This document shows positions 1 to 64,000 of a DNA stretch of 64,000 nucleotides, piece by piece. The stretch's first letter is position 1. Every line of letters starts with the position of its first letter. Below the pieces are notes generated by a model that made no database searches, was not told the DNA's origin, and worked only from the letters and a program-made list of their open reading frames with translations. This DNA is from Nitrospirota bacterium (lineage in GTDB: Bacteria > Nitrospirota > Thermodesulfovibrionia > UBA6902): the NCBI GenBank assembly GCA_016215115.1, contig JACRLN010000040.1, positions 1 through 64,000 of the forward strand. The letters are read 5' to 3'. The position numbers were made by a program, and so were the translations under genes.

Positions 1-155
1 CTTCTTTGCCATCTTGGACTCCTATTTGATATTAAGATGGCTTTACTCTATCAGGTGGGTATCATACCGTATGCTTTTATCCTACTGATTGTCTACTAAT
101 GATATTTACAAAATGTCTATATATGATTATTCCGTAACACAAATAGCGATTTTTC

Positions 156-185
156 TTGACAGGATAAGAAGTTTTCTTGTATAAA
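156..185 (+). promoter_or_regulatory. Candidate sigma70 promoter TTGACA-N18-TATAAA
   Basis: TTGACA at 156-161 and TATAAA at 180-185; no ORF immediately downstream, terminator-like hairpin at 374-406. Confidence 0.4.
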
Positions 186-303
186 TATTGTACACCACCT
201 TGAGAGGAATCTGGGTTCTTTTCTATATTCTCCTCTCTATGTTTCTGTTAAATATGATGCAAAATTAGGGGAAGGGGTTTTAACCTCATGGTAAGCGTTT
301 TGC

Positions 304-340
<37 letters not shown>

Positions 341-373
341 ATATAAGTCTTATAAGAAATATTTAGATTACAT

Positions 374-406
374 AAAGGGCGTGTCTTGCGGCACGTCCTT
401 TTTTTG
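374..406 (+). terminator. Rho-independent terminator-like hairpin
   Basis: AAAGGGCGTG-tcttgcgg-CACGTCCTTT followed by a T-run. Confidence 0.65.
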
Positions 407-657
407 TTTTTTGGAAGGTAGCCGCAGGCTTCAGACTGCGTTCAGTTGTCATTCCCGCAAGCGAAGCGAGTCGGGAATCCAGTGAAAATTTCCCTCTATT
501 TCAAGATAGAACAGCTTCAATACTCTCAGAATATTCTGTTAAGAAGATAAGAACAGATAGTAGTATGAAAAAAAAGAGGCTAAAGAAGGAGGTGGTTTAA
601 TGGAACATAACTTGTAGTATTATAGTGAACCGACTTAGTTACGGAAAAGGAGGAGTT

Positions 658-1170
658 ATGAGAACATTAGTAGTATGTATCTTAATACTAGTATTAATGG
701 TATCAGCTCTACCAACATACGCTGAAGATATTGCAGCATTTCAGAGTTATTGGTGGGTAGCACCTTTAGGTAATGTAAGACATACTTATATTAAGTTCAC
801 AGGGGTTACTGGAGTTGTCTATAGGTATGCAAATCCAGGAAGTGTAGGAAATGGATATTATGTGCCCTACACTCTAGGAGTTATTAACGGTAGTAGAGCT
901 ATTTGCCATTCAGGTAGTTCTACATATGCCTGGTACTATAAATTTGATAGTCTTAACAGACTTGTAACTTATTTGCTTAAAGGTTCACCATGGTGTACTA
1001 TCAGATGGTTGGTTGACGGTACCTGCCATAATGGTAGTAACCGAATACTATTTGCTTCTGGTAAGATAGTAAACTATGCTGATGGGTATTGGATTACCTA
1101 TCAGTTGTTTAAGAATTATGGGACATCTGTATCGTGGAATAATTGCTATTCCACATGCTTGTATTCCTAG
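658..1170 (+). CDS. Secreted hypothetical protein (signal peptide, 170 aa)
   Basis: ATG at 658 preceded by aaaggagg; hydrophobic signal peptide MRTLVVCILILVLMVSALPTYA; the ORF track start at 625 lacks a good RBS. Confidence 0.75.
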   Translation: MRTLVVCILILVLMVSALPTYAEDIAAFQSYWWVAPLGNVRHTYIKFTGVTGVVYRYANPGSVGNGYYVPYTLGVINGSRAICHSGSSTYAWYYKFDSLNRLVTYLLKGSPWCTIRWLVDGTCHNGSNRILFASGKIVNYADGYWITYQLFKNYGTSVSWNNCYSTCLYS

Positions 1171-1189
1171 GGGAAGATCAGTTAGAACT

Positions 1190-1233
1190 AGAGTAAGGAA
1201 GGTATTAAATTTATCTAATACTTTCCTTACTCT
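1190..1233. repeat. 18-bp-stem inverted repeat between the two orphan genes
   Basis: agagtaaggaaggtatta / taatactttccttactct, one mismatch, 8-nt loop. Confidence 0.85.
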
Positions 1234-1254
1234 GTAACTAAAGGAGATTAAGTT

Positions 1255-2265
1255 ATGGAAACAGAAAAAAGAAGAATGGCTTATAGTATTTTAGTAGTTC
1301 TCATCTTAATGGTATTATTAGTAGTAGTAAATCGGTTTTTAACTAAAGACATTAAGGGAGATAAGAAACCAAGCATAGGTTTAGAACAACCAATTTCTAA
1401 ATCTAAAGCAACCACTTCAGGAAGTAAGAGAGAATTTAGAGACAGTTTGTTAGATAAAGGGGAACTTGAATACTATAAGACAAAGAGAAAATTTCCAGCT
1501 TATAGAATAACAATTACTAATACTAATGAACACTATAAATATCTCTCAGAGACTTTAGGATTAGATTTTGAACATATAGATGCTTCTATTCCCTTAGATG
1601 AAAGACATCTAGCCTGGACAGCAAAGTTATTAGCAGCCTCTCAGACTTGGAATCTAAAAGAATCTCAGTTACGGGATTTTGTAAACCAGAATCAGTTAAT
1701 GTTAGACTTATTTAACCAGATTCAGATTAAGTATCTATCTAATGAGATTGATTTTAGTGAATATGCTATAGCAGTTAAGAAACTTCAACTCTGGAATGAA
1801 GCTTATTATATGGAAGCTCTATCAAATCAACAGTATAAAGATCTTAATTTTGGAACGTCTAAAGATGAAGCACCACAAGCTATAGAAAATGTACTGACGC
1901 CTCCAGTAACAGAACTTAGTAATATGTTCCCAGGATTTGAGAAGGACTTTAAGAACAATGAAGATATTCTAACCATACTGACACAAGAGCAACTTGATAG
2001 ATTAGTTATTGCTGAAAAAGCTAAATGGTTAAAAGAGACTACTCTAAATAGTAAATTTACTTCTAAGGAAATAACACAAGACCAGTATCAGAAAGAAAAA
2101 GAAGAAAGTATTAGGGTGATAGAAGCAGCAAAGATAGAAATAGTAGGTCAGGATATCTATAGTAAGTATCTTGATCCTGGGAGTGTATATACAGGCTCTA
2201 ATATCCAAGGTGAACCACCTCCAGGGGTAGCGCCAGAGAATTATAAGGATTACGTTAGGAATTAG
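1255..2265 (+). CDS. Hypothetical protein with single N-terminal TM segment
   Basis: 336-aa ORF, RBS aaaggagatt, N-terminal TM (ILVVLILMVLLVVVNRFL). Confidence 0.75.
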   Translation: METEKRRMAYSILVVLILMVLLVVVNRFLTKDIKGDKKPSIGLEQPISKSKATTSGSKREFRDSLLDKGELEYYKTKRKFPAYRITITNTNEHYKYLSETLGLDFEHIDASIPLDERHLAWTAKLLAASQTWNLKESQLRDFVNQNQLMLDLFNQIQIKYLSNEIDFSEYAIAVKKLQLWNEAYYMEALSNQQYKDLNFGTSKDEAPQAIENVLTPPVTELSNMFPGFEKDFKNNEDILTILTQEQLDRLVIAEKAKWLKETTLNSKFTSKEITQDQYQKEKEESIRVIEAAKIEIVGQDIYSKYLDPGSVYTGSNIQGEPPPGVAPENYKDYVRN

Positions 2266-2343
2266 TAGTATAGAGTTAACTGGTGATAGATAAAAAAAGC
2301 CAGGGAAAAAGTGTCACAATATCATAGCTCACAGTAAAAAATA

Positions 2344-3405
2344 CTAAAAGACACTGAACTTGAAATACTTTTTGGGGTTCTCTTTTATATCTTTTATCAG
2401 GGTATTCAGTTCCGAGAGGGTTGTCTTGAGTTCTTTTGCAAGCTCTTCATCTTTCACAAGTCTTCCTGCGAGACCTTCGCCCCGGTCTATCCTTTCAAGG
2501 AGGTTCGCGAGTTTTTCAGAAGCGGAATTTATATTCCCGTACAGGCCTTCGTCTTCGATCAATCTGTTGACTGTGCCTTTTGACGAGGAAAGTTTTTGTG
2601 TGAAGACATCAAGGTTTTCCGATGCTTTCTGAAATCTGTCATAGAGCGACGGGTCATTGACGAGCTTATAAACGGTCCCTTTTGAATCCCTGAGAGACCT
2701 CGCGAAAAGATTTATGTCCTTGACGGAAGATGAAAGGTCCACGTAAAGAGTGTCGTCATTCAACAGCCTGCTTATCGTTCCCTTGCCGTTTTCAATCTTT
2801 CTGATTAATTTTGTGAGTTCCCCTGTAGTATCTTTCAAGTTATCATAAATGGAGGGGTCGTTCAGAAATTTTGACAGCGTCCCATCTCCACTTTCTATTT
2901 TTTTCAATATCCCTTCAAGGATGTTGACGAAGTCGGATATCTTCGCTATGGATTCCTGTCCTGTCCTGACAACGTCCTGAATCTCCATGGTGGTTTGTCC
3001 CATGATGGTCCCGCCGGCATGCAATCCACCCGCTGCACGTGACCCTGGCGTTATTTCTACATATTTATCTCCGAGGAGGCCGAGGGTAAGGATATGCGCC
3101 CTCGAATCCTGTTTGAGAAATTTAAGGGTATCGGCTGATACCGACATTTCCGTCTGTATTTCCCTCTCTGTGGTAAAGTTGATGGACTTAACGGAACCTA
3201 TTTCTACTCCGGAAAACCATATCGGCGCGCCCTCCCGCAGTCCTTTTATGTCGGTAAAGGTAGCGTAGATCCTTGATTTGGGAGCAAATATTTTTTCAAT
3301 ATCCCCTGCAAATATAATTGCAAGAAACACAATTCCGACGGCAATAGTTATGACGATGCCGACCTTCAGTTTTGCCCACCTTTGCTGTTTTACATAATCG
3401 TACAT
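2344..3405 (-). CDS. mlaD: MlaD/MCE-domain phospholipid transport protein
   Basis: N-terminal TM plus MCE domain (YATFTDIKGLREGAPIWFSGVEIGSV...); adjacent to MlaF and MlaE-like genes. Confidence 0.88.
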   Translation of the reverse strand: MYDYVKQQRWAKLKVGIVITIAVGIVFLAIIFAGDIEKIFAPKSRIYATFTDIKGLREGAPIWFSGVEIGSVKSINFTTEREIQTEMSVSADTLKFLKQDSRAHILTLGLLGDKYVEITPGSRAAGGLHAGGTIMGQTTMEIQDVVRTGQESIAKISDFVNILEGILKKIESGDGTLSKFLNDPSIYDNLKDTTGELTKLIRKIENGKGTISRLLNDDTLYVDLSSSVKDINLFARSLRDSKGTVYKLVNDPSLYDRFQKASENLDVFTQKLSSSKGTVNRLIEDEGLYGNINSASEKLANLLERIDRGEGLAGRLVKDEELAKELKTTLSELNTLIKDIKENPKKYFKFSVF

Positions 3406-3448
3406 TTATTCACCTCCTCAATCCGTTACTCGTGTCCGTGAACCGTGT

Positions 3449-3547
3449 CATGTCTCCCCCTTTGAAAAAGGGGGATTAAGGGGGATTTTTTAATTACAAC
3501 GTCTGACAAATCCCCCCTCGCCACCCTTTACTAAAGGGGGGACACGA
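3449..3547. repeat. Palindromic CCCCCTTT/AAAGGGGG intergenic element
   Basis: Nested inverted repeats: gtctccccctttgaaaaagggggattaagggggatttt ... aaatcccccctcgccaccctttactaaaggggggac. Confidence 0.8.
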
Positions 3548-4291
3548 TTAAGCCGCGTACAGTTCGCTGATAAAGCTCCTTAATTCGGTATCAGACGTAT
3601 TTTTCAACGCGTTTATATCCCCGTCAAAAATTATGTTCCCGTTTCTTAAGTACATAAAACGCTCCGCCACCTTCGACGCATCTGTTACCTTATGCGTTAC
3701 GATGATAAAGCCCGCTCTTCCGGGAGGATCCCCCTTTGAGAGTTCTTTAATGAGTTTGCAGATATTATCTGCGGTAAGGGGATCAAGCCCTGATGTTGGC
3801 TCATCATAGAGCATCATTTTGGGTTCACATCCGGCAAGGGACCTTGCAATGGCAACCCTCCTCTGCATCCCACCGCTCAATTCTTCGGGCATAAGATAAA
3901 TAGCGTCCTCTATCCCCAGCCTGTTCAGAAGGCTTCTTACGCGCTTTTCTATTTCGTCCTCAGAATAGTTTGTGTATTCTCTCATACAGAAGGCAACATT
4001 TTCCCTGACGTTCATCGAATCAAAGAGCGCTCCCTCCTGAAATACGATGCTGAAATTCATACGGAAGTCCCTTAGTTGAGACTCTGAATGTTCCGTGATA
4101 TCCTGTCCATCTATAAGAATTTTACCGCTATCCGGACGCAGAAGTCCGAGGATGAGCCGTAAAATAGTGGTCTTCCCTTCCCCGCTGCTGCCGAGAATTG
4201 CCACCCTTTCATGAAACTCCGCCTTGAAACTCACCCGGTCCAGCACAACATGGTCTCCATAAGCAAGCGTGACATCCCTCAGCTCTATCAT
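3548..4291 (-). CDS. mlaF: ABC transporter ATP-binding protein (MlaF-like)
   Basis: Walker A GSSGEGKT, signature LSGGMQRR, Walker B MMLYDEPTSGLD. Confidence 0.9.
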   Translation of the reverse strand: MIELRDVTLAYGDHVVLDRVSFKAEFHERVAILGSSGEGKTTILRLILGLLRPDSGKILIDGQDITEHSESQLRDFRMNFSIVFQEGALFDSMNVRENVAFCMREYTNYSEDEIEKRVRSLLNRLGIEDAIYLMPEELSGGMQRRVAIARSLAGCEPKMMLYDEPTSGLDPLTADNICKLIKELSKGDPPGRAGFIIVTHKVTDASKVAERFMYLRNGNIIFDGDINALKNTSDTELRSFISELYAA

Positions 4292-5073
4292 ACCCGCTCC
4301 CCCAAAACAAGAAGAAGCACTCTCGTCAGCATGAAGTCAGATATGATAATCATAATGGTTGACATAACAACAGCCGAAGTAGTGGCCTTCCTTAGCCCCT
4401 GCGCGCCTCCTCTTGCGGAAAGCCCCATATAGCAGCTGATACAGGAAATGAGATAGCCGAAGAGGAATGGTTTTATAACACCCGAAAAAATATTCTTAAA
4501 ATTCATAATATCCCTGATCTGGCTCCAGTAATATGACCCGCTCTGGTGACTGACAAATACGGAAATATAATATCCCCCCAGAAGGGAGACTGCGTCCCCG
4601 ATTATGGTGAGTACCGGGAGCATCAGGACCGCGCTTATGACGCGGGGGGTGACCAGTTTCTTGAGCGGGTTGACGCCATGCACTCTCATAATATCCACCT
4701 GATGTCCAAGTATCATGGAGCCAATCTCAGAGGTTATGCCGGAACCGACCCTTCCCGCGAAGCTGAGCGCTATTGCTACAGGGCCTATCTCCCTGATAAT
4801 TGACAGCCCGACTATCCTCCCCGTATACATTTTCAGTCCCAGGGCGGAGAGTTCAGCGGATATCTGGAGCGAGAGCGCCATACCGATAAAAAGAGAAACA
4901 AGAAACACAATAAAGAGAGACCCCGTGCCCATATAATCCATATGTTCTATCGTTTCGCGTATATAGAACGGCCTGCCAAAGACACCCAGAGGCGCTCTGA
5001 AGCACAATATATAAAAATCCTGAAGTCTCGATATCGTGTCCCTGATATTCATCCTGGTAGTCCTACTTACCAT
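4288..5073 (-). CDS. mlaE: ABC transporter permease (MlaE family)
   Basis: MlaE/YrbE-like sequence (REIGPVAIALSFAGRVGSGITSEIGSM), overlaps mlaF by 4 bp. Confidence 0.92.
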   Translation of the reverse strand: MVSRTTRMNIRDTISRLQDFYILCFRAPLGVFGRPFYIRETIEHMDYMGTGSLFIVFLVSLFIGMALSLQISAELSALGLKMYTGRIVGLSIIREIGPVAIALSFAGRVGSGITSEIGSMILGHQVDIMRVHGVNPLKKLVTPRVISAVLMLPVLTIIGDAVSLLGGYYISVFVSHQSGSYYWSQIRDIMNFKNIFSGVIKPFLFGYLISCISCYMGLSARGGAQGLRKATTSAVVMSTIMIIISDFMLTRVLLLVLGERV

Positions 5074-5121
5074 TATACTAATACAAACGCATTAAATAAA
5101 TTGACATTAACAATTAGTGTC

Positions 5122-5193
5122 GTCATTCCCGTGAAAACGGGAATCCAGTGTTTTTAAGGACTTCTGGATACCCGCCTTCGCGGGTATGACAGC
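5122..5193. repeat. REP/MITE-like dispersed palindromic element
   Basis: gtcattcccgtgaaaacgggaatccag ... ctggatacccgccttcgcgggtatgac. Confidence 0.85.
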
Positions 5194-5551
5194 AAATGTA
5201 ACATTATTAATTTCGTTTTCTGTTCAGAACAGTTACAGTTTTTACTAAGATAGAGAGGGGACATGAAGTAAGCATTTCCGGCGGCAGTCTTAAACCATGT
5301 TGCAGGCAGAAATGAATTTGTCACTACCTCGAAACTTGTCCTATGAATGATTTAGCGGAGAGCAATGAAGATAATAATTACAGAAAGGAGGTGGATATTA
5401 TGAAGACCGGATTCTCAGTTACACGGGGATCATTAACCCCCTTTCATCTCCCTTAACTTAAGGGGGACAGAGGGGGTTAATGAAGTAATTGTAACTTACA
5501 AGGTTGGGCTGAACAAATCTTATTATCATTCTATAACAGGAGGGGACAGGA

Positions 5552-7297
5552 ATGATTCAACGAATTGTTGTATCTGCAATAGTTGTGTTTTTTGTTGTGA
5601 TTTTTTTAGGCGTTGCAAATGCTGACCCTTTAAATGACGAAGCATGGCAAGCGGTAACTCCTTTAAATGTTGCACGCTATCAATTTACCGGCGGCATTAT
5701 GAACGGGCAAATTTATGTATTCGGCGGCAGGGGGACCAGAAATCTTAAATCCACCGAAATGTATAATCCTCTAACCAATAAATGGTCTTCAAAAGCAAGC
5801 AACCAGAACGCTGTTGAAGAACTGACAGGCGCAACAGTAAACGATAAACTTTATGTCTTCGGGGCTAAAGGCGGAGGGGATCCATATGTTGCTGTCAACT
5901 TTGTTGAAGAATATGACCCTGTAACAAACACATGGACTTCAAAGGCATCAAAGCCCACACCTGTATCCGGTGCGCCTGCAGCATTGTATAACGGGGAAAT
6001 TTATCTTTTTGGGGGAATGTATGATTATGACAGTGATAGCGGTTCTGCAATTTATAGTGATGTTGTTGAAGCTTATAATCCTGTTACGGATACGTGGCGT
6101 TTTATCACCAGCATCCCTGCCAAAATAGGTAATATGGCTGTAGCCGTGTCCGGATCAACAGCATATTTGATTGGGGGCATATATGCTGACGGGAATAATG
6201 CGGCAACTGACGTTATTGCTTACAATTTTGAAACAAGCGAATGGATTATCAGCGGCCTCGGTTTATTGTCAAAACCTCGCGGGTTTGTATACAGCAGAGC
6301 TGCGCCTGCAGTAAATGGAAAGATATATCTGATCGGCGGATGGACTTCTGACAAATGGACCGGGATTAAAGAGTCTGATACAATGCCGACGGATGATGTT
6401 CAGATTTATAATACGGCTACCCGAACATTCGCTCAGGGAATTCCTTTGCCTCAGGCCACTGATAAGCATCTTGCAGTATTTTTAAATAATTCACTGTATG
6501 TAATCGGTGGGTCAACAGGACGTAATGCTTCAGGCAGTGATATAAGAACAAATGCGGTCTGGAGACTTCAACTCTTGTGTACTGATAATGACGGCGATGG
6601 ATATGCCGTTGGGGTCGGTGATTGCGGACCGGCAGACTGTGATGATAACAACCCGTTAATCAATTCTGGAGCAGAAGATTCCAACTGTAACGGGATTGAT
6701 GAAAATTGTGACGGGACTGCAGACAATAACTATGTGCCGGCAGCAACATCTTGTGGAGTCGGAGCATGCGCAGCAACGGGTCAGTTGATCTGCCAAAGCG
6801 GAGTTGAGACAGATACTTGCATAGCCGGTACGCCGGCTGAAAATTCTGAATTAATCTGTGATGACAGCCAGGATAATGATTGTGACGGATTAACTGATGC
6901 AGGTGACCCGGATTGTCTGGCATTACCGGATTTAACCGTTGGTTCCATCTCCGATCCTCCCGCTCAAAAGAGATGCGGCGGGAAATTCCATATTAAGGAT
7001 TCAGTAAGTAATCAGGGAGAAGGACGGGCAGGAAAATCCGTAACAAAGTATTATCTTTCAAGCGATACCGTCAGGGATGACAACGATATACTTCTTAAAG
7101 GAAGGCGTGTTGTCTCAGAACTTGATATCAATGCTGTATCGGACGGGACCAGGCCGGTTAAACTCTTTATACCTGTAAAGGCAAGTCCGGGCGATTATTA
7201 TTTAATCGCTTGTGCGGATGACAGAAACAGCATAAACGAGAGTGATGATACGAACAACTGCATGGCGTCACAGACGATGATAAAAGTGAAGCGGTAA
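5552..7297 (+). CDS. Secreted kelch-repeat protein with MopE-like Cys/Asp region and CARDB-like domain
   Basis: Signal peptide; repeated kelch blades (YVFGG/YLIGG, YNP.T..W); DCDDNNPLINSGAEDSNCNGIDENCDG; C-terminal CARDB-like PDLTVGSISDPP... Confidence 0.85.
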   Translation: MIQRIVVSAIVVFFVVIFLGVANADPLNDEAWQAVTPLNVARYQFTGGIMNGQIYVFGGRGTRNLKSTEMYNPLTNKWSSKASNQNAVEELTGATVNDKLYVFGAKGGGDPYVAVNFVEEYDPVTNTWTSKASKPTPVSGAPAALYNGEIYLFGGMYDYDSDSGSAIYSDVVEAYNPVTDTWRFITSIPAKIGNMAVAVSGSTAYLIGGIYADGNNAATDVIAYNFETSEWIISGLGLLSKPRGFVYSRAAPAVNGKIYLIGGWTSDKWTGIKESDTMPTDDVQIYNTATRTFAQGIPLPQATDKHLAVFLNNSLYVIGGSTGRNASGSDIRTNAVWRLQLLCTDNDGDGYAVGVGDCGPADCDDNNPLINSGAEDSNCNGIDENCDGTADNNYVPAATSCGVGACAATGQLICQSGVETDTCIAGTPAENSELICDDSQDNDCDGLTDAGDPDCLALPDLTVGSISDPPAQKRCGGKFHIKDSVSNQGEGRAGKSVTKYYLSSDTVRDDNDILLKGRRVVSELDINAVSDGTRPVKLFIPVKASPGDYYLIACADDRNSINESDDTNNCMASQTMIKVKR

Positions 7298-7332
7298 GAA
7301 GGGCAGGACAAGGGAGCCATATTCAATTCAAT

Positions 7333-7362
7333 TGCAGGGGCGGTTCGCGAACCGCCCCTGCA
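7333..7362. terminator. Perfect 30-bp palindrome between convergent genes (possible bidirectional terminator)
   Basis: TGCAGGGGCGGTTCGCGAACCGCCCCTGCA; no strong T-run. Confidence 0.55.
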
Positions 7363-7364
7363 AA

Positions 7365-9626
7365 CTATTTCTGGTTCCTTTTTATATTCTGTACGAATTC
7401 GAGATCCCTTTTGCTCCTTTCGGTTATCCTGTCTTCAACTTCTTCCTTGCTTACCCCCATTAAAATTCTGTAAGCATTGTATTTGGTTTTACAGAAATAA
7501 ATGTCAAAGGGGTCTTTCTTCCCTTCGGTTCTGTAAAGCCTTATACCGGGGACATCTTCTTTCTGAATATACTCGAATTCCATATTCACGAGGAGGGGTT
7601 CTATATCATGTTTGTTCTGCCAGGGTATGCACGCTCCCTCCATAGTAAGGTCTATATCCATGACGGACCTTACTTTTTCAGTAACTCCTCCAACCGGGAG
7701 AATGATCTCGCCGGTTAAGGAACCGGTTATTCCAAACTTTTGACTCACAGGCTGCTGTATATAATCCGAGATTAGCCCAACATTCATTGCAACTGACGCA
7801 CTGTCGCCTTCAACACCGTCATGGGCCTGAATGTACTCGATATGCATTTCGTACCCTGCATAAGGCGCCCCGACATTATGAAGAAGTCTCTTTATTGAGG
7901 CCCGGACATTTTCAGCGGCGGCTTTGGCAATTTCACCTATTTTCCCGGGAGCCGTGATGACGTCAGAGCCGCCTGCATTTATCTGGCAGTGAATGGGAAG
8001 AGGCTGGCCGAACATTTGTCCGCTCGATTTTGAGCGTATTACAGCAAGACCTACTACGTAACCTATTGAATCTGTCATGGACGTGATATATTTTTTAAGG
8101 TCTTTCTTATGTTCAGTAATTTCCCTTGAGATCGCCCCTTCAATGCTTAAATGCTCACCAATAGCATTTCTGATATGCTGCGGTTCCACAAGCTGTGAAT
8201 TTTCAACTATTGCCTCAAGCTCGGCAGTTTTTATGATTCCGTTTACAGGTCTTAATATGCAGCTTAATTTCCCATCCGCACTCCTGCACCGGAGTTCCTT
8301 AACAATCTCGGCAACGGCATTCCTCGAAAACTCACGAACCTTTAGCTGATAGTCGAGCGGCAGTCTTTTACCATAAATCTGTTCGCTTCTCCTTCTCACT
8401 CCCATGTGTCCTTCTTTTTCCATTACCTTGCCCCAGGTATTTTTAAATTCTATGTCGAGGTTTTCTATCTCCTGTTTTATATATTGGGCCACCTGTGCTA
8501 TATTTTCTTTTGTTTCATTCACTGAACTTTCCATATTAACTATTTCGCCCTTATCTTCTATCCTGCTGAGGAAGGCCCCGTCGCCTTCATCCTGCAGATA
8601 GTTTAAGGTATCATGGTTACAGCAGGCTATGATTATATTATCAGCCTTCAGGTAGTTTTCTGACATGTCGGCAGCGCCGCTTCCCGTGTTCCTGCCGCCC
8701 TCAAGGATATATTTTTTGTTCTGCATTATTTCAAGCAGGCTCGACATGTAGCCTTCTTTTATAAGGGTCTTTAATTCATCAATATAAATAATTGGGGCTT
8801 TTGCATGAGCGCCGAGATAGGCCCTTTTATGTATGGGGGTGTGAAGATTGCCGGACTGATAGGGGTCATGTCTGAAGCCGCCTTTCATATTTTTAGAGCT
8901 GGGTTCTGATATTCTTATCATCAGGTTCGTATCTTTTCTTGGATCATATAGAATCTCCGGGACCGTGTCCGTTATGTGCTTAACGTTGGCGGATTTACTG
9001 CTGAAGGTTTCCTGCTGTATTTTTTCCTGCACCCTGTGATTGTTTTCCTGAATGAACATGAATATGGCCCCGAGGCCTGACAAGCCTGTAATAACAAAAG
9101 CAGGAGGAAAGAAAATCCCTGTGATGATGCTTAATGCTGTAATCCATAAAAGTATATTTTTAACCTTTTTGACAGAGTTAATCTGCGTATCAAGGGAAAA
9201 TTCTTCGATGCTGTTTTTTACAGCTTCAATGGCCTGGTTTACCATCAAGATGTGATTTTCTATCTTTTCAGGAGTTGCGTATGCAACACGCATATGGTTT
9301 TGGTCTTTACCAGGATAAGCAACTATGGATTCCCTGGGCCTGATATAATCTCCAAGTGATTTGTCAATGACATAATTAAACATATCTGCAAGCATTGACT
9401 TGCCTGTTCCCGGTTTGCCGACCAGAAGCAGATGTCCCCTGTTCTGGGCCACTTTCCTGATGGCTTTTTTGGCTTTATCCTGAAAAATTACTTTTTCGAT
9501 CGGGTCTTCAGGGATGGCAATCTGAGAGGTATCTTTAAAATAACTTAAATTTTTTTCGAGTGTTTGAGGGTAGAGCATGAGCTCTTTGATCCATTTATAA
9601 TCTTCGTCCCTGTAGATATTATACAT
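7365..9626 (-). CDS. lonB: Archaeal-type membrane Lon protease (LonB-like)
   Basis: Walker A GKPGTGKSM, two hydrophobic segments within the AAA+ module, C-terminal Lon protease domain with GDSAS (Ser) and GGVTEKVR (Lys). Confidence 0.88.
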   Translation of the reverse strand: MYNIYRDEDYKWIKELMLYPQTLEKNLSYFKDTSQIAIPEDPIEKVIFQDKAKKAIRKVAQNRGHLLLVGKPGTGKSMLADMFNYVIDKSLGDYIRPRESIVAYPGKDQNHMRVAYATPEKIENHILMVNQAIEAVKNSIEEFSLDTQINSVKKVKNILLWITALSIITGIFFPPAFVITGLSGLGAIFMFIQENNHRVQEKIQQETFSSKSANVKHITDTVPEILYDPRKDTNLMIRISEPSSKNMKGGFRHDPYQSGNLHTPIHKRAYLGAHAKAPIIYIDELKTLIKEGYMSSLLEIMQNKKYILEGGRNTGSGAADMSENYLKADNIIIACCNHDTLNYLQDEGDGAFLSRIEDKGEIVNMESSVNETKENIAQVAQYIKQEIENLDIEFKNTWGKVMEKEGHMGVRRRSEQIYGKRLPLDYQLKVREFSRNAVAEIVKELRCRSADGKLSCILRPVNGIIKTAELEAIVENSQLVEPQHIRNAIGEHLSIEGAISREITEHKKDLKKYITSMTDSIGYVVGLAVIRSKSSGQMFGQPLPIHCQINAGGSDVITAPGKIGEIAKAAAENVRASIKRLLHNVGAPYAGYEMHIEYIQAHDGVEGDSASVAMNVGLISDYIQQPVSQKFGITGSLTGEIILPVGGVTEKVRSVMDIDLTMEGACIPWQNKHDIEPLLVNMEFEYIQKEDVPGIRLYRTEGKKDPFDIYFCKTKYNAYRILMGVSKEEVEDRITERSKRDLEFVQNIKRNQK

Positions 9627-10803
9627 TTTGATACCCGCTCATGGAATCCAGTAAATACAGCTTGCCTATGTCGGATGGAGGCGCCTTTTTATTTATTTCC
9701 GAATATAACAGGGGCAGCTTGCTTTTTATCGGTTCAAGCGCTTTTATATCATGGAGCACCGAAATATTTATGAACAGCTTCTGTTTTTCTGCTTCAGTTT
9801 TGGGAATGTAATTAAATGAAACTATGCTCTGATGGTCATTCAGCATGCTTGCGATTGACGCTTTTGCAACCTGATTCATTTCATACATATCAAATACTTT
9901 CCGGTATGTCAGGGGCAGGTATTTCTCGGTATAACTCTTCTCCAGTTTTTTTGAGAAAAATAACTTTAAAGGTTTTGCGCCGCCTTCAACGCAAAGGGCG
10001 AGAGCCTCTTTCAGTTTCGGGTCGGTTTTTATTGATTGTTCCAAAATATGCATGAAATGAACGAGCTCACTGTCATGGACCCAGTATTTCAACTGGTAAT
10101 TCTCTTTAAGAACACAATATTTGGTCTGGTTATCCTGTGTGAACCGTATTAAACGGTAAAATATATGTGCATTAAATGAATGAAAATTGAAACCGCGCAT
10201 TTCAAACAGGCCCTTTGAGAGATAAGCCTTGTTGAAAACAATGTTGACTTTCTTTGATATCGAATTCATGATATAGTTTAACTTCTCATTTACATTTCCC
10301 TGTAAGTTTAATTGATACCGGTTGCTGCCGATATCCTCGCACATGGCTGTAATATCATCTATCTTTTCACCATTTAATCCGGCAAGTTTTTTTAATACAG
10401 GGTCAAAGGGCCTGAGCAGTTCATTGATCTTTATGAAATGTTTATTTAAATCCTCATCCTGAAATGCCGGGGTTCCGATTTTTGATGTCGATATGAATTC
10501 TTCAACAAAAGGGGCGCCGTTAGAAGAGCGCTTTTTATCCGGGAAGAGTTTTTTTAGTATCCTTCCTGCAATTCCTGATGGAGATTTACTGTGTTTTACC
10601 CTGCAGCCTATCACCTTTTCTTCTACTGTTACCGGGTTTGGATTAAGTAAATAGCCGGCAAGTTCCGATATCCTGTATTCCGTGACCGGCTTTGAAACAG
10701 GTTGTTCACAGATATTACTCAAATCCAGATTGACAAATCTGCCTTCAGAAATTATCCAGATATCGTTTGTCTCTTTTTCTTTTTTGTTTTCACTAACAAA
10801 CAT
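9619..10803 (-). CDS. Hypothetical protein overlapping lonB
   Basis: 394-aa ORF, 8-bp overlap with the lonB start, same strand. Confidence 0.75.
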   Translation of the reverse strand: MFVSENKKEKETNDIWIISEGRFVNLDLSNICEQPVSKPVTEYRISELAGYLLNPNPVTVEEKVIGCRVKHSKSPSGIAGRILKKLFPDKKRSSNGAPFVEEFISTSKIGTPAFQDEDLNKHFIKINELLRPFDPVLKKLAGLNGEKIDDITAMCEDIGSNRYQLNLQGNVNEKLNYIMNSISKKVNIVFNKAYLSKGLFEMRGFNFHSFNAHIFYRLIRFTQDNQTKYCVLKENYQLKYWVHDSELVHFMHILEQSIKTDPKLKEALALCVEGGAKPLKLFFSKKLEKSYTEKYLPLTYRKVFDMYEMNQVAKASIASMLNDHQSIVSFNYIPKTEAEKQKLFINISVLHDIKALEPIKSKLPLLYSEINKKAPPSDIGKLYLLDSMSGYQNV

Positions 10804-10948
10804 GTTAATAAATAAAGGACTTCTGCTGTAATTAATATTATTGAGTTGACATTTATATTATAATTCGGCACAGAGGAGCATTTTCTTGAGAACAGATATA
10901 TTTTTTTGTCCCGGAGATGTAATTTTGTTGAGGAGCATGAAAATCTAT

Positions 10949-11046
10949 TTTCCCCCTTTGTAAAAGGGGGGGCAAGGGGGGATTTTGAAAACAGATAATT
11001 TATTTATAAAATCTCCCCTAACCCCTCTTTGCCTAAGAGGGGTATT
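10949..11046. repeat. Palindromic CCCCCTTT/AAAGGGGG intergenic element (second copy)
   Basis: ccccctttgtaaaagggggggcaaggggggatttt ... aaaatctcccctaacccctctttgcctaagagggg. Confidence 0.8.
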
Positions 11047-11055
11047 TTTAAATCA

Positions 11056-11709
11056 ATGACATTAAGGATTAAGGTTTTTGCAGAAATATACGATAAGATA
11101 ATTAGAGAAATTCGGAAGCGTGGTTTGAGTATGTTAAAAAGTTCTGAAATTGATACGGGGCATCCTTTAAGAAAGCTTTTCAGGAACGCCCTGGAATACG
11201 GGTTTAAACTTAACCCCACAGACAAGATCGGGATTGCAGATTATATAGAGGAGCAGATCCTTTGTGAATTTGTCCACTTAGACAGTCTCTACAAGATCAG
11301 AGATGCGGAAGGCAGAAGCCTTGAAGATATAGCCGATATGCTGACTGAAGGCGATGTGCTCCTTAATGCTCAGAGTTTTGACAGGGAATTCCAGGTTCAT
11401 AAGCATATAGGAGATTATACACTCTTTATGCTTGGTATGTTTCCCTCGGCCCTTTGCGGGAAGAAGGGCAAGGAGCTGCTTCTCGGCAGTATTATTGTTC
11501 CAGGTGCAAGCCTTTCCGAACTTTATATAATCCAGGGTCAGCGGTCTTACAGGATTGCCTCGGAATTTACCCACAAAGAATTATTCCTGGAACTTTCACT
11601 GAACTTCCAGAAATACCAGGCTGTTATTGAGATTGTGAGAACATATTTTGAGTCAACAAGAAACAGCGCATTTCTCAGGGCCCAAAAGATAATCGGCGGG
11701 ACGGGGTAA
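11056..11709 (+). CDS. Conserved hypothetical protein
   Basis: Long ORF; track start 11029 lies inside a hairpin repeat, so ATG at 11056 or 11131 is more plausible. Confidence 0.65.
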   Translation: MTLRIKVFAEIYDKIIREIRKRGLSMLKSSEIDTGHPLRKLFRNALEYGFKLNPTDKIGIADYIEEQILCEFVHLDSLYKIRDAEGRSLEDIADMLTEGDVLLNAQSFDREFQVHKHIGDYTLFMLGMFPSALCGKKGKELLLGSIIVPGASLSELYIIQGQRSYRIASEFTHKELFLELSLNFQKYQAVIEIVRTYFESTRNSAFLRAQKIIGGTG

Positions 11710-11754
11710 CTACCTCTTAATGAGGTCTGTTTATAAATGTCATTTTTTATTTTT

Positions 11755-11923
11755 GTCATGCCCGAAGTCTGTAATCGGGCATCCATGTTTTGACAGAGCT
11801 TGTCCTGAGTCAGTGTTACACTTCGACAAGCTCAGTGTGACACTTATCAAAGGGCTCACCATGACGATTGTCAACCTGAGCCTGTCGAAGGGTGGATTCC
11901 CGCTTACTGACTGCGGGAATGAC
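11755..11923. repeat. Composite REP/MITE-like element with nested cttcgacaagctcag-type repeats
   Basis: Outer gtcatgcccgaagtctgtaatcgggcat / attcccgcttactgactgcgggaatgac; internal cttcgacaagctcagtgtgac and caacctgagcctgtcgaagg. Confidence 0.75.
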
Positions 11924-12101
11924 AAGCTATGCAGCCTTTCTTATGAACTCTTTAGTAACCTGTTGCGGTCCCAGTCGTCAGCAAATCCCTGCAACATGGA
12001 CGCAGGGTTTTAAACCTTGTTAAGACTTTTAGGGGTAAAATGCCTTATTTGACATCATAATATTTTGCGGTTAATATTTGAGTAGAAACAGCGGAGATAA
12101 T

Positions 12102-13799
12102 ATGAAAGACGATTACAAGACAAAAGAAGATCTCATGAAAGAACTGGATGAAGTGAACAGGAAGGTTGTAGAGATTGAAAACTGCAAAAGTGAGTTCCGG
12201 AAAGTGCAGGAGAAATATGAAAAGCTTTTAAATTCTGCTCCTGATGCACTGGTATTTGTGAATAACCAAGGCAGGATTGTCATGGTAAATGCGCGCACTG
12301 AGAAGATGTTCGGATATGTTAATAATGAAGTTGCCGGTAAAGGGCTTGAGATGTTGATTCCGGAGCGCTTCCGGAGCAAACACCGCGAACATGTTGCGGA
12401 ATTTTTCCTGAAACCCAGGGTTCATCCAATGGGCTCGAGTTTTGAAATTTATGCATTAAAAAAAGACGGGGAAGAGTTTCCGGTTGATGTAACTTTAAGC
12501 CCCTTGAATACCGATGAGGGCCTGCTTATAACCGCAGCCGTAAGAGATATTACAAAACGCAAACAGGCAGAAGATCAGATCGAACTGAATTACCATATTC
12601 AGAGAGTAATAAATTCAATGCTTAAGATATCATTGGAACCGCTATCATTAGAGGAACAGTTTGAACGCATTCTGGATTTAATGATTTCCATCCCGCATCT
12701 TTCACTGCAGTCAAAAGTAGCAATATATTTTGCAGAAGATGATAAGCCGGAAGTTCTTGTGATGAAAGCACATCGGGGGTTCTCGAAGGAGGAGCGTATC
12801 CCCTGTCAAAGAATCCCTTTTGGTAAGTGCCTCTGCGGTATGGCGGCGTCGCTTTCCGAGACGGTCTATTCTAACCACATCAATAAGCGTCACGAGATTC
12901 ACAATGAAAAGATATTCCCCCATGGCCACTACTGTGTGCCTATTGTATCAGGCGGGCATACACTCGGATTGCTTAATGTGTATATAAGAGAAGGACATAA
13001 AAGGAGCGGCGGAGAAGAGGAATTTCTTACCTCTGTTTCGAGCACACTTGCGAGCATTATTAAACATGATAAAACCGATCAGGAAAAGAAACACCTTCAG
13101 GTACAACTTGCTCAGTCTGAAAAGCTCGCAGCCCTCGGCAGGTTTACAGCTAATGTGGCTCATGAAATACGGAATCCTCTCACTGCGATCGGGGGCTTTG
13201 CGAGGAGACTGGATAAGAATATTCCTGCAGGAACAAAAGAAAAAGAATACGCCAATTTCATAATTACAGAAGTGACCAGGCTCGAAGGTATTCTGAAAAA
13301 TGTTCTGGCCTTTTCGCGGGACATTACGCCGCACCCTGAAAAGCACAATATTCATGAAATCATTGAAAGAGTTCTGAAAATAAATGAAGAAACATGCAGG
13401 GAAAAATCTATTGCGGTACATACATCATATAACGATATGACGCCTATTTTCATTGATGAAACACACGTTCATGAGGCTGTCGAAAATATTGTTCTAAATG
13501 CTATTGATTCAATGCCCGCAGGCGGTTCGCTCAATATTACAACTGATAAAAAAGTAATAGAAGGCATACCCTTTATGTATGTAGAGGTAAAAGATACGGG
13601 GGTGGGGATTCCACAGAATAAACTGGATATGATTTTTGAGCCTTTTTTCACTACAAAGATAACCCAGAAAAGTACAGGACTGGGTCTATCAATAACCAAA
13701 AAATTTGTGGAAGAACACGGGGGCTTTATCGAGGTAGAGAGTGTGGCAGATGCAGGCACAACTTTTACTCTTTATTTCCCGTACAGACTGAAACCATAA
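12102..13799 (+). CDS. PAS/GAF-domain sensor histidine kinase
   Basis: PAS (ALVFVNNQGRIVMVNARTEKMFGY), GAF-like region, H-box NVAHEIRNPLTAIGGFARRL, HATPase N/G boxes. Confidence 0.92.
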   Translation: MKDDYKTKEDLMKELDEVNRKVVEIENCKSEFRKVQEKYEKLLNSAPDALVFVNNQGRIVMVNARTEKMFGYVNNEVAGKGLEMLIPERFRSKHREHVAEFFLKPRVHPMGSSFEIYALKKDGEEFPVDVTLSPLNTDEGLLITAAVRDITKRKQAEDQIELNYHIQRVINSMLKISLEPLSLEEQFERILDLMISIPHLSLQSKVAIYFAEDDKPEVLVMKAHRGFSKEERIPCQRIPFGKCLCGMAASLSETVYSNHINKRHEIHNEKIFPHGHYCVPIVSGGHTLGLLNVYIREGHKRSGGEEEFLTSVSSTLASIIKHDKTDQEKKHLQVQLAQSEKLAALGRFTANVAHEIRNPLTAIGGFARRLDKNIPAGTKEKEYANFIITEVTRLEGILKNVLAFSRDITPHPEKHNIHEIIERVLKINEETCREKSIAVHTSYNDMTPIFIDETHVHEAVENIVLNAIDSMPAGGSLNITTDKKVIEGIPFMYVEVKDTGVGIPQNKLDMIFEPFFTTKITQKSTGLGLSITKKFVEEHGGFIEVESVADAGTTFTLYFPYRLKP

Positions 13800-13823
13800 A
13801 TTGCAAATGTAAGGACTTCTAAT

Positions 13824-14515
13824 TTAAACCATCCCCCTGTCCAGTGTTCTATACTGTATTGCTTCGGAGATATGTTCTGCCTGAATGTTTTCTGACCCTG
13901 TTAAATCGGCGATTGTGCGGCTTACTTTCAGTATCCTCGTGTACGCCTGGGCAGATAGTCCGAGTTTGTGCATTGCAGTTTCTATGATATTCTGCGCGTC
14001 AGGATTAAGGACACAGTATTTCTTTATATGTTTTGAACGCATTTTGGAATTTGAATATATATTGTCTTTCTTAAATCTTTCGATCTGGAGGCGCCGGGCT
14101 TTTTGTATCCTCTCACGGATAGTCTTCGAGGATTCTCCGCAATATTCAGTTGAGAGATCTTTGCCGTCGCCGTCATTAAGGAGAATTTTCCCCAACAGAT
14201 CTAATCCCTGCTGGAACCGTTCGTGATCAGAATGTTTTCGACAGGTATATCGAGCTTATTCTTTTGACGATAATGCTCAGAGATATATTCTCTCAGTTTC
14301 AGATAACCTTCTGAATTGCTATATTGGAAAATATCACGCCCATGTATACGAAATACCGCATTTGTAGCCTTCTCAAGTTCCTCGGCAGGAAAATATTCCC
14401 TATTAGGAAGTCCGCCCGCAAATGAAATTATCGCAGGGTCGAGAGCAACCTTGAGTATTTTACGAATGAATGAACGGGGGACATCAGTGATCCGGTCAGA
14501 AAATATGCTGTCCAT
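13824..14515 (-). pseudogene. Chimeric pseudogene: N-terminal PLP aminotransferase fragment fused to YifB C-terminal fragment, with a frameshift
   Basis: 14201-14515 encodes an aminotransferase N-terminus; after an apparent 1-nt deletion the frame continues QQGLDLLGKILLNDGDG, then joins KDLSTEYCGESSKTIRERI... matching the full YifB at 24986-26518. Confidence 0.85.
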
Positions 14516-14718
14516 TAATTCCCTTCATAGTGTTTGTTAATATAGCGCTGAATTGTCCGATCAGACTTTAGAATAGTAACATGCGATTGGACAATTTGAA
14601 TATTATAACCCATAGCATGTCAGATATTTTTAATAACTTCCCGGTCACGTCCAATAAAGCGGGAGATAGAAGGGGAAGCGGTGGGATCTTCATCGCTTCC
14701 CCTTTTCCATAAGAAGCA

Positions 14719-14958
14719 TTAAGTGCCAACCGGGCAGCATTTTTCTTCCTTAACATCGCCGAATAAATTTCCTGCATTTTGTCTGGTTTTCTTATGCGCT
14801 CCCATTTTTACACTTTCTGCTACCTGAATTGCAGCCTGCATTTCTTCTTTAGTCAATCCGGCTTCGATCGCTTTTTGCTTATGGTATTCCATACAGGGTC
14901 GGCAATTCACGCCATAGGCTACGCCTAATGCTATCATCTCTTCGATCTTCTTGTTCAT
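14719..14958 (-). CDS. Carboxymuconolactone decarboxylase/AhpD-like protein
   Basis: GVAYGVNCRPCMEYHKQKAIEAGLTKEEMQAAIQVAESVKMGA: CxxCxxxH of the CMD/AhpD family. Confidence 0.82.
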   Translation of the reverse strand: MNKKIEEMIALGVAYGVNCRPCMEYHKQKAIEAGLTKEEMQAAIQVAESVKMGAHKKTRQNAGNLFGDVKEEKCCPVGT

Positions 14959-15028
14959 GATATGCTTTTACCTCCTTTTTAAACTGTATTTGATCATAAC
15001 TCGTTTTTCTCTCTCTGTTCATACCGGA

Positions 15029-15187
15029 TCAGCAACAGCAGCTTTTGTCGTTAGTCTTCTTCTGTTTATCACAAAAAGACTTGAACAATTGAAAGCAGTT
15101 GCCATCTTTGATTTTCGTGCCGGTGATCTCAATGCTGTAGCCGTTCTCGATCTCGGTAGTCTTTATCTGGCAGCAATCTTTTTCCAT
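15029..15187 (-). CDS. Small Cys-rich protein in arsenic operon (52 aa)
   Basis: ORF absent from the track (<60 aa): MEKDCCQIKTTEIENGYSIEITGTKIKDGNCFQLFKSFCDKQKKTNDKSCCC*; preceded by gaaaggaggtgagaac. Confidence 0.72.
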   Translation of the reverse strand: MEKDCCQIKTTEIENGYSIEITGTKIKDGNCFQLFKSFCDKQKKTNDKSCCC

Positions 15188-15231
15188 ATGTTCTCACCTC
15201 CTTTCTTTCCTGATTCGTCCCTCCGCAAGCG

Positions 15232-16032
15232 TTACTTGCGGGCTTCGATGTAAATGCTTACTGCATATTCATCAAGATCCTGTCCATCTTCCAAACTGTC
15301 CAAAATGGCCCTGCCTATGGGGTCTTTTGTTTCAGGATCAATGCAGATGGATGTTCCTTTGGAAGTGATCTTTACATCTTTCAATCCTGAAGACTCTACG
15401 GACTTTTTATACTCGTCGACAAGAAGCGCCCCGCTTATGCAGCCCACATAAGCATCCATGCTCTTCTGGACTTTCTCCGGGAGTTTTTTATTAAGGGCAA
15501 TATCGGAGATGGCTACTCTTCCACCCGGTTTTAATACTCTGTAGATCTCCTGAAAAACTTTTTGCTTGTCAGGTGATAAGTTGATGACGCAGTTTGATAT
15601 GACCGCGTCAACAGAGTTGTCAGCAACGGGCAGACTCTCGATCTCTCCGAGCCTGAATTCAACATTCTTTATTTTGTTCTTCTTTGCATTTTCACGTGCC
15701 TTCTCAATCATTTGGGGCGTCATATCCACACCGATGATCTTGCCGTTCCTGCCGACTTTGTCTGCTGCAAGAAAACAGTCAAAACCAGCGCCCGAACCGA
15801 GGTCCAGTACGGTTTCGCCTTTCTTAAGACCTGCTAAAGCAGTTGGATTACCGCAGCTGAGAGCCAGATTCGCCTCATCAGGTATTGCATTCAATTCTGT
15901 CTCTGAATAGCCGATCGATCTGGCAAATTCCCTCGCATCCGGGCCGCAAGTGCCGCACCCGCAGCCGTTTTTTGCCTGTGCGATCTTACCGTAGGCTTTT
16001 TTTACCAGTTCTCTTGTTTCTGATCTTTTCAT
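15232..16032 (-). CDS. arsM: Arsenite S-adenosylmethyltransferase
   Basis: GETVLDLGSGAGFDCFLAADKVGRNGKIIGVDMTPQMIEKAR; CGCGTCG motif; adjacent ArsR. Confidence 0.9.
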   Translation of the reverse strand: MKRSETRELVKKAYGKIAQAKNGCGCGTCGPDAREFARSIGYSETELNAIPDEANLALSCGNPTALAGLKKGETVLDLGSGAGFDCFLAADKVGRNGKIIGVDMTPQMIEKARENAKKNKIKNVEFRLGEIESLPVADNSVDAVISNCVINLSPDKQKVFQEIYRVLKPGGRVAISDIALNKKLPEKVQKSMDAYVGCISGALLVDEYKKSVESSGLKDVKITSKGTSICIDPETKDPIGRAILDSLEDGQDLDEYAVSIYIEARK

Positions 16033-16057
16033 TTATCTCACCTCCTTTCATTGTCTA

Positions 16058-16083
16058 ATAGTTTCACAACAATCGAACAAACC
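16058..16083. promoter_or_regulatory. Candidate ArsR operator upstream of arsM
   Basis: atagtttcacaacaatcgaacaaacc, about 21/26 identical to 16422-16447. Confidence 0.5.
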
Positions 16084-16095
16084 CAATAAAAAAAA

Positions 16096-16431
16096 CTATT
16101 TCAGAAAATCTTTTATGGAATTGACCACATCCTCATTTACCCTGCAGCGGAAGGTCTGACCTTCACGCTCACATGTTATAAGTCCTGCATTCTGCAGTTC
16201 TTTGAAATGATGAGATATTGTGGAGCGTGAAAGTTTCATGCAATCACAGATCCTGGTAAAGGCCTTTTCCACGCCTCCAACTCCGCAGCAGGATTCCCCT
16301 TTTAAGCGAAATTCCGATCCGACCTTGGAGCCTTCTGGCGCGCAGCAGTTCTTGTAGATCATTATAAAGATCTTCAACCGCTGCTCATTTGAGAGTGCTT
16401 TGAAGATCTTTGGATAGTTCGATAGTTCCAC
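16096..16431 (-). CDS. arsR: ArsR-family transcriptional regulator with Cys-rich insertion
   Basis: wHTH (MKLSRSTISHHFKELQNAGLI); KNCCAPEG, GESCCGVGG and ICDC cysteines; GTG start. Confidence 0.9.
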   Translation of the reverse strand: MELSNYPKIFKALSNEQRLKIFIMIYKNCCAPEGSKVGSEFRLKGESCCGVGGVEKAFTRICDCMKLSRSTISHHFKELQNAGLITCEREGQTFRCRVNEDVVNSIKDFLK

Positions 16432-16447
16432 AATAATAGAATAAACT
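16422..16447. promoter_or_regulatory. Candidate ArsR autoregulatory operator overlapping arsR start
   Basis: atagttccacaataatagaataaact; matches the site upstream of arsM. Confidence 0.5.
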
Positions 16448-16486
16448 AATTTAAATGCCTTGTCAAGTATTTTTTTAGATCTTTTT

Positions 16487-17497
16487 TTAGCTGCGGTTTT
16501 TCAAGTACTCTCTAACAACCCCGATGCTTTCTGCAGGTCTTTCTCCAAACATTGAATGCCCGCTCCCTTTGATGATCTCAATTTTCACATTGGGGAAGAA
16601 CTTTGCCTGTTTTTCCTGATGGCTCATACCGATGAGTCGGTTACATTCAGTGGTCAAAAAGAGAACGGGAGATGTAAAACGTTCAACGTCTTTGATCAGA
16701 TCAATATAAACATCGCCTTTTTCATCCATAGCAGAACTAAGTATCGCCTGCGAAGCCTGACTGCCTGTACGCCAATGCAAAATTGCTGCATCAGGCACAA
16801 CGCTGTTGCAATAGTACTCTGTATTGGCATAAGGCGCCACCCGGCCAAAGAAGTAATCTGTTGCTGCATCTTTGTCAGGCCCCTTAATGTGGAGAGACTG
16901 GAACCATGCCTTTGCAGCCCGAAGCAGGAATCCTGCTTCCCGTCTCGGGCCGAATTTTATACCTGATATCTTCATCATTTCAGTTGTAAGAAACCCGGGT
17001 TCGGCAAGCACGGCATGTGACACCTTTTCCGGGTGCCTTCCGAGATAACCCGAAACGAGCATCGCGCCCCAGGAATGGCCGATCAGATCCACTTTCTTTC
17101 CCCTGCCAAAGTGATTGACAATGGAATCCAGGTCTTGCAGCGTGGATTCCAGGGTGAGTCCCTTGGGATCGACTCTCGGTGAAAGGCCGGTTCCCTGCTG
17201 ATCATAAAAGATCACATAATATTCGTCCGAGAGTGCCTTCAGCGGCAATAAACCCCGATAGTCCCAACCCGGACCTCCGTGGACTATAATAACTGCGGGT
17301 TTTGCAGGATCGCCGAAAGACTCCGCATGAAATACCCGGCTGTTTATCGCTACACGTGGGAGAGATGGATCATCTGAAACCGTCATTGGAACAGGATAGT
17401 TCCCGATAGTCAGAAGGTAAAACAGCATAAACAGGATTGCAAATGCAATGCCTAAACAGAAAGCTATCATGACTGTTGTGATTAGAGCTTTTTTCAT
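16487..17497 (-). CDS. Alpha/beta hydrolase (proline iminopeptidase-like)
   Basis: HGGPGWDYRGLLP, nucleophile GHSWGAML, N-terminal TM/signal. Confidence 0.85.
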   Translation of the reverse strand: MKKALITTVMIAFCLGIAFAILFMLFYLLTIGNYPVPMTVSDDPSLPRVAINSRVFHAESFGDPAKPAVIIVHGGPGWDYRGLLPLKALSDEYYVIFYDQQGTGLSPRVDPKGLTLESTLQDLDSIVNHFGRGKKVDLIGHSWGAMLVSGYLGRHPEKVSHAVLAEPGFLTTEMMKISGIKFGPRREAGFLLRAAKAWFQSLHIKGPDKDAATDYFFGRVAPYANTEYYCNSVVPDAAILHWRTGSQASQAILSSAMDEKGDVYIDLIKDVERFTSPVLFLTTECNRLIGMSHQEKQAKFFPNVKIEIIKGSGHSMFGERPAESIGVVREYLKNRS

Positions 17498-17678
17498 TAG
17501 ATCACTGTCTCACTGTCAGAGACGGGTTTAATGAAGCCGCGTCTCTCTTGAGCGTCTTGTTAACCCTCTTCGTCTTTGTTCAAAATAATATCAACCATTG
17601 TTTTACGTGGTTGGCAGAACAGACGTTTAACGAGCCGGCGATATTCTTTTCGGCATCTCATCGATAGACGCGAATTGG

Positions 17679-19136
17679 TCACATCTTTTCCGTTCTCATA
17701 ACTGTTTCTGCCGCTAAAATACCAGACATTGCTGCAGAACTTACACCATAACCCGGATATGTGGTCTGTCCCGCCTGAAATAATCCGCTGATTGGAGAAC
17801 AGTGCGGGAAATATGCCCGGAGATCAGCGGTTGGTGACAATCCGTAGACAGCCCCTTTGTAAAGGTGCATTCTATCCTGAAAATCCTTTGGACCTATCAC
17901 CCGTTTCACCGCGATATCAAGATCGTGTATGCGAGAAAGCGCCTTAACCGCTGATATAGCCATCCGTTCCTTTTTTTGAGTATCCCAATCATCCGCGGGC
18001 ATATTCTGTTGTATGGGGGGAAACACCTCGATGATGCTTCCACCATGAGGCGCCAGCTCCGGCATGGTAACCGTAGGCATGGTGTAAACAGGCCATTTCA
18101 CATCATCCTCATCTGGCATAAACACTTTGTATTGGTCATCCATCATTGGAAGTATGCTGTTGGAATGGCTGCGCACATCTACAAGGTTTGACAGACCCAA
18201 CTGGATGACCAGTGCTTTGTGTGACAACGGAGCACTCTGCACTTTTCGTCGCATACTATTTGGTATATCCTCATCATTCAGGAGTGAACTGAAAGTCGTC
18301 ATACCGCTTGCCGTAGATATTACGGCATCAACTTCAACCAGACCTTGCCCATCAACTTTCAACCCATGAACACGGCCATTCCTGATGATAATTTTGTCGG
18401 CCTTCGAATTGAGGAATATTTCACCGCCATTATTGATTAAAGCCCGGCTCAGTGCTTCGGGTATTTTTCCCATGCCGCCCTCAGGCAGGTAAAATCCCTC
18501 CGTAAGCATAGCAACAAGCCCTAAAATGGATAGAACCGGTGTTTTCTGAGGCGGCATGCCGGAAAAGAGCATCACGCCTGACATTGCAGAACGAACTGCC
18601 CCGTCGCTGAAGAGATTATTTATCTCCGAGGCAACTGACCCGCGGAATTTGGGCAGATGACGCCACCCCTTTGCAATAAGCTGCGACCATGAGAACGGGT
18701 GGCGGAGAATATCGTCTGCAAAGAGACGGCGAACTGGCTCCCACTTTTTCAGCATGCTGTCAAGTTCTTTTTTGAGCTGCCCCTCATTCGCCCCGCCCTT
18801 CCTTCTAATTGTCACATCAAGCCCGTTGCCGAAAGACAGAACAGTACCATCAGGTAAAGTCGTCGTCTGCGCGGCGATTATTTTCCGTAACGGCAGGAGT
18901 GAAGAGCGGTCAAGGCCTAATCTCTCAAATACATGCTCCAGAATCCCGGGAAAGGCCAGATACAGGGCGCCATCGTGAAAAGTGTACCCATCAATGTCAG
19001 TGTTGGCACAGCAGCCACCCAGCTTATCATTGGCTTCGAAGAGCTTCACCCTCATCCCTTTTTGAGAAAGCAATCCGCCGGCTGATAATCCCGACACACC
19101 TCCGCCGATAATTGCCACAGTGTTAATTTTGCTCAT
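17679..19136 (-). CDS. Phytoene desaturase-like FAD-dependent oxidoreductase
   Basis: N-terminal dinucleotide-binding motif GGGVSGLSAGGLLSQKGMRVKLFEANDKLGG; C-terminal GLFQAGQTTYPGYGVSSAAMSG. Confidence 0.87.
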   Translation of the reverse strand: MSKINTVAIIGGGVSGLSAGGLLSQKGMRVKLFEANDKLGGCCANTDIDGYTFHDGALYLAFPGILEHVFERLGLDRSSLLPLRKIIAAQTTTLPDGTVLSFGNGLDVTIRRKGGANEGQLKKELDSMLKKWEPVRRLFADDILRHPFSWSQLIAKGWRHLPKFRGSVASEINNLFSDGAVRSAMSGVMLFSGMPPQKTPVLSILGLVAMLTEGFYLPEGGMGKIPEALSRALINNGGEIFLNSKADKIIIRNGRVHGLKVDGQGLVEVDAVISTASGMTTFSSLLNDEDIPNSMRRKVQSAPLSHKALVIQLGLSNLVDVRSHSNSILPMMDDQYKVFMPDEDDVKWPVYTMPTVTMPELAPHGGSIIEVFPPIQQNMPADDWDTQKKERMAISAVKALSRIHDLDIAVKRVIGPKDFQDRMHLYKGAVYGLSPTADLRAYFPHCSPISGLFQAGQTTYPGYGVSSAAMSGILAAETVMRTEKM

Positions 19137-19238
19137 AATATTCTCCTTCTTGTTTTATTTCCTTGCAGCCCATCGAAAGAAGTTAACCGCGGCAACGCAG
19201 CCGGGCCCGGTTTAATGGATGTTCGAGCATTCATGATC

Positions 19239-19697
19239 TCAAAAGTATCCTTCCATAAGTCTATCGACCCAATCCGGCACTATTGCGCTCTTTACACGAT
19301 CATAGGCCGGATAGTAAGGCTTAACATCAACTACCGGCGTTCCGTCGATAGCGTCAAGACCCCGAACGACCAGCACCCCTGATTGAACGCCCGCGATTGA
19401 CACAGCTGTGACGCCCAGCGGATTTGGGCGATCTTTCGCCCGTTGCGCAAAGATGCCCACTTCGGGCATGGAATCGAGTCCCCGCGGACGTCGAATAAGG
19501 CGTTTGGAAGGCTCGAAAAGAGCCTCGTGTAAGAAGGTAACGATAAGTGCGTGTGAGAACTGTTCAATGCCTTGCAATCCTGCGCGGTACTCCGGGCGCA
19601 GAACAACTCGAGCCTCAACCTCCCCCCAATTTTCATCTGTTTGCTCCTTGACCGCCGATTCGACGTATCCAATGATCGTGAGTGTTATATTGTTCAT
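19239..19697 (-). CDS. TrmO/TsaA-family tRNA m6t6A methyltransferase-like protein
   Basis: IGYVES...; GIFAQRAKDRPNPLGVTAVSI; GLDAIDGTPVVDVKPY. Confidence 0.88.
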   Translation of the reverse strand: MNNITLTIIGYVESAVKEQTDENWGEVEARVVLRPEYRAGLQGIEQFSHALIVTFLHEALFEPSKRLIRRPRGLDSMPEVGIFAQRAKDRPNPLGVTAVSIAGVQSGVLVVRGLDAIDGTPVVDVKPYYPAYDRVKSAIVPDWVDRLMEGYF

Positions 19698-19707
19698 TTC
19701 TGCCTCC

Positions 19708-20130
19708 TTACTGTAAAGATAATTTATATCCCATTTCGTGTCTCTTCTTTTTTACCCATATATACGATGGGATGATTGTACAATAAAGCACCAGATACAG
19801 GGTAAACATCGGCATCATGTTTATTATGGAGATATGACCTGATCTCACAACAATCACCGCAGCGCCGGCCAGTATGCTTACAACAGGAAACAGGGTGATA
19901 AGGAGAATGTCGGTACGCTCTACGGGTTTTAGCTGCGCCCAGAAGAGCAAGACCGTCCAGCCAAGCATCAATGCCCCTGCAACTCGCGTAACGTACAAAT
20001 AGAGCGGAGATATTACAAATGGCTGGGGCTGAAGAACGATCTCAGCGGCTTGAGGTGAAAACAGGAGTACAGTCGCGATGGCATCAGCAACAATTCCGAG
20101 CCAGTATGAAGTTATCAGGAGTTTTTTCAT
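19708..20130 (-). CDS. Hypothetical four-TM membrane protein
   Basis: Hydrophobic ORF in the exporter gene cluster. Confidence 0.65.
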   Translation of the reverse strand: MKKLLITSYWLGIVADAIATVLLFSPQAAEIVLQPQPFVISPLYLYVTRVAGALMLGWTVLLFWAQLKPVERTDILLITLFPVVSILAGAAVIVVRSGHISIINMMPMFTLYLVLYCTIIPSYIWVKKKRHEMGYKLSLQ

Positions 20131-20138
20131 AATGTTCC

Positions 20139-20435
20139 TTACAAAAAAATTAACCTCCTCAGTCTTTCTATCAAACCGTATTTATTAGTATCAGAGAAAG
20201 ATATTGCTATCGAGGCATCCGAAAAAGCCCAGGCAAGTACGCGCCCTTTTTTGTCAATAATAAAAATATCGTCACCGGACAATATATGATCTTTCCCATC
20301 ATTTTGCTGGGTGACACTGACCGTGCCTTTTTCGCATGATATTAACGTTCTCCTGCGGTCACCGTCGATCTTCAGCACTGAGTTTTCGCCGATGGTTATC
20401 TTTAGAGAATTCATATTCGCCTCCTGCCTACTCAT
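20139..20435 (-). CDS. DUF2917-like protein
   Basis: LISCEKGTVSVTQQNDGKDHILSGDDIFIIDKKGRVLAWAF resembles DUF2917. Confidence 0.55.
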   Translation of the reverse strand: MSRQEANMNSLKITIGENSVLKIDGDRRRTLISCEKGTVSVTQQNDGKDHILSGDDIFIIDKKGRVLAWAFSDASIAISFSDTNKYGLIERLRRLIFL

Positions 20436-22863
20436 ATGCCAACGCTTCCCGGGTCGATACTTTAATTGCCTTGCGAGGCGGAATTCGGCTGGCTATCCAG
20501 CCAAAAATTAAACTTGCGATCAGGGTTATCACGAAGCCGGTCCTGCTGAAAGAAAAACGAAGATCGACTTCCAGCATTAAGTTGCCGAAAAACTTTGAGG
20601 CAACGATACTGAGAGGCCACGATAATAAGAATCCAAGAAAAATACTGATAACGCTCACTATCATTCCTTCGGCGACAAACAGGTTATTGATGATTTTGGG
20701 AGTCGCGCCGATCGCCCTCAGCACGCCAATCTCACGGGTCCTCTCCATGATATTGATGCTCGTCGCGGATGCCATTCCTATTGCGCTGACAACCAGCACC
20801 AGCAAGGCAAAGAACACGATCGTTACGAGGATTATCTTCAGGTGGTCGTAAATAATTTTTACCCGTTCCGCCTGCATCATTACATAGAGCACCTGAAGGT
20901 TGGTCGGTTCGATCGCCTTCTCAATCTCTTTTTTCAGTGCTGTTACCTTGTCATAGCTTTTATCCTTGGCAACAAACATCAAGCTATTGATGTAGTGATC
21001 TGGATTAGTGACCGCGTCATACTGTTCCTGGGCCATATAAATTTTGGGCTTTTCAAATTCATCAACGACCCCGACCAGTTTTGCCCTGAATTGTTTCCCC
21101 CTGATGCTAAGCACTTGATGATTGCCTATGGCCGGGTTGTCATACATTTTTGCCGCCTCCTGGTTCATCACTATTTCAGGCTCGGTTGGACCGCTCAACC
21201 ATCGCCCTCTGATGGACCTGAAAGCAATGAGGTCGCTATTGTAGGGGAGGGCAATAATTCCCACTCCAGAATCCGTAGAAACGATCATATTTTGCATTGC
21301 ACCTCGGCCGCCATTCCATGTTTCTATCCGGCTAATGTTTTCAATTTCGTCAAAATATTTCAGTGCCTCTTTTTTCGGTATCTGGTTGATAAGCACCACC
21401 TGAATATCATGCTTCATGCTGTTGTTCACATCCGACAGGAGGTCCTTAAGGGATTGCTGCACATTGAACCCTGTGCTGAAGATCGCCACGCCGAGCGCCA
21501 TGGCAGCTACTGTGACCGCAAGACGTTTTTTGCGGCGTATGGTATTTTCGAAGGCCAATACGAGATTCCTCGGGAGCGGCAATTTATGAGCGAACCTGGA
21601 TTTTTTAGCGCCAGCATCCTGTTGAATGCCGTAATCGCTTAACGCTTCACGGACAGAGATCCTCGTACCTTTTAAAATAGCAGGCAGGGACAGCAAGACC
21701 GGCAGCAACAGGCTCGCGGCTATGAGATAAATATACATATAATGAGGCAGGGAAGTGGTAAGGATCTTGAAATTAAGGATCTCCGCCACAAAGTAGGCGT
21801 ATGCATAGCCGGACTTGATTGCAAGTGGAATTGCGATCACGCCGGATATTACTCCCAGGAGCAGCACCATCGTCAAATAGATTTGAAAGACCTTGAACCG
21901 CGACGCGCCGATGGCCTTGAGAATGCCGATCTGCCGTATTTGATTGGCAAGAATAGCCGCTATTAATTGAGAAACCAGTACAGCGCCCAAAAAAAACGCA
22001 AGGAAACCGATACTCCCCTCCATAAACAGCAGGGTGTTTAACTGCCACTGGTGGGGGTGCTCCATAAATTTAGGTATCTTAACTGTATCAACTGCAATAC
22101 CCAGAGATTTAAAATAATTAACGAGACCGTCTGCGGCAGTCTGAACTTCCTGTTTTGTTTTTACATTTTTAAAGCGGATGATCAATCGCTGTTCAGCCGG
22201 CTCGCCTGTAATGTCTGAGTAAGTTTTTTTATTCACATACGCATAGATCAGGTGGTCTTGTGTGCCCGGCGCCTGGGCTGGATCAAAACTGATACCGGCG
22301 ACCGGAACATCAACGACCCTGCCGCCTGCCCGAACGCGCGCAGGAAAACCGGCCTTCAGATCAGAGAAGCGAAGTCCGTCACGCTCGATCAACATGCCCC
22401 CGTCTTTGGGCGCTGCAGGCCCGCTGTTGCCCTTTTGGTCAAATATTCGTGCCAGTTTGAAATTGTTGAAATCTTCAACGCCGAATAACCATAATGGGAT
22501 CCATTCATCCGGGTGCGTTTCGATCCTCAGCGTAGCAAAATCCCTGAATTCAGCCTTCTCGATCTCAGGACGGCTCCTCAAGACTGCCAAATCCAGCCTG
22601 TTAAAATCTCTGGATGTTATGACTGCGTGAAGAGGGTTGGTCCTGACAAAATTCTCATTCAGATCGCGGCTCAGGATAGTATATGACACCAGGATGGAGC
22701 CGACACCACAAAGGCCGATTATCAAGGCAACAATGACAAGTATTATTCGGCCCGGATTGATCCGCAGATCGCCGATAACTTTTCTGAATTTCATGTTCAT
22801 GGGGATAACTCCTTTCAACTTAGCTGCAACTGCTGTAATAATAATGACAATTACTGCGTGCAT
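20428..22863 (-). CDS. ABC transporter permease (FtsX/MacB type)
   Basis: Two FtsX-like domains (GILKAIGASRFKVFQIY; REIGVLRAIGATPKIINNLFVAEG). Confidence 0.9.
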   Translation of the reverse strand: MHAVIVIIITAVAAKLKGVIPMNMKFRKVIGDLRINPGRIILVIVALIIGLCGVGSILVSYTILSRDLNENFVRTNPLHAVITSRDFNRLDLAVLRSRPEIEKAEFRDFATLRIETHPDEWIPLWLFGVEDFNNFKLARIFDQKGNSGPAAPKDGGMLIERDGLRFSDLKAGFPARVRAGGRVVDVPVAGISFDPAQAPGTQDHLIYAYVNKKTYSDITGEPAEQRLIIRFKNVKTKQEVQTAADGLVNYFKSLGIAVDTVKIPKFMEHPHQWQLNTLLFMEGSIGFLAFFLGAVLVSQLIAAILANQIRQIGILKAIGASRFKVFQIYLTMVLLLGVISGVIAIPLAIKSGYAYAYFVAEILNFKILTTSLPHYMYIYLIAASLLLPVLLSLPAILKGTRISVREALSDYGIQQDAGAKKSRFAHKLPLPRNLVLAFENTIRRKKRLAVTVAAMALGVAIFSTGFNVQQSLKDLLSDVNNSMKHDIQVVLINQIPKKEALKYFDEIENISRIETWNGGRGAMQNMIVSTDSGVGIIALPYNSDLIAFRSIRGRWLSGPTEPEIVMNQEAAKMYDNPAIGNHQVLSIRGKQFRAKLVGVVDEFEKPKIYMAQEQYDAVTNPDHYINSLMFVAKDKSYDKVTALKKEIEKAIEPTNLQVLYVMMQAERVKIIYDHLKIILVTIVFFALLVLVVSAIGMASATSINIMERTREIGVLRAIGATPKIINNLFVAEGMIVSVISIFLGFLLSWPLSIVASKFFGNLMLEVDLRFSFSRTGFVITLIASLIFGWIASRIPPRKAIKVSTREALAYE

Positions 22864-22875
22864 ATAAACCTTCAG

Positions 22876-23562
22876 TTAATTCTTTCTATCGCTTACAACC
22901 GCTCCGTCGCTAAGCGATATGATGCGGCTGTATTCTGAATTGAATATGTTTTCGTGTGTTACCACAATGACCGTTTTACCGTTTTTAACCAGATCGGCAA
23001 ACAGTCTTTGAATGGCCTCGGTGGTCTTGCTGTCTAAATTCCCGGTAGGTTCGTCCGCCACCAGAATAGGCGGGTCATTGGCCAACGCTCGGGCAATAGC
23101 GGCCCGCTGTTGCTCCCCGCCGGACAATGCGGCAGGCAGCTTGTCTGCATGCTGCAAGATGCCTACCTGCGCAAGCAATGCCTCAGCCCGATTGTTGCGC
23201 TCATTTGCTGGAATGCTGCCGACGAAGTCCATGGCTAAAAGCAGGTTTTCCCTGATGCTGAGGGTTGGAATAAGCTGAAAAAACTGAAAGACTATACCGA
23301 CATTCTCTCCCCGCCACTTTGCCAGGCGGCTTTCGTTCAATGTGTGGACATCGGTGGAATTAATTCTGACCGTTCCCTGGCTGGGATGGTCAATACCTGT
23401 CAGCATATTTAGAAGGGTGGATTTGCCGCTTCCCGACTTTCCAACGATTGCCACATGCTCCCCCTGTTCGATATGGAGATCAATGTTTTTCAACGCATCA
23501 AAACGAACTGACGCCGATTCGAACCATCTGGAAACCTGATTGAACTGAATAAAGTTTGGCAT
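22876..23562 (-). CDS. ABC transporter ATP-binding protein (LolD/MacB type)
   Basis: Walker A GKSGSGKST, LSGGEQQRAAIARALAND, ADEPTGNLD. Confidence 0.92.
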   Translation of the reverse strand: MPNFIQFNQVSRWFESASVRFDALKNIDLHIEQGEHVAIVGKSGSGKSTLLNMLTGIDHPSQGTVRINSTDVHTLNESRLAKWRGENVGIVFQFFQLIPTLSIRENLLLAMDFVGSIPANERNNRAEALLAQVGILQHADKLPAALSGGEQQRAAIARALANDPPILVADEPTGNLDSKTTEAIQRLFADLVKNGKTVIVVTHENIFNSEYSRIISLSDGAVVSDRKN

Positions 23563-23563
23563 A

Positions 23564-24019
23564 TTAGTGTTCCTCCTTTATAAATTTATACCCGTAATAC
23601 GCAGCACACATGCTCATAATAAAAGTGAGCATCCCCACGCCCTCGAAATAGGAACTCCCTATCTCAGGAGTCATAAAAAGCTTCGCCAAAAAGGACGGTA
23701 AATGTCCGTTATGCAGGTAGTTAAGAAACGCTTTTAATACGTGGTTCCAAAAACCGTTAAACAGACCGAAGCCGATAATGACCCAGGCATTGAGTAATCC
23801 ATAAAATACGAGGAAGACCTTGTTTCTCGTACGCAGATACAGAATGTTAAAAGCGTAAATAAACGCTATGACGATAAACCCGGCAATGAATGCGCGGTGT
23901 CCGAACACATAGGCATGAGTTATTGACGCCAGGATCACCGTTGCTGAAAGGTATGCACGCGACAACGCGGCAGCCGACATCTTTTGTTCAGACACCTGAG
24001 TAGAATTATTGGCGATCAT
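23564..24019 (-). CDS. Hypothetical membrane protein
   Basis: Multi-TM ORF between ABC ATPase and TetR. Confidence 0.7.
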   Translation of the reverse strand: MIANNSTQVSEQKMSAAALSRAYLSATVILASITHAYVFGHRAFIAGFIVIAFIYAFNILYLRTRNKVFLVFYGLLNAWVIIGFGLFNGFWNHVLKAFLNYLHNGHLPSFLAKLFMTPEIGSSYFEGVGMLTFIMSMCAAYYGYKFIKEEH

Positions 24020-24034
24020 TGTTTGACAACCTCC

Positions 24035-24667
24035 TCAATGTTTACGCATTGCTTTTTTATGTTGTGCGGTCTTGCGCGTCCGGCTGGCCGGCGCTATGCC
24101 GCTCCAGAGAGCCTCAGTAAATTGTTTCACAGCATGATCCATGTTTTTGCCGCCGTGAATTTCCATCAGCTCAAATACCGCCAGACTGTGTATTGCTGAA
24201 ACGAAGAGGCTGGCGGCGGCCATAGGATTATCGACTTTAACTAATCCTCGTGAATTTGCCTCATTCATGTGTGCTGCCAGGGCTTCTGAGAGTTCCACTA
24301 CCGGCTTGCCCTTAAAGTGGGCGTTCACGTCAGCCATGCTTATTGATGGATTGGTTATTAGATGCATGACGACAGGAATGAGCGTGCGGAAATAGGCCAA
24401 AATCCTAAGCCCGATCTCAGTCAAGACTCGACGCGGGTCAGTCTCTTTTGTAAATGAATTGATTATGGCATTAATATCGACCTGCTGCGGGACCATCGCA
24501 GCCAGAAAAAGCGCAGCCTTAGTAGGATACCGCTGATACAGGGTCGCCTCGGAGACCCCGGACTTACGGGCTATTTCCTTTGTTGACCCGAATGCGCCAT
24601 TTTTCAGGAACTCTTCCCGCGCATGCTCCAGTAACTGCTCATCTCGAATGATCTTGCGTCTTCCCAT
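24035..24667 (-). CDS. TetR-family transcriptional regulator
   Basis: EEFLKNGAFGSTKEIARKSGVSEATLYQRYPTKAALFLA. Confidence 0.92.
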   Translation of the reverse strand: MGRRKIIRDEQLLEHAREEFLKNGAFGSTKEIARKSGVSEATLYQRYPTKAALFLAAMVPQQVDINAIINSFTKETDPRRVLTEIGLRILAYFRTLIPVVMHLITNPSISMADVNAHFKGKPVVELSEALAAHMNEANSRGLVKVDNPMAAASLFVSAIHSLAVFELMEIHGGKNMDHAVKQFTEALWSGIAPASRTRKTAQHKKAMRKH

Positions 24668-24683
24668 TGTTACCTCCTTTGAA

Positions 24684-24705
24684 AATAAGTAAGTACTTAC
24701 TTATT
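24684..24705. promoter_or_regulatory. Perfect 22-bp palindrome, probable TetR operator
   Basis: AATAAGTAAGTACTTACTTATT immediately upstream of the tetR start. Confidence 0.75.
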
Positions 24706-24985
24706 ATAAATACCTGAAGATCGCTTGTCAAGTCTTTTTTTTGAGATACCTGGGCTGGCACTATGTGAATCACGATATATTTACTGCGACAATTTTATGT
24801 CATTAAAATTTGACAGAGAAAAAAATACTCTTAACTTCTCTCGTTCATCCCAAAGTCTTTGTCAAATTAACAGCATTAAATTTCTCTCTTTCAACAAATA
24901 ATCTTTTGTGATAATTCAATATACAAATACCAATTGACAACACAACAGCAATCGAGAGCATGTTTAACTAATTGTTAATTTTCAA

Positions 24986-26518
24986 CTATACCATTCCCCT
25001 GTCCAATGTCCGATACTGGATTGCTTCGGAGATATGCTCTGCCTGAATGTGCTCTGATTCCGCAAGGTCGGCAATTGTCCTTGAAACTTTTAAAATTCTC
25101 GTATACGCCCTTGCTGACAATCCAAGTTTATGCATTGCGGTTTCAATTATACCCTGAGCATTCGCATTGAGACTGCAGTATTTCCTGGTGTGCTTCGAGC
25201 GCATTTTGGAATTTGAATAGATGCCGTCTTTTTTGAATCTCTCAATCTGAAGTTGACGTGCCCTTTGAATCCTTTCACGGATCGTTGCTGAAGATTCTCC
25301 GCAATGCTCATTTGAAAGATCTTTATACGGCACTGCCGGAACTTCAACATGAATGTCTATTCTGTCAAGGAGCGGGCCCGAAACTTTTCTTCTGTAACGG
25401 TCGACCTGGGCAGGAGTACATGAACATACATGCTGAGGATGTCCGGCGAACCCGCAGAAACAGGGGTTCATGGCGCATACAAGCATAATGGAGGCAGGAT
25501 AGGTTATAGATCTGAGCGCCCTTGAAATTGTAACGGTGCTGTCTTCAAGCGGCTGCCTCAATACTTCAAGAACGTTTCTCTTGAATTCCGGTAATTCGTC
25601 TAAAAAAAGGACTCCATTATGTGCAAGGCTGACTTCACCGGGTTTTGGAAATTGCCCTCCGCCTACCATTGCAACATCTGACAACGTGTGATGCGGTGAA
25701 CGGAAGGGGCGGGTGGCGAGGAGTGATTGTCCGGATTTAAGAATACCGACTACGCTGTGAATCCTTGTGGTCTGTAAGGCCTCTTCAAAAGTCATATCAG
25801 GCAATATAGTCGGGATCCTTTTTGCGAGCATCGTCTTTCCTGAACCGGGAGGGCCTATCATCAGCAAATTGTGTCCTCCTGCAGCGGATACTTCAATTGA
25901 GCGCTTGACATGCTCCTGTCCTTTAACGTCAGAGAAGTCGTCATAATATTCAGAATTCTCTTTCATAACGGTAGATATTTCTATACATGCAGGTTCTTTG
26001 CTGTTTATTCCGCAGAGGAATTCTATAAGCTCCGGTAAACTTTTAAAGCCATAGACAGGGATGCCGTTAACGACAGAAGCCTCATTTGCGTTTTCTTCGG
26101 GTAGAATCAATCCCCTGAGTTTGTCTTCCCTTGCTTTTATGGCCATTGACAGGGCGCCTTTTACAGTTTTTATCCTTCCGTCAAGAGACAGCTCGCCGGA
26201 AATAAGATAATCTTTGACAGCATCAGGTTCAATAAGTCCCTCAGACACTACTATTCCAATCGCGATCGGCAGATCAAATGCAGAGCCTTCCTTTTTTAAG
26301 TCCGCAGGGGCAAGATTAACGGTTATTTGCTTTAAAGGAAAGTTGAAGCCCGTATTTTTGAGAGCAGCCCGCACTCTTTCTTTACTCTCTTTAACGGCAG
26401 TATCCGGCAATCCGACCGTAGAGAAGTGAGGAAGTCCTTTTGCAGTAACGTCAACCTCTACTTCAACAAGATGCGCGTCAATGCCAATTAACGTTGCGCT
26501 AAGAATTTTTGAAAGCAT
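24986..26518 (-). CDS. YifB family Mg chelatase-like AAA ATPase
   Basis: GPPGSGKTMLAKRIPTILPDM; FLDELPEFKRNVLEVLRQPLED; C-terminal TIADLAESEHIQAEHISEAIQYR. Confidence 0.93.
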   Translation of the reverse strand: MLSKILSATLIGIDAHLVEVEVDVTAKGLPHFSTVGLPDTAVKESKERVRAALKNTGFNFPLKQITVNLAPADLKKEGSAFDLPIAIGIVVSEGLIEPDAVKDYLISGELSLDGRIKTVKGALSMAIKAREDKLRGLILPEENANEASVVNGIPVYGFKSLPELIEFLCGINSKEPACIEISTVMKENSEYYDDFSDVKGQEHVKRSIEVSAAGGHNLLMIGPPGSGKTMLAKRIPTILPDMTFEEALQTTRIHSVVGILKSGQSLLATRPFRSPHHTLSDVAMVGGGQFPKPGEVSLAHNGVLFLDELPEFKRNVLEVLRQPLEDSTVTISRALRSITYPASIMLVCAMNPCFCGFAGHPQHVCSCTPAQVDRYRRKVSGPLLDRIDIHVEVPAVPYKDLSNEHCGESSATIRERIQRARQLQIERFKKDGIYSNSKMRSKHTRKYCSLNANAQGIIETAMHKLGLSARAYTRILKVSRTIADLAESEHIQAEHISEAIQYRTLDRGMV

Positions 26519-26529
26519 GTCCCCTTGTA

Positions 26530-26611
26530 AGCTATTAACTGTCAGCTATCAGCTTTCAGCAAAAAAAATAGCCTGACTATGTGACCGCTGAATGCTGATT
26601 GCTGAAAGCTG
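26530..26611. repeat. Inverted pair of degenerate heptamer arrays
   Basis: Left agctatt-aactgtc-agctatc-agctttc-agc (26530-26560); right gctgaat-gctgatt-gctgaaa-gctg (26587-26611). Confidence 0.8.
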
Positions 26612-26729
26612 TTTTTGTGCGCTCTAAATTGCTTCAACCAGTTCCCGCTACAATATACCATATAATGATTCTTTTTTTGAATAGGAATTATTTACGAAAG
26701 GTGGAAGTTCTTATATCGAGGTTAAACCT

Positions 26730-27140
26730 CTAAAGCCGTGAGACTTTATCGAGAAAAGTCTCTATGTTTTGCAGCCTGTTCTGAAGTACCTCATATAGGA
26801 TGTCATAATTCAGCTTTTCATAATCATGAGCAATGACATTACGGAACCCTGTCATTTTGATCATTTGATCTGTCAGTTCCGGAGGAATAATGTTTTCCTC
26901 CTGAAGGATGTGGAAAGATTCACTCATGGTGGATGGCTTTCTCAGGTTCTTATATGAAATGACGGCTTCAGCCAGATCAATAGCTGCCTGCACGACAAGA
27001 TACAAATATCTTTCGACCGCTCCTTTCCGGTCAATATCTTCAATAATTTCCTGTTGAGAAAACTGTCTGTATCTTTCGAGTATCTTTAAATACTTCCGTA
27101 TGGAACTGATCTTGTTTTCAATTACTGAGATATTGGTCAT
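26730..27140 (-). CDS. hepT: HepT-like ribonuclease toxin (HEPN)
   Basis: RNVIAHDY HEPN motif; paired with nucleotidyltransferase. Confidence 0.88.
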   Translation of the reverse strand: MTNISVIENKISSIRKYLKILERYRQFSQQEIIEDIDRKGAVERYLYLVVQAAIDLAEAVISYKNLRKPSTMSESFHILQEENIIPPELTDQMIKMTGFRNVIAHDYEKLNYDILYEVLQNRLQNIETFLDKVSRL

Positions 27141-27535
27141 AATGCTTTTGTCAGATGATAGCGGGCAAGAAGATCATGGAAATCAAAATATTCAGTAAGG
27201 ATCCTCGGTTCTATTAAAACCTTGTAGGGCTCTTCACTAAAAAGAAGTTTACCTTCCTTGATGATGTTGTATTTCAGTTCAGGAGATTCTGTCAGGTTCA
27301 AAATCACGAGGTCTATCCTGTCTGTTTTCAACGCACGGCTTATTTCATCCATCAGGGAGAATTTCAGGTCATGCAATTTTTTTATGTCTTTTTCATCGAT
27401 ATAAAATGCAAGATCATAATCGCTCATCGCACCCGTTTTACCGGTAACCTGCGAACCAAAAAGATAGACCAGTTTGATCTCAGGATGGGATTCTCTTATG
27501 GTGCTGATCAGGCCTGTAATTTTCCTGTCTTTCAT
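27137..27535 (-). CDS. mntA: MntA-like minimal nucleotidyltransferase antitoxin
   Basis: GSQVTGKTGAMSDYD nucleotidyltransferase motif; 4-bp overlap with hepT. Confidence 0.88.
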   Translation of the reverse strand: MKDRKITGLISTIRESHPEIKLVYLFGSQVTGKTGAMSDYDLAFYIDEKDIKKLHDLKFSLMDEISRALKTDRIDLVILNLTESPELKYNIIKEGKLLFSEEPYKVLIEPRILTEYFDFHDLLARYHLTKAL

Positions 27536-27582
27536 AAAAAGACCTTATCATGTATCCTCGGGAAAAAGCAATATTTCCATGT

Positions 27583-27651
27583 TCTATTAGTTTTATTAGT
27601 TAACCAATTAAACCAATGGAACTAATCTAACCAATGAAACCTGTCTAACTA
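27583..27651. repeat. Degenerate nonamer repeat array with inverted half
   Basis: ctattag-tttattagtt then aaccaatta-aaccaatgg-aactaatct-aaccaatga-aacctgtct-aacta. Confidence 0.7.
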
Positions 27652-27673
27652 TATCCCATCTTGTGCTATAATC

Positions 27674-28228
27674 TTGAGAGCAGGGGACGGATTGCGAGGA
27701 CCCGGCTTGAGATGTTATAAGAAGTTTATTGTTGAAGTTCATCTTTTCCTTCTCCTATCCATCTGTATTCTCTCTCCAGCGTATGCCCAGGATTACAGGG
27801 TCATCAGGGGCACAGTCACAAAAGTCAGCGATGGCGACACCGTTATTATCAGACCTTTTAGCGGAAAGCTCTTTAAGTGCAGGCTCTACGGCATCGATGC
27901 GCCTGAGATACCTCATAACGGCAATCCCGGGCAACCATACGGGCGAGCCGCTGACAGAGAACTGAATAATCTTGTCCTGCATACTACTGTTGATATCACT
28001 CTCACCGGTGACAGATCGTATGACCGTGAGATATGCATCATTAAAAGAATGGGGTTGGATATTAACAGGGAGATGGTGAAACGAGGTTACGCCTGGGCTT
28101 ACCGTCAATATCTCAAAAGACCCTATGCTTCGGAATACATTGATGCTGAAAACGAGGCACGGAAGATGCGTAGCGGTCTCTGGCAGCAGGTAAATCCGAC
28201 ACCGCCGTGGGAGTTCAGGAGGAGGTAA
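27674..28228 (+). CDS. Thermonuclease/staphylococcal nuclease-like protein with signal peptide
   Basis: VTKVSDGDTVII, CRLYGIDAPEIP, GYAWAYRQYL. Confidence 0.88.
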   Translation: MRAGDGLRGPGLRCYKKFIVEVHLFLLLSICILSPAYAQDYRVIRGTVTKVSDGDTVIIRPFSGKLFKCRLYGIDAPEIPHNGNPGQPYGRAADRELNNLVLHTTVDITLTGDRSYDREICIIKRMGLDINREMVKRGYAWAYRQYLKRPYASEYIDAENEARKMRSGLWQQVNPTPPWEFRRR

Positions 28229-28448
28229 AGAATATTTAGAATTGAATAAGAACTGTCTAAAGTCGAGGTGTGTCCCTTATGACACGGCATTGAAAAAGTA
28301 TGGCAATAAGTCAACGTAGTCAAGAACGTCCCCTATCTCCAAGGGGTCAGCACCGTCAAGGGTTCGGTTTGGTTCGTAGATGCAATTTTAATACATCAAG
28401 ATTTGCTAAAATAATGAACTGTAAAAATATCCGTGAAAGGTTTGAGCA

Positions 28449-29678
28449 ATGTCACAAATATTATCCCTATACGAACTTAATCGGCTTATCAGGTCTGTTA
28501 TTGAAAGCTCTTTGCCTGATGCGTTTCTTGTTACTGCAGAAATAGCTTCATGCGATGTAAAGAATCATTGCTATCTGACTCTCGTTGATAAAGAGGAAGA
28601 GACTATCCGTGCTGAGATAAAAGCTGTCATATGGGCAAGCGCTTTTAAAAAAGTGTCTGCAGAATTCAGAAGAGCTACAGGCATTGAACTCGGCAAAGGA
28701 ATCAAAATATTGTTTGAGGCTGAGGTAAGTTTTCACGAGAGGTACGGGCTGAAGCTGAATATTTTAAACATTGACCCTTCTTACACTATCGGGGAACTGG
28801 CCGTCAGAAGAAAAGAAATTTTGGAACGGCTTACAAAAGAAGGCATCAAAGATAAAAATAAGGAACTGGAATTTCCTCTGGTCCCTCAGAGGATAGGGAT
28901 TATCTCATCTGCTACAGCGGCAGGTTATGAAGACCTGATGACACATTTAACAAACAATTCTTACGGGTATAAATTTACCTGCAAACTATATGAGGCGACA
29001 ATGCAGGGAGACAGGGCGGAGCTGTCGATTGTGAATGCTCTCATGCAATGTACTAATGATGCTTCACAATTTGATGTTATTGTCATAGTAAGGGGTGGCG
29101 GGGGGCAGACCGATTTACAATGCTTTGACAGTTATGATATTGCAAAGGCGATCGCTTACTTGCCTGTCCCGGTCATATCAGGGATAGGGCATGAAAGAGA
29201 CGTTACCGTTGTTGACGAGGTTTCTAACATGCGGGCCAAGACCCCTACCGCAGTTGCGGATTTGATTATTACAAGAGTCAGGAATTTTGAAGACATGATA
29301 GATTCGTTAACGCATAATTTAGTTCACGGAACTCATAAACTGACTTCAAATATCAGAGAGAAGATTTCCAATCTTGCCGGGAATCTTGAAAGTTCTGTAA
29401 GAAGAGACCTGCTTGATAATTTCCACAGACTGAAAATTTTCATAAAAGGCCTGAAATATTCTTCAAAACTGATAAAGTCCGGGCAGGAAAGACTTATGTC
29501 GAAAGAAAGTAACATCAACCACCTCAATCCCGTCAATGTACTTAAAAGAGGATACAGTATTACATACAACAACGGGAGAGCTGTTAAATCCATATCTGAT
29601 GCAGAAGTTGGTGACAATTTGCGCACTGTATTGTATAAGGGTGAATTGATAAGTAAAGTGGTAAGCAGTAAGCAGTAA
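28449..29678 (+). CDS. xseA: Exodeoxyribonuclease VII large subunit
   Basis: OB-fold N-terminus, VIVRGGGGQTDLQCFDSYDIAKAI, ISGIGHERDVTVVDEVSNMRAKTPTAVADL. Confidence 0.95.
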   Translation: MSQILSLYELNRLIRSVIESSLPDAFLVTAEIASCDVKNHCYLTLVDKEEETIRAEIKAVIWASAFKKVSAEFRRATGIELGKGIKILFEAEVSFHERYGLKLNILNIDPSYTIGELAVRRKEILERLTKEGIKDKNKELEFPLVPQRIGIISSATAAGYEDLMTHLTNNSYGYKFTCKLYEATMQGDRAELSIVNALMQCTNDASQFDVIVIVRGGGGQTDLQCFDSYDIAKAIAYLPVPVISGIGHERDVTVVDEVSNMRAKTPTAVADLIITRVRNFEDMIDSLTHNLVHGTHKLTSNIREKISNLAGNLESSVRRDLLDNFHRLKIFIKGLKYSSKLIKSGQERLMSKESNINHLNPVNVLKRGYSITYNNGRAVKSISDAEVGDNLRTVLYKGELISKVVSSKQ

Positions 29679-29688
29679 GTAGTAAGGA
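29661..29688. repeat. Heptamer array gtaagca/gtaagta overlapping the xseA stop
   Basis: gtaagca-gtaagca-gtaagta-gtaagga. Confidence 0.85.
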
Positions 29689-29730
29689 GAGAGATTGTGG
29701 TTAATTTTGAATTTAACGGGAGGGAGAATA

Positions 29731-29946
29731 ATGAATGACGCCCCAAGTTACAAGAACGCGATTGAGGAAATAGAATCAATCGTGGAAGAAATTGAAAACG
29801 AGACCGTTGACGTCGACGTGCTTGCGGAGAAAGTGAAACGGGCTGCTTATCTTATCAAATACTGCAAGTCCAAACTCAAGGCAACTGATAATGAGGTCAA
29901 AAAAGTTTTAAGAGAGTTTGAGAAAGAGCATAATGAAGCAGATTAA
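29731..29946 (+). CDS. xseB: Exodeoxyribonuclease VII small subunit
   Basis: Short helical protein YKNAIEEIESIVEEIENETVDVDVLAEKVKRAAYLIKYCKSKL directly after xseA; RBS before ATG 29731. Confidence 0.9.
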   Translation: MNDAPSYKNAIEEIESIVEEIENETVDVDVLAEKVKRAAYLIKYCKSKLKATDNEVKKVLREFEKEHNEAD

Positions 29947-30000
29947 ACAGATTAAGCAATATTTGAACTTCTCGCATATTTTGGTTATTATAAAAACTCT

Positions 30001-31068
30001 ATGAAAGCCATCATCCTGAGTGGAGGGAAAGGCACACGCTTAAGACCGTTGACTTACTCCGGTGCCAAACAGCTCGTCCCGGTAGCCAATAAGCCCATAC
30101 TTTTTTATTGTATAGAAAATATAGTTGAAGCAGGGATAAAAGATGTCGGCATGATTATTTCTCCTGAAACCGGGCAGGAAATTAAAGACGCTACAGGAGA
30201 CGGGAGCCGCTGGGGGATTAATATTCAATATATCACACAAGATGTGCCGGGCGGACTTGCTCACGCTATTAAAACCGCGCGGGACTTCCTTGCTGATTCG
30301 GCATTTGTAATGTATTTGGGTGACAATCTTATCGGTACCGGTATAGATAAATTTATTGATGAATTCAAGAGAAACATGCCGGAAGCCCTTATACTACTTA
30401 AGGAAGTGGATAATCCGAAGCAATTTGGCGTTGCAGATGTTTCACCTGAGGGAAGGGTCCTCAGACTTATAGAAAAACCTGAAGTTCCTCCTTCAAATCT
30501 GGCCCTGGTAGGCATATATATCTTTTCACCTAAAATACATGAGGCTATAGAAAGGATAAAGCCTTCAACAAGGGGAGAACTCGAAATAACCGACGCTATT
30601 CAGGAATTGATTAATATGGGTTGCAGCGTTGAGAGTTTTGTGCTTGATATGTGGTGGCTTGACACAGGGAAAAAGGATGACATGCTTACGGCCAATGCAA
30701 TCGTTCTTGATAAATGGTTGAAAGGAAATATCAATGGGCAGGTTGATAATACAAGCAGGATACTCGGCAGGGTTGCCGTCGGCAAAGGGTCGGTTATAAA
30801 AGAGAGCACTATAAGAGGACCTGTTGTGATCGGTGAAAATACCGTGATAGAAAACTCTTTTATCGGACCTCATACAAGTATCGGCAACAAAGTAAATATA
30901 ATCAGGTCATCGGTTGAACATTCCGTTATAATGGATGAAAGTGAATTGAGAAATATAGAAAGACTGGAAGAGAGCCTTGTCGGACGCAGGGTAAAAATTA
31001 CCGAAAACAGGAAAACCCATAAGGCCTTAAGACTTATGCTTGGTGATGATTCTGTAGTGGAGGTTTAA
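30001..31068 (+). CDS. rmlA: Glucose-1-phosphate thymidylyltransferase (long form)
   Basis: MKAIILSGGKGTRLRPLTYSGAKQLVPVANKPI; left-handed beta-helix C-terminus. Confidence 0.93.
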   Translation: MKAIILSGGKGTRLRPLTYSGAKQLVPVANKPILFYCIENIVEAGIKDVGMIISPETGQEIKDATGDGSRWGINIQYITQDVPGGLAHAIKTARDFLADSAFVMYLGDNLIGTGIDKFIDEFKRNMPEALILLKEVDNPKQFGVADVSPEGRVLRLIEKPEVPPSNLALVGIYIFSPKIHEAIERIKPSTRGELEITDAIQELINMGCSVESFVLDMWWLDTGKKDDMLTANAIVLDKWLKGNINGQVDNTSRILGRVAVGKGSVIKESTIRGPVVIGENTVIENSFIGPHTSIGNKVNIIRSSVEHSVIMDESELRNIERLEESLVGRRVKITENRKTHKALRLMLGDDSVVEV

Positions 31069-31069
31069 G

Positions 31070-31516
31070 GTGGAAGGGCTTCATATAAAACAAGTGCTGC
31101 TTTACAAGGATCCGCGGGGTTGGCTGGGAGAAATAATAAGAGAAGATGAATCAGAAATTACGCCGGCCATGGTATATCTGTCAATGACAAGGCCGGGACT
31201 TGTCAGAGGACCTCATGAACACATAAAACAGACTGATTGTTTTTGTTTTATCGGCAAGTTCAGAATTTATTTATGGGATAACAGAAAAAAATCTTCAACC
31301 TACCAGGAGAAAAAAGTTGTGGATACATCTGATACCCCTACGTTGGCAATTGTGCCGCCCGGCATAGTGCATGCTTACAAAAATATCGGCAGTACCGATG
31401 GGTTAGTAATAAATTTGCCGGACAGACTTTATAAGGGATGGGGGAAGACCGAAACAGTTGATGAAATACGGCATGAAAATGATCCACGTTCGCCATTCAG
31501 CATAGAGGATAAATAA
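31070..31516 (+). CDS. dTDP-4-dehydrorhamnose 3,5-epimerase-related protein
   Basis: Cupin RmlC-like ORF between rmlA and rmlB (MTRPGLVRGPHEHIKQTDCFCFIGKFRIYLWDNR). Confidence 0.82.
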   Translation: MEGLHIKQVLLYKDPRGWLGEIIREDESEITPAMVYLSMTRPGLVRGPHEHIKQTDCFCFIGKFRIYLWDNRKKSSTYQEKKVVDTSDTPTLAIVPPGIVHAYKNIGSTDGLVINLPDRLYKGWGKTETVDEIRHENDPRSPFSIEDK

Positions 31517-32541
31517 TGAGGTTATTGATAACTGGCGGTGCTGGGTTTATAGGGGCTAATTATATCAGGTATGTGCTGTCTGTACACCCTGACTATCACG
31601 TGATTAATTTAGACAAACTTACCTACTCGGGCAATCTCGGAAATCTTAAGGGAATAGACGGATACCCAAATTATACGTTTGTCAGGGGAGACATTTGCGA
31701 CAGAAATGTGCTGGATGGCATAAAGTTTGATGCAATTGTAAATTTTGCAGCGGAAAGCCATGTTGACAGAAGCATTCTTGACGCCTCGCCTTTCCTTCAG
31801 ACAAATATTATGGGAACTCATAATCTGCTTGAAACAGCAAAACAAAGAGACTGCATTTTTTTGCATGTTTCAACTGATGAGGTATATGGCACAATAGAAA
31901 AGGAATCCTTTAATGAAAACTCGCCGTTGAGGCCCAATAGTCCTTATGCGGCCAGCAAGGCAGCTTCCGACATGCTTGTCAGGTCTTACGTTGAAACTCA
32001 TAAAATAAAGGCTATAATAACCAGGTGCTCAAATAATTACGGGCCTTATCAATTCCCCGAAAAACTTATTCCTCTTGTTATCATCAATGCACTTAATATG
32101 AAGCCGATACCGGTTTACGGAGACGGCATGAATGTTCGGGACTGGATTTATGTTACAGACCACTGTAAGGGGATAGATACGGTCCTTCATAACGGTAAAA
32201 ACGGCGAAGTTTATAACATAGGCTCAAGGAACGAACGTGCGAACATCGAACTCATTAAATTGCTGCTTGTAAAAGTTGCCGGAAGAATCAACCTGAATGA
32301 GAATGAATTCGCAGGTCTGATCAACTTTGTCAGGGACAGAAAGGGTCATGACAGGAGATATGCCATTGATTCGTCAAAGATAGAACAGCAGCTTGGCTGG
32401 AAACCGGAGATTAGTTTTGATGAGGGAATTTCAAAAACCGTTGATTGGTATATTTCAAATAAACAGTGGTGGCAAAGGATAATATCCGGAGAATATATGC
32501 AGTATTATAATACTCAGTATGCTGAAAGGCTGAAAAAGTGA
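31516..32541 (+). CDS. rmlB: dTDP-glucose 4,6-dehydratase
   Basis: TGGAGFIGANYIRY; STDEVYG; YAASKAASD. Confidence 0.95.
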   Translation: MRLLITGGAGFIGANYIRYVLSVHPDYHVINLDKLTYSGNLGNLKGIDGYPNYTFVRGDICDRNVLDGIKFDAIVNFAAESHVDRSILDASPFLQTNIMGTHNLLETAKQRDCIFLHVSTDEVYGTIEKESFNENSPLRPNSPYAASKAASDMLVRSYVETHKIKAIITRCSNNYGPYQFPEKLIPLVIINALNMKPIPVYGDGMNVRDWIYVTDHCKGIDTVLHNGKNGEVYNIGSRNERANIELIKLLLVKVAGRINLNENEFAGLINFVRDRKGHDRRYAIDSSKIEQQLGWKPEISFDEGISKTVDWYISNKQWWQRIISGEYMQYYNTQYAERLKK

Positions 32542-32596
32542 AGACTGTTAAATTCCCTCTACCCTTGCGGGAGAGGGTTAGGGTGAGGGGGATTAT

Positions 32597-33427
32597 TTGT
32601 TGAAGATCGCATTGACCGGTTCTGACGGTATGCTTGGTTCCGATATAAAGAATGTCTTTTCAGATGTTGAACTCGCGGCCCTTACACTCCATGATTTTGA
32701 TATTACCGATCTTGATAAATCTGTTAAAGCAATAAAAGAAATAAAGCCGGATTATCTGATACACACGGCAGCTTATACCGATGTTGACGGATGCGAGAGA
32801 ACTCCTGAAACGGCGTTTCTTGTGAATGGGATCGGTGCAAGAAACATAACCATGGCATGCGAAGAGATCAGATGTCCCGTAATTTATATCAGCACCGATT
32901 ATGTATTTGACGGCACAAAAAAGGAGACATACAATGAGTGGGACAAAACAAATCCCATAAACATGTATGGACTGTCTAAACTTTTGGGAGAGCAGTTTGT
33001 AACATCACTGACAAACAGGTTTTATGTTGTCAGGACCTCATGGCTTTACGGGAAAAACGGCAAAAATTTTGTTGATACAATAATAAGGCTTTTGTCGGAA
33101 AAAAACGAAATAGATGTTGTAAATGATCAGGTTGGCTCTCCTACTTATACTTACGATCTCGCAAGAAAACTGAGGGAGTTGATCGGGAGAGGCTATGGCA
33201 CATATCATGTAACCAACACATCATATTGTTCCTGGCATGAATTTGCCGTTGAGATAGCAAGGGCAAATGGGATTAATAAGAAAATCAACCCGATAACTTC
33301 CGAAAAATTAAACAGACCTGCCAAAAGACCCGCCTTTTCCGTGCTTAATAACACCATGCTGAAGCTCGAGGGGATTGAACCTGCAAGGCACTGGAAAGAA
33401 GCGCTGAAAGATTATCTGAAAGGGTAA
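32597..33427 (+). CDS. rmlD: dTDP-4-dehydrorhamnose reductase
   Basis: TGSDGMLGSDI; STDYVFDG; YGLSKLLGE. Confidence 0.94.
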   Translation: MLKIALTGSDGMLGSDIKNVFSDVELAALTLHDFDITDLDKSVKAIKEIKPDYLIHTAAYTDVDGCERTPETAFLVNGIGARNITMACEEIRCPVIYISTDYVFDGTKKETYNEWDKTNPINMYGLSKLLGEQFVTSLTNRFYVVRTSWLYGKNGKNFVDTIIRLLSEKNEIDVVNDQVGSPTYTYDLARKLRELIGRGYGTYHVTNTSYCSWHEFAVEIARANGINKKINPITSEKLNRPAKRPAFSVLNNTMLKLEGIEPARHWKEALKDYLKG

Positions 33428-33440
33428 GCAATATCGTTAT

Positions 33441-33480
33441 ACTTCCTCACTTTCCTGCTTACGCACTTTCTCGCTACTTT
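33441..33480. repeat. Degenerate octamer array
   Basis: acttcctc-actttcct-gcttacgc-actttctc-gctacttt. Confidence 0.7.
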
Positions 33481-33560
33481 AGGGAAGCGGGAAAATTTCC
33501 GATAAATATAAAAAGAGGAAGGGATGATCAATAAAGCGAGAACCTTTCCGGGGAGTTGTT

Positions 33561-34508
33561 ATGAATTTGAACAAGAAATTAAAAAAACAGGAAGAAAATA
33601 TCACAGGGTATTTCACGTTTTTTTGCGCACTGCTTCTTGCGTTCGCCGCTGTCACATCCTTCTTGTCATCACCTTCTCATGCGTCAGAAATATCCGCAAA
33701 GGCTGCAGTCGTGGTAAACAGTGCAAATGATACCCTGCTCTATGGAAAGAACCCGGATCTTAAATTACCTCCGGCAAGCACGACAAAGCTGATAACGGCG
33801 ATGGTCGCCCTTGATATACTGGGGCCTGATGAGGTAATTACTATAAGCAAAAAAGCCGCCCTTACCGCATCGATCCGGCCGAACCTCCCTGGAGGGGAAA
33901 AACTCAGTGTGAGAGACCTCCTCTGCCTTGCCCTGATACGGTCGATCAACGGCGCAGCGGTGGCGCTCGCTGAAGCCTCCGCAGGCACGGAAGAAGCATT
34001 CGTATCCTTCATGAATGAAAAGGCAATATCCATCAGCGCACTCAATACCAGATTTATAAACGCCTCAGGGCTTCCCGGGAAAGGACAATACACAACCGCC
34101 CGCGATCTCGCAAGGATCATGAAAAAAGCATTGTCCTATCCGCTTATCGCCGATATAATTCACACTCCGACAACGGCGCTTGACGTCAAGGGGAAGACGG
34201 TCGTTCTTACCAATACAAATAACCTGCTCTGGACGGATGACGGCCACCTTGGAGGAAAGACCGGGTATACCCGGGCAGCGCGGCACTGTTTTGTAGGCGC
34301 TTCGGATAAGGAAGACGGAACGCTCATTATCGCCCTCCTTGGAGATGCGTCGCGCAACACGCTCTGGACGGATGCGGAGAAGCTTCTTGCAAGGGACTTT
34401 CAGGAGGGGACGATCATCATTGATGCCGGGGAAAACAGCCTGGGAGCAAAACGTCAAAAGGCAGTACACCGCACGAGAGAAAAGAGAAGCAGGACAAAGT
34501 CGTTGTAG
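33561..34508 (+). CDS. D-alanyl-D-alanine carboxypeptidase (S11)
   Basis: STTK (SxxK), SINGA (SxN), KTGYT (KTG). Confidence 0.93.
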   Translation: MNLNKKLKKQEENITGYFTFFCALLLAFAAVTSFLSSPSHASEISAKAAVVVNSANDTLLYGKNPDLKLPPASTTKLITAMVALDILGPDEVITISKKAALTASIRPNLPGGEKLSVRDLLCLALIRSINGAAVALAEASAGTEEAFVSFMNEKAISISALNTRFINASGLPGKGQYTTARDLARIMKKALSYPLIADIIHTPTTALDVKGKTVVLTNTNNLLWTDDGHLGGKTGYTRAARHCFVGASDKEDGTLIIALLGDASRNTLWTDAEKLLARDFQEGTIIIDAGENSLGAKRQKAVHRTREKRSRTKSL

Positions 34509-34510
34509 TA

Positions 34511-34558
34511 GCGCTTCCGCTCTTCCCCGCTTGCGCACTTCCCCACTTTTGTCTTGCT
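34511..34558. repeat. Degenerate octamer array
   Basis: gcgcttcc-gctcttcc-ccgcttgc-gcacttcc-ccactttt-gtcttgct. Confidence 0.65.
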
Positions 34559-34661
34559 GTTTGGCATGATATTGAATTACAATTAAGCGATGTAATTTAT
34601 AAAGGGGAATAATCATATCTTTTGATATAAAATAAATAATATTTTCAGGAGGACAAAATAA

Positions 34662-34871
34662 ATGGCTAAAGAATTTACAGTCATCATAGAGCAGGATGAA
34701 GAAGGGTATTTTATTGCAGAGGTACCCGAACTTAAGGGCTGTCATACACAAGCAAAGTCTCTTGATACTTTAATGAAAAGGATTAAAGAGGCAGTTCTGC
34801 TTTGTCTTGAAGTGCAGGGAGAAAAGCGCACCAAAACGCATCTTGTAGGTGTTCAGAAGATCGCAGTATGA
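34662..34871 (+). CDS. hicB: HicB-like antitoxin
   Basis: FTVIIEQDEEGYFIAEVPELKGCHTQAKSLDTLMKRIKEAV. Confidence 0.92.
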   Translation: MAKEFTVIIEQDEEGYFIAEVPELKGCHTQAKSLDTLMKRIKEAVLLCLEVQGEKRTKTHLVGVQKIAV

Positions 34872-35098
34872 GTAAATTTCCATCGTTGTCCGGAAAAGAA
34901 ATTGTTTTTATTTTAAAAAAAGCCGGTTTTACCTCTGAAAGACAAAGAGGCAGCCATGTCTTTATGAAACATTCTGACGGACGAGTAACAGTAGTCCCGG
35001 TTCATTCAGGTGAAACAATTGGCGCAGGACTGTTATCCAAGATATTAAGAGATGTGGAAATGACAAAAGATGACTTCCTGAAAATGCTTAAAGGTTAA
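34868..35098 (+). CDS. hicA: HicA-like mRNA interferase toxin
   Basis: KKAGFTSERQRGSHVFMKHSDGRVTVVPVHSGETIGAGLLSKILRDVEM. Confidence 0.93.
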   Translation: MSKFPSLSGKEIVFILKKAGFTSERQRGSHVFMKHSDGRVTVVPVHSGETIGAGLLSKILRDVEMTKDDFLKMLKG

Positions 35099-35149
35099 AT
35101 TTGGAAAGGGAAGGGGATATGCCTCTTTTAAAGTTTAAATAAATAGCCC

Positions 35150-35392
35150 ATGAAAAAGTCTCATCAGAATATCAACATTGTGCATACGGCGTATTGCCCC
35201 CATTGCAGAGCCGTCACCAACCTGAGCGTGTCCATCACTCTGCAGACCATCCCCGTACCGGATGGAAAAACGGAAACGCTTGTCTCACGAACGTATCATT
35301 GTGAATCCTGCTGCTCATTTGTGCGAAGTGAAGATGATGTATCACTTCTCGCAGGGTATGGGGAAAGCGACTTTGCAGGACTCGTTACTTAA
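35150..35392 (+). CDS. Small zinc-ribbon-like protein, probably with a non-native tail
   Basis: YCPHC...YHCESC double CxxC; tail after SEDDV looks non-native. Confidence 0.5.
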   Translation: MKKSHQNINIVHTAYCPHCRAVTNLSVSITLQTIPVPDGKTETLVSRTYHCESCCSFVRSEDDVSLLAGYGESDFAGLVT

Positions 35393-35480
35393 ATCCAACC
35401 ATGGCGGCAGAAGATATCTTCCCTATGTCTTTACCGAGCAGGGATTTGCGATGCTTTCCGAGGAAATAAGAGTTGTTTAA
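35388..35480 (+). pseudogene. ORF6N-domain protein fragment
   Basis: LLKSNHGGRRYLPYVFTEQGFAMLS matches the ORF6N C-terminal core only; no upstream remainder. Confidence 0.7.
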
Positions 35481-35561
35481 GAAGAATTATTTTATAATAA
35501 GTGTTCAGAATTTGCTGGCCAGTATGTTTATATCGCAGTATTCAGAGGCGTTCTTGTTGGC

Positions 35562-35885
35562 GTGGCTGACTCACTGCAAGAGACCAGACACATGCTTAGT
35601 GACATGAATTTGGAGAAACTGCTCCTCTGGTATCACGATTTATATAAGAAATATGATGAAAAAGTTAGAGAAAATGAGGGCGCCATCAGGTTTCTGACAA
35701 ATGTGGTCGAATGGTTTGAACAAGGCCGCCATAAAAAGAAGAAAAGCAAGCTGGCAGGAATAGACAATATCTTTTTCCTCTTTGATAAGGAATATCTGAA
35801 GAAGGCCAAAGATCCTCTTGATGCGATAAAAATATTTTTGGCAGCAAAACAAAAAGAGAAAAGAGAACGGGGCATATTCGGATGA
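35562..35885 (+). CDS. Hypothetical protein, possibly 5'-truncated
   Basis: GTG start; same frame continues upstream (EFAGQYVYIAVFRGVLVG) without a start codon. Confidence 0.5.
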   Translation: MADSLQETRHMLSDMNLEKLLLWYHDLYKKYDEKVRENEGAIRFLTNVVEWFEQGRHKKKKSKLAGIDNIFFLFDKEYLKKAKDPLDAIKIFLAAKQKEKRERGIFG

Positions 35886-36406
35886 TCAAAAGTGAATCTG
35901 AGAAAGTACTGTTCAAAGATATGGTTCGGTCATGCACTTTCAAAAAAGTGAAAGACGCATTACTCGAACTTTATCCTGACCAGAAAAAGGTTATTAATGG
36001 GTACAAGTATGTTTTTCAAACTCTAAGACTTATGCGGTATAGATATAACAAAGAAGGGTTGGTTATTGATATCAGGAAAGTCGGGAGAGGGAAGAACGCA
36101 TATTTCTGTGTCAGCGGTCTATGCACAGAAAAAGGCATTCAACAGTCATACGCCCTTGAGTATACTCCGTGGTCGAAATGGCTTGGATATGAGGTGGATA
36201 AAAAAGTTCTTAAAAAGATGCCGAAGGAAGAAATAATAGCACACTGCTTTTGGGAGATGACCTTTATGGGTTTTACTCAGGACAAGATCAGAAGCAGGCT
36301 GTTTGTGCTAAGAAGGCGGGTCAAAGATATTGAAGATGGCAAGGCAAGAACTATCCCTTACAAAGAAGTAATGGCAAGAATTAAAGATAAATTAAAAAAT
36401 GGATAG
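35882..36406 (+). CDS. Hypothetical protein (DUF6557-like)
   Basis: 4-bp overlap with the preceding ORF; LLELYPDQKKVINGYKYVFQTL...HCFWEMTFMGFTQDKI. Confidence 0.6.
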   Translation: MIKSESEKVLFKDMVRSCTFKKVKDALLELYPDQKKVINGYKYVFQTLRLMRYRYNKEGLVIDIRKVGRGKNAYFCVSGLCTEKGIQQSYALEYTPWSKWLGYEVDKKVLKKMPKEEIIAHCFWEMTFMGFTQDKIRSRLFVLRRRVKDIEDGKARTIPYKEVMARIKDKLKNG

Positions 36407-36495
36407 TGCGAAAGCGGATAAGGGGTAAGGATTAGGGGGTAATGGGTGAGAGGTTAGGGGAAGAAACCACGCCATAAGCAAATTTATGCAATAGA

Positions 36496-37728
36496 TCAAT
36501 GAAAGAACAGATAGCCGATGAATATAGATGCCAGTAGGCCTGCAAGATCAGCGATGAGTCCGCATATGACTGCGTAGCGCGTATTTTTTATCCCGACAGA
36601 ACCGAAATAAACGGCGATGATATAAAACGTGGTATCGGAGGAGCCCTGCATTATTGACGCGACCCTTCCGGCGAAGGAGTCGGCCCCATATGTCTTCATC
36701 GCATCCACCATCATGCCCCTCGCGCCGCTTCCACTGAGAGGTTTCATGAACGCGGTCGGCAGAGCGCCCGTAAAGTCGGCATTTATGTTCAGCGATACCA
36801 GAGTATTACGAATCAGATCTGTGAGCATGTCCATTGCTCCCGATGTCCTGAAAACGCCCACGGCAACCAGAATGGCGATCAGATAGGGGATGATCCTGAC
36901 GGCAATATGAAAGCCGTCTTTCGCCCCTTCGATAAATGATTCGTAAACGTTGACCCGCCTGAATGAAGCGAGCAGTATAAAACCGACGATGATGGAAAAA
37001 AGCAGGAGATTGGCCGCAACTGAGGAAACAGCCGCTATCTCTTCCCTGCTCATCCTGGAAAGAATGAACATCGATGCGCCGACAAATAATGTGAAAACTC
37101 CGAGATATGCCAGGACCACCCTGTCCAGTAGATTGATCCTCTGATACAGGGCCACGCTGATGAGACCCGCCATAGTTGAAAATGAGGTCGCCAGTAATAT
37201 GGGAATAAAAATATCCGAGGGGTCCGCGGCCCCGAGCTGGAACCGGTACACCATGATAGTAACGGGGATAAGTGTGAGTCCGGAGGTGTTCAGCACGGTA
37301 AACATTATCATGGGGTTCGATGCCATGTGCCTGTCTTTGTTTGTGGCCTGCATCTCCTTCATAGCCCTTAAACCGAGAGGCGTGGCAGCGTTATCAAGTC
37401 CCAGCATATTGGCGGAGATGTTCATGATGATGGAGCCTACGGCAGGATGGTCTTTTTCAAGCTCAGGGAAGAGACGGTGAAAAAACGGCCAGATGGCCCT
37501 GGAAAAGATCCTGACGATCCCGCCTTCTTCTCCTATCTTCATCAAACCCATCCAGAGGGTCAGGACGCCTGTCAATCCCAGGGAGATCTCAAATCCTGAT
37601 CTGGCATATTCGAATGTGGCGTTCATCATCTGAGGGAATACGTCCATGTCGCCGAACATGAGCAGCTTTGCCATCCCGACAACAAAGGCGATCACAAAAA
37701 AACCGATCCAGATGTAATTGAGAAGCAT
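36496..37728 (-). CDS. Fused SpmA/SpmB-like nucleoside-recognition membrane protein
   Basis: SpmA-like N half (MNISANMLGLDNAATPLGLRAMKEMQ) and SpmB-like C half (PLSGSGARGMMVDAMKTYGADSFAGRVASIMQGSSDTTFYI). Confidence 0.92.
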   Translation of the reverse strand: MLLNYIWIGFFVIAFVVGMAKLLMFGDMDVFPQMMNATFEYARSGFEISLGLTGVLTLWMGLMKIGEEGGIVRIFSRAIWPFFHRLFPELEKDHPAVGSIIMNISANMLGLDNAATPLGLRAMKEMQATNKDRHMASNPMIMFTVLNTSGLTLIPVTIMVYRFQLGAADPSDIFIPILLATSFSTMAGLISVALYQRINLLDRVVLAYLGVFTLFVGASMFILSRMSREEIAAVSSVAANLLLFSIIVGFILLASFRRVNVYESFIEGAKDGFHIAVRIIPYLIAILVAVGVFRTSGAMDMLTDLIRNTLVSLNINADFTGALPTAFMKPLSGSGARGMMVDAMKTYGADSFAGRVASIMQGSSDTTFYIIAVYFGSVGIKNTRYAVICGLIADLAGLLASIFIGYLFFH

Positions 37729-37773
37729 GCACTATAGTACCACAGAAAAGAAGTAGGGGGTATGGGGTATGAA

Positions 37774-37851
37774 GATCGAAAGAGTGAAAGCGCAAAAGTC
37801 AAAAGTTCAGAAGCGCGGAAGTGCAGAAGTACAAAAATCAAAAGAGCAGAA
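37774..37851. repeat. Degenerate octamer array, about 10 units
   Basis: gatcgaaa-gagtgaaa-gcgcaaaa-gtcaaaa-gttcagaa-gcgcggaa-gtgcagaa-gtacaaaa-atcaaaa-gagcagaa. Confidence 0.88.
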
Positions 37852-37874
37852 GGGCGTATGGCATATGCCCTGCA

Positions 37875-37894
37875 GGGGCATGGCATGCCATGCC
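37875..37894. repeat. Perfect 20-bp palindrome
   Basis: gggcatggcatgccatgccc, preceded by tgcag as in the 7333-7362 palindrome. Confidence 0.85.
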
Positions 37895-37953
37895 CGATAG
37901 CGGGAAGATACATTTAATAAATTAATGTTTAAATCTGTTAATATGAATTTCTG

Positions 37954-38043
37954 ATGGGATCACTGCTTGCTGTCGATCTGGGTTTAAAGACTGGCCTTGC
38001 GCGTTACTTCTGTAACATCATGCGTTACGACGGGATGAGATAG
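37954..38043 (+). pseudogene. Truncated N-terminal fragment (VDLGLKTGLA-type protein)
   Basis: MGSLLAVDLGLKTGLARYFCNIMRYDGMR* 29 aa, ASKHA/RNase H-like N-terminal strand then abrupt stop. Confidence 0.4.
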
Positions 38044-38400
38044 ATGCTTTACCGGATCGCCGCAGACATCACAGTCCTTCTTCACTTGCTCTGGATACTA
38101 TTCCTCATCTTCGGTGCGTTTATAGGAAGAAAATATAGATGGGTCAAAAGAGTTCATATCAGCGCGATAATCTTTGCACTCGTCATACAGTTTTTCGGCT
38201 GGTACTGTCCTTTCACACATCTTGAAATATGGTTGAGACGAATGCATGATCCATCGCAAAGTTACTCCGGCTCATTTATAATTCATTATGTTGAGAAAAT
38301 TGTATATATCAATCTCTCTCCCAAAATAATTATAGTATTAACAATCATTCTCGCTGTCATTTCATTATGGATATATTCTCCACGTCATAAAAAGCGTTAA
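38044..38400 (+). CDS. DUF2784-like membrane protein
   Basis: LHLLWILFLIFGAFIGRKYRWVKRVH...GWYCPFTHLEIWLR. Confidence 0.82.
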   Translation: MLYRIAADITVLLHLLWILFLIFGAFIGRKYRWVKRVHISAIIFALVIQFFGWYCPFTHLEIWLRRMHDPSQSYSGSFIIHYVEKIVYINLSPKIIIVLTIILAVISLWIYSPRHKKR

Positions 38401-38516
38401 CTCTCATTGTGATTTTTGGGTAAAATTATTTATAATTAATCATCCTGAATTCTAACGGGGTTTACTTACTTGTCAGGTTTGTGTTAGAATTTTTTTCTTA
38501 GAAGGAAGGTAATGTT

Positions 38517-38786
38517 ATGTCATTAGCAAGAGAACAGAAAGAAACAATTATCAAAGATTTTAAATTGCATGAAGGTGATACGGGTTCGCCGGAGGTCCAG
38601 ATAGCTTTAATAAGCGAGCGGCTGAACAGCCTTACAACGCACTTTCAGACCCACAAGAAAGACCACCACTCTCGAAGAGGCCTTTTAAAACTTGTAGGGC
38701 AGAGACGCAGACTATTAGGTTATCTAAAGACAACCGATCAGGAAAGATACGAGCAGCTTATTAAAAGGCTTGGATTGAGAAAGTGA
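38517..38786 (+). CDS. rpsO: 30S ribosomal protein S15
   Basis: [53 protein letters not shown]. Confidence 0.98.
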
Positions 38787-38791
38787 ACTGA

Positions 38792-40888
38792 ATGACACAT
38801 GTTGAGATTGAAGTCAAAGGAAAACCCCTTTATCTTGAGACAGGACGTTTTGCAAGACAGGCCGACGGTTCTGTTATTGCCAGATACGGCGACACCGTTA
38901 TATTAGCAACGGCTGTAGCAGCCAAAGAACCAAAAAAAAATATAGACTTTTTCCCCCTTACGGTTGATTATCAGGAAAAGGCTTACGCCGCGGGCAAGAT
39001 CCCCGGAGGCTTTTTCAAAAGGGAAGGCAGGCCGACCGAGAAGGAAGTGCTTACCTCCCGCCTTATTGACAGGCCGATCAGACCGCTTTTCCCCGACGGA
39101 TTTTATTCAGAGACTCAAGGGATAGTCTCGGTTCTCTCCTTCGGCAATGAAAACATATCTGATATCCTTGGTATAATTGGAATATCCGCGGCTCTTGGCA
39201 TATCGGATATTCCCTTTGAAAAGCCTGTAGGCGCTGTAAGAATAGGCATCCTCAAAGATTCTTTTGTTGTGAATCCCGATCTTCAGGAAATAGAAGAATG
39301 CGATTTCAGCATGGTCGTTGCCGGCAGTGAAGACGCGGTCGGCATGGTAGAGGGCGGAGGACTTGAAATCACGGAAGCAGTGCTTCTTGAAGCGCTTGAC
39401 ATGGCGCATGCGGAAATAAAAAAAGTTATTGCCCTGCAAAAGCAGTTAATATCTATGGTGGGGAGACCCAAAAGACCGGTTACTCCTCCAAAGACGGACG
39501 ACACATTAACAGCTACAATTTCAGGCCTTTCATTAGAAAAGATAAAACAGGCGATTATCATCCCTGATAAACTCAGAAGACAGGACGCCCTTAATAATAT
39601 TCTTAAAGACGTTATTACAGCTCTCAATGCCGGGGAAGAAGATATCTCAAAGGATATCATGTTCTTTTTTAACAAATTAGAGAAAGATCTTGTGCGCAAC
39701 ATGATCCTGCAGCAGGGAATACGGGCTGACGGGCGCAGACCGGATGAGATAAGGAAGATAAGCTGCGATGTGGGGATCCTTCCGAGGACGCACGGTTCTG
39801 CTCTTTTTGTGCGAGGCGAGACTCAGTGCCTTGCGGCGGTTACACTCGGCACCGCAGAAGACGAGCAGAGAATTGATGCGCTTGAAGGAGAGTCAAAAAA
39901 GACTTTCATGCTCCATTATAATTTCCCGCCTTTCAGCGTGGGAGAAGTAAAGCCGCTTCGTTCTCCGGGCAGGAGAGAAATCGGTCACGGCATGCTTGCA
40001 GAAAGGGCGTTGAAAGTTGTGCTGCCGGAGAGAAATAAGTTTCCCTACACGATACGCATTGTGGCTGATATACTCGAATCAAACGGCTCATCCTCTATGG
40101 CTACAGTATGCGGCGGTACACTGGCGCTCATGGATGCAGGAGTGCCGATAAGGACGCCGGTCGCCGGCATTGCGATGGGACTTATTCAGGAAGGCGAAAA
40201 AACGGTAATCCTTAAAGATATACTTGGTCTCGAAGATCACCTCGGAGATATGGATTTCAAGGTTACAGGTACAGAGGAAGGTATTACAGCATTTCAAATG
40301 GATGTAAAGATAGGCGGGGTAAGCAGGGGAATAATGGCCGGAGCATTAGAACAGGCCCGGGAGGGAAGACTTTATATTCTTCATAAAATGAAGGAAATAC
40401 TTGCAAGTCCCAGGGAGAGTCTCGCAACTCATGCCCCGAGGATTTTTACAATACAGATTAACCCTGAAAAGATAAGAGAAGTGATCGGGTCCGGAGGCAA
40501 GGTTATCAGGGGAATTGTTGAACAGACAGGCGTAAAGATAGATATTGAAGATACCGGAATTGTGAATATTGCGGCAGTAGACGAGGGTTCTGCTCAGAAG
40601 GCAATAGATATCATAAAGGGAATAGTTGCTGAGGCTGAAGTTGGAAAGCTCTACATGGGAAAGGTCAAGAGAATAGTTGATTTCGGCGCATTTGTAGAAA
40701 TATTCCCCGGAACCGAAGGACTGCTTCACATATCGCAAATTTCTGATAAAAGGATCGTATCAGTTACAGACGTCCTTAAGGAAGGAGAAGAAGTTCTTGT
40801 CAAAGTCATAGAAGTTGATAAGATGGGAAGGGTGCGTTTAAGCAGAAAAGAAGCCCTTAGAGACCAGCCTTCAAAGAAGGAAGAATAA
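38792..40888 (+). CDS. pnp: Polyribonucleotide nucleotidyltransferase
   Basis: RNase PH domains, KH (GSGGKVIRGI), S1 domain; follows rpsO. Confidence 0.98.
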   Translation: MTHVEIEVKGKPLYLETGRFARQADGSVIARYGDTVILATAVAAKEPKKNIDFFPLTVDYQEKAYAAGKIPGGFFKREGRPTEKEVLTSRLIDRPIRPLFPDGFYSETQGIVSVLSFGNENISDILGIIGISAALGISDIPFEKPVGAVRIGILKDSFVVNPDLQEIEECDFSMVVAGSEDAVGMVEGGGLEITEAVLLEALDMAHAEIKKVIALQKQLISMVGRPKRPVTPPKTDDTLTATISGLSLEKIKQAIIIPDKLRRQDALNNILKDVITALNAGEEDISKDIMFFFNKLEKDLVRNMILQQGIRADGRRPDEIRKISCDVGILPRTHGSALFVRGETQCLAAVTLGTAEDEQRIDALEGESKKTFMLHYNFPPFSVGEVKPLRSPGRREIGHGMLAERALKVVLPERNKFPYTIRIVADILESNGSSSMATVCGGTLALMDAGVPIRTPVAGIAMGLIQEGEKTVILKDILGLEDHLGDMDFKVTGTEEGITAFQMDVKIGGVSRGIMAGALEQAREGRLYILHKMKEILASPRESLATHAPRIFTIQINPEKIREVIGSGGKVIRGIVEQTGVKIDIEDTGIVNIAAVDEGSAQKAIDIIKGIVAEAEVGKLYMGKVKRIVDFGAFVEIFPGTEGLLHISQISDKRIVSVTDVLKEGEEVLVKVIEVDKMGRVRLSRKEALRDQPSKKEE

Positions 40889-40924
40889 TATACGGCTCGT
40901 TAAGGAGTCTCGAACGTATTAAAT

Positions 40925-41115
40925 CTGGATTCCCGCTTTCACGGGAAAGACCTATGCTGTCATCCCCGTGAAAGCAGGAATCCAGTTGCATTTTTTGTCT
41001 TTTATTATTCTCATAATAGTCTGTACATTAATAAAGCGTCATTCCCGCATGTCTTTAGCGGGAATCCAGTAGTTTCTATCCTCTGGATGCCCGATAAAAG
41101 TCCTTGGGCATGACA
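40925..41115. repeat. Two adjacent REP/MITE-like palindromic elements
   Basis: ggattcccgctttcacgggaaagac...gtcatccccgtgaaagcaggaatccag and gtcattcccgcatgtctttagcgggaatccag...tctggatgcccgataaaagtccttgggcatgac. Confidence 0.85.
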
Positions 41116-41180
41116 GATAAAGGACTGACAGTTTGTAAATACTATTTTGAGACTATTAATAACTAATAAATTTAACTGCC

Positions 41181-42437
41181 ATGTTTAAGAAAGTACTTCT
41201 TGAAAACAACATACCGGTGCTCCTTGAGACTGTGAAAGAAGCGCATTCCCTGTGCATTGGCATATGGGTAAAGACAGGTGCGCGATATGAGAATCCTGAC
41301 AATAACGGTATTTCTCATTTTCTGGAACATATGTTTTTTAAAGGGACAGAGAAACGCACTGCAGAAGGCATTGCAATGGAGACGGATTCCCTGGGCGCTG
41401 AATTAAACGCCCTCACTTCTTCAGAGTACACGCTTTTTTATGTAAAAGTCCTTGATGAATACATTGAGAAAGCGGTAGACCTTTTGACAGACATATTTCT
41501 ACATTCAACTTTTCCTGAAACCGGTATTGAAAAGGAAAAGAATATAATCAGCGAGGAAATAAACATGGTTGAGGATACGCCTTCTGATTATGTTCATGAG
41601 CTCTTCAATAAAAATGTATGGGGAAAGGACGGACTGGGACAGCCTGTTCTCGGTAGCAAAGAAACGATTGAGACCTTTACGAGGGAAGACCTCCTTAGGT
41701 ACATAGGCAAATGCTACGGCAGAGGGAATATTGTTGTTGCCTGCAGCGGCAATTTCAGGGAGGAAGAATTCATTGCATATCTCAATCGCAGTCTCGGCGG
41801 GCTGCAGCGAAACTCTGAAAAAAGACGCGAATTATCTTCCGAGTTTATGAGCGGGCTGCATGTAATACCAAAAGACCTGTCAGAAGCGCATGTATGTCTC
41901 GGCCTTAAGGGCATGCCTTATGGCAGTGAAGACAGATACTCGATGCATTTGCTTAATACGATTTTTGGTTCCGGTTACAGTTCAAGACTTTTTCAGAACA
42001 TAAGGGAAAAGAGGGGACTGGTATATTCAATATATTCTTTTCATATGTCATATTCAGATACCGGACTCTGGGCTGTTTGTGCCGGTACTGAGAAGAAACA
42101 TATCAATGAAGTTATTAATATTACAGTCGATGAGATGAGAAACCTGTCGGGGACTGTTACCTCTGATGAACTGCAACGCGCTAAGGCGCAACTCAAGGGA
42201 AATCTTATCCTTGCCCTCGAATCAACAAGTAGCAAGATGACGAATATAGCCAAGCAGGAAATATACTACGGCAAATATTTTTCTCCCGAAGAAGTAATCA
42301 GTATGGTTGATTCCGTAACTCTCGGGGATGTGAAAAATCTTGCACAAAGGCTTGTGGGTGATAATCCTTTAGCTCTGACCGTATATGGGCCTGTGAAGGA
42401 AGAGGATATTAAGGGGTCGGGCAAGGTTTTACAATAA
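41181..42437 (+). CDS. M16 family zinc peptidase (processing protease-like)
   Basis: HFLEHMFFKGT (HxxEH); Ala/Arg-rich C-terminal M16 region. Confidence 0.94.
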   Translation: MFKKVLLENNIPVLLETVKEAHSLCIGIWVKTGARYENPDNNGISHFLEHMFFKGTEKRTAEGIAMETDSLGAELNALTSSEYTLFYVKVLDEYIEKAVDLLTDIFLHSTFPETGIEKEKNIISEEINMVEDTPSDYVHELFNKNVWGKDGLGQPVLGSKETIETFTREDLLRYIGKCYGRGNIVVACSGNFREEEFIAYLNRSLGGLQRNSEKRRELSSEFMSGLHVIPKDLSEAHVCLGLKGMPYGSEDRYSMHLLNTIFGSGYSSRLFQNIREKRGLVYSIYSFHMSYSDTGLWAVCAGTEKKHINEVINITVDEMRNLSGTVTSDELQRAKAQLKGNLILALESTSSKMTNIAKQEIYYGKYFSPEEVISMVDSVTLGDVKNLAQRLVGDNPLALTVYGPVKEEDIKGSGKVLQ

Positions 42438-42447
42438 TCAAGTCTGA

Positions 42448-44130
42448 TTAGCTTCGCAAAGCAGTCAATAACAGGCCGAACAGTTTCCGCAATGATGGAG
42501 AAGCCTCGAAGTAAGCCAGTTTCCTGTAGAATTCCGATGTAATAGATAGTGGATTCGGCCTCCGCCTAAAAGGTCTCCGAAAAACCGATTTTTGCGGCCG
42601 GTCAAACAACATCACGTTGTTCGTAAAACCTATACCCGATTGTACATCATATATGTCGTGACCAGGGAAACCGCCCCATGGCCCTGACATAAGCCAGTAA
42701 AATTGATCAGCTCTCATGTTGACGCCGATCATCCCGTAGCGCAGATTGGATATTGCACGACCTGCGGCAGCATTGACCTGTGGATCGTTGAGCGATTTCG
42801 GGTGGACAACGATGGCCGCATAGAGGGTCCCCCACAGTGTTCGGTTGGCGAATTCAACCGCACGGTCTATAAATTCCGGCATGCTTTGAGCCTCTATAGC
42901 TGTCTCGGCAAAGAGGCTGCAAAAGGCTTCGGACTTAAAGCAGATGTCTTCAGTGTTATTCGGATCAACGTCTGCAATTAATGTCCAGGGAAGGTGATCC
43001 CCGCCTGCATCGCCAAATTGCCGGGCATCCGGGTGTGCTGCCAGAAATGCCGCATGGCGTTCTTTTGCTCCAGGATAGTAAGCTTTACGTGTTTTCAAAT
43101 TCGACAGCACGCCACCGAGAGCCTTGACGAATGCATCACGCTGCCCCCAGTTCTTATGTTGAATAATCACGCGAGGCGTATGGCAGTTAAAGCCGGCATT
43201 GGCCGCAAACCACGATGTAAGTTCTACCGCCTGTTCCCTGATATCATCATCGCTCCATAGGCCTGGCACAATTATCACAGGAGTAATATTACCCAGTTCG
43301 GCTGTGAAACGTTTTGTGATCAATGGATTGCGCTCTGCCTTGCGTTTTGCGCCTTCAGGGCCGGGGCCGAAGACTATCGCTTCAAAGGTCTTATCCGAGC
43401 CCGTAATGTGAATTTCATCAACTGCGGGGTGATGACACAGATAGGTTCCTTCTTCTGTTCCGCCATAGGTAATGCGCAAAAAGCCCTTTTGAACTAAGGC
43501 CCGAAAACCTTCTTCGATCAGGGGGCCAAGGTAGGCATTTACCGGATTGGTTTTTAAGATAACCACCATGTCTTCGATAAACAGTTTGTACAGGAAATCT
43601 CCAGGAACAAGGCATGAAGCGTTCCCTGCACCAAGCACGACTACAATTTTCCCTTTATGACTCTTATCCTGATAGATACGCCCCTGTGTTTTGACGGCTT
43701 CTTCAACTGTAATCCCTGGGTCCATCCAGATTTCTCCGGTGTAACCTCCGCATAATATCCTGTCAAATTTTGTTTGAGGAAATGTTTTAGCCACTACCTG
43801 GCCATCCTGGCGGACGGTGAATCTTCTGATATGCGGATGCCCATGCTTCCTGATTTCTATCAATGACTGTCGCAACCGCCGCATCTCACTGAATATAGAT
43901 GCAAGCATCGCCCATTCTTCCCCCTCGCCGTGTGTATGCGCAAGAATGCCCTTTGCATCAATGCTTGCGGAAATCCAGCTATCAGCAACCTTCAATAAAT
44001 CCTGGTTAATCTCATCAAGAATGGCTATACGCTTGTAGATGTCGAGCGCAACCCAGGCATCTTTATGTGCCTTGAGAGCCTCCAAAGCTTCGTCAATGGC
44101 TTTCTGAGAAGCAGGCCGTATATCACTCAT
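42448..44130 (-). CDS. Aldehyde dehydrogenase family protein
   Basis: ALDH fold: VVLGAGNAS, EIHITGSDKTFEAI, TAELGNITPVIIVPG, AANAGFNCHTPRVIIQ. Confidence 0.85.
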   Translation of the reverse strand: MSDIRPASQKAIDEALEALKAHKDAWVALDIYKRIAILDEINQDLLKVADSWISASIDAKGILAHTHGEGEEWAMLASIFSEMRRLRQSLIEIRKHGHPHIRRFTVRQDGQVVAKTFPQTKFDRILCGGYTGEIWMDPGITVEEAVKTQGRIYQDKSHKGKIVVVLGAGNASCLVPGDFLYKLFIEDMVVILKTNPVNAYLGPLIEEGFRALVQKGFLRITYGGTEEGTYLCHHPAVDEIHITGSDKTFEAIVFGPGPEGAKRKAERNPLITKRFTAELGNITPVIIVPGLWSDDDIREQAVELTSWFAANAGFNCHTPRVIIQHKNWGQRDAFVKALGGVLSNLKTRKAYYPGAKERHAAFLAAHPDARQFGDAGGDHLPWTLIADVDPNNTEDICFKSEAFCSLFAETAIEAQSMPEFIDRAVEFANRTLWGTLYAAIVVHPKSLNDPQVNAAAGRAISNLRYGMIGVNMRADQFYWLMSGPWGGFPGHDIYDVQSGIGFTNNVMLFDRPQKSVFRRPFRRRPNPLSITSEFYRKLAYFEASPSLRKLFGLLLTALRS

Positions 44131-44197
44131 AAAATTTCTTTTCTTTCATGTCAGTTTTATATTCCTGACCGGTAATTGGTCTCTGTTCAGAAATCAA
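44123..44197 (-). CDS. 24-aa leader ORF overlapping ALDH start
   Basis: TTG start in the 116-bp repeat: MISEQRPITGQEYKTDMKEKKFYE*, stop overlaps the ALDH ATG (44128-44130). Confidence 0.45.
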   Translation of the reverse strand: MISEQRPITGQEYKTDMKEKKFYE

Positions 44198-44266
44198 TTT
44201 CCTATTCTCCTATTGTCGTTATCTCTTATTGGCATGTCGCCTATCTGTGGTTTTGCGCTGTGTTCC
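44151..44266. repeat. 116-bp direct repeat, copy 1 (about 96% identical to 46248-46363)
   Basis: tcagttttatattcctgaccggtaattggtctctgttcagaaatcaatttcctattctcctattgtcg... Confidence 0.95.
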
Positions 44267-44313
44267 TCTCCTTTTTTTATTCTAATTTTCTATTATAGAC
44301 CCTCTGTCTCCTC

Positions 44314-44402
44314 TGCACAAAGGCTTGTGGGTGATAATCCTTTGGCCCCGGCCTGTAAAGGAAGAGGATATTAAGAGCGCGGGCAGGATTTTAACAGGTT
44401 AG
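44314..44402 (+). pseudogene. Duplicated, decayed 3' end of the M16 peptidase gene
   Basis: tgcacaaaggcttgtgggtgataatccttt...aaggaagaggatattaag matches 42341-42437 with indels. Confidence 0.92.
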
Positions 44403-44537
44403 AAAAGCTGGCATTTGCGGCTTTGCACCGTGCTCAACTTTAATCTCAAAAATATAGTGATCAACATGAATCTACGAAAGCTTGCTGTTAGACGTCTGTT
44501 GCAGGATGTATTTAACTTTTATTGTCTGTCATTCAGA

Positions 44538-45470
44538 CTATTTCTCAACTGGCAAGTTCTCGTCATTCCCCCAGATTATCCATGAGTCATCGTAATTGGC
44601 AGGGTCTTTGAACCCCATAAGCCTGAAAATCAAATATGTTAAAGTAGAACGTGTTCCTGTCTGACAATGGGGGATCACCCTTTTATTTTTATCAAGTTTT
44701 CCATAAAGTTTTTCAAGCTCGTCCATGGATTTAATTGTACCTGTTTTCTTATCATATGTCTCAGTATGTGATACGTTTAGAACACAGTTGGGAATATGAC
44801 CACCCCTTTTTGCCTTAATATCAGTACCTGCATATTCCGCAGATGTCCTTGAGTCAATAATCTGAGGACCTTTAATTTCACCCTTTGCTATCTTTAACAC
44901 CTCTTCAGTAGTTGCAATCCTATTTTTCTGAATTCTAACCACATACTTTACAGGTGAAAGTTTTGTTATGGCAATGTCATACTGTTTGCCGGCTGATTCC
45001 CATGCCTTAATTCCGCCGTTAAGAAAACGGACATCTTTTTGCCCTAAATATTCAAATATCCAGAACCCAACAGTTGCGTGAGTAATTCTCGGAGTATCGC
45101 CATAAACAACAACGGTTTTGTCGCTGTTGATGCCGGCATCTCCCAATATCTGTTCATATTTCTTTTCGTCTTTGAAGACCGTTGACGTTTCTTTTTCACG
45201 GAGAACCTTCGAACAATCCCCGCCGAGAGTTATTGCGCCCGGAATATGCCCGTCGTTGTATCCATTTAAGACTTCGCCGGTTTTTTCATCGGTAATACTT
45301 TTTGTGTCCCGGCAGTCGAGCACAATCCACTTTCCGATGTTCTTTTCTATGTCTGCAGTTGTTACCAGCAGTTGCGGGTTAGCATATTCTGCACTGTATG
45401 CTGTTGAGCTGACCAGAACAATAGCTGCAAGTAAAAAGAACAAATATTTTCCTGATTTACTATTTCTCAT
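44538..45470 (-). CDS. Secreted thiosulfate sulfurtransferase (two rhodanese domains)
   Basis: Signal peptide; VVYGDTPRITHATVGFWIFEYLG; active loop HCQTGTRSTLTY. Confidence 0.92.
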   Translation of the reverse strand: MRNSKSGKYLFFLLAAIVLVSSTAYSAEYANPQLLVTTADIEKNIGKWIVLDCRDTKSITDEKTGEVLNGYNDGHIPGAITLGGDCSKVLREKETSTVFKDEKKYEQILGDAGINSDKTVVVYGDTPRITHATVGFWIFEYLGQKDVRFLNGGIKAWESAGKQYDIAITKLSPVKYVVRIQKNRIATTEEVLKIAKGEIKGPQIIDSRTSAEYAGTDIKAKRGGHIPNCVLNVSHTETYDKKTGTIKSMDELEKLYGKLDKNKRVIPHCQTGTRSTLTYLIFRLMGFKDPANYDDSWIIWGNDENLPVEK

Positions 45471-45738
45471 TGCTTTTTACCTCCTCAGACTGATTTATCC
45501 TGATAATAAAATGATCTCCTTAATCGCAGCAGAGAAAATACTGCATTTAAATTGCCTCCTTACATGCTTCGGACAAAAAAAGAACAATATGATTATTCTG
45601 TAACTGAATCATCCCTGATAAAATCAAGTTCAGCAACTGTGTGTGTTCTCCTTATGATTTATATATACTCCAAAAGTGGTTCTTAGTCAATAGAGATTTT
45701 GATTTTGGTTTGAATCAGAACGAATATTAAAGACTTCG

Positions 45739-45784
45739 GTGGACTATGCCTGCCTTCATGATATGCGGAACCGGTTGAGTTGGT
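45739..45784 (-). pseudogene. Remnant of cysteine desulfurase active-site region
   Basis: Reverse strand encodes STGSAYHEGRHSPP versus ASTGSACHEGRHTPSP in the intact gene at 46572-47690; about 78% nt identity over 46 bp. Confidence 0.75.
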
Positions 45785-45826
45785 TGTCAGTCTTTTGCAA
45801 CGTGTTATGCGACATGCCTTGTTTTA

Positions 45827-46294
45827 TTACTCCCTGCCTTTAACAGCCGACTGGTATCGAGCAAGCAATTCAGGGTCGTCAATTGAACCATGATGATGAA
45901 TCTGACGCCATTGTCCATCAATCAACTTATAAATCCTGGTTGTCCGAATTGCAAGATTAATCACAGTTTCCCTGACTCGAAACACGCCTCGCTCCCTACC
46001 GACTGCATAGAAAATATCCCCTGCTTCATGAATGGTGTAGTCATAGAATTCAACATAGACCATAGCCGGTCCCTTGAAGATACTTTCATATACAGATTTG
46101 ATTTCTTGGCACCCTCGCTTAATCCCGCCCAGTGGATTATCCATAGAAATTTCGTCTGTTTGATCCCAGTTGTGTGACATCTTCTCTAAATCCCTGCTGT
46201 TAAAGGCGTCGTAAAATTCAACCAGGGCTCGTAGAGGAGCCGTCAAATCAGTTTTATATTCCTGACCGGTAATTGGGCTCTGTTCAGAAATCAA
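45827..46294 (-). CDS. NTF2/SnoaL-like protein
   Basis: LRALVEFYDAFNSRDLEKMSHNWDQTDEISMDNPLGGIKRG. Confidence 0.85.
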   Translation of the reverse strand: MISEQSPITGQEYKTDLTAPLRALVEFYDAFNSRDLEKMSHNWDQTDEISMDNPLGGIKRGCQEIKSVYESIFKGPAMVYVEFYDYTIHEAGDIFYAVGRERGVFRVRETVINLAIRTTRIYKLIDGQWRQIHHHGSIDDPELLARYQSAVKGRE

Positions 46295-46363
46295 TTTCCT
46301 ATTCTCCTATTGTCGTTATCTCTTATTGGCATGTCGCCTATCTGTGGGTTTGCGCCGTATGCC
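46248..46363. repeat. 116-bp direct repeat, copy 2
   Basis: Covers the RBS, start and first ~16 codons of the NTF2-like gene. Confidence 0.95.
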
Positions 46364-46571
46364 TATCCCTTTTCCCTTCACATCTGCCCGCTGATTAAAA
46401 CCTCAATCTTTAAGCCTGAGCCGTATGGCTCCGTCTGTCCTGCTTGTTCTTTTTTAATTTAACCCCGAAGGGGTGATATTATCAATACGCCCCCTACATG
46501 TGTGATGCTAAATTATACAATACAGGTAAAACTGTTTGGTAGGAAAAATTATATGTGGAAGCAGGTGTATA

Positions 46572-47690
46572 TTAAAAACTCTTGTAAGCTTTTACAATAG
46601 ACGTTACTGCAATCTTTATCTGTCGTTCAGTCGTATCCCTGCCCAGGCTGAATCTCACCGCTGAAAGCGCGCGCTTATCGCTCAATCCCATTGCCTTGAG
46701 AACAGGTGATGGTGTGTGTCTGCCTTCGTGACATGCGGAACCTGTTGAGGCGGCAACTTCGTTTTTTAATTTCTCTAACAGAACAGAACCCATGATATTA
46801 GGAAAAGAGATATTTAATGTATTAGGCAATTTTTTTGAAGGGTGCCCGTTTAGCTTTATACCTGGAATTTGTTTGCACAGTTCATCGTAAAGCATTTTCG
46901 ATAGATATTTCATATTGTAAACCCTGCCCTTTAATTCCTTTTTGGCTATTTCTGCTGCCTTCCCAAGCCCGACAATGGAACAAACATTTTCTGTTCCGGG
47001 TCTTAATCCTTTTTCATGAGAAGCGCCGTAGAGGATCGGCTCCAATTCCAAGTCTTTTCTTTTATAAAGAGCGCCTATCCCCTTCGGACCATAAAATTTA
47101 TGAGATACAATGGTTAGAAGGTCCGTGCCGAGTTTTTTAACGTTTACAGTAACCTTCCCAACCGATTGTGCAGCATCGCTGTGGAAAACTATTCCTCTGT
47201 CATTTGCGATCTTCCCAATTTCTGCAATTGGCTGGATGATCCCGGTCTCATTATTTGAATGCATTATTGTTATGAGAATGGTGTCTTTTCTTAAATTTTG
47301 TATCAGGGAATCTGCACTGACAAACCCGTATTTATCCACCGGTAGATATGTTACCCTGAACCCCTGCTGTTCGAGATATTTTAAAGGCTTCAGTACAGCA
47401 GGATGCTCAATGCAGGATGTGATGATATGACCTGATTTAAATCTTTTTGCAGTTCCAAAGATTGCCAGGTTATTTGCCTCTGTTCCGCCTGATGTGAAAA
47501 TAATCTCATTCAGTGATGCCCCGATTAAGTCTGCCAACTGCATTCGGGCCTTTTCTACAGCAGTTCTTGCCTTCGCTCCATAAGAGTGAGCGCTTGAAGG
47601 ATTGCCAAAATTATCCTTCAGACACTTGTCCATTGCAAGGACAACCTTCGCTGCTAAAGGCGTAGTGGCATTGTTATCGAGGTATATCAT
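46572..47690 (-). CDS. Cysteine desulfurase (NifS/IscS family)
   Basis: YLDNNATTPLAAKV; HSDAAQSVGK; SHKFYGPKGIGALY; STGSACHEGRHTPS. Confidence 0.95.
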   Translation of the reverse strand: MIYLDNNATTPLAAKVVLAMDKCLKDNFGNPSSAHSYGAKARTAVEKARMQLADLIGASLNEIIFTSGGTEANNLAIFGTAKRFKSGHIITSCIEHPAVLKPLKYLEQQGFRVTYLPVDKYGFVSADSLIQNLRKDTILITIMHSNNETGIIQPIAEIGKIANDRGIVFHSDAAQSVGKVTVNVKKLGTDLLTIVSHKFYGPKGIGALYKRKDLELEPILYGASHEKGLRPGTENVCSIVGLGKAAEIAKKELKGRVYNMKYLSKMLYDELCKQIPGIKLNGHPSKKLPNTLNISFPNIMGSVLLEKLKNEVAASTGSACHEGRHTPSPVLKAMGLSDKRALSAVRFSLGRDTTERQIKIAVTSIVKAYKSF

Positions 47691-47719
47691 TCCTTATTAA
47701 AAATTAGTAATGAGTAATT

Positions 47720-47878
47720 ACTAATTAGTGTCTGTCCATAAACTCAAACATTGAACCGTCATTCCCGCAGTCCTTTGAGCGGGAATCCAGTTTTTTTAAC
47801 AAGTTCTGGATGCCCGATTACAGACTTCGGGCATGACGAAATTGAAAACTTGCAATTTATACACAGACACTAATTAGT
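47720..47878. mobile_element. MITE/REP-like element with 16-bp perfect terminal inverted repeats
   Basis: ACTAATTAGTGTCTGT (47720-47735) and its reverse complement (47863-47878) enclosing the 47758-47837 palindromes. Confidence 0.8.
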
Positions 47879-47934
47879 TTCTATGGACTCCTTAATTATT
47901 AATTATTCATTGCTCATTGTTCATTCAATTCAAT

Positions 47935-48804
47935 TCAGGTCTTGTAAAGGATATCCCTGTGGGTGAGTGATACGTTTAAATTTTTCTTTTCGAGCCGTTT
48001 CCTGATTTCTTCAGAGATTACAGGGGACCTGTGTCTGCCGCCGGTACAACCAATGCCTATAGTGAGATAGCTTCTGCCTTCCTTTTTGTAAAGCGGGATG
48101 ACATGGTCCAGAAGCGGATTCAGTTTATCAAAGAAACGTTTGGTGTCATGCTGGGATAAAATAAACTTTCTCACGTTTGCGGATGTACCGGAGAGCGGTT
48201 TGAGTTTAGGTATAAAATATGGATTTGGCAAAAACCGTACATCAAACAGCAGGTCTGCTTCCTTTGGCACCCCGTATTTATAGCCGAATGAGATAAGGTT
48301 GAGGGACATTTCACGGCGGCCTTTATTGAGATAGGATTCTGTCACCAGCTTGCGCAATTGATGGGGAGTTAAAGCAGACGAGTCTATGATTTTATCAGCT
48401 TCTTTTCGTATGGGAGCGAGCAGCGCTGCTTCCCTATGCAGGGCTTTTTTGAGGTCTTTGTATCCAAGCGGGTGAGGTCTTCTTGTCTCCTTGAATCTTC
48501 TGATAAGCACTTCGTCAAGCGCTTCAAGAAATATAATTTCCACTTTATGCCTTTTTCTGAGGGCGGAGACTGTCTCAGAAAAATCAGAAAGAAATTTTCT
48601 CTCTCTTATATCAATCCCGACAGCAATCTTTGATGTTGAAGGGGTCCTGCTGATGAGATCAACAAGCTTCCTGATAAGGGAGGAAGGCATATTGTCCACA
48701 CAAAAAAACCCGCTGTCTTCAAAAGCACGCAGCGCTATCGATTTTCCGGATCCGGATAATCCGGTAAGGATAACAATCAACAGGCTGCTCTTGTACTTTT
48801 TCAC
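47935..48804 (-). CDS. rapZ: RNase adapter protein RapZ (nucleotide-binding)
   Basis: LTGLSGSGKSIALRAFEDSGFFCVDNMPSSL; IGIGCTGGRHRSPVI. Confidence 0.95.
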   Translation of the reverse strand: MKKYKSSLLIVILTGLSGSGKSIALRAFEDSGFFCVDNMPSSLIRKLVDLISRTPSTSKIAVGIDIRERKFLSDFSETVSALRKRHKVEIIFLEALDEVLIRRFKETRRPHPLGYKDLKKALHREAALLAPIRKEADKIIDSSALTPHQLRKLVTESYLNKGRREMSLNLISFGYKYGVPKEADLLFDVRFLPNPYFIPKLKPLSGTSANVRKFILSQHDTKRFFDKLNPLLDHVIPLYKKEGRSYLTIGIGCTGGRHRSPVISEEIRKRLEKKNLNVSLTHRDILYKT

Positions 48805-49316
48805 TTTACCGGTTCTATCAATCCGAGATTTCCGTCATTTCTTTTGTATAAGACATTTATATCTCCCGAGGAGGCATTTGTAAAAACAAAGAAGTTTTTA
48901 TCCAGAAGATCCATCTGCATGGCGGCTTCTTCTACCCCCATCGGCTTTATGTCAAAGGCTTTCTTTTTTATGATCAGAGGGGTTGACTTCACTGTTTCCT
49001 CCGTAGAAGATGCTTTATTCTTGTTTTTCCTCTGCGAAACGATTTTTTCTTTGTACTTTTTTACCTGGCGTTCGAGTTTATCAACGACTTCATCGATTGA
49101 TGAATACATTTCCCCGGTTATGCTTTCCGCCTGTATAAGTAACCCATTAACTTTTATAAGGACCTCTGCCCGGTGCCTGTATTTTTCAACGCTCAGGGTA
49201 ACGATGGCTTCTGTAATATTACTGATATATTTTTCAAACTTGCCAATCTTTTCCTCTGCATAGTCTTTCAGAGTCTTTGTGAGATCCATGTGTCTGCAAT
49301 TAATGATAATGTTCAT
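48801..49316 (-). CDS. hpf: Ribosome hibernation-promoting factor (long form)
   Basis: MDLTKTLKDYAEEKIGKFEKY; KKAFDIKPMGVEEAAMQMDLLDKNFFVFTNASSGDINVLYKRNDGNLGLIEP. Confidence 0.95.
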   Translation of the reverse strand: MNIIINCRHMDLTKTLKDYAEEKIGKFEKYISNITEAIVTLSVEKYRHRAEVLIKVNGLLIQAESITGEMYSSIDEVVDKLERQVKKYKEKIVSQRKNKNKASSTEETVKSTPLIIKKKAFDIKPMGVEEAAMQMDLLDKNFFVFTNASSGDINVLYKRNDGNLGLIEPVK

Positions 49317-49339
49317 TCTGCTCCTCCTTGAAAAATAGT

Positions 49340-49366
49340 AGCTGAGAGCTAAAAGCTATTAGCTGA
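49340..49366. repeat. Heptamer array agctgag-agctaaa-agctatt-agctgat
   Basis: Read directly between hpf and the rpoN stop codon. Confidence 0.8.
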
Positions 49367-50812
49367 TTAAAACCATTTCTTGCGCTTAATATGCGATGGA
49401 ATTTTCATTTCATCTCTATACTTTGCTGCGGTTCTACGGGCTACGTTTATGCCTTTTTCTTTTAATATGTCAACTATTTTTTTATCGTTAATCGGTTTTT
49501 GCGGATTTTCCTCAGAGACTATTTTTTTAATAAGGTCTTTAACAGTTGATGATGATATATCTCCTTCTTCTGAAGAGACTGCATTACTGAAGAAAAATCT
49601 GAAACTCAAAAGACCCTGTGGACATTGGATATATTTGTTTGATGTAACCCGGCTTATCGTACTTTCATGCATGCCCATATCTTCTGCTATGTCTTTCAGG
49701 TTGAGAGGCTTCAGGTATTTGTGCCCTTTTCTGAAAAAATCTTCCTGAAATTTCATGATACTCTCTGTTACCCTGTATATCGTCTTGTTTCTTTGATCAA
49801 GACTTTTGAGCAGCCATATGGCAGAGCGCAGTTTTTCTTCTAAAAACTGCTTCTCTTCCGGCCCCAGGGAATTCTTGTTTGCAAGCAGTTTTCTGTAGTA
49901 ATTTGACAACCTGAGCCTGGGAATACCCTCATCGTTTAAAGTTATGATAAAATTACCGTCAGATTCTTCCACATATACATCAGGGATAATATGGACCGGC
50001 TCATCGCTTGAGTAATTTCTTCCCGGCCTGGGCTCCAGCCCCTCTATAATTTTAACAGCGGCAAGGATATCGTCAATTGATGTCTTAAACTTTATTGCAA
50101 GCTGTTTATATTTTTTTCCTTCAAGCTCAGGGAAACCATTCATAAGTATATTTTCTACCAGAGTTCCTTTAAGTTTTAACGGCGATAATTGCAACAGCAA
50201 ACATTCCTGAAGGTTTCTGGCGCCTACCCCGGAAGGGTCCAGTTTCTGAACAAAAGCGAGCGCTTCTTCTACAGTTTCCATGCCGGTCTCTGCATTTTTT
50301 GCGATCTCCTCAAGGGAGGCCTGCAGATATCCGTCTTCGTTAAGATTATTAATAATTATTTCAGCCGCTTTCCCGGCCGCTTCAGATATATGAGAGAGTC
50401 TTAATTGCCAGAGAAGATGCTCATATAAATCAATTTTCTTTCTGTTACGTTCAAAAAAAGATTGAACATCTTCAGAACTTTCCTGAAAATAACCCAAATC
50501 CCTGCCGTCACTTTCACGTTCTTCAAAATAACTGTTTGTTGTGAAACCGAATATCTTTTCAAGAGGTGTTTCGCTATCATCTGATTGTTCCTGAAAAGTC
50601 TCTTCTTCCGACGCCATTTCGGGAGTTTCAACTTTTTCCTCAGTCTCTCTCTCAAGGCCCTCTTCAAGCATAGGATTGTTCATAAGTTCCTGGTTTATAT
50701 CCTGTGAAAGCTCTAACAGGGGGAGTTGCAGGAGTTTAATTGACTGCTGCAGTTGCGGCGTAAGGATTAATTTCTGTGAAAGTCTTAGTTCAAGTCTTTG
50801 TTCTTGTGCCAT
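49367..50812 (-). CDS. rpoN: RNA polymerase sigma-54 factor
   Basis: LRLSQKLILTPQLQQSIKLLQLP; C-terminal RpoN box variant ARRTAAKYRDEMKIPSHIKRKKWF. Confidence 0.97.
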   Translation of the reverse strand: MAQEQRLELRLSQKLILTPQLQQSIKLLQLPLLELSQDINQELMNNPMLEEGLERETEEKVETPEMASEEETFQEQSDDSETPLEKIFGFTTNSYFEERESDGRDLGYFQESSEDVQSFFERNRKKIDLYEHLLWQLRLSHISEAAGKAAEIIINNLNEDGYLQASLEEIAKNAETGMETVEEALAFVQKLDPSGVGARNLQECLLLQLSPLKLKGTLVENILMNGFPELEGKKYKQLAIKFKTSIDDILAAVKIIEGLEPRPGRNYSSDEPVHIIPDVYVEESDGNFIITLNDEGIPRLRLSNYYRKLLANKNSLGPEEKQFLEEKLRSAIWLLKSLDQRNKTIYRVTESIMKFQEDFFRKGHKYLKPLNLKDIAEDMGMHESTISRVTSNKYIQCPQGLLSFRFFFSNAVSSEEGDISSSTVKDLIKKIVSEENPQKPINDKKIVDILKEKGINVARRTAAKYRDEMKIPSHIKRKKWF

Positions 50813-51534
50813 TACAACCTGAATTCCTCTCCAAGATAGCTTTTTTTGACCAGTTCGTTAGAGATGAGCTCGTCCGGGATCCCGTGGGCCAGTATCTTTC
50901 CGGCGCTTATTATATAAGCCCTGTCAGTTATTGACAGCGTCTCGCGCACATTGTGGTCTGTAATTATCAGGCCAATTCCTTTATCAGCAAGCTGCCGGAG
51001 GGTTTTTTTTAATTCATTGACAGCAAGGGGGTCTATTCCTGCGAAGGGTTCATCAAGAAGCAGAAAAACAGGGTCCACAGATATGGCCCTTGCTATCTCA
51101 ACTTTACGGCGCTCCCCACCGGATAACTGATACCCGAAGCTGCCTGATATATGGGACAGGCTGAATTCCCCAATAATTTTATCAAGCTTTTCCTCTTGAG
51201 ATGCTTTGTCAGTTTCTATTATCTCTAAAACAGCTTTTATGTTATCCTTAACTTTCAATTTTCTAAAGATGGAAGCTTCCTGGGGGAGATAACCGATTCC
51301 TTTTCTGGCTCTTTTATACATCGGGGAATTATTCAGGTTTTCACCGTCAAGGTTTATTACACCTGCGTCGGGAGTTATAAGGCCGAGTATCATATAAAAT
51401 GTTGTGGTCTTTCCTGCCCCGTTTGGTCCAAGCAGCCCAACAACTTCTCCTGAATTGATATTCAAACTGATGTCAGAAACTATGGGTTTCCTGTTATAAC
51501 TCTTTTTCAGTCCGGCAACTTCAAGAGAATGCAT
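50812..51534 (-). CDS. lptB: LPS export ABC ATP-binding protein
   Basis: GPNGAGKTTTFYMILGL; LSGGERRKVEIARA; LLDEPFAGIDPLAV. Confidence 0.96.
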   Translation of the reverse strand: MHSLEVAGLKKSYNRKPIVSDISLNINSGEVVGLLGPNGAGKTTTFYMILGLITPDAGVINLDGENLNNSPMYKRARKGIGYLPQEASIFRKLKVKDNIKAVLEIIETDKASQEEKLDKIIGEFSLSHISGSFGYQLSGGERRKVEIARAISVDPVFLLLDEPFAGIDPLAVNELKKTLRQLADKGIGLIITDHNVRETLSITDRAYIISAGKILAHGIPDELISNELVKKSYLGEEFRL

Positions 51535-52013
51535 TATTTCAGTCCTTTTTTGTTTTGCAGAATTACCCTGCTTCCTTCTACAACAGCACGATCGTCTTGC
51601 AGAAAAAATATTATCTGGGTCCCGGTGATTACATTTTCTCCTTCAACGGCTTTCGGATGACCTTTAAAAATTATTTTTTTCTCATTCTCCATATAGACGG
51701 CTTCATCTGAAAATATGGCTCTTTCTTTTTTATGAACTTTTACATTGCCGGAAGCATTTATTTCCTTAATTTTACTTTCTGAATTATCATAAAATACTGT
51801 CATTTTATCTGAGTAAATCGTTAAATCATCTGTAGTTGCAACCACAGAGCCTTCAAAAATGGCTGTATTGTTTTTATTATCTGCCGTGAGAGTTTTTGAT
51901 GTTATCACTACAGGCTTATTTTCAGCTTTATCGGTAACAGTAGCAGCAGATGCAGTGAAATATATAAATAATATTATTAATACGTTATGAAAGATAAAAA
52001 GTGGCTTTGACAT
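51534..52013 (-). CDS. lptA: LptA/OstA-domain LPS transport protein
   Basis: TADNKNNTAIFEGSVVATTDDLTIYSDKMTVFYD. Confidence 0.9.
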   Translation of the reverse strand: MSKPLFIFHNVLIILFIYFTASAATVTDKAENKPVVITSKTLTADNKNNTAIFEGSVVATTDDLTIYSDKMTVFYDNSESKIKEINASGNVKVHKKERAIFSDEAVYMENEKKIIFKGHPKAVEGENVITGTQIIFFLQDDRAVVEGSRVILQNKKGLK

Positions 52014-52509
52014 TTTTGAGTATCCGTATCTTCTGCTGTTTTATTGAAGCGGCAAGTCCTGTTCCTTCGATCAGGAAATTCTTACCGCTAAATTTTACAT
52101 TATCTTCAGTGGTTAACAATTCGGACTTGCTGTCCCATTTTAGTGTATTTGTTATAAATTTTGTATTTTTTATGTTAATTTCAACAGATTCAATGAGGTT
52201 GATATTACCCTTCTCAGTTTCATAAATACCGTTTCCGCTTATAAGATTAATTTCGGGAGCCTGATTTATCTTCAGCCCTAAGGATTTGAGAAAAATTTCC
52301 TTTTCTCCCTTGGAGAAAGTTGCTTCTTTAGCTAATAGTTCCCACTTTATCTTATCGTTTTCCCTATGGGTAAGATGTAAATCCTGCATGGATGAAGTCT
52401 GGTATGACGGCTGTATTGTCAAACCCTGTTCTTTGTAGTAACTTAATAATATCAAAGTAGTTATTGCAAGAAAAATAAACAAAATTCCAAAATATTTTTT
52501 CTTAATCAT
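51985..52509 (-). CDS. lptC: LPS export protein LptC
   Basis: N-terminal TM and OstA-like repeat region; 29-bp overlap with lptA. Confidence 0.85.
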   Translation of the reverse strand: MIKKKYFGILFIFLAITTLILLSYYKEQGLTIQPSYQTSSMQDLHLTHRENDKIKWELLAKEATFSKGEKEIFLKSLGLKINQAPEINLISGNGIYETEKGNINLIESVEINIKNTKFITNTLKWDSKSELLTTEDNVKFSGKNFLIEGTGLAASIKQQKIRILKNVKATFYLS

Positions 52510-52781
52510 TCAATAGTCTATCATACAGGGTATACCTTGTAAAGACTCTGGCAAGAAAAATGCTATAGTCATCAAAAGAACTTGTCATATTACCATTACA
52601 TAGGAATTACCATAAGAAAAATCAGACATAATAACTGTCCCGGCTTGACATTAAAACTAACAAATGTTAATAATATTCGCTTTGCTTAAAATTTATATAA
52701 CAAGTTTGAGTTATAACACTATAAATAAAACTTAAACACTTCTTTTGAATTCATTTCTGAATAATATTGAAGGGGCGTAGA

Positions 52782-54092
52782 ATGAGTAAAGTTGCGACAT
52801 TTGAAAGAGGCATTCACCCAAAGTATAATAAGGAATTTTCCTCTGGTAAATCTATCACCCAGGCAAAACCGCCTCAAAGAATAGTTGTTCCCCTCAGTCA
52901 GCACATCGGGGCTCCTGCAAAATGTGAAGTAAAAATCGGAGATGAAGTCAAAAGGGGACAAATTATAGGTTCTCCATCAGGTTTTGTATCCGCGCCCGTT
53001 CATTCATCCATTTCAGGGAAAGTAATAGCAATAGCCGATTTCCCAACAGCGGTCGGAAGGATGGTTAGTTCAGTGGTTATTGAGAGTGATGGAAAAGATG
53101 AAGCTGTTGCATTAAAGGAAAATCCCAATTATATGAATCTCACCGCTGACGAAATCAAGGTTATGATAAAAGATGCGGGAATAGTCGGGATGGGCGGCGC
53201 TGCATTCCCGACAAACGTGAAACTTTCTCCGCCGAAAGAAAAACCTATAGATACTGTAATTCTCAATGGAGCGGAGTGCGAGCCTTATCTCACTGCCGAC
53301 CACAGGCTTATGGTCGAGCGCCCCAAAGAAGTAATTGAAGGTTTAAAGATCATTATGAAGGCGCTTGGCGTGAAAGAAGGCCATGTAGGAATTGAAGAAA
53401 ATAAACCCGATGCCATAGAAGCAATGAAGTCAGCAGCTTCCGGTGAGCCGGATATTGAAATTCATTCGCTTGAGATAAAGTATCCGCAGGGCGCTGAAAA
53501 GATGCTTATAAAGGCGATAAAGAACAGGGAAGTTCCGAGCAAGGGGCTTCCGATGGATGTCAGCGTTGTAGTACAGAATATCGGCACGGCGCTTGCAATT
53601 TATGAAGCGGTGAGGTATGGCAAGCCTTTGATGGAAAGGGTGGTTACTGTTACGGGTAAAGGAATTAGAGAACCCAAAAACATGTTGGTGCGTATCGGAA
53701 CTCTTCTGTCGGATGTTGTTGAACAATGCGGCGGTCTTGCTGACGGTGCGGTAAAAGTGATTTCCGGTGGTCCCATGATGGGATTTGCGCAATGGACTCT
53801 CGATGTTCCGGTAACAAAAGGCACGTCTGGGATTCTGGTTCTCACAGAAGATGAATATGTTGCCTCTGATGAATATTTCCCGTGCATAAGATGCGGAAGA
53901 TGCGTTGATGTATGTCCCATCGGACTTAATCCTTCGATGTTAAGTATTCTATCAGAAAAAGGGTTTTATGAAGAGGCAAAGGACTATAACCTTTTTGACT
54001 GCTTTGAATGCGGCTCGTGTGCTTATGTCTGCCCGGCCAAGAGGCCTATGGTGCAGTTTATGAGGCTTGCGAAGTCGCAGGTGAAACCGTGA
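52782..54092 (+). CDS. rnfC: Electron transport complex subunit RnfC
   Basis: FERGIHPKYNKEFSSGKSI; two 4Fe-4S motifs CIRCGRCVDVCP, CFECGSCAYVCP. Confidence 0.96.
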   Translation: MSKVATFERGIHPKYNKEFSSGKSITQAKPPQRIVVPLSQHIGAPAKCEVKIGDEVKRGQIIGSPSGFVSAPVHSSISGKVIAIADFPTAVGRMVSSVVIESDGKDEAVALKENPNYMNLTADEIKVMIKDAGIVGMGGAAFPTNVKLSPPKEKPIDTVILNGAECEPYLTADHRLMVERPKEVIEGLKIIMKALGVKEGHVGIEENKPDAIEAMKSAASGEPDIEIHSLEIKYPQGAEKMLIKAIKNREVPSKGLPMDVSVVVQNIGTALAIYEAVRYGKPLMERVVTVTGKGIREPKNMLVRIGTLLSDVVEQCGGLADGAVKVISGGPMMGFAQWTLDVPVTKGTSGILVLTEDEYVASDEYFPCIRCGRCVDVCPIGLNPSMLSILSEKGFYEEAKDYNLFDCFECGSCAYVCPAKRPMVQFMRLAKSQVKP

Positions 54093-54096
54093 AGAA

Positions 54097-54128
54097 GTGC
54101 AAAAGTGCAATAGCGTAAAAGTGCGGAA
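54097..54128. repeat. Octamer array gtgcaaaa-gtgcaata-gcgtaaaa-gtgcggaa
   Basis: Read directly in the rnfC-rnfD spacer; followed by ggggcgaggcggtgcctcgccc hairpin. Confidence 0.85.
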
Positions 54129-54175
54129 GTAGGGGCGAGGCGGTGCCTCGCCCTCATCAGAAGAAAGGTTGGTAA

Positions 54176-55192
54176 ATGTCAACTGAAGCAAAGACTCATC
54201 AATTGGTTGTATCAGTAAGTCCGCATGTGAGGGACGAGGAATCCATTGCCAGAATCATGTGGACGGTTAATATTGCACTTCTTCCAGCATTTATCATGGC
54301 TGTATATTATTTTGGTCCGAGGGCGGTCTATGTTACAGCCCTTTGTATTGCAACTTCTGTTCTCTCCGAATATTTATTCCAGAGATGGCTGAAAAAGAAA
54401 ACCACCATAAGCGATGGCAGTGCATTTCTAACCGGGCTTCTTCTTGGAATGAATCTGCCCCCGGGTGTGCCGTTTTATATCCCCTTAGTAGGCTCTTTTG
54501 TAGCAATTGTTATCACAAAGACGTTATTTGGGGGGCTGGGTTACAATATCTTTAATCCAGCGCTTATTGGAAGGGCGTTCCTGCTTTTAACCTGGCCCAA
54601 GCTGATGACGAAATGGTATGAGCCCACAGCACTGTTTGTCGGGCTTGACGCCAAGACAACGGCCACACCACTTGGCATCCTGAAAGAAGAAGGATTGGCT
54701 AAACTTGTAGAACACTTCGGCGACAAAGCCGGAGTGTATAAATCTTTGTTTTTTGGAAGCACTGCCGGTTCACTTGGAGAAACCTCTGCAATAGCGCTGC
54801 TTATCGGCGCAGCCATTCTCTTATATAAAAGGTATATAACATGGCATATCCCATTTTCATTCCTTGCATCAGTTGCAGTAATAGCATGGATATTCGGCGG
54901 AAAGGGCGGACTCTTTACCGGCGATCCGGTTATACATCTTCTTAGCGGGGGGTTGATGCTCGGGGCATTCTTTATGGCAACTGATTATGTCACCTGCCCG
55001 ACAATAAGAAAAGGGCAGATAATCTTCGGGATCGGATGCGGGGCCGTCACAATGCTCATAAGATTAAAAGGCGGTTTTCCCGAAGGCGTAATGTTTGCGA
55101 TACTGCTGATGAACTGCTTTGCGCCATTAATTGACAGAAATGTAAAGCCGGAACAGTTTGGCGCTGTAAAGAAGAAGGAAGATAAAAAATGA
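54176..55192 (+). CDS. rnfD: Electron transport complex subunit RnfD
   Basis: SDGSAFLTGLLLGMNLPP; FNPALIGRAFLLL. Confidence 0.96.
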   Translation: MSTEAKTHQLVVSVSPHVRDEESIARIMWTVNIALLPAFIMAVYYFGPRAVYVTALCIATSVLSEYLFQRWLKKKTTISDGSAFLTGLLLGMNLPPGVPFYIPLVGSFVAIVITKTLFGGLGYNIFNPALIGRAFLLLTWPKLMTKWYEPTALFVGLDAKTTATPLGILKEEGLAKLVEHFGDKAGVYKSLFFGSTAGSLGETSAIALLIGAAILLYKRYITWHIPFSFLASVAVIAWIFGGKGGLFTGDPVIHLLSGGLMLGAFFMATDYVTCPTIRKGQIIFGIGCGAVTMLIRLKGGFPEGVMFAILLMNCFAPLIDRNVKPEQFGAVKKKEDKK

Positions 55193-55869
55193 CAGCAAAA
55201 GACATGGCAAAGATAACCATTAACCTTATTGTAATATATGTTATCGGCGGGCTGATTCTTGCCTATGTATATGCAAAGGCCTCTCCTATCATGTTCATAA
55301 AGGCTAAAGAAGAAAAAGAGGCGGCGCTCAAGACAATGATGCCCGAGGCTGACAAGATAGAAGTAATTGGCAAGTGGGAGCCGCATCACAAGCATGCAGA
55401 ATACTATTCTGCTGAGAAATGCGGTGAAGTTAAGGTAACTACCGTGAAGGATGAGAAGACGGGAAAGATGAAAGAGGAAAAAGAGTGTATAAATGCCCAG
55501 GAAATAGGATATATTGTGGAAGGCTTTGGAAAGGGTTACTCGAGTTATATAAACCTCCTTGTTTCGGTTGATAAAAATTTTACTGTCAAAAAGATAAATA
55601 TCCTGCATCATGGAGAGACTCCGGGTTTGGGAGACGAGATCGAAAAGGATTATTTTCTGAAGAGGTTTGAAGGCAAGACGATTGATACACTCGTTGTTAT
55701 AAAAGGAGATACTGCAGATAAAGTAGAAGCGATTTCCGGCGCTACAATATCCAGCCGGGCAGTGACGGAAGACGGGGTAAGAAACGGTGTGAAGATGCTG
55801 AAAGAAAAACTTTCCGGCGGGGAAAAGGAACAACAGGGAGAGGAACACCAACATGGCTCACACTCATAA
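55189..55869 (+). CDS. rnfG: Electron transport complex subunit RnfG
   Basis: FMN attachment motif SGATISSRAVTEDGV; N-terminal TM. Confidence 0.94.
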   Translation: MTAKDMAKITINLIVIYVIGGLILAYVYAKASPIMFIKAKEEKEAALKTMMPEADKIEVIGKWEPHHKHAEYYSAEKCGEVKVTTVKDEKTGKMKEEKECINAQEIGYIVEGFGKGYSSYINLLVSVDKNFTVKKINILHHGETPGLGDEIEKDYFLKRFEGKTIDTLVVIKGDTADKVEAISGATISSRAVTEDGVRNGVKMLKEKLSGGEKEQQGEEHQHGSHS

Positions 55870-56485
55870 AAGCAACTGGGAATTAATAAAAAACGGGATG
55901 TTCAGCGAGAATACTATCTTCAGGATGGCGATAAGTCTGTGTCCCTCCATTGCGGTGACGAACAGCCTGAAAAACGGCTTTTTCATGGGCGTATCGGTCA
56001 TCTTTGTACAGACAATGGTCAATCTCACCGTCTCGCTGATAAGGAATTTTATCAACCCTAAAATCCGTATTCCGATTTTTATGATGGTTATTGCAGGCTA
56101 TGTTAGTCTCATAGACATGTCGATGGCGGCATTCGCAAGGCCTGTTTACAAACAAATCGGACTTTATATCCAGCTTATTGTTGCTTTTGCATCAATCTTT
56201 GCAAGGGCTGAGGTGTTTGCGGTTAAGAATAAAATTATTCCGTCAGTAGCTGACGGTCTTGGCATGGGTATCGGTTTCTTTCTTGCGATGATAATTATCA
56301 GCTTCTTCAGGGAACTGCTGGGCAAGGGCGCATTATGGGGTTTTCCTATTGTGTCCGGCAACCCACTGTTAATTATGATTTTACCTGCGGGTGGCTTTTT
56401 TGCCGTCGGTCTGCTGATGGGTTTCTTCAACTGGCTTGATGCGAAATTGGCTGAACGCAAGGCAGCGCAGGAGACTACGGGGTAG
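55853..56485 (+). CDS. rnfE: Electron transport complex subunit RnfE
   Basis: LCPSIAVTNSLKNGFFMG; DGLGMGIGFFLAMIIISFFRELLG. Confidence 0.95.
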   Translation: MAHTHKSNWELIKNGMFSENTIFRMAISLCPSIAVTNSLKNGFFMGVSVIFVQTMVNLTVSLIRNFINPKIRIPIFMMVIAGYVSLIDMSMAAFARPVYKQIGLYIQLIVAFASIFARAEVFAVKNKIIPSVADGLGMGIGFFLAMIIISFFRELLGKGALWGFPIVSGNPLLIMILPAGGFFAVGLLMGFFNWLDAKLAERKAAQETTG

Positions 56486-56492
56486 AATATTG

Positions 56493-56621
56493 AACCACAG
56501 AGAACACTGAGAGAAATAGAAGATGAGAAGATGGAAGAAAAAATATTTTTTGTCTTTTCTCAACTTCCTAACTTCTTATCTTCTCAACTGCTTTTATTCA
56601 CACTCTATGACCTCTGTGGTT
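56493..56621. mobile_element. MITE-like palindromic element between rnfE and rnfA
   Basis: Terminal AACCACAGAG / CTCTGTGGTT; internal period-8 array caacttcc-taacttct-tatcttct-caactgct. Confidence 0.65.
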
Positions 56622-56644
56622 AAAAAGATACAGGAGAAAAAATT

Positions 56645-57232
56645 ATGGATTTTAACAAACTTTTTCAGCTAATAGTAGCCGCATCATTAATAAACAATTT
56701 TGTCTTTACAAGATTCCTCGGTTTGTGCATTTTCTTCGGCGTCTCAAAAAAGATGGAGACCGCTGTTGGAATGAGCATAACATTTACCGCGGTCATGGTG
56801 ATAAGCTCGGCTTTGAGCTGGGTGGTTTTTAAATATATAATGGTGCCTCTTGATATAACGTTTCTCAAGATAATTGTTTTTATCGGGATCATTGCGGCAT
56901 TTGTTCAGTCTGCCGACACAATTATGAAAAAAATGAGTCCTTCGCTATATTACAAACTCGGCATCTACCTTGCGCTGATTACCACAAATTGTATAATCCT
57001 TGCGGTCCCCTTGATAAACTCAGGGGAGGGATACAGTTTCCTGGAAAGCATGGCATTTGGCGTTGGCTCGGGACTCGGTTTTGCGCTTGCACTTGTTATT
57101 ATGGCGAGTATTCGTGAGAAACTGGAATTAGCCGACATACCGGCGCCTTTCAGAGGACTGCCGATATCATTTATCATAGCCGGACTTATTGCGCTGGCAT
57201 TTACAGGATTTTCGGGATTGATAACGCTGTAA
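56645..57232 (+). CDS. rnfA: Electron transport complex subunit RnfA
   Basis: AASLINNFVFTRFLGLCIFFGVSKKMETAVGMSI. Confidence 0.96.
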   Translation: MDFNKLFQLIVAASLINNFVFTRFLGLCIFFGVSKKMETAVGMSITFTAVMVISSALSWVVFKYIMVPLDITFLKIIVFIGIIAAFVQSADTIMKKMSPSLYYKLGIYLALITTNCIILAVPLINSGEGYSFLESMAFGVGSGLGFALALVIMASIREKLELADIPAPFRGLPISFIIAGLIALAFTGFSGLITL

Positions 57233-57235
57233 GAA

Positions 57236-57416
57236 GTGCAAAAGCGCGGAAGTGCAATAGTGCAAAAGCAGAAAAAAAGTTTTAAAATATTATTGCTGAT
57301 AAAAAATAAAGGAAGACAAATGCTTAACGATTTAATAAATAAAAGACCAAACCTTCCAACTTCTGCACTTTTGCTCTTCTGTACTTTTGTTCTTTTGCTC
57401 TTTTGCACTTCTGTTC
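57236..57416. repeat. Inverted pair of octamer arrays at the rnfA-rnfB junction
   Basis: 57236-57267 gtgcaaaa-gcgcggaa-gtgcaata-gtgcaaaa; 57361-57416 ttctgcac-ttttgctc-ttctgtac-ttttgttc-ttttgctc-ttttgcac-ttctgttc. Confidence 0.92.
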
Positions 57417-58534
57417 TTTATGCCGGTGTCGGCGCCGGAGTTGAGGCAAGGGAATCGGTAAATCTTATTGAAGTGTTAGAGTTCACAGCAATATTCCTGG
57501 CTGGAATAAGCGCTGTCTTTGGAGTTGGGCTTGCCTTTGCTGCCAAGAAATTTGCAGTGCAGGAGGACCCTCGCATTGATCAGGTATCAGAGGTTCTCGC
57601 TCATGCACACTGCGGCGCATGCGGTTTTGCAGGTTGCAGGCAGTATGCGGAGGCGGTTGTGTTAAGACCGGAGGTTGCGCCGAATCTTTGCACTCCGGGC
57701 GGGAAGGCTTCTGCGGAAGCAGTCGCAAAAATCACAGGGAAGGTAATGGCTCAACTTGAACCAAAGATTGCAAGGGTATTCTGCCAGGGAGGAATGTCAA
57801 AATCTGTGCGCAGGTTTAAATATGAAGGGATAGCAGACTGCAGGGCTGCAATACTTGCAAGCGGAGGTGACAAGGCATGTATTTACGGATGTCTTGGATA
57901 CGGAACCTGTTTTCGTGCATGTCCGTTTGGGGCCATCACAATGAGCGAAGACAGCCTGCCTGTAATAAATCCGGCAAAATGCACAGCCTGCGGGAAATGT
58001 GCCCAGGCATGTCCTGTGAAAGTTATCGAAATACTCCCGATGGCAAAAGAGGTTTTAGTAAGATGTCATTCAAAGGACAAGGGGCCGGTCACAAAGAAGA
58101 ACTGTCAGACAGGATGCATTGCATGTGGAATTTGTGTGAAGGTTTGTCCCTATAATGCACCGAAGATTGAAAATTTTCTCTCAAGGATTGATCTTGATAA
58201 ATGTAAAGTCTGCGGCCTTTGTGTTACAAAGTGCCCTACAAATGCAATCATGGATTATATCCCCAAGAGACCGAAAGCATTTGTCACGGGAAAATGCATC
58301 GGCTGTCATATGTGCGCAAAGGTTTGCCCTGTAAATGCGTCGACAGGCGAACTCAAGAAACGGCATGTTATAAATCAGGACAAATGTATCGGCTGCGGCA
58401 TCTGCGCATCCAAGTGTCCTGTGGTTGCCATCACCGGCACATTTAACTATACCGAAATCCTGCAGGCATACGAAGCCAAAAAAGCTGCAAGAGAAAAGGC
58501 AAAAGCCGAGCAGCAACCGACTGCCGGCGTATAA
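57236..58534 (+). CDS. rnfB: Electron transport complex subunit RnfB with expanded ferredoxin region; start site uncertain
   Basis: EVLAHAHCGACGFAGCRQYAEAV plus multiple CxxCxxCxxxC motifs; ORF start lies in a repeat array. Confidence 0.92.
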   Translation: MQKRGSAIVQKQKKSFKILLLIKNKGRQMLNDLINKRPNLPTSALLLFCTFVLLLFCTSVLYAGVGAGVEARESVNLIEVLEFTAIFLAGISAVFGVGLAFAAKKFAVQEDPRIDQVSEVLAHAHCGACGFAGCRQYAEAVVLRPEVAPNLCTPGGKASAEAVAKITGKVMAQLEPKIARVFCQGGMSKSVRRFKYEGIADCRAAILASGGDKACIYGCLGYGTCFRACPFGAITMSEDSLPVINPAKCTACGKCAQACPVKVIEILPMAKEVLVRCHSKDKGPVTKKNCQTGCIACGICVKVCPYNAPKIENFLSRIDLDKCKVCGLCVTKCPTNAIMDYIPKRPKAFVTGKCIGCHMCAKVCPVNASTGELKKRHVINQDKCIGCGICASKCPVVAITGTFNYTEILQAYEAKKAAREKAKAEQQPTAGV

Positions 58535-58626
58535 GAATACAAGATAAATTAATAGGGCTTTTAGTCACATATAATATTTTAAAATACTAACGTTTTTTGT
58601 GAGACTGCAAGAGGGGAGCAGTGTCA

Positions 58627-58869
58627 ATGCCGACCATACTCAAGATCGGGCCGTATCGCTTTTTCTTTTACGCAAGCGACAAGGACGAACCAATGCACAT
58701 TCATGTAGAAAGTAATGATAAAGTTGCAAAGTTTTGGCTTGGCCCGGTCAGGCTGCAATTCAGTTCTGGCTTTAATAGAGTAGAAATTGGTAAAATTGAG
58801 AAAATAATAAATGAGTATCACTCAAAACTATTGGAGGCCTGGAATGACTACTTCGGTGATGAAAATTGA
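58627..58869 (+). CDS. DUF4160 domain protein
   Basis: MPTILKIGPYRFFFYASDKDEPMHIHVESNDKVAKFWL. Confidence 0.9.
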   Translation: MPTILKIGPYRFFFYASDKDEPMHIHVESNDKVAKFWLGPVRLQFSSGFNRVEIGKIEKIINEYHSKLLEAWNDYFGDEN

Positions 58870-59155
58870 AATCCCGAATGCCGAAAAAGTAAAAGTAACG
58901 GATGATACACTGAGTGTAGACTTGAGCGATGGACGCACTTTCTCGGTTCCGTTGGGATGGTTTCCCAGGCTCGCCCATGCAACTAAAAAAGAAAGAAACA
59001 ACTGGCGGCTGATAGGAAAAGGGCAAGGGATCCACTGGCCCGATATTGACGAAGACATCAGTATTGAGGGATTATTGGCCGGCAGACCATCCGGGGAAAG
59101 TCAGAAGTCTTTCAAGAAATGGCTCGCCCAGAGATCAGGACACAAAAAGAAATAG
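58844..59155 (+). CDS. DUF2442 domain protein
   Basis: VTDDTLSVDLSDGRTFSVPLGWFPRL...IGKGQGIHWPDIDEDISIEGLLAG. Confidence 0.9.
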   Translation: MTTSVMKIEIPNAEKVKVTDDTLSVDLSDGRTFSVPLGWFPRLAHATKKERNNWRLIGKGQGIHWPDIDEDISIEGLLAGRPSGESQKSFKKWLAQRSGHKKK

Positions 59156-59373
59156 ATTTCTAAATACCTTTCCCATTTTTTCCTACCCAACTGTCTTTTC
59201 CGTATTGTATAATGATGCAAATAAAATGAAAGGCTTATTGAAATAAGCTGCGTGTCCATCAATTCGGGGGAAGACCACCTTACTATCAAGGAAAAACTTT
59301 AGACATCAGATAGAGGTAATATATCCGAACTTGTTTCGGATACAAACGAGTTAGTTGAAAGTGGCGATTCTGA

Positions 59374-59940
59374 ATGAATAGAATGAGTAATTTGAAATTT
59401 AATGTTTCATCTATTTTACAAAGAGCAAAAGACTTACCAAAACCTAAAGTTAAGGGTGTTTCAATTAATTTACCGTTCCTGAGCATTGATTTGTCAGCTT
59501 CTGATGACGAAAGGAAAATTTCCAGAGAGGTTTTAATAGGTCTAAAAGATAAACGGGTTCTCGTTGCTTGGCAATGTTGCGGTGATTGCATAAAACACGC
59601 TTTAGATTCAATCCAAGATATTCGAAAGTTATTGGTTGACAAACAGGTAGAAATATCTGATGAAAATTCAGCGTTATTCATTATTTTTGATTTAATGCTG
59701 TCTGGTATACGTCAATTCTTGACGCTCACAGAACGTTATGATCCTTATTTGAACAAGGAGGAGTTTCAAAATGCGCTCGATATTCTTCGGGGTCATTTAA
59801 TCAGATGTATTGATGAGGTAGCAAAGGTTGGCAATACCACTCCGCCAAATTTCTATAGACAGAATTTCACTCAAAAATGGGAGGAGACAATTTATTTATT
59901 GGAATCTACATCTTCAGATAACAACGGCACAAACTACTGA
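59374..59940 (+). CDS. Hypothetical protein ending inside a long hairpin
   Basis: 188-aa ORF; stop codon lies in the left arm of the 59925-59975 inverted repeat. Confidence 0.65.
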   Translation: MNRMSNLKFNVSSILQRAKDLPKPKVKGVSINLPFLSIDLSASDDERKISREVLIGLKDKRVLVAWQCCGDCIKHALDSIQDIRKLLVDKQVEISDENSALFIIFDLMLSGIRQFLTLTERYDPYLNKEEFQNALDILRGHLIRCIDEVAKVGNTTPPNFYRQNFTQKWEETIYLLESTSSDNNGTNY

Positions 59941-59988
59941 AGGCTCAAACCTTGAGGCTTCAGTAGTTTGTGCCGCAGACGTTATAAG
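59917..59988. repeat. attC-like hairpin (24-bp stem, 3-nt loop, flanking ATAAC/GTTAT)
   Basis: cggcacaaactactgaaggctcaa-acc-ttgaggcttcagtagtttgtgccg, one mismatch. Confidence 0.9.
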
Positions 59989-60010
59989 CAATCGGTTTTG
60001 AGGTGAAAAT

Positions 60011-61252
60011 ATGGAATTAGAAGACTTAAGGTCAAAGCAGGCTCATTTCGAGCCTATGAGGCAAGATAAGCAAAAACACTATAAAAATCTTGAGAAGCTT
60101 AGGCAACAATTTATCAAATTTTTTACCGTTACTAAAATAAAAAATATGGGTAAAGATGATTATGTAGAAGGAAAGGTAATAAATGGGGAACCTGATGAAA
60201 ATACTTTTTGTTATTGGGTAGAGTGGAAAACAGAAAATCTAGGAAGGATGCAGGGGGCAAGGGCTGATAAATTCGGTCTGTATGTAGCTAAAAAAAGCCA
60301 ACAATATAAGTTCATCAAAAGATTCAACAATGAAAATGACGCTTTTGAGTCCCTTAAAAAGGACATAATCAAATTAATAGAATTAGGGAAAAGCAAGAAT
60401 TTGGAAGAGCTTAAGAAAATTGAGCTTTCTCCTATGTTTAAAGGGAAGATTTTATTCCTTTACTATCCAAACAAGTTTGTTAATTTTTTTGCCGAAAATC
60501 ATGTCGATTACTTTTTGAAGAAGTTGGGAATACACCATGAGAATAAAAATATAGATTTGATTGATAAGAGAGAAATTTTGTTAAAATGGAAAAATAAAGA
60601 TTCTGTAATGAAAAAATGGACCATGTTTGAATTCTCAGACTTTTTGTATAACGAATTAGGGAGACCTCCTAAAAAGGGGCAGACACCAAAAGAACTTAAA
60701 GATTATATTGATTTCGAAGATGAATATCCCGATCCTGAAAAAGTCAAAACAGAATTTATAACCCTCAAAATAAATCCAGAAAAAATACATCCTTCATCTA
60801 ATAAAGGAAAAACTAAGGATGGAATGGTTGATTTTGAAAAAGAAAACAAGAGACATAAGAAATTAGGTGAGCAAGGAGAATTGATTATTTTCCGGACAGA
60901 AAAGGAGTTTCTAACTGAAAATAAACGTATGGATTTAGCAGAAAGAGTTAAATTAATCTCAAAGGAAGACACATATGCGGGTTATGATATTCTATCTTAT
61001 GAATTGGATGGAAGTAAGAAATATATTGAAGTCAAATCTACAAGTAGTTCACCTTCAAATATTGCTAATTTCTTAATAACAATTAACGAATATAACAAAG
61101 CAAAGGAGATTAAAAATTATAATCTCTATATAGTATTTAACACTAAATCCAAAAATCCAAAGATCTGGATAATAAAGAATCCTTTTCAGTACGAAGGAAG
61201 TGGATTGTATTTAACTCCGATAAATTTTAGGGTAACAGTAAACACTAAATGA
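60011..61252 (+). CDS. DUF3883 domain protein (putative restriction/defence endonuclease-like)
   Basis: C-terminal DTYAGYDILSYELDGSKKYIEVKSTSSSPSNIANFLITINEYNKAKEI. Confidence 0.82.
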   Translation: MELEDLRSKQAHFEPMRQDKQKHYKNLEKLRQQFIKFFTVTKIKNMGKDDYVEGKVINGEPDENTFCYWVEWKTENLGRMQGARADKFGLYVAKKSQQYKFIKRFNNENDAFESLKKDIIKLIELGKSKNLEELKKIELSPMFKGKILFLYYPNKFVNFFAENHVDYFLKKLGIHHENKNIDLIDKREILLKWKNKDSVMKKWTMFEFSDFLYNELGRPPKKGQTPKELKDYIDFEDEYPDPEKVKTEFITLKINPEKIHPSSNKGKTKDGMVDFEKENKRHKKLGEQGELIIFRTEKEFLTENKRMDLAERVKLISKEDTYAGYDILSYELDGSKKYIEVKSTSSSPSNIANFLITINEYNKAKEIKNYNLYIVFNTKSKNPKIWIIKNPFQYEGSGLYLTPINFRVTVNTK

Positions 61253-61519
61253 ATCAAAACCGACAGCATATACTTACGAAAAAGTTTTCCTTCACATGAT
61301 GTGGGAAGTTCTGCTCTTTATGTTATTGGCATATTGTGTTGTCCTGAATTATCCTGCACATATGCTCCGGTCGATCCGAAGATATTGTCTCAAAGATCGA
61401 GACAATTAGAGACCTTATAGATGGCATCGGCTTTATTCTGTTTAAAGAAGATGACGGTTTTGGGTGTTTTATAGAATTCCTTAAAAAAATACGTTAGCAG
61501 CTTTGTTTATTGTATAATT

Positions 61520-62410
61520 TTGTTCGTTATTAATATTGAGCACATCATGCTTGAAAAGAAGTATAAAATAATAAAGGATTCTCCACCGAGTATTTCATGG
61601 GGGCAATACGAGAAACATATATTGGGTGAATATAAAAAATTATTAGAAAACAAAGCAAAGGATGAAAAAGCTTTTCAGGATTTTTTTGAAAAGTATCCCT
61701 GTATGCTGCCGGGCTCTTTTGGCATGCTTGGAGAATCAGGCCATTATCCGTTTGCCGCATCAGTTATTTCTCAGCCAAACTTAGTCGGTTTAAAGACAAA
61801 AAAACCTGACTTTATGTGGATTGCATGTGATAGCGGTACAGTTTATCCGGTGTTGATAGAAATAGAAGCTCCATCAAAGAAATGGTTTGTTTCTTCCGGG
61901 AAACCAAGTGAAAAATTTAATCAGGCTCAAAATCAATTAACTGATTGGAAGACATGGTTTTCTAATCCGAAACATAGATTATTGTTTTTTGACTATTATG
62001 CCGTACCCTCATCGTTTTACGATGGTAAAAGTGTTATCCTTTTATTTGTCTTAATAATTGGCAGACGGAATGAATTTGATGGCAAACCTGAATTAAGTGA
62101 GAAACGTAAACACCTTGAACGAGAACATGAATTTTATATGACATACGATAGAGTTCAACCGTCATATAAAGCAAGTGATTTATTATGCTGCAAGGTTAAG
62201 GATCGTAAATATAAGGCGATGTCAGTACCGGCAACATTAAGATTAGGTCCTGTTCTATCAGGTGATTATTGTCTTATTCATGATAAAGAAAGCGCTGTAA
62301 AAAAGAATAGTCTTATTTCCAGAAAAAGGAAAGACTTTCTTATTAGGCGAATTCCTTATTGGGACAATTTGGGGGAAATAAGAAGTTTTCATACTCGAGA
62401 TTTTGAATAG
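61520..62410 (+). CDS. Shedu-like protein (DUF4263 nuclease domain)
   Basis: EKAFQDFFEKYPCMLPG...KKPDFMWIACDSGTVYPVLIEIEAPSKKWF: PD-(D/E)xK-like Shedu/DUF4263 pattern; ATG 61547 also possible. Confidence 0.72.
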   Translation: MFVINIEHIMLEKKYKIIKDSPPSISWGQYEKHILGEYKKLLENKAKDEKAFQDFFEKYPCMLPGSFGMLGESGHYPFAASVISQPNLVGLKTKKPDFMWIACDSGTVYPVLIEIEAPSKKWFVSSGKPSEKFNQAQNQLTDWKTWFSNPKHRLLFFDYYAVPSSFYDGKSVILLFVLIIGRRNEFDGKPELSEKRKHLEREHEFYMTYDRVQPSYKASDLLCCKVKDRKYKAMSVPATLRLGPVLSGDYCLIHDKESAVKKNSLISRKRKDFLIRRIPYWDNLGEIRSFHTRDFE

Positions 62411-62614
62411 AGATGTCTTACATTATTGTCTTTTGAATGAAGATGTGACTATGGAAATTTCGTAAACGAATGCACTTTGAAATAAATAGAAGAGGAAGAT
62501 ATTATCGACAAAATAAGAGGAAATTAAATAGATTCAACCTTCTGCAGTGCGGCGGATAGATTGTGATCGGACTTACATTAAAGTTTTATCAAAAATATGA
62601 TAGAATAATCTCAA

Positions 62615-63145
62615 ATGTCAGATAGAAAAGTCGGACAAAAATATTTTGGTACCAAAGAGGTTCGCATCTCAATAGCGCTGATAATCCTTTGGTCCCTTCT
62701 TGCTACCGCTTTCTTCACGTATTTAGCAAAATTAATTGGCGAAAAAGTAGGCTACGGCACGTTTTTGTTTGCACTTGTAATGCTTGGATATATTTCTGTA
62801 GTTGTTATATTAACCATGCATTTCTCACATCGTCTGGTGGGCCCTTTCCAACGCTTGAAAACAGAAATGAGATTAATAATGTCGGGTGAATATCAGAGAA
62901 GACTTATTGTAAGAAAAAAAGATGACCTGTATATTAAATCATTTATTATTGAAGCCAATAAGATGTTGGATGAACTTGAGAAAATCCATCTTTGCAAGAA
63001 AGGTATTGTGGAACATATTGATTCCGAGTTAACAGGTATAATCTCTCTCGTTGAGGCAGGGGAGATCTCAAGGGAAAGACTCAAAGATACTCTCTTGTCA
63101 TTTCATGAAAAAATCAAGTCCCTGGAACAAGAGCTGGGCGGATAG
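62615..63145 (+). CDS. Membrane protein with HAMP-like domain
   Basis: Two TM segments followed by FSHRLVGPFQRLKTEMRLIMSGEYQRRLIVRKKDDL. Confidence 0.7.
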   Translation: MSDRKVGQKYFGTKEVRISIALIILWSLLATAFFTYLAKLIGEKVGYGTFLFALVMLGYISVVVILTMHFSHRLVGPFQRLKTEMRLIMSGEYQRRLIVRKKDDLYIKSFIIEANKMLDELEKIHLCKKGIVEHIDSELTGIISLVEAGEISRERLKDTLLSFHEKIKSLEQELGG

Positions 63146-63151
63146 ATATCG

Positions 63152-64000
63152 TTATCTGATATATGCCTCGGTTACGTATCTGCGCATCATCCGGTGGCTG
63201 TTGAAGTAGTAGGCGTTTTTGCCGATGGCGTTCTGCATCATTCTTATCCATTGTTTGCGGTTATCGTAATAAAGAGGGATTATTATCTTTTCAAGTTTAT
63301 AATAAAGGTCTTCAGCGTCTATCCTGTTCATATTATTGTCAGGCCTTATTTCTGTAGGGGCGGGGCCAATGGACCAGCCTGTAAATCCTTCTATATGCCC
63401 TTCAATCCACCAGCCGTCAAGCACGCTGAAATTCATCACTCCATTGTGCGCGGCCTTCATGCCGCTTGTACCGGAGGCTTCCAGCGGTCTCAGCGGAGTA
63501 TTCAACCATACGTCTACTCCAGAGACGAGCTTTAGGGCCACCTCCATATTATAATTCTGAACAAAGGCAATTTTAATCTTCCCTTTTAATTGTTGTGCGT
63601 AAGAAAATATTTTTTCAATCAACTGCTTGCCTACTGTATCTTTTGGATGAGCCTTTCCTGCATAAATAATCTGGATTTTGCCTGTAGCAATTTTCTCAAG
63701 CCTTTTTATGTCTGAGAATAAAAGGTCTGCCCTTTTATATGCGGTGGCCCTTCTTGCGAAACCTATTGTCAGGGTTTCAGAATCCATATTCGTGTCTGAG
63801 ATGGAATTGACGTAATAAATGAGTTTTTTCTTTGCCTCCATATGAGCGCCCCAAAGTTCCTCATCCGGTATCACACCGACCCTCACAAATATTTCCGGTT
63901 CGTTAGCCCAGCCTAAAAGGTATTTGTCAAAAACTTTTTTCATGCTTTCACAAGTCCATGTATATGAATGCACGCCGTTTGTTATGGCGTTGATTATATA
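63152..64000 (-). CDS. Alpha-glucan/glycogen phosphorylase, C-terminal part (truncated by window end)
   Basis: TIGFARRATAYKRADLLFSD; GVDVWLNTPLRPLEASGTSGMKAAHNGVMNFSVLDGWW; frame stays open to 64000. Confidence 0.92.
   Translation of the reverse strand, partial: YIINAITNGVHSYTWTCESMKKVFDKYLLGWANEPEIFVRVGVIPDEELWGAHMEAKKKLIYYVNSISDTNMDSETLTIGFARRATAYKRADLLFSDIKRLEKIATGKIQIIYAGKAHPKDTVGKQLIEKIFSYAQQLKGKIKIAFVQNYNMEVALKLVSGVDVWLNTPLRPLEASGTSGMKAAHNGVMNFSVLDGWWIEGHIEGFTGWSIGPAPTEIRPDNNMNRIDAEDLYYKLEKIIIPLYYDNRKQWIRMMQNAIGKNAYYFNSHRMMRRYVTEAYIR

Follow-up and report, generated by a model that had tools for sequence, protein, structure and literature searches.

An in-frame octamer array probably encodes a lengthened signal-peptide core in RnfB of an uncultured Nitrospirota

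Analysing a 64,000-nt stretch of DNA from an uncultured Nitrospirota (hereafter the window; genome G000), we found that an array of seven consecutive octamers (57361-57416, + strand) lies in frame inside the hydrophobic core of the RnfB N-terminus. Read directly in the rnfB frame, these seven 8-mers give TSALLLFCTFVLLLFCTSVLYAGVGAGVEA, the residues TSALLLFC-TFVLLLFC-TSVL, followed by YAGVGAGVEARES and then by the usual RnfB transmembrane (TM) segment, exactly as a first-pass annotation of this DNA had described. The best reading of the array is that of a signal-peptide core encoded by the repeat and lengthened, a variant of known signal peptides: judging from the sequence, and with a probability of about 0.7, it would be coding DNA forming the h-region of an ancestral signal peptide of Sec type, or signal-anchor, which RnfB has in a family of Thermodesulfovibrionia (Nitrospirota), lengthened here. 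In this way a repeat with a unit length not divisible by three would be kept in frame, three units equalling eight codons, which would illustrate how tandem repeats lengthen a signal peptide.

The 404-aa product scores above cutoff with the NCBIfam RnfB model NF005503 (E 3e-84, 282.6 bits vs a cutoff of 252) and with TIGR01944 rnfB (154 vs 68.7), carries an N-terminal TM before its Fe-S domains, and matches the solved RnfB chains 9eri_B and 7zc6_B, which align from query residue 51 or 62 onward, downstream of the array. The order of the surrounding ORFs, named by inspection, is consistent with rnfC-D-G-E-A-B. Since family models and solved structures begin at about query residues 49-62, the residues before that point form an extension of this family. 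The protein shares with RnfB of characterised Rnf complexes (PDB 9eri, 7zc6) a TM followed by a polyferredoxin domain, but its N-terminal extension, about 48 residues long and containing a signal-like segment, is missing from the solved chains.

Initiation of RnfB is most likely at ATG 57320 (rnfB, 57320-58534, + strand, supported by family models, PDB matches and the homologous start), downstream of a directly read Shine-Dalgarno-like AGGAAG (57310-57315, + strand). Counting codons from the V of VEARES, an upstream ATG exists in all ten genus members, at -32 in six, at -34 in one (L039) and at -40 in three long forms (G000, G031/L041 and G026/L042), so that ATG 57320 is homologous to the relatives' -32 start plus eight codons. 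The leader AGGAAGACAAATG is common to G000 and G031 (L041), and in some genus members (L044, for example) further ATGs lie closer, still upstream of the core. Given an upstream ATG with a Shine-Dalgarno-like motif at the relatives' conserved position, and 24-bp length steps in the genus, the 3' array is very probably translated. The description of the repeat as intergenic needs correction for the 3' array, which lies wholly downstream of the likely start.

It is very improbable, conversely, that the array is untranslated with an RnfB start below it, or that it acts as a phase-variation switch. Eight is not divisible by three, which means that gain or loss of a single octamer would change the reading frame, and GTG 57471 and TTG codons do occur downstream or inside; but GTG 57471 has no Shine-Dalgarno at the usual distance, and no in-frame ATG, GTG or TTG downstream is common to more than one of the ten genus species. 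The alternative start just below the array that the first-pass annotation had entertained was rejected on this ground, no start past 57416 being conserved within the genus. As for a switch, Tandem Repeats Finder called periods of 8, 16 and 24 with only about 75% matches between units, too degenerate for frequent slippage, and all relatives are in frame; with length differences of 24 nt only, and between species, the array falls outside phase-variable simple sequence repeats.

RnfB homologs from 36 other genomes belonging to the family, together with homologs from named genomes of GTDB, placed this segment in an evolutionary context. A hydrophobic N-terminus ending in YAGVG is present in 21 of 34 distinct homologs, among them those of all ten genus members; of five additional family members, four have it too. 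In the aligned N-termini, a signal-peptide-like form ending in LYA|GVGxGVE is shared by all ten genus species and by other genera, mostly with no array; MFDLNIIMKKTTFILTCALVLLCSSALYAGVGAG and MFKTPGKIKAALVTFALLLSCSTALYAGVGGG are examples lacking a long one. In the window it corresponds to codons 57320-57424 (+ strand, MLNDLINKRPNLPTSALLLFCTFVLLLFCTSVLYA), with both the hydrophobic core and the LYA|GVGxG junction conserved in relatives. Significant octamer resemblance is absent in several signal-type cores (L025, L029, L046), and none is seen by eye in two others (L207, L209). The array is therefore a particular encoding of a pre-existing core. The first-pass idea of an extra TM or signal segment co-opted from an intergenic repeat is supported as regards a translated segment of signal or TM type, and not supported as regards its being extra and co-opted: in relatives that lack a long array, an equivalent N-terminus is encoded at this position.

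Signal-type N-termini reach a maximal 12-residue Kyte-Doolittle hydropathy of 2.05-3.21 with a net charge of +1 to +4 before the core, whereas the corresponding values are 1.02-2.25 and 0 to -3 for the remaining homologs, which start with acidic or neutral, weakly hydrophobic residues such as MFDFNITKILTDIVHFISVFDVNQIPVPMLGVGGG. Like Sec-dependent signal peptides or anchors, the RnfB segment combines a positive n-region, a hydrophobic core, a small residue before the putative mature start and conservation; it differs from them in that its core is coded by a tandem octamer whose length varies between species by three-unit steps. A possible signal peptidase I (SPase I) site lies after Ala35. Ala occupies position -1 in all homologs of signal type; Leu at position -3, which SPase I accepts although it is not optimal, speaks against the reading. 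A lipoprotein signal was rejected by inspection, the Cys of LLFC following Phe with no lipobox. A variant of the preferred reading, compatible with its other parts, is that the segment stays uncleaved as an additional TM helix, giving a two-TM RnfB. The uncharged core of about 19 residues before LYA exceeds the usual signal-peptide core and is long enough for an uncleaved TM, and its 19-residue mean hydropathy of 2.48 is the highest of the set; yet the SPase I-like YA|GVG junction is kept in all homologs of signal type and the cores of the short forms have ordinary signal-peptide length, leaving this variant as a minority possibility to be taken seriously.

In the RnfB tree, signal-like and other N-termini interchange about five times, at least three of them on well-supported branches. 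In several genera (L049, L050, L052, L054-L056 and L060), a weakly hydrophobic N-terminus (MFDFNITKILTDIVHF...IPVPMLGVGGG) replaces the signal-like one, still with an MFDFN-like start and a GVGGG junction.

Length differences within the genus come in steps of 24 bp, that is, three octamers or eight codons. At the same place in the DNA alignment, the sequences of G000 and G031 exceed those of G023 and G024 by 24 bp (57380-57403, + strand, the exact placement being ambiguous), and G026 is separately 24 bp longer than its sister G027; these are only about two differences, ambiguous as to gain or loss. No 8- or 16-bp difference was seen among the compared genus members, as expected of a translated sequence. 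G000 and G031 are not neighbours in the RnfB tree, so that the long form common to both calls for recombination, a loss or imperfection of the tree itself. The octamer match of G000 (59/66 vs 45.4 expected) was equalled in none of 5000 synonymous-codon resamplings, and the same outcome (0/5000) was obtained for G031 and G026. The excess extends to G016 (p 0.00025) and G020 (p 0.0003), in which there are almost no other octamer copies.

The core is one 24-bp cycle longer in G000 and G031, and separately differs between G026 and G027; we propose as the mechanism replication slippage in a quasi-repeat, of which only three-unit steps would survive because smaller ones shift the rnfB frame. Three CTTYTGCW-type octamers make eight codons, which whatever the frame encode ALLLFC(T/S)S or one of its rotations, and tandem copies therefore yield a Leu/Phe/Cys-rich core automatically. 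The segment may direct export of a short N-terminus rich in Gly (GVGAGVEARES...), and the usual RnfB TM that comes next would put the iron-sulphur domain in the cytoplasm. The 5' half-array is a neighbouring member of a dispersed octamer family.

This family raises the question of whether the core is instead captured repeat DNA, a dispersed element having been inserted, or gene-converted, onto the signal-peptide codons. The pattern CTTNNGNN in three copies has 112 genome-wide matches in G000, while its reversed control has 5; the units in rnfB agree with T-rich members of the family, their frame cycle TSALLLFC is that of the 3' arm TSALPHFRTSAL within a HemD-type protein, a complementary 5' arm lies upstream of rnfB, and other genes also hold in-frame arrays. 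Against capture, G031 has the same long form with almost no dispersed copies (4 matches to the general octamer pattern vs 112 in G000), octamer periodicity also marks RnfB of genomes without such dispersed copies, and the rnfB arms are 84-93 nt apart, farther than those of the paired elements examined, which are separated by 0-45 nt. The excess periodicity in G016 and G020, together with the few copies in G031, favours local expansion over capture, which we consider unlikely. Somewhat less probable still is a bolder version, in which the RnfB core was born from, or repeatedly rebuilt by, the kind of octamer array that spreads in frame through the genes of this lineage. If true, a T-rich copy, reading LLLFCSSA in every phase, would be a ready-made export signal, and C-rich copies (TSELPNFR) would be tolerated inside soluble enzymes.

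A sense T-rich unit encodes LLHFCTFA or LLLFCSSA and a sense C-rich unit LPHFRTSA, and antisense arms are hydrophilic whether T-rich or C-rich. Position 5 is T in 5/66 units of sense arms within ORFs, in 41/114 antisense units within ORFs and in 101/243 intergenic units; sense arms differ from antisense and intergenic ones in per-arm tests (p 0.0016 and 3.6e-5), used because units within an arm are not independent. Sense arms inside ORFs thus avoid the hydrophobic T-rich unit, a signature of selection. The rnfB array has T at this position in 7/7 units, as expected where a hydrophobic product is wanted.

The 5' half-array (GTGCAAAA type, - strand) is complementary to the 3' array. First placed at 57236-57267, it is real, but more degenerate and slightly larger, running from the rnfA stop codon over 57229-57268; comparable sequence follows the rnfA stop in five other genus members. 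The inverted pairing reported for the two arrays was recovered as arms at 57232-57275 and 57369-57412, 44 nt long, 75% complementary and 93 nt apart. With five arms of 40-86 nt in the window and a single 24-nt arm in 15 first-order Markov copies of 64 kb taken together, the octamer arrays are confirmed as real and far beyond chance. The arms are predicted to form a long hairpin (57232-57412, + strand) enclosing the rnfB Shine-Dalgarno and start codon, the RNA fold of 57225-57425 reaching -50.1 kcal/mol (z -3.67 vs dinucleotide shuffles).

Such a structure might control rnfB translation by enclosing its ribosome-binding site. The strength of the predicted fold points that way, as does the fact that six genus members out of ten have a 5' arm with which the signal-peptide codons could pair. 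In the other four, however, there is no 5' arm and unrelated sequences occupy the gap; the Shine-Dalgarno and ATG fall in a large loop outside the main stem, and the array is coding in any case. A co-adapted hairpin was rejected, arms swapped between species pairing as well as own arms. Control by this predicted fold is accordingly improbable, and we take the hairpin for a side effect of two octamer arrays facing opposite ways, with a regulatory role no more than possible. Elsewhere (L038-L040, L044, L046, L051, L055) the rnfA-rnfB gap holds unrelated palindromic or 7-8 nt arrays, among them GGGTTCGA arrays and CCCCCTTT palindromes; since different species carry different repeats there, the gap is a recurrent repeat site.

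Beyond rnfB, pattern searches and 56 stretches of 1.9-4.5 kb served for the genome-wide counts of the octamer family. Six of the ten genus members, as well as G004, have the pattern in abundance; G009, G032 and G033 take an intermediate position, and the other genomes are close to background, the reversed control being itself high in some genomes (e.g. G008-G010). Many elements consist of two inverted arrays 0 to about 45 nt apart, and others are single arms. Among 66 array places in the 56 stretches, about 30 lie in frame inside ORFs, a few of which may be spurious. Many of these ORFs are apparently conserved enzymes, including in G000 Tgt (L167) and, at loci L152, L155, L157, L158, L169, L173, L175, L176, L181, L186, L187, L188, L196, L197, L198, L202 and L204, AroC, CarA, CarB, PyrC, PurL, LeuS, QueC, HemD-type and MoeA-type proteins, a type-4 UDG and several cobalamin enzymes, with names given by inspection of the translation and only AroC and Tgt checked against relatives. 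A typical array-coded peptide is RKRGSAEVRKCGSAEV...TSELPNFRTSEL, and enzyme-like ORFs gain peptides of the form RKRGSAEV...TSELPNFRTSEL. An apparent cobalamin biosynthesis cluster (G000:C41, ~45.7-66 kb; L157, L158, L196-L198) is densely interrupted by in-frame octamer elements, with two each in L196 and L197.

In Tgt (tRNA-guanine transglycosylase), the insert of G000 (L167:985-1103; G000:C52:94784-94902) lies between RWAKRCKEA and ALFGIVQGG. This site is a hot spot: in-frame inserts occupy it in 16 of the 29 family species where it is readable (orthologs L241-L269), the other 13 having a short site of 24-36 nt. They derive from at least four unrelated palindromic repeat families: period-8 arrays (G000, G026, G033), period-7 arrays of two families (G024, G029, G035 and G023, G032), C-run palindromes (G008, G009, G016-G018, G028, G030) and a GGGGCAGGC palindrome (G031). 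AroC is similar, with an in-frame insert in G000 as aligned to its relatives.

In-frame palindromic elements are best known from Rickettsia. The Rickettsia palindromic elements (RPE) are dispersed palindromic repeats found in frame in ORFs (reviewed in PMC10969869). The wider octamer family likewise shows, at Tgt and AroC, in-frame insertions in conserved genes with empty sites in relatives; it resembles RPE in architecture, the level at which the two were compared, as dispersed palindromes in frame in metabolic-gene ORFs with several families per lineage. It differs in that 7-8 nt units in inverted arrays make up the elements and in that the host is an uncultured group of Nitrospirota. For the array in rnfB, an RPE-like insertion is improbable; in relatives the signal peptide is shorter, by 24 nt, and not empty. 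With REP and MITE intergenic palindromes the family shares short, hairpin-capable inverted repeats in many intergenic gaps, but many octamer copies lie inside ORFs. The open-access literature, incompletely covered, yielded papers on Rickettsia and on REP/MITE and no report of in-frame octamer arrays in Nitrospirota. These elements in conserved enzymes are more surprising than the rnfB array and deserve their own study: the octamer and several unrelated 7-8 nt inverted arrays sit in frame in conserved enzymes, and the families differ by species at one site. In a lineage with many families and sequenced species, where inserts land, which of them are tolerated and whether any becomes useful turns into a testable matter.

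The window holds other repeats. Octamer arrays of the same family occur at 37775-37860 (- strand) and, as a half-array directly after the rnfC stop in the rnfC-rnfD gap, at 54090-54129 (- strand), the latter being followed by a GGGGCGAGGCGGTGCCTCGCCC palindrome before rnfD. The rnfE-rnfA gap (~56487-56630) contains an inverted element of another kind, AACCACAGAGAACACTGAG ... CTCTGTGGTT, with short repeats of AGAAGATG type between its arms, and flanks similar to this element (CCACAGAG...CTCTGTGG) surround octamer elements at L150 and L164.
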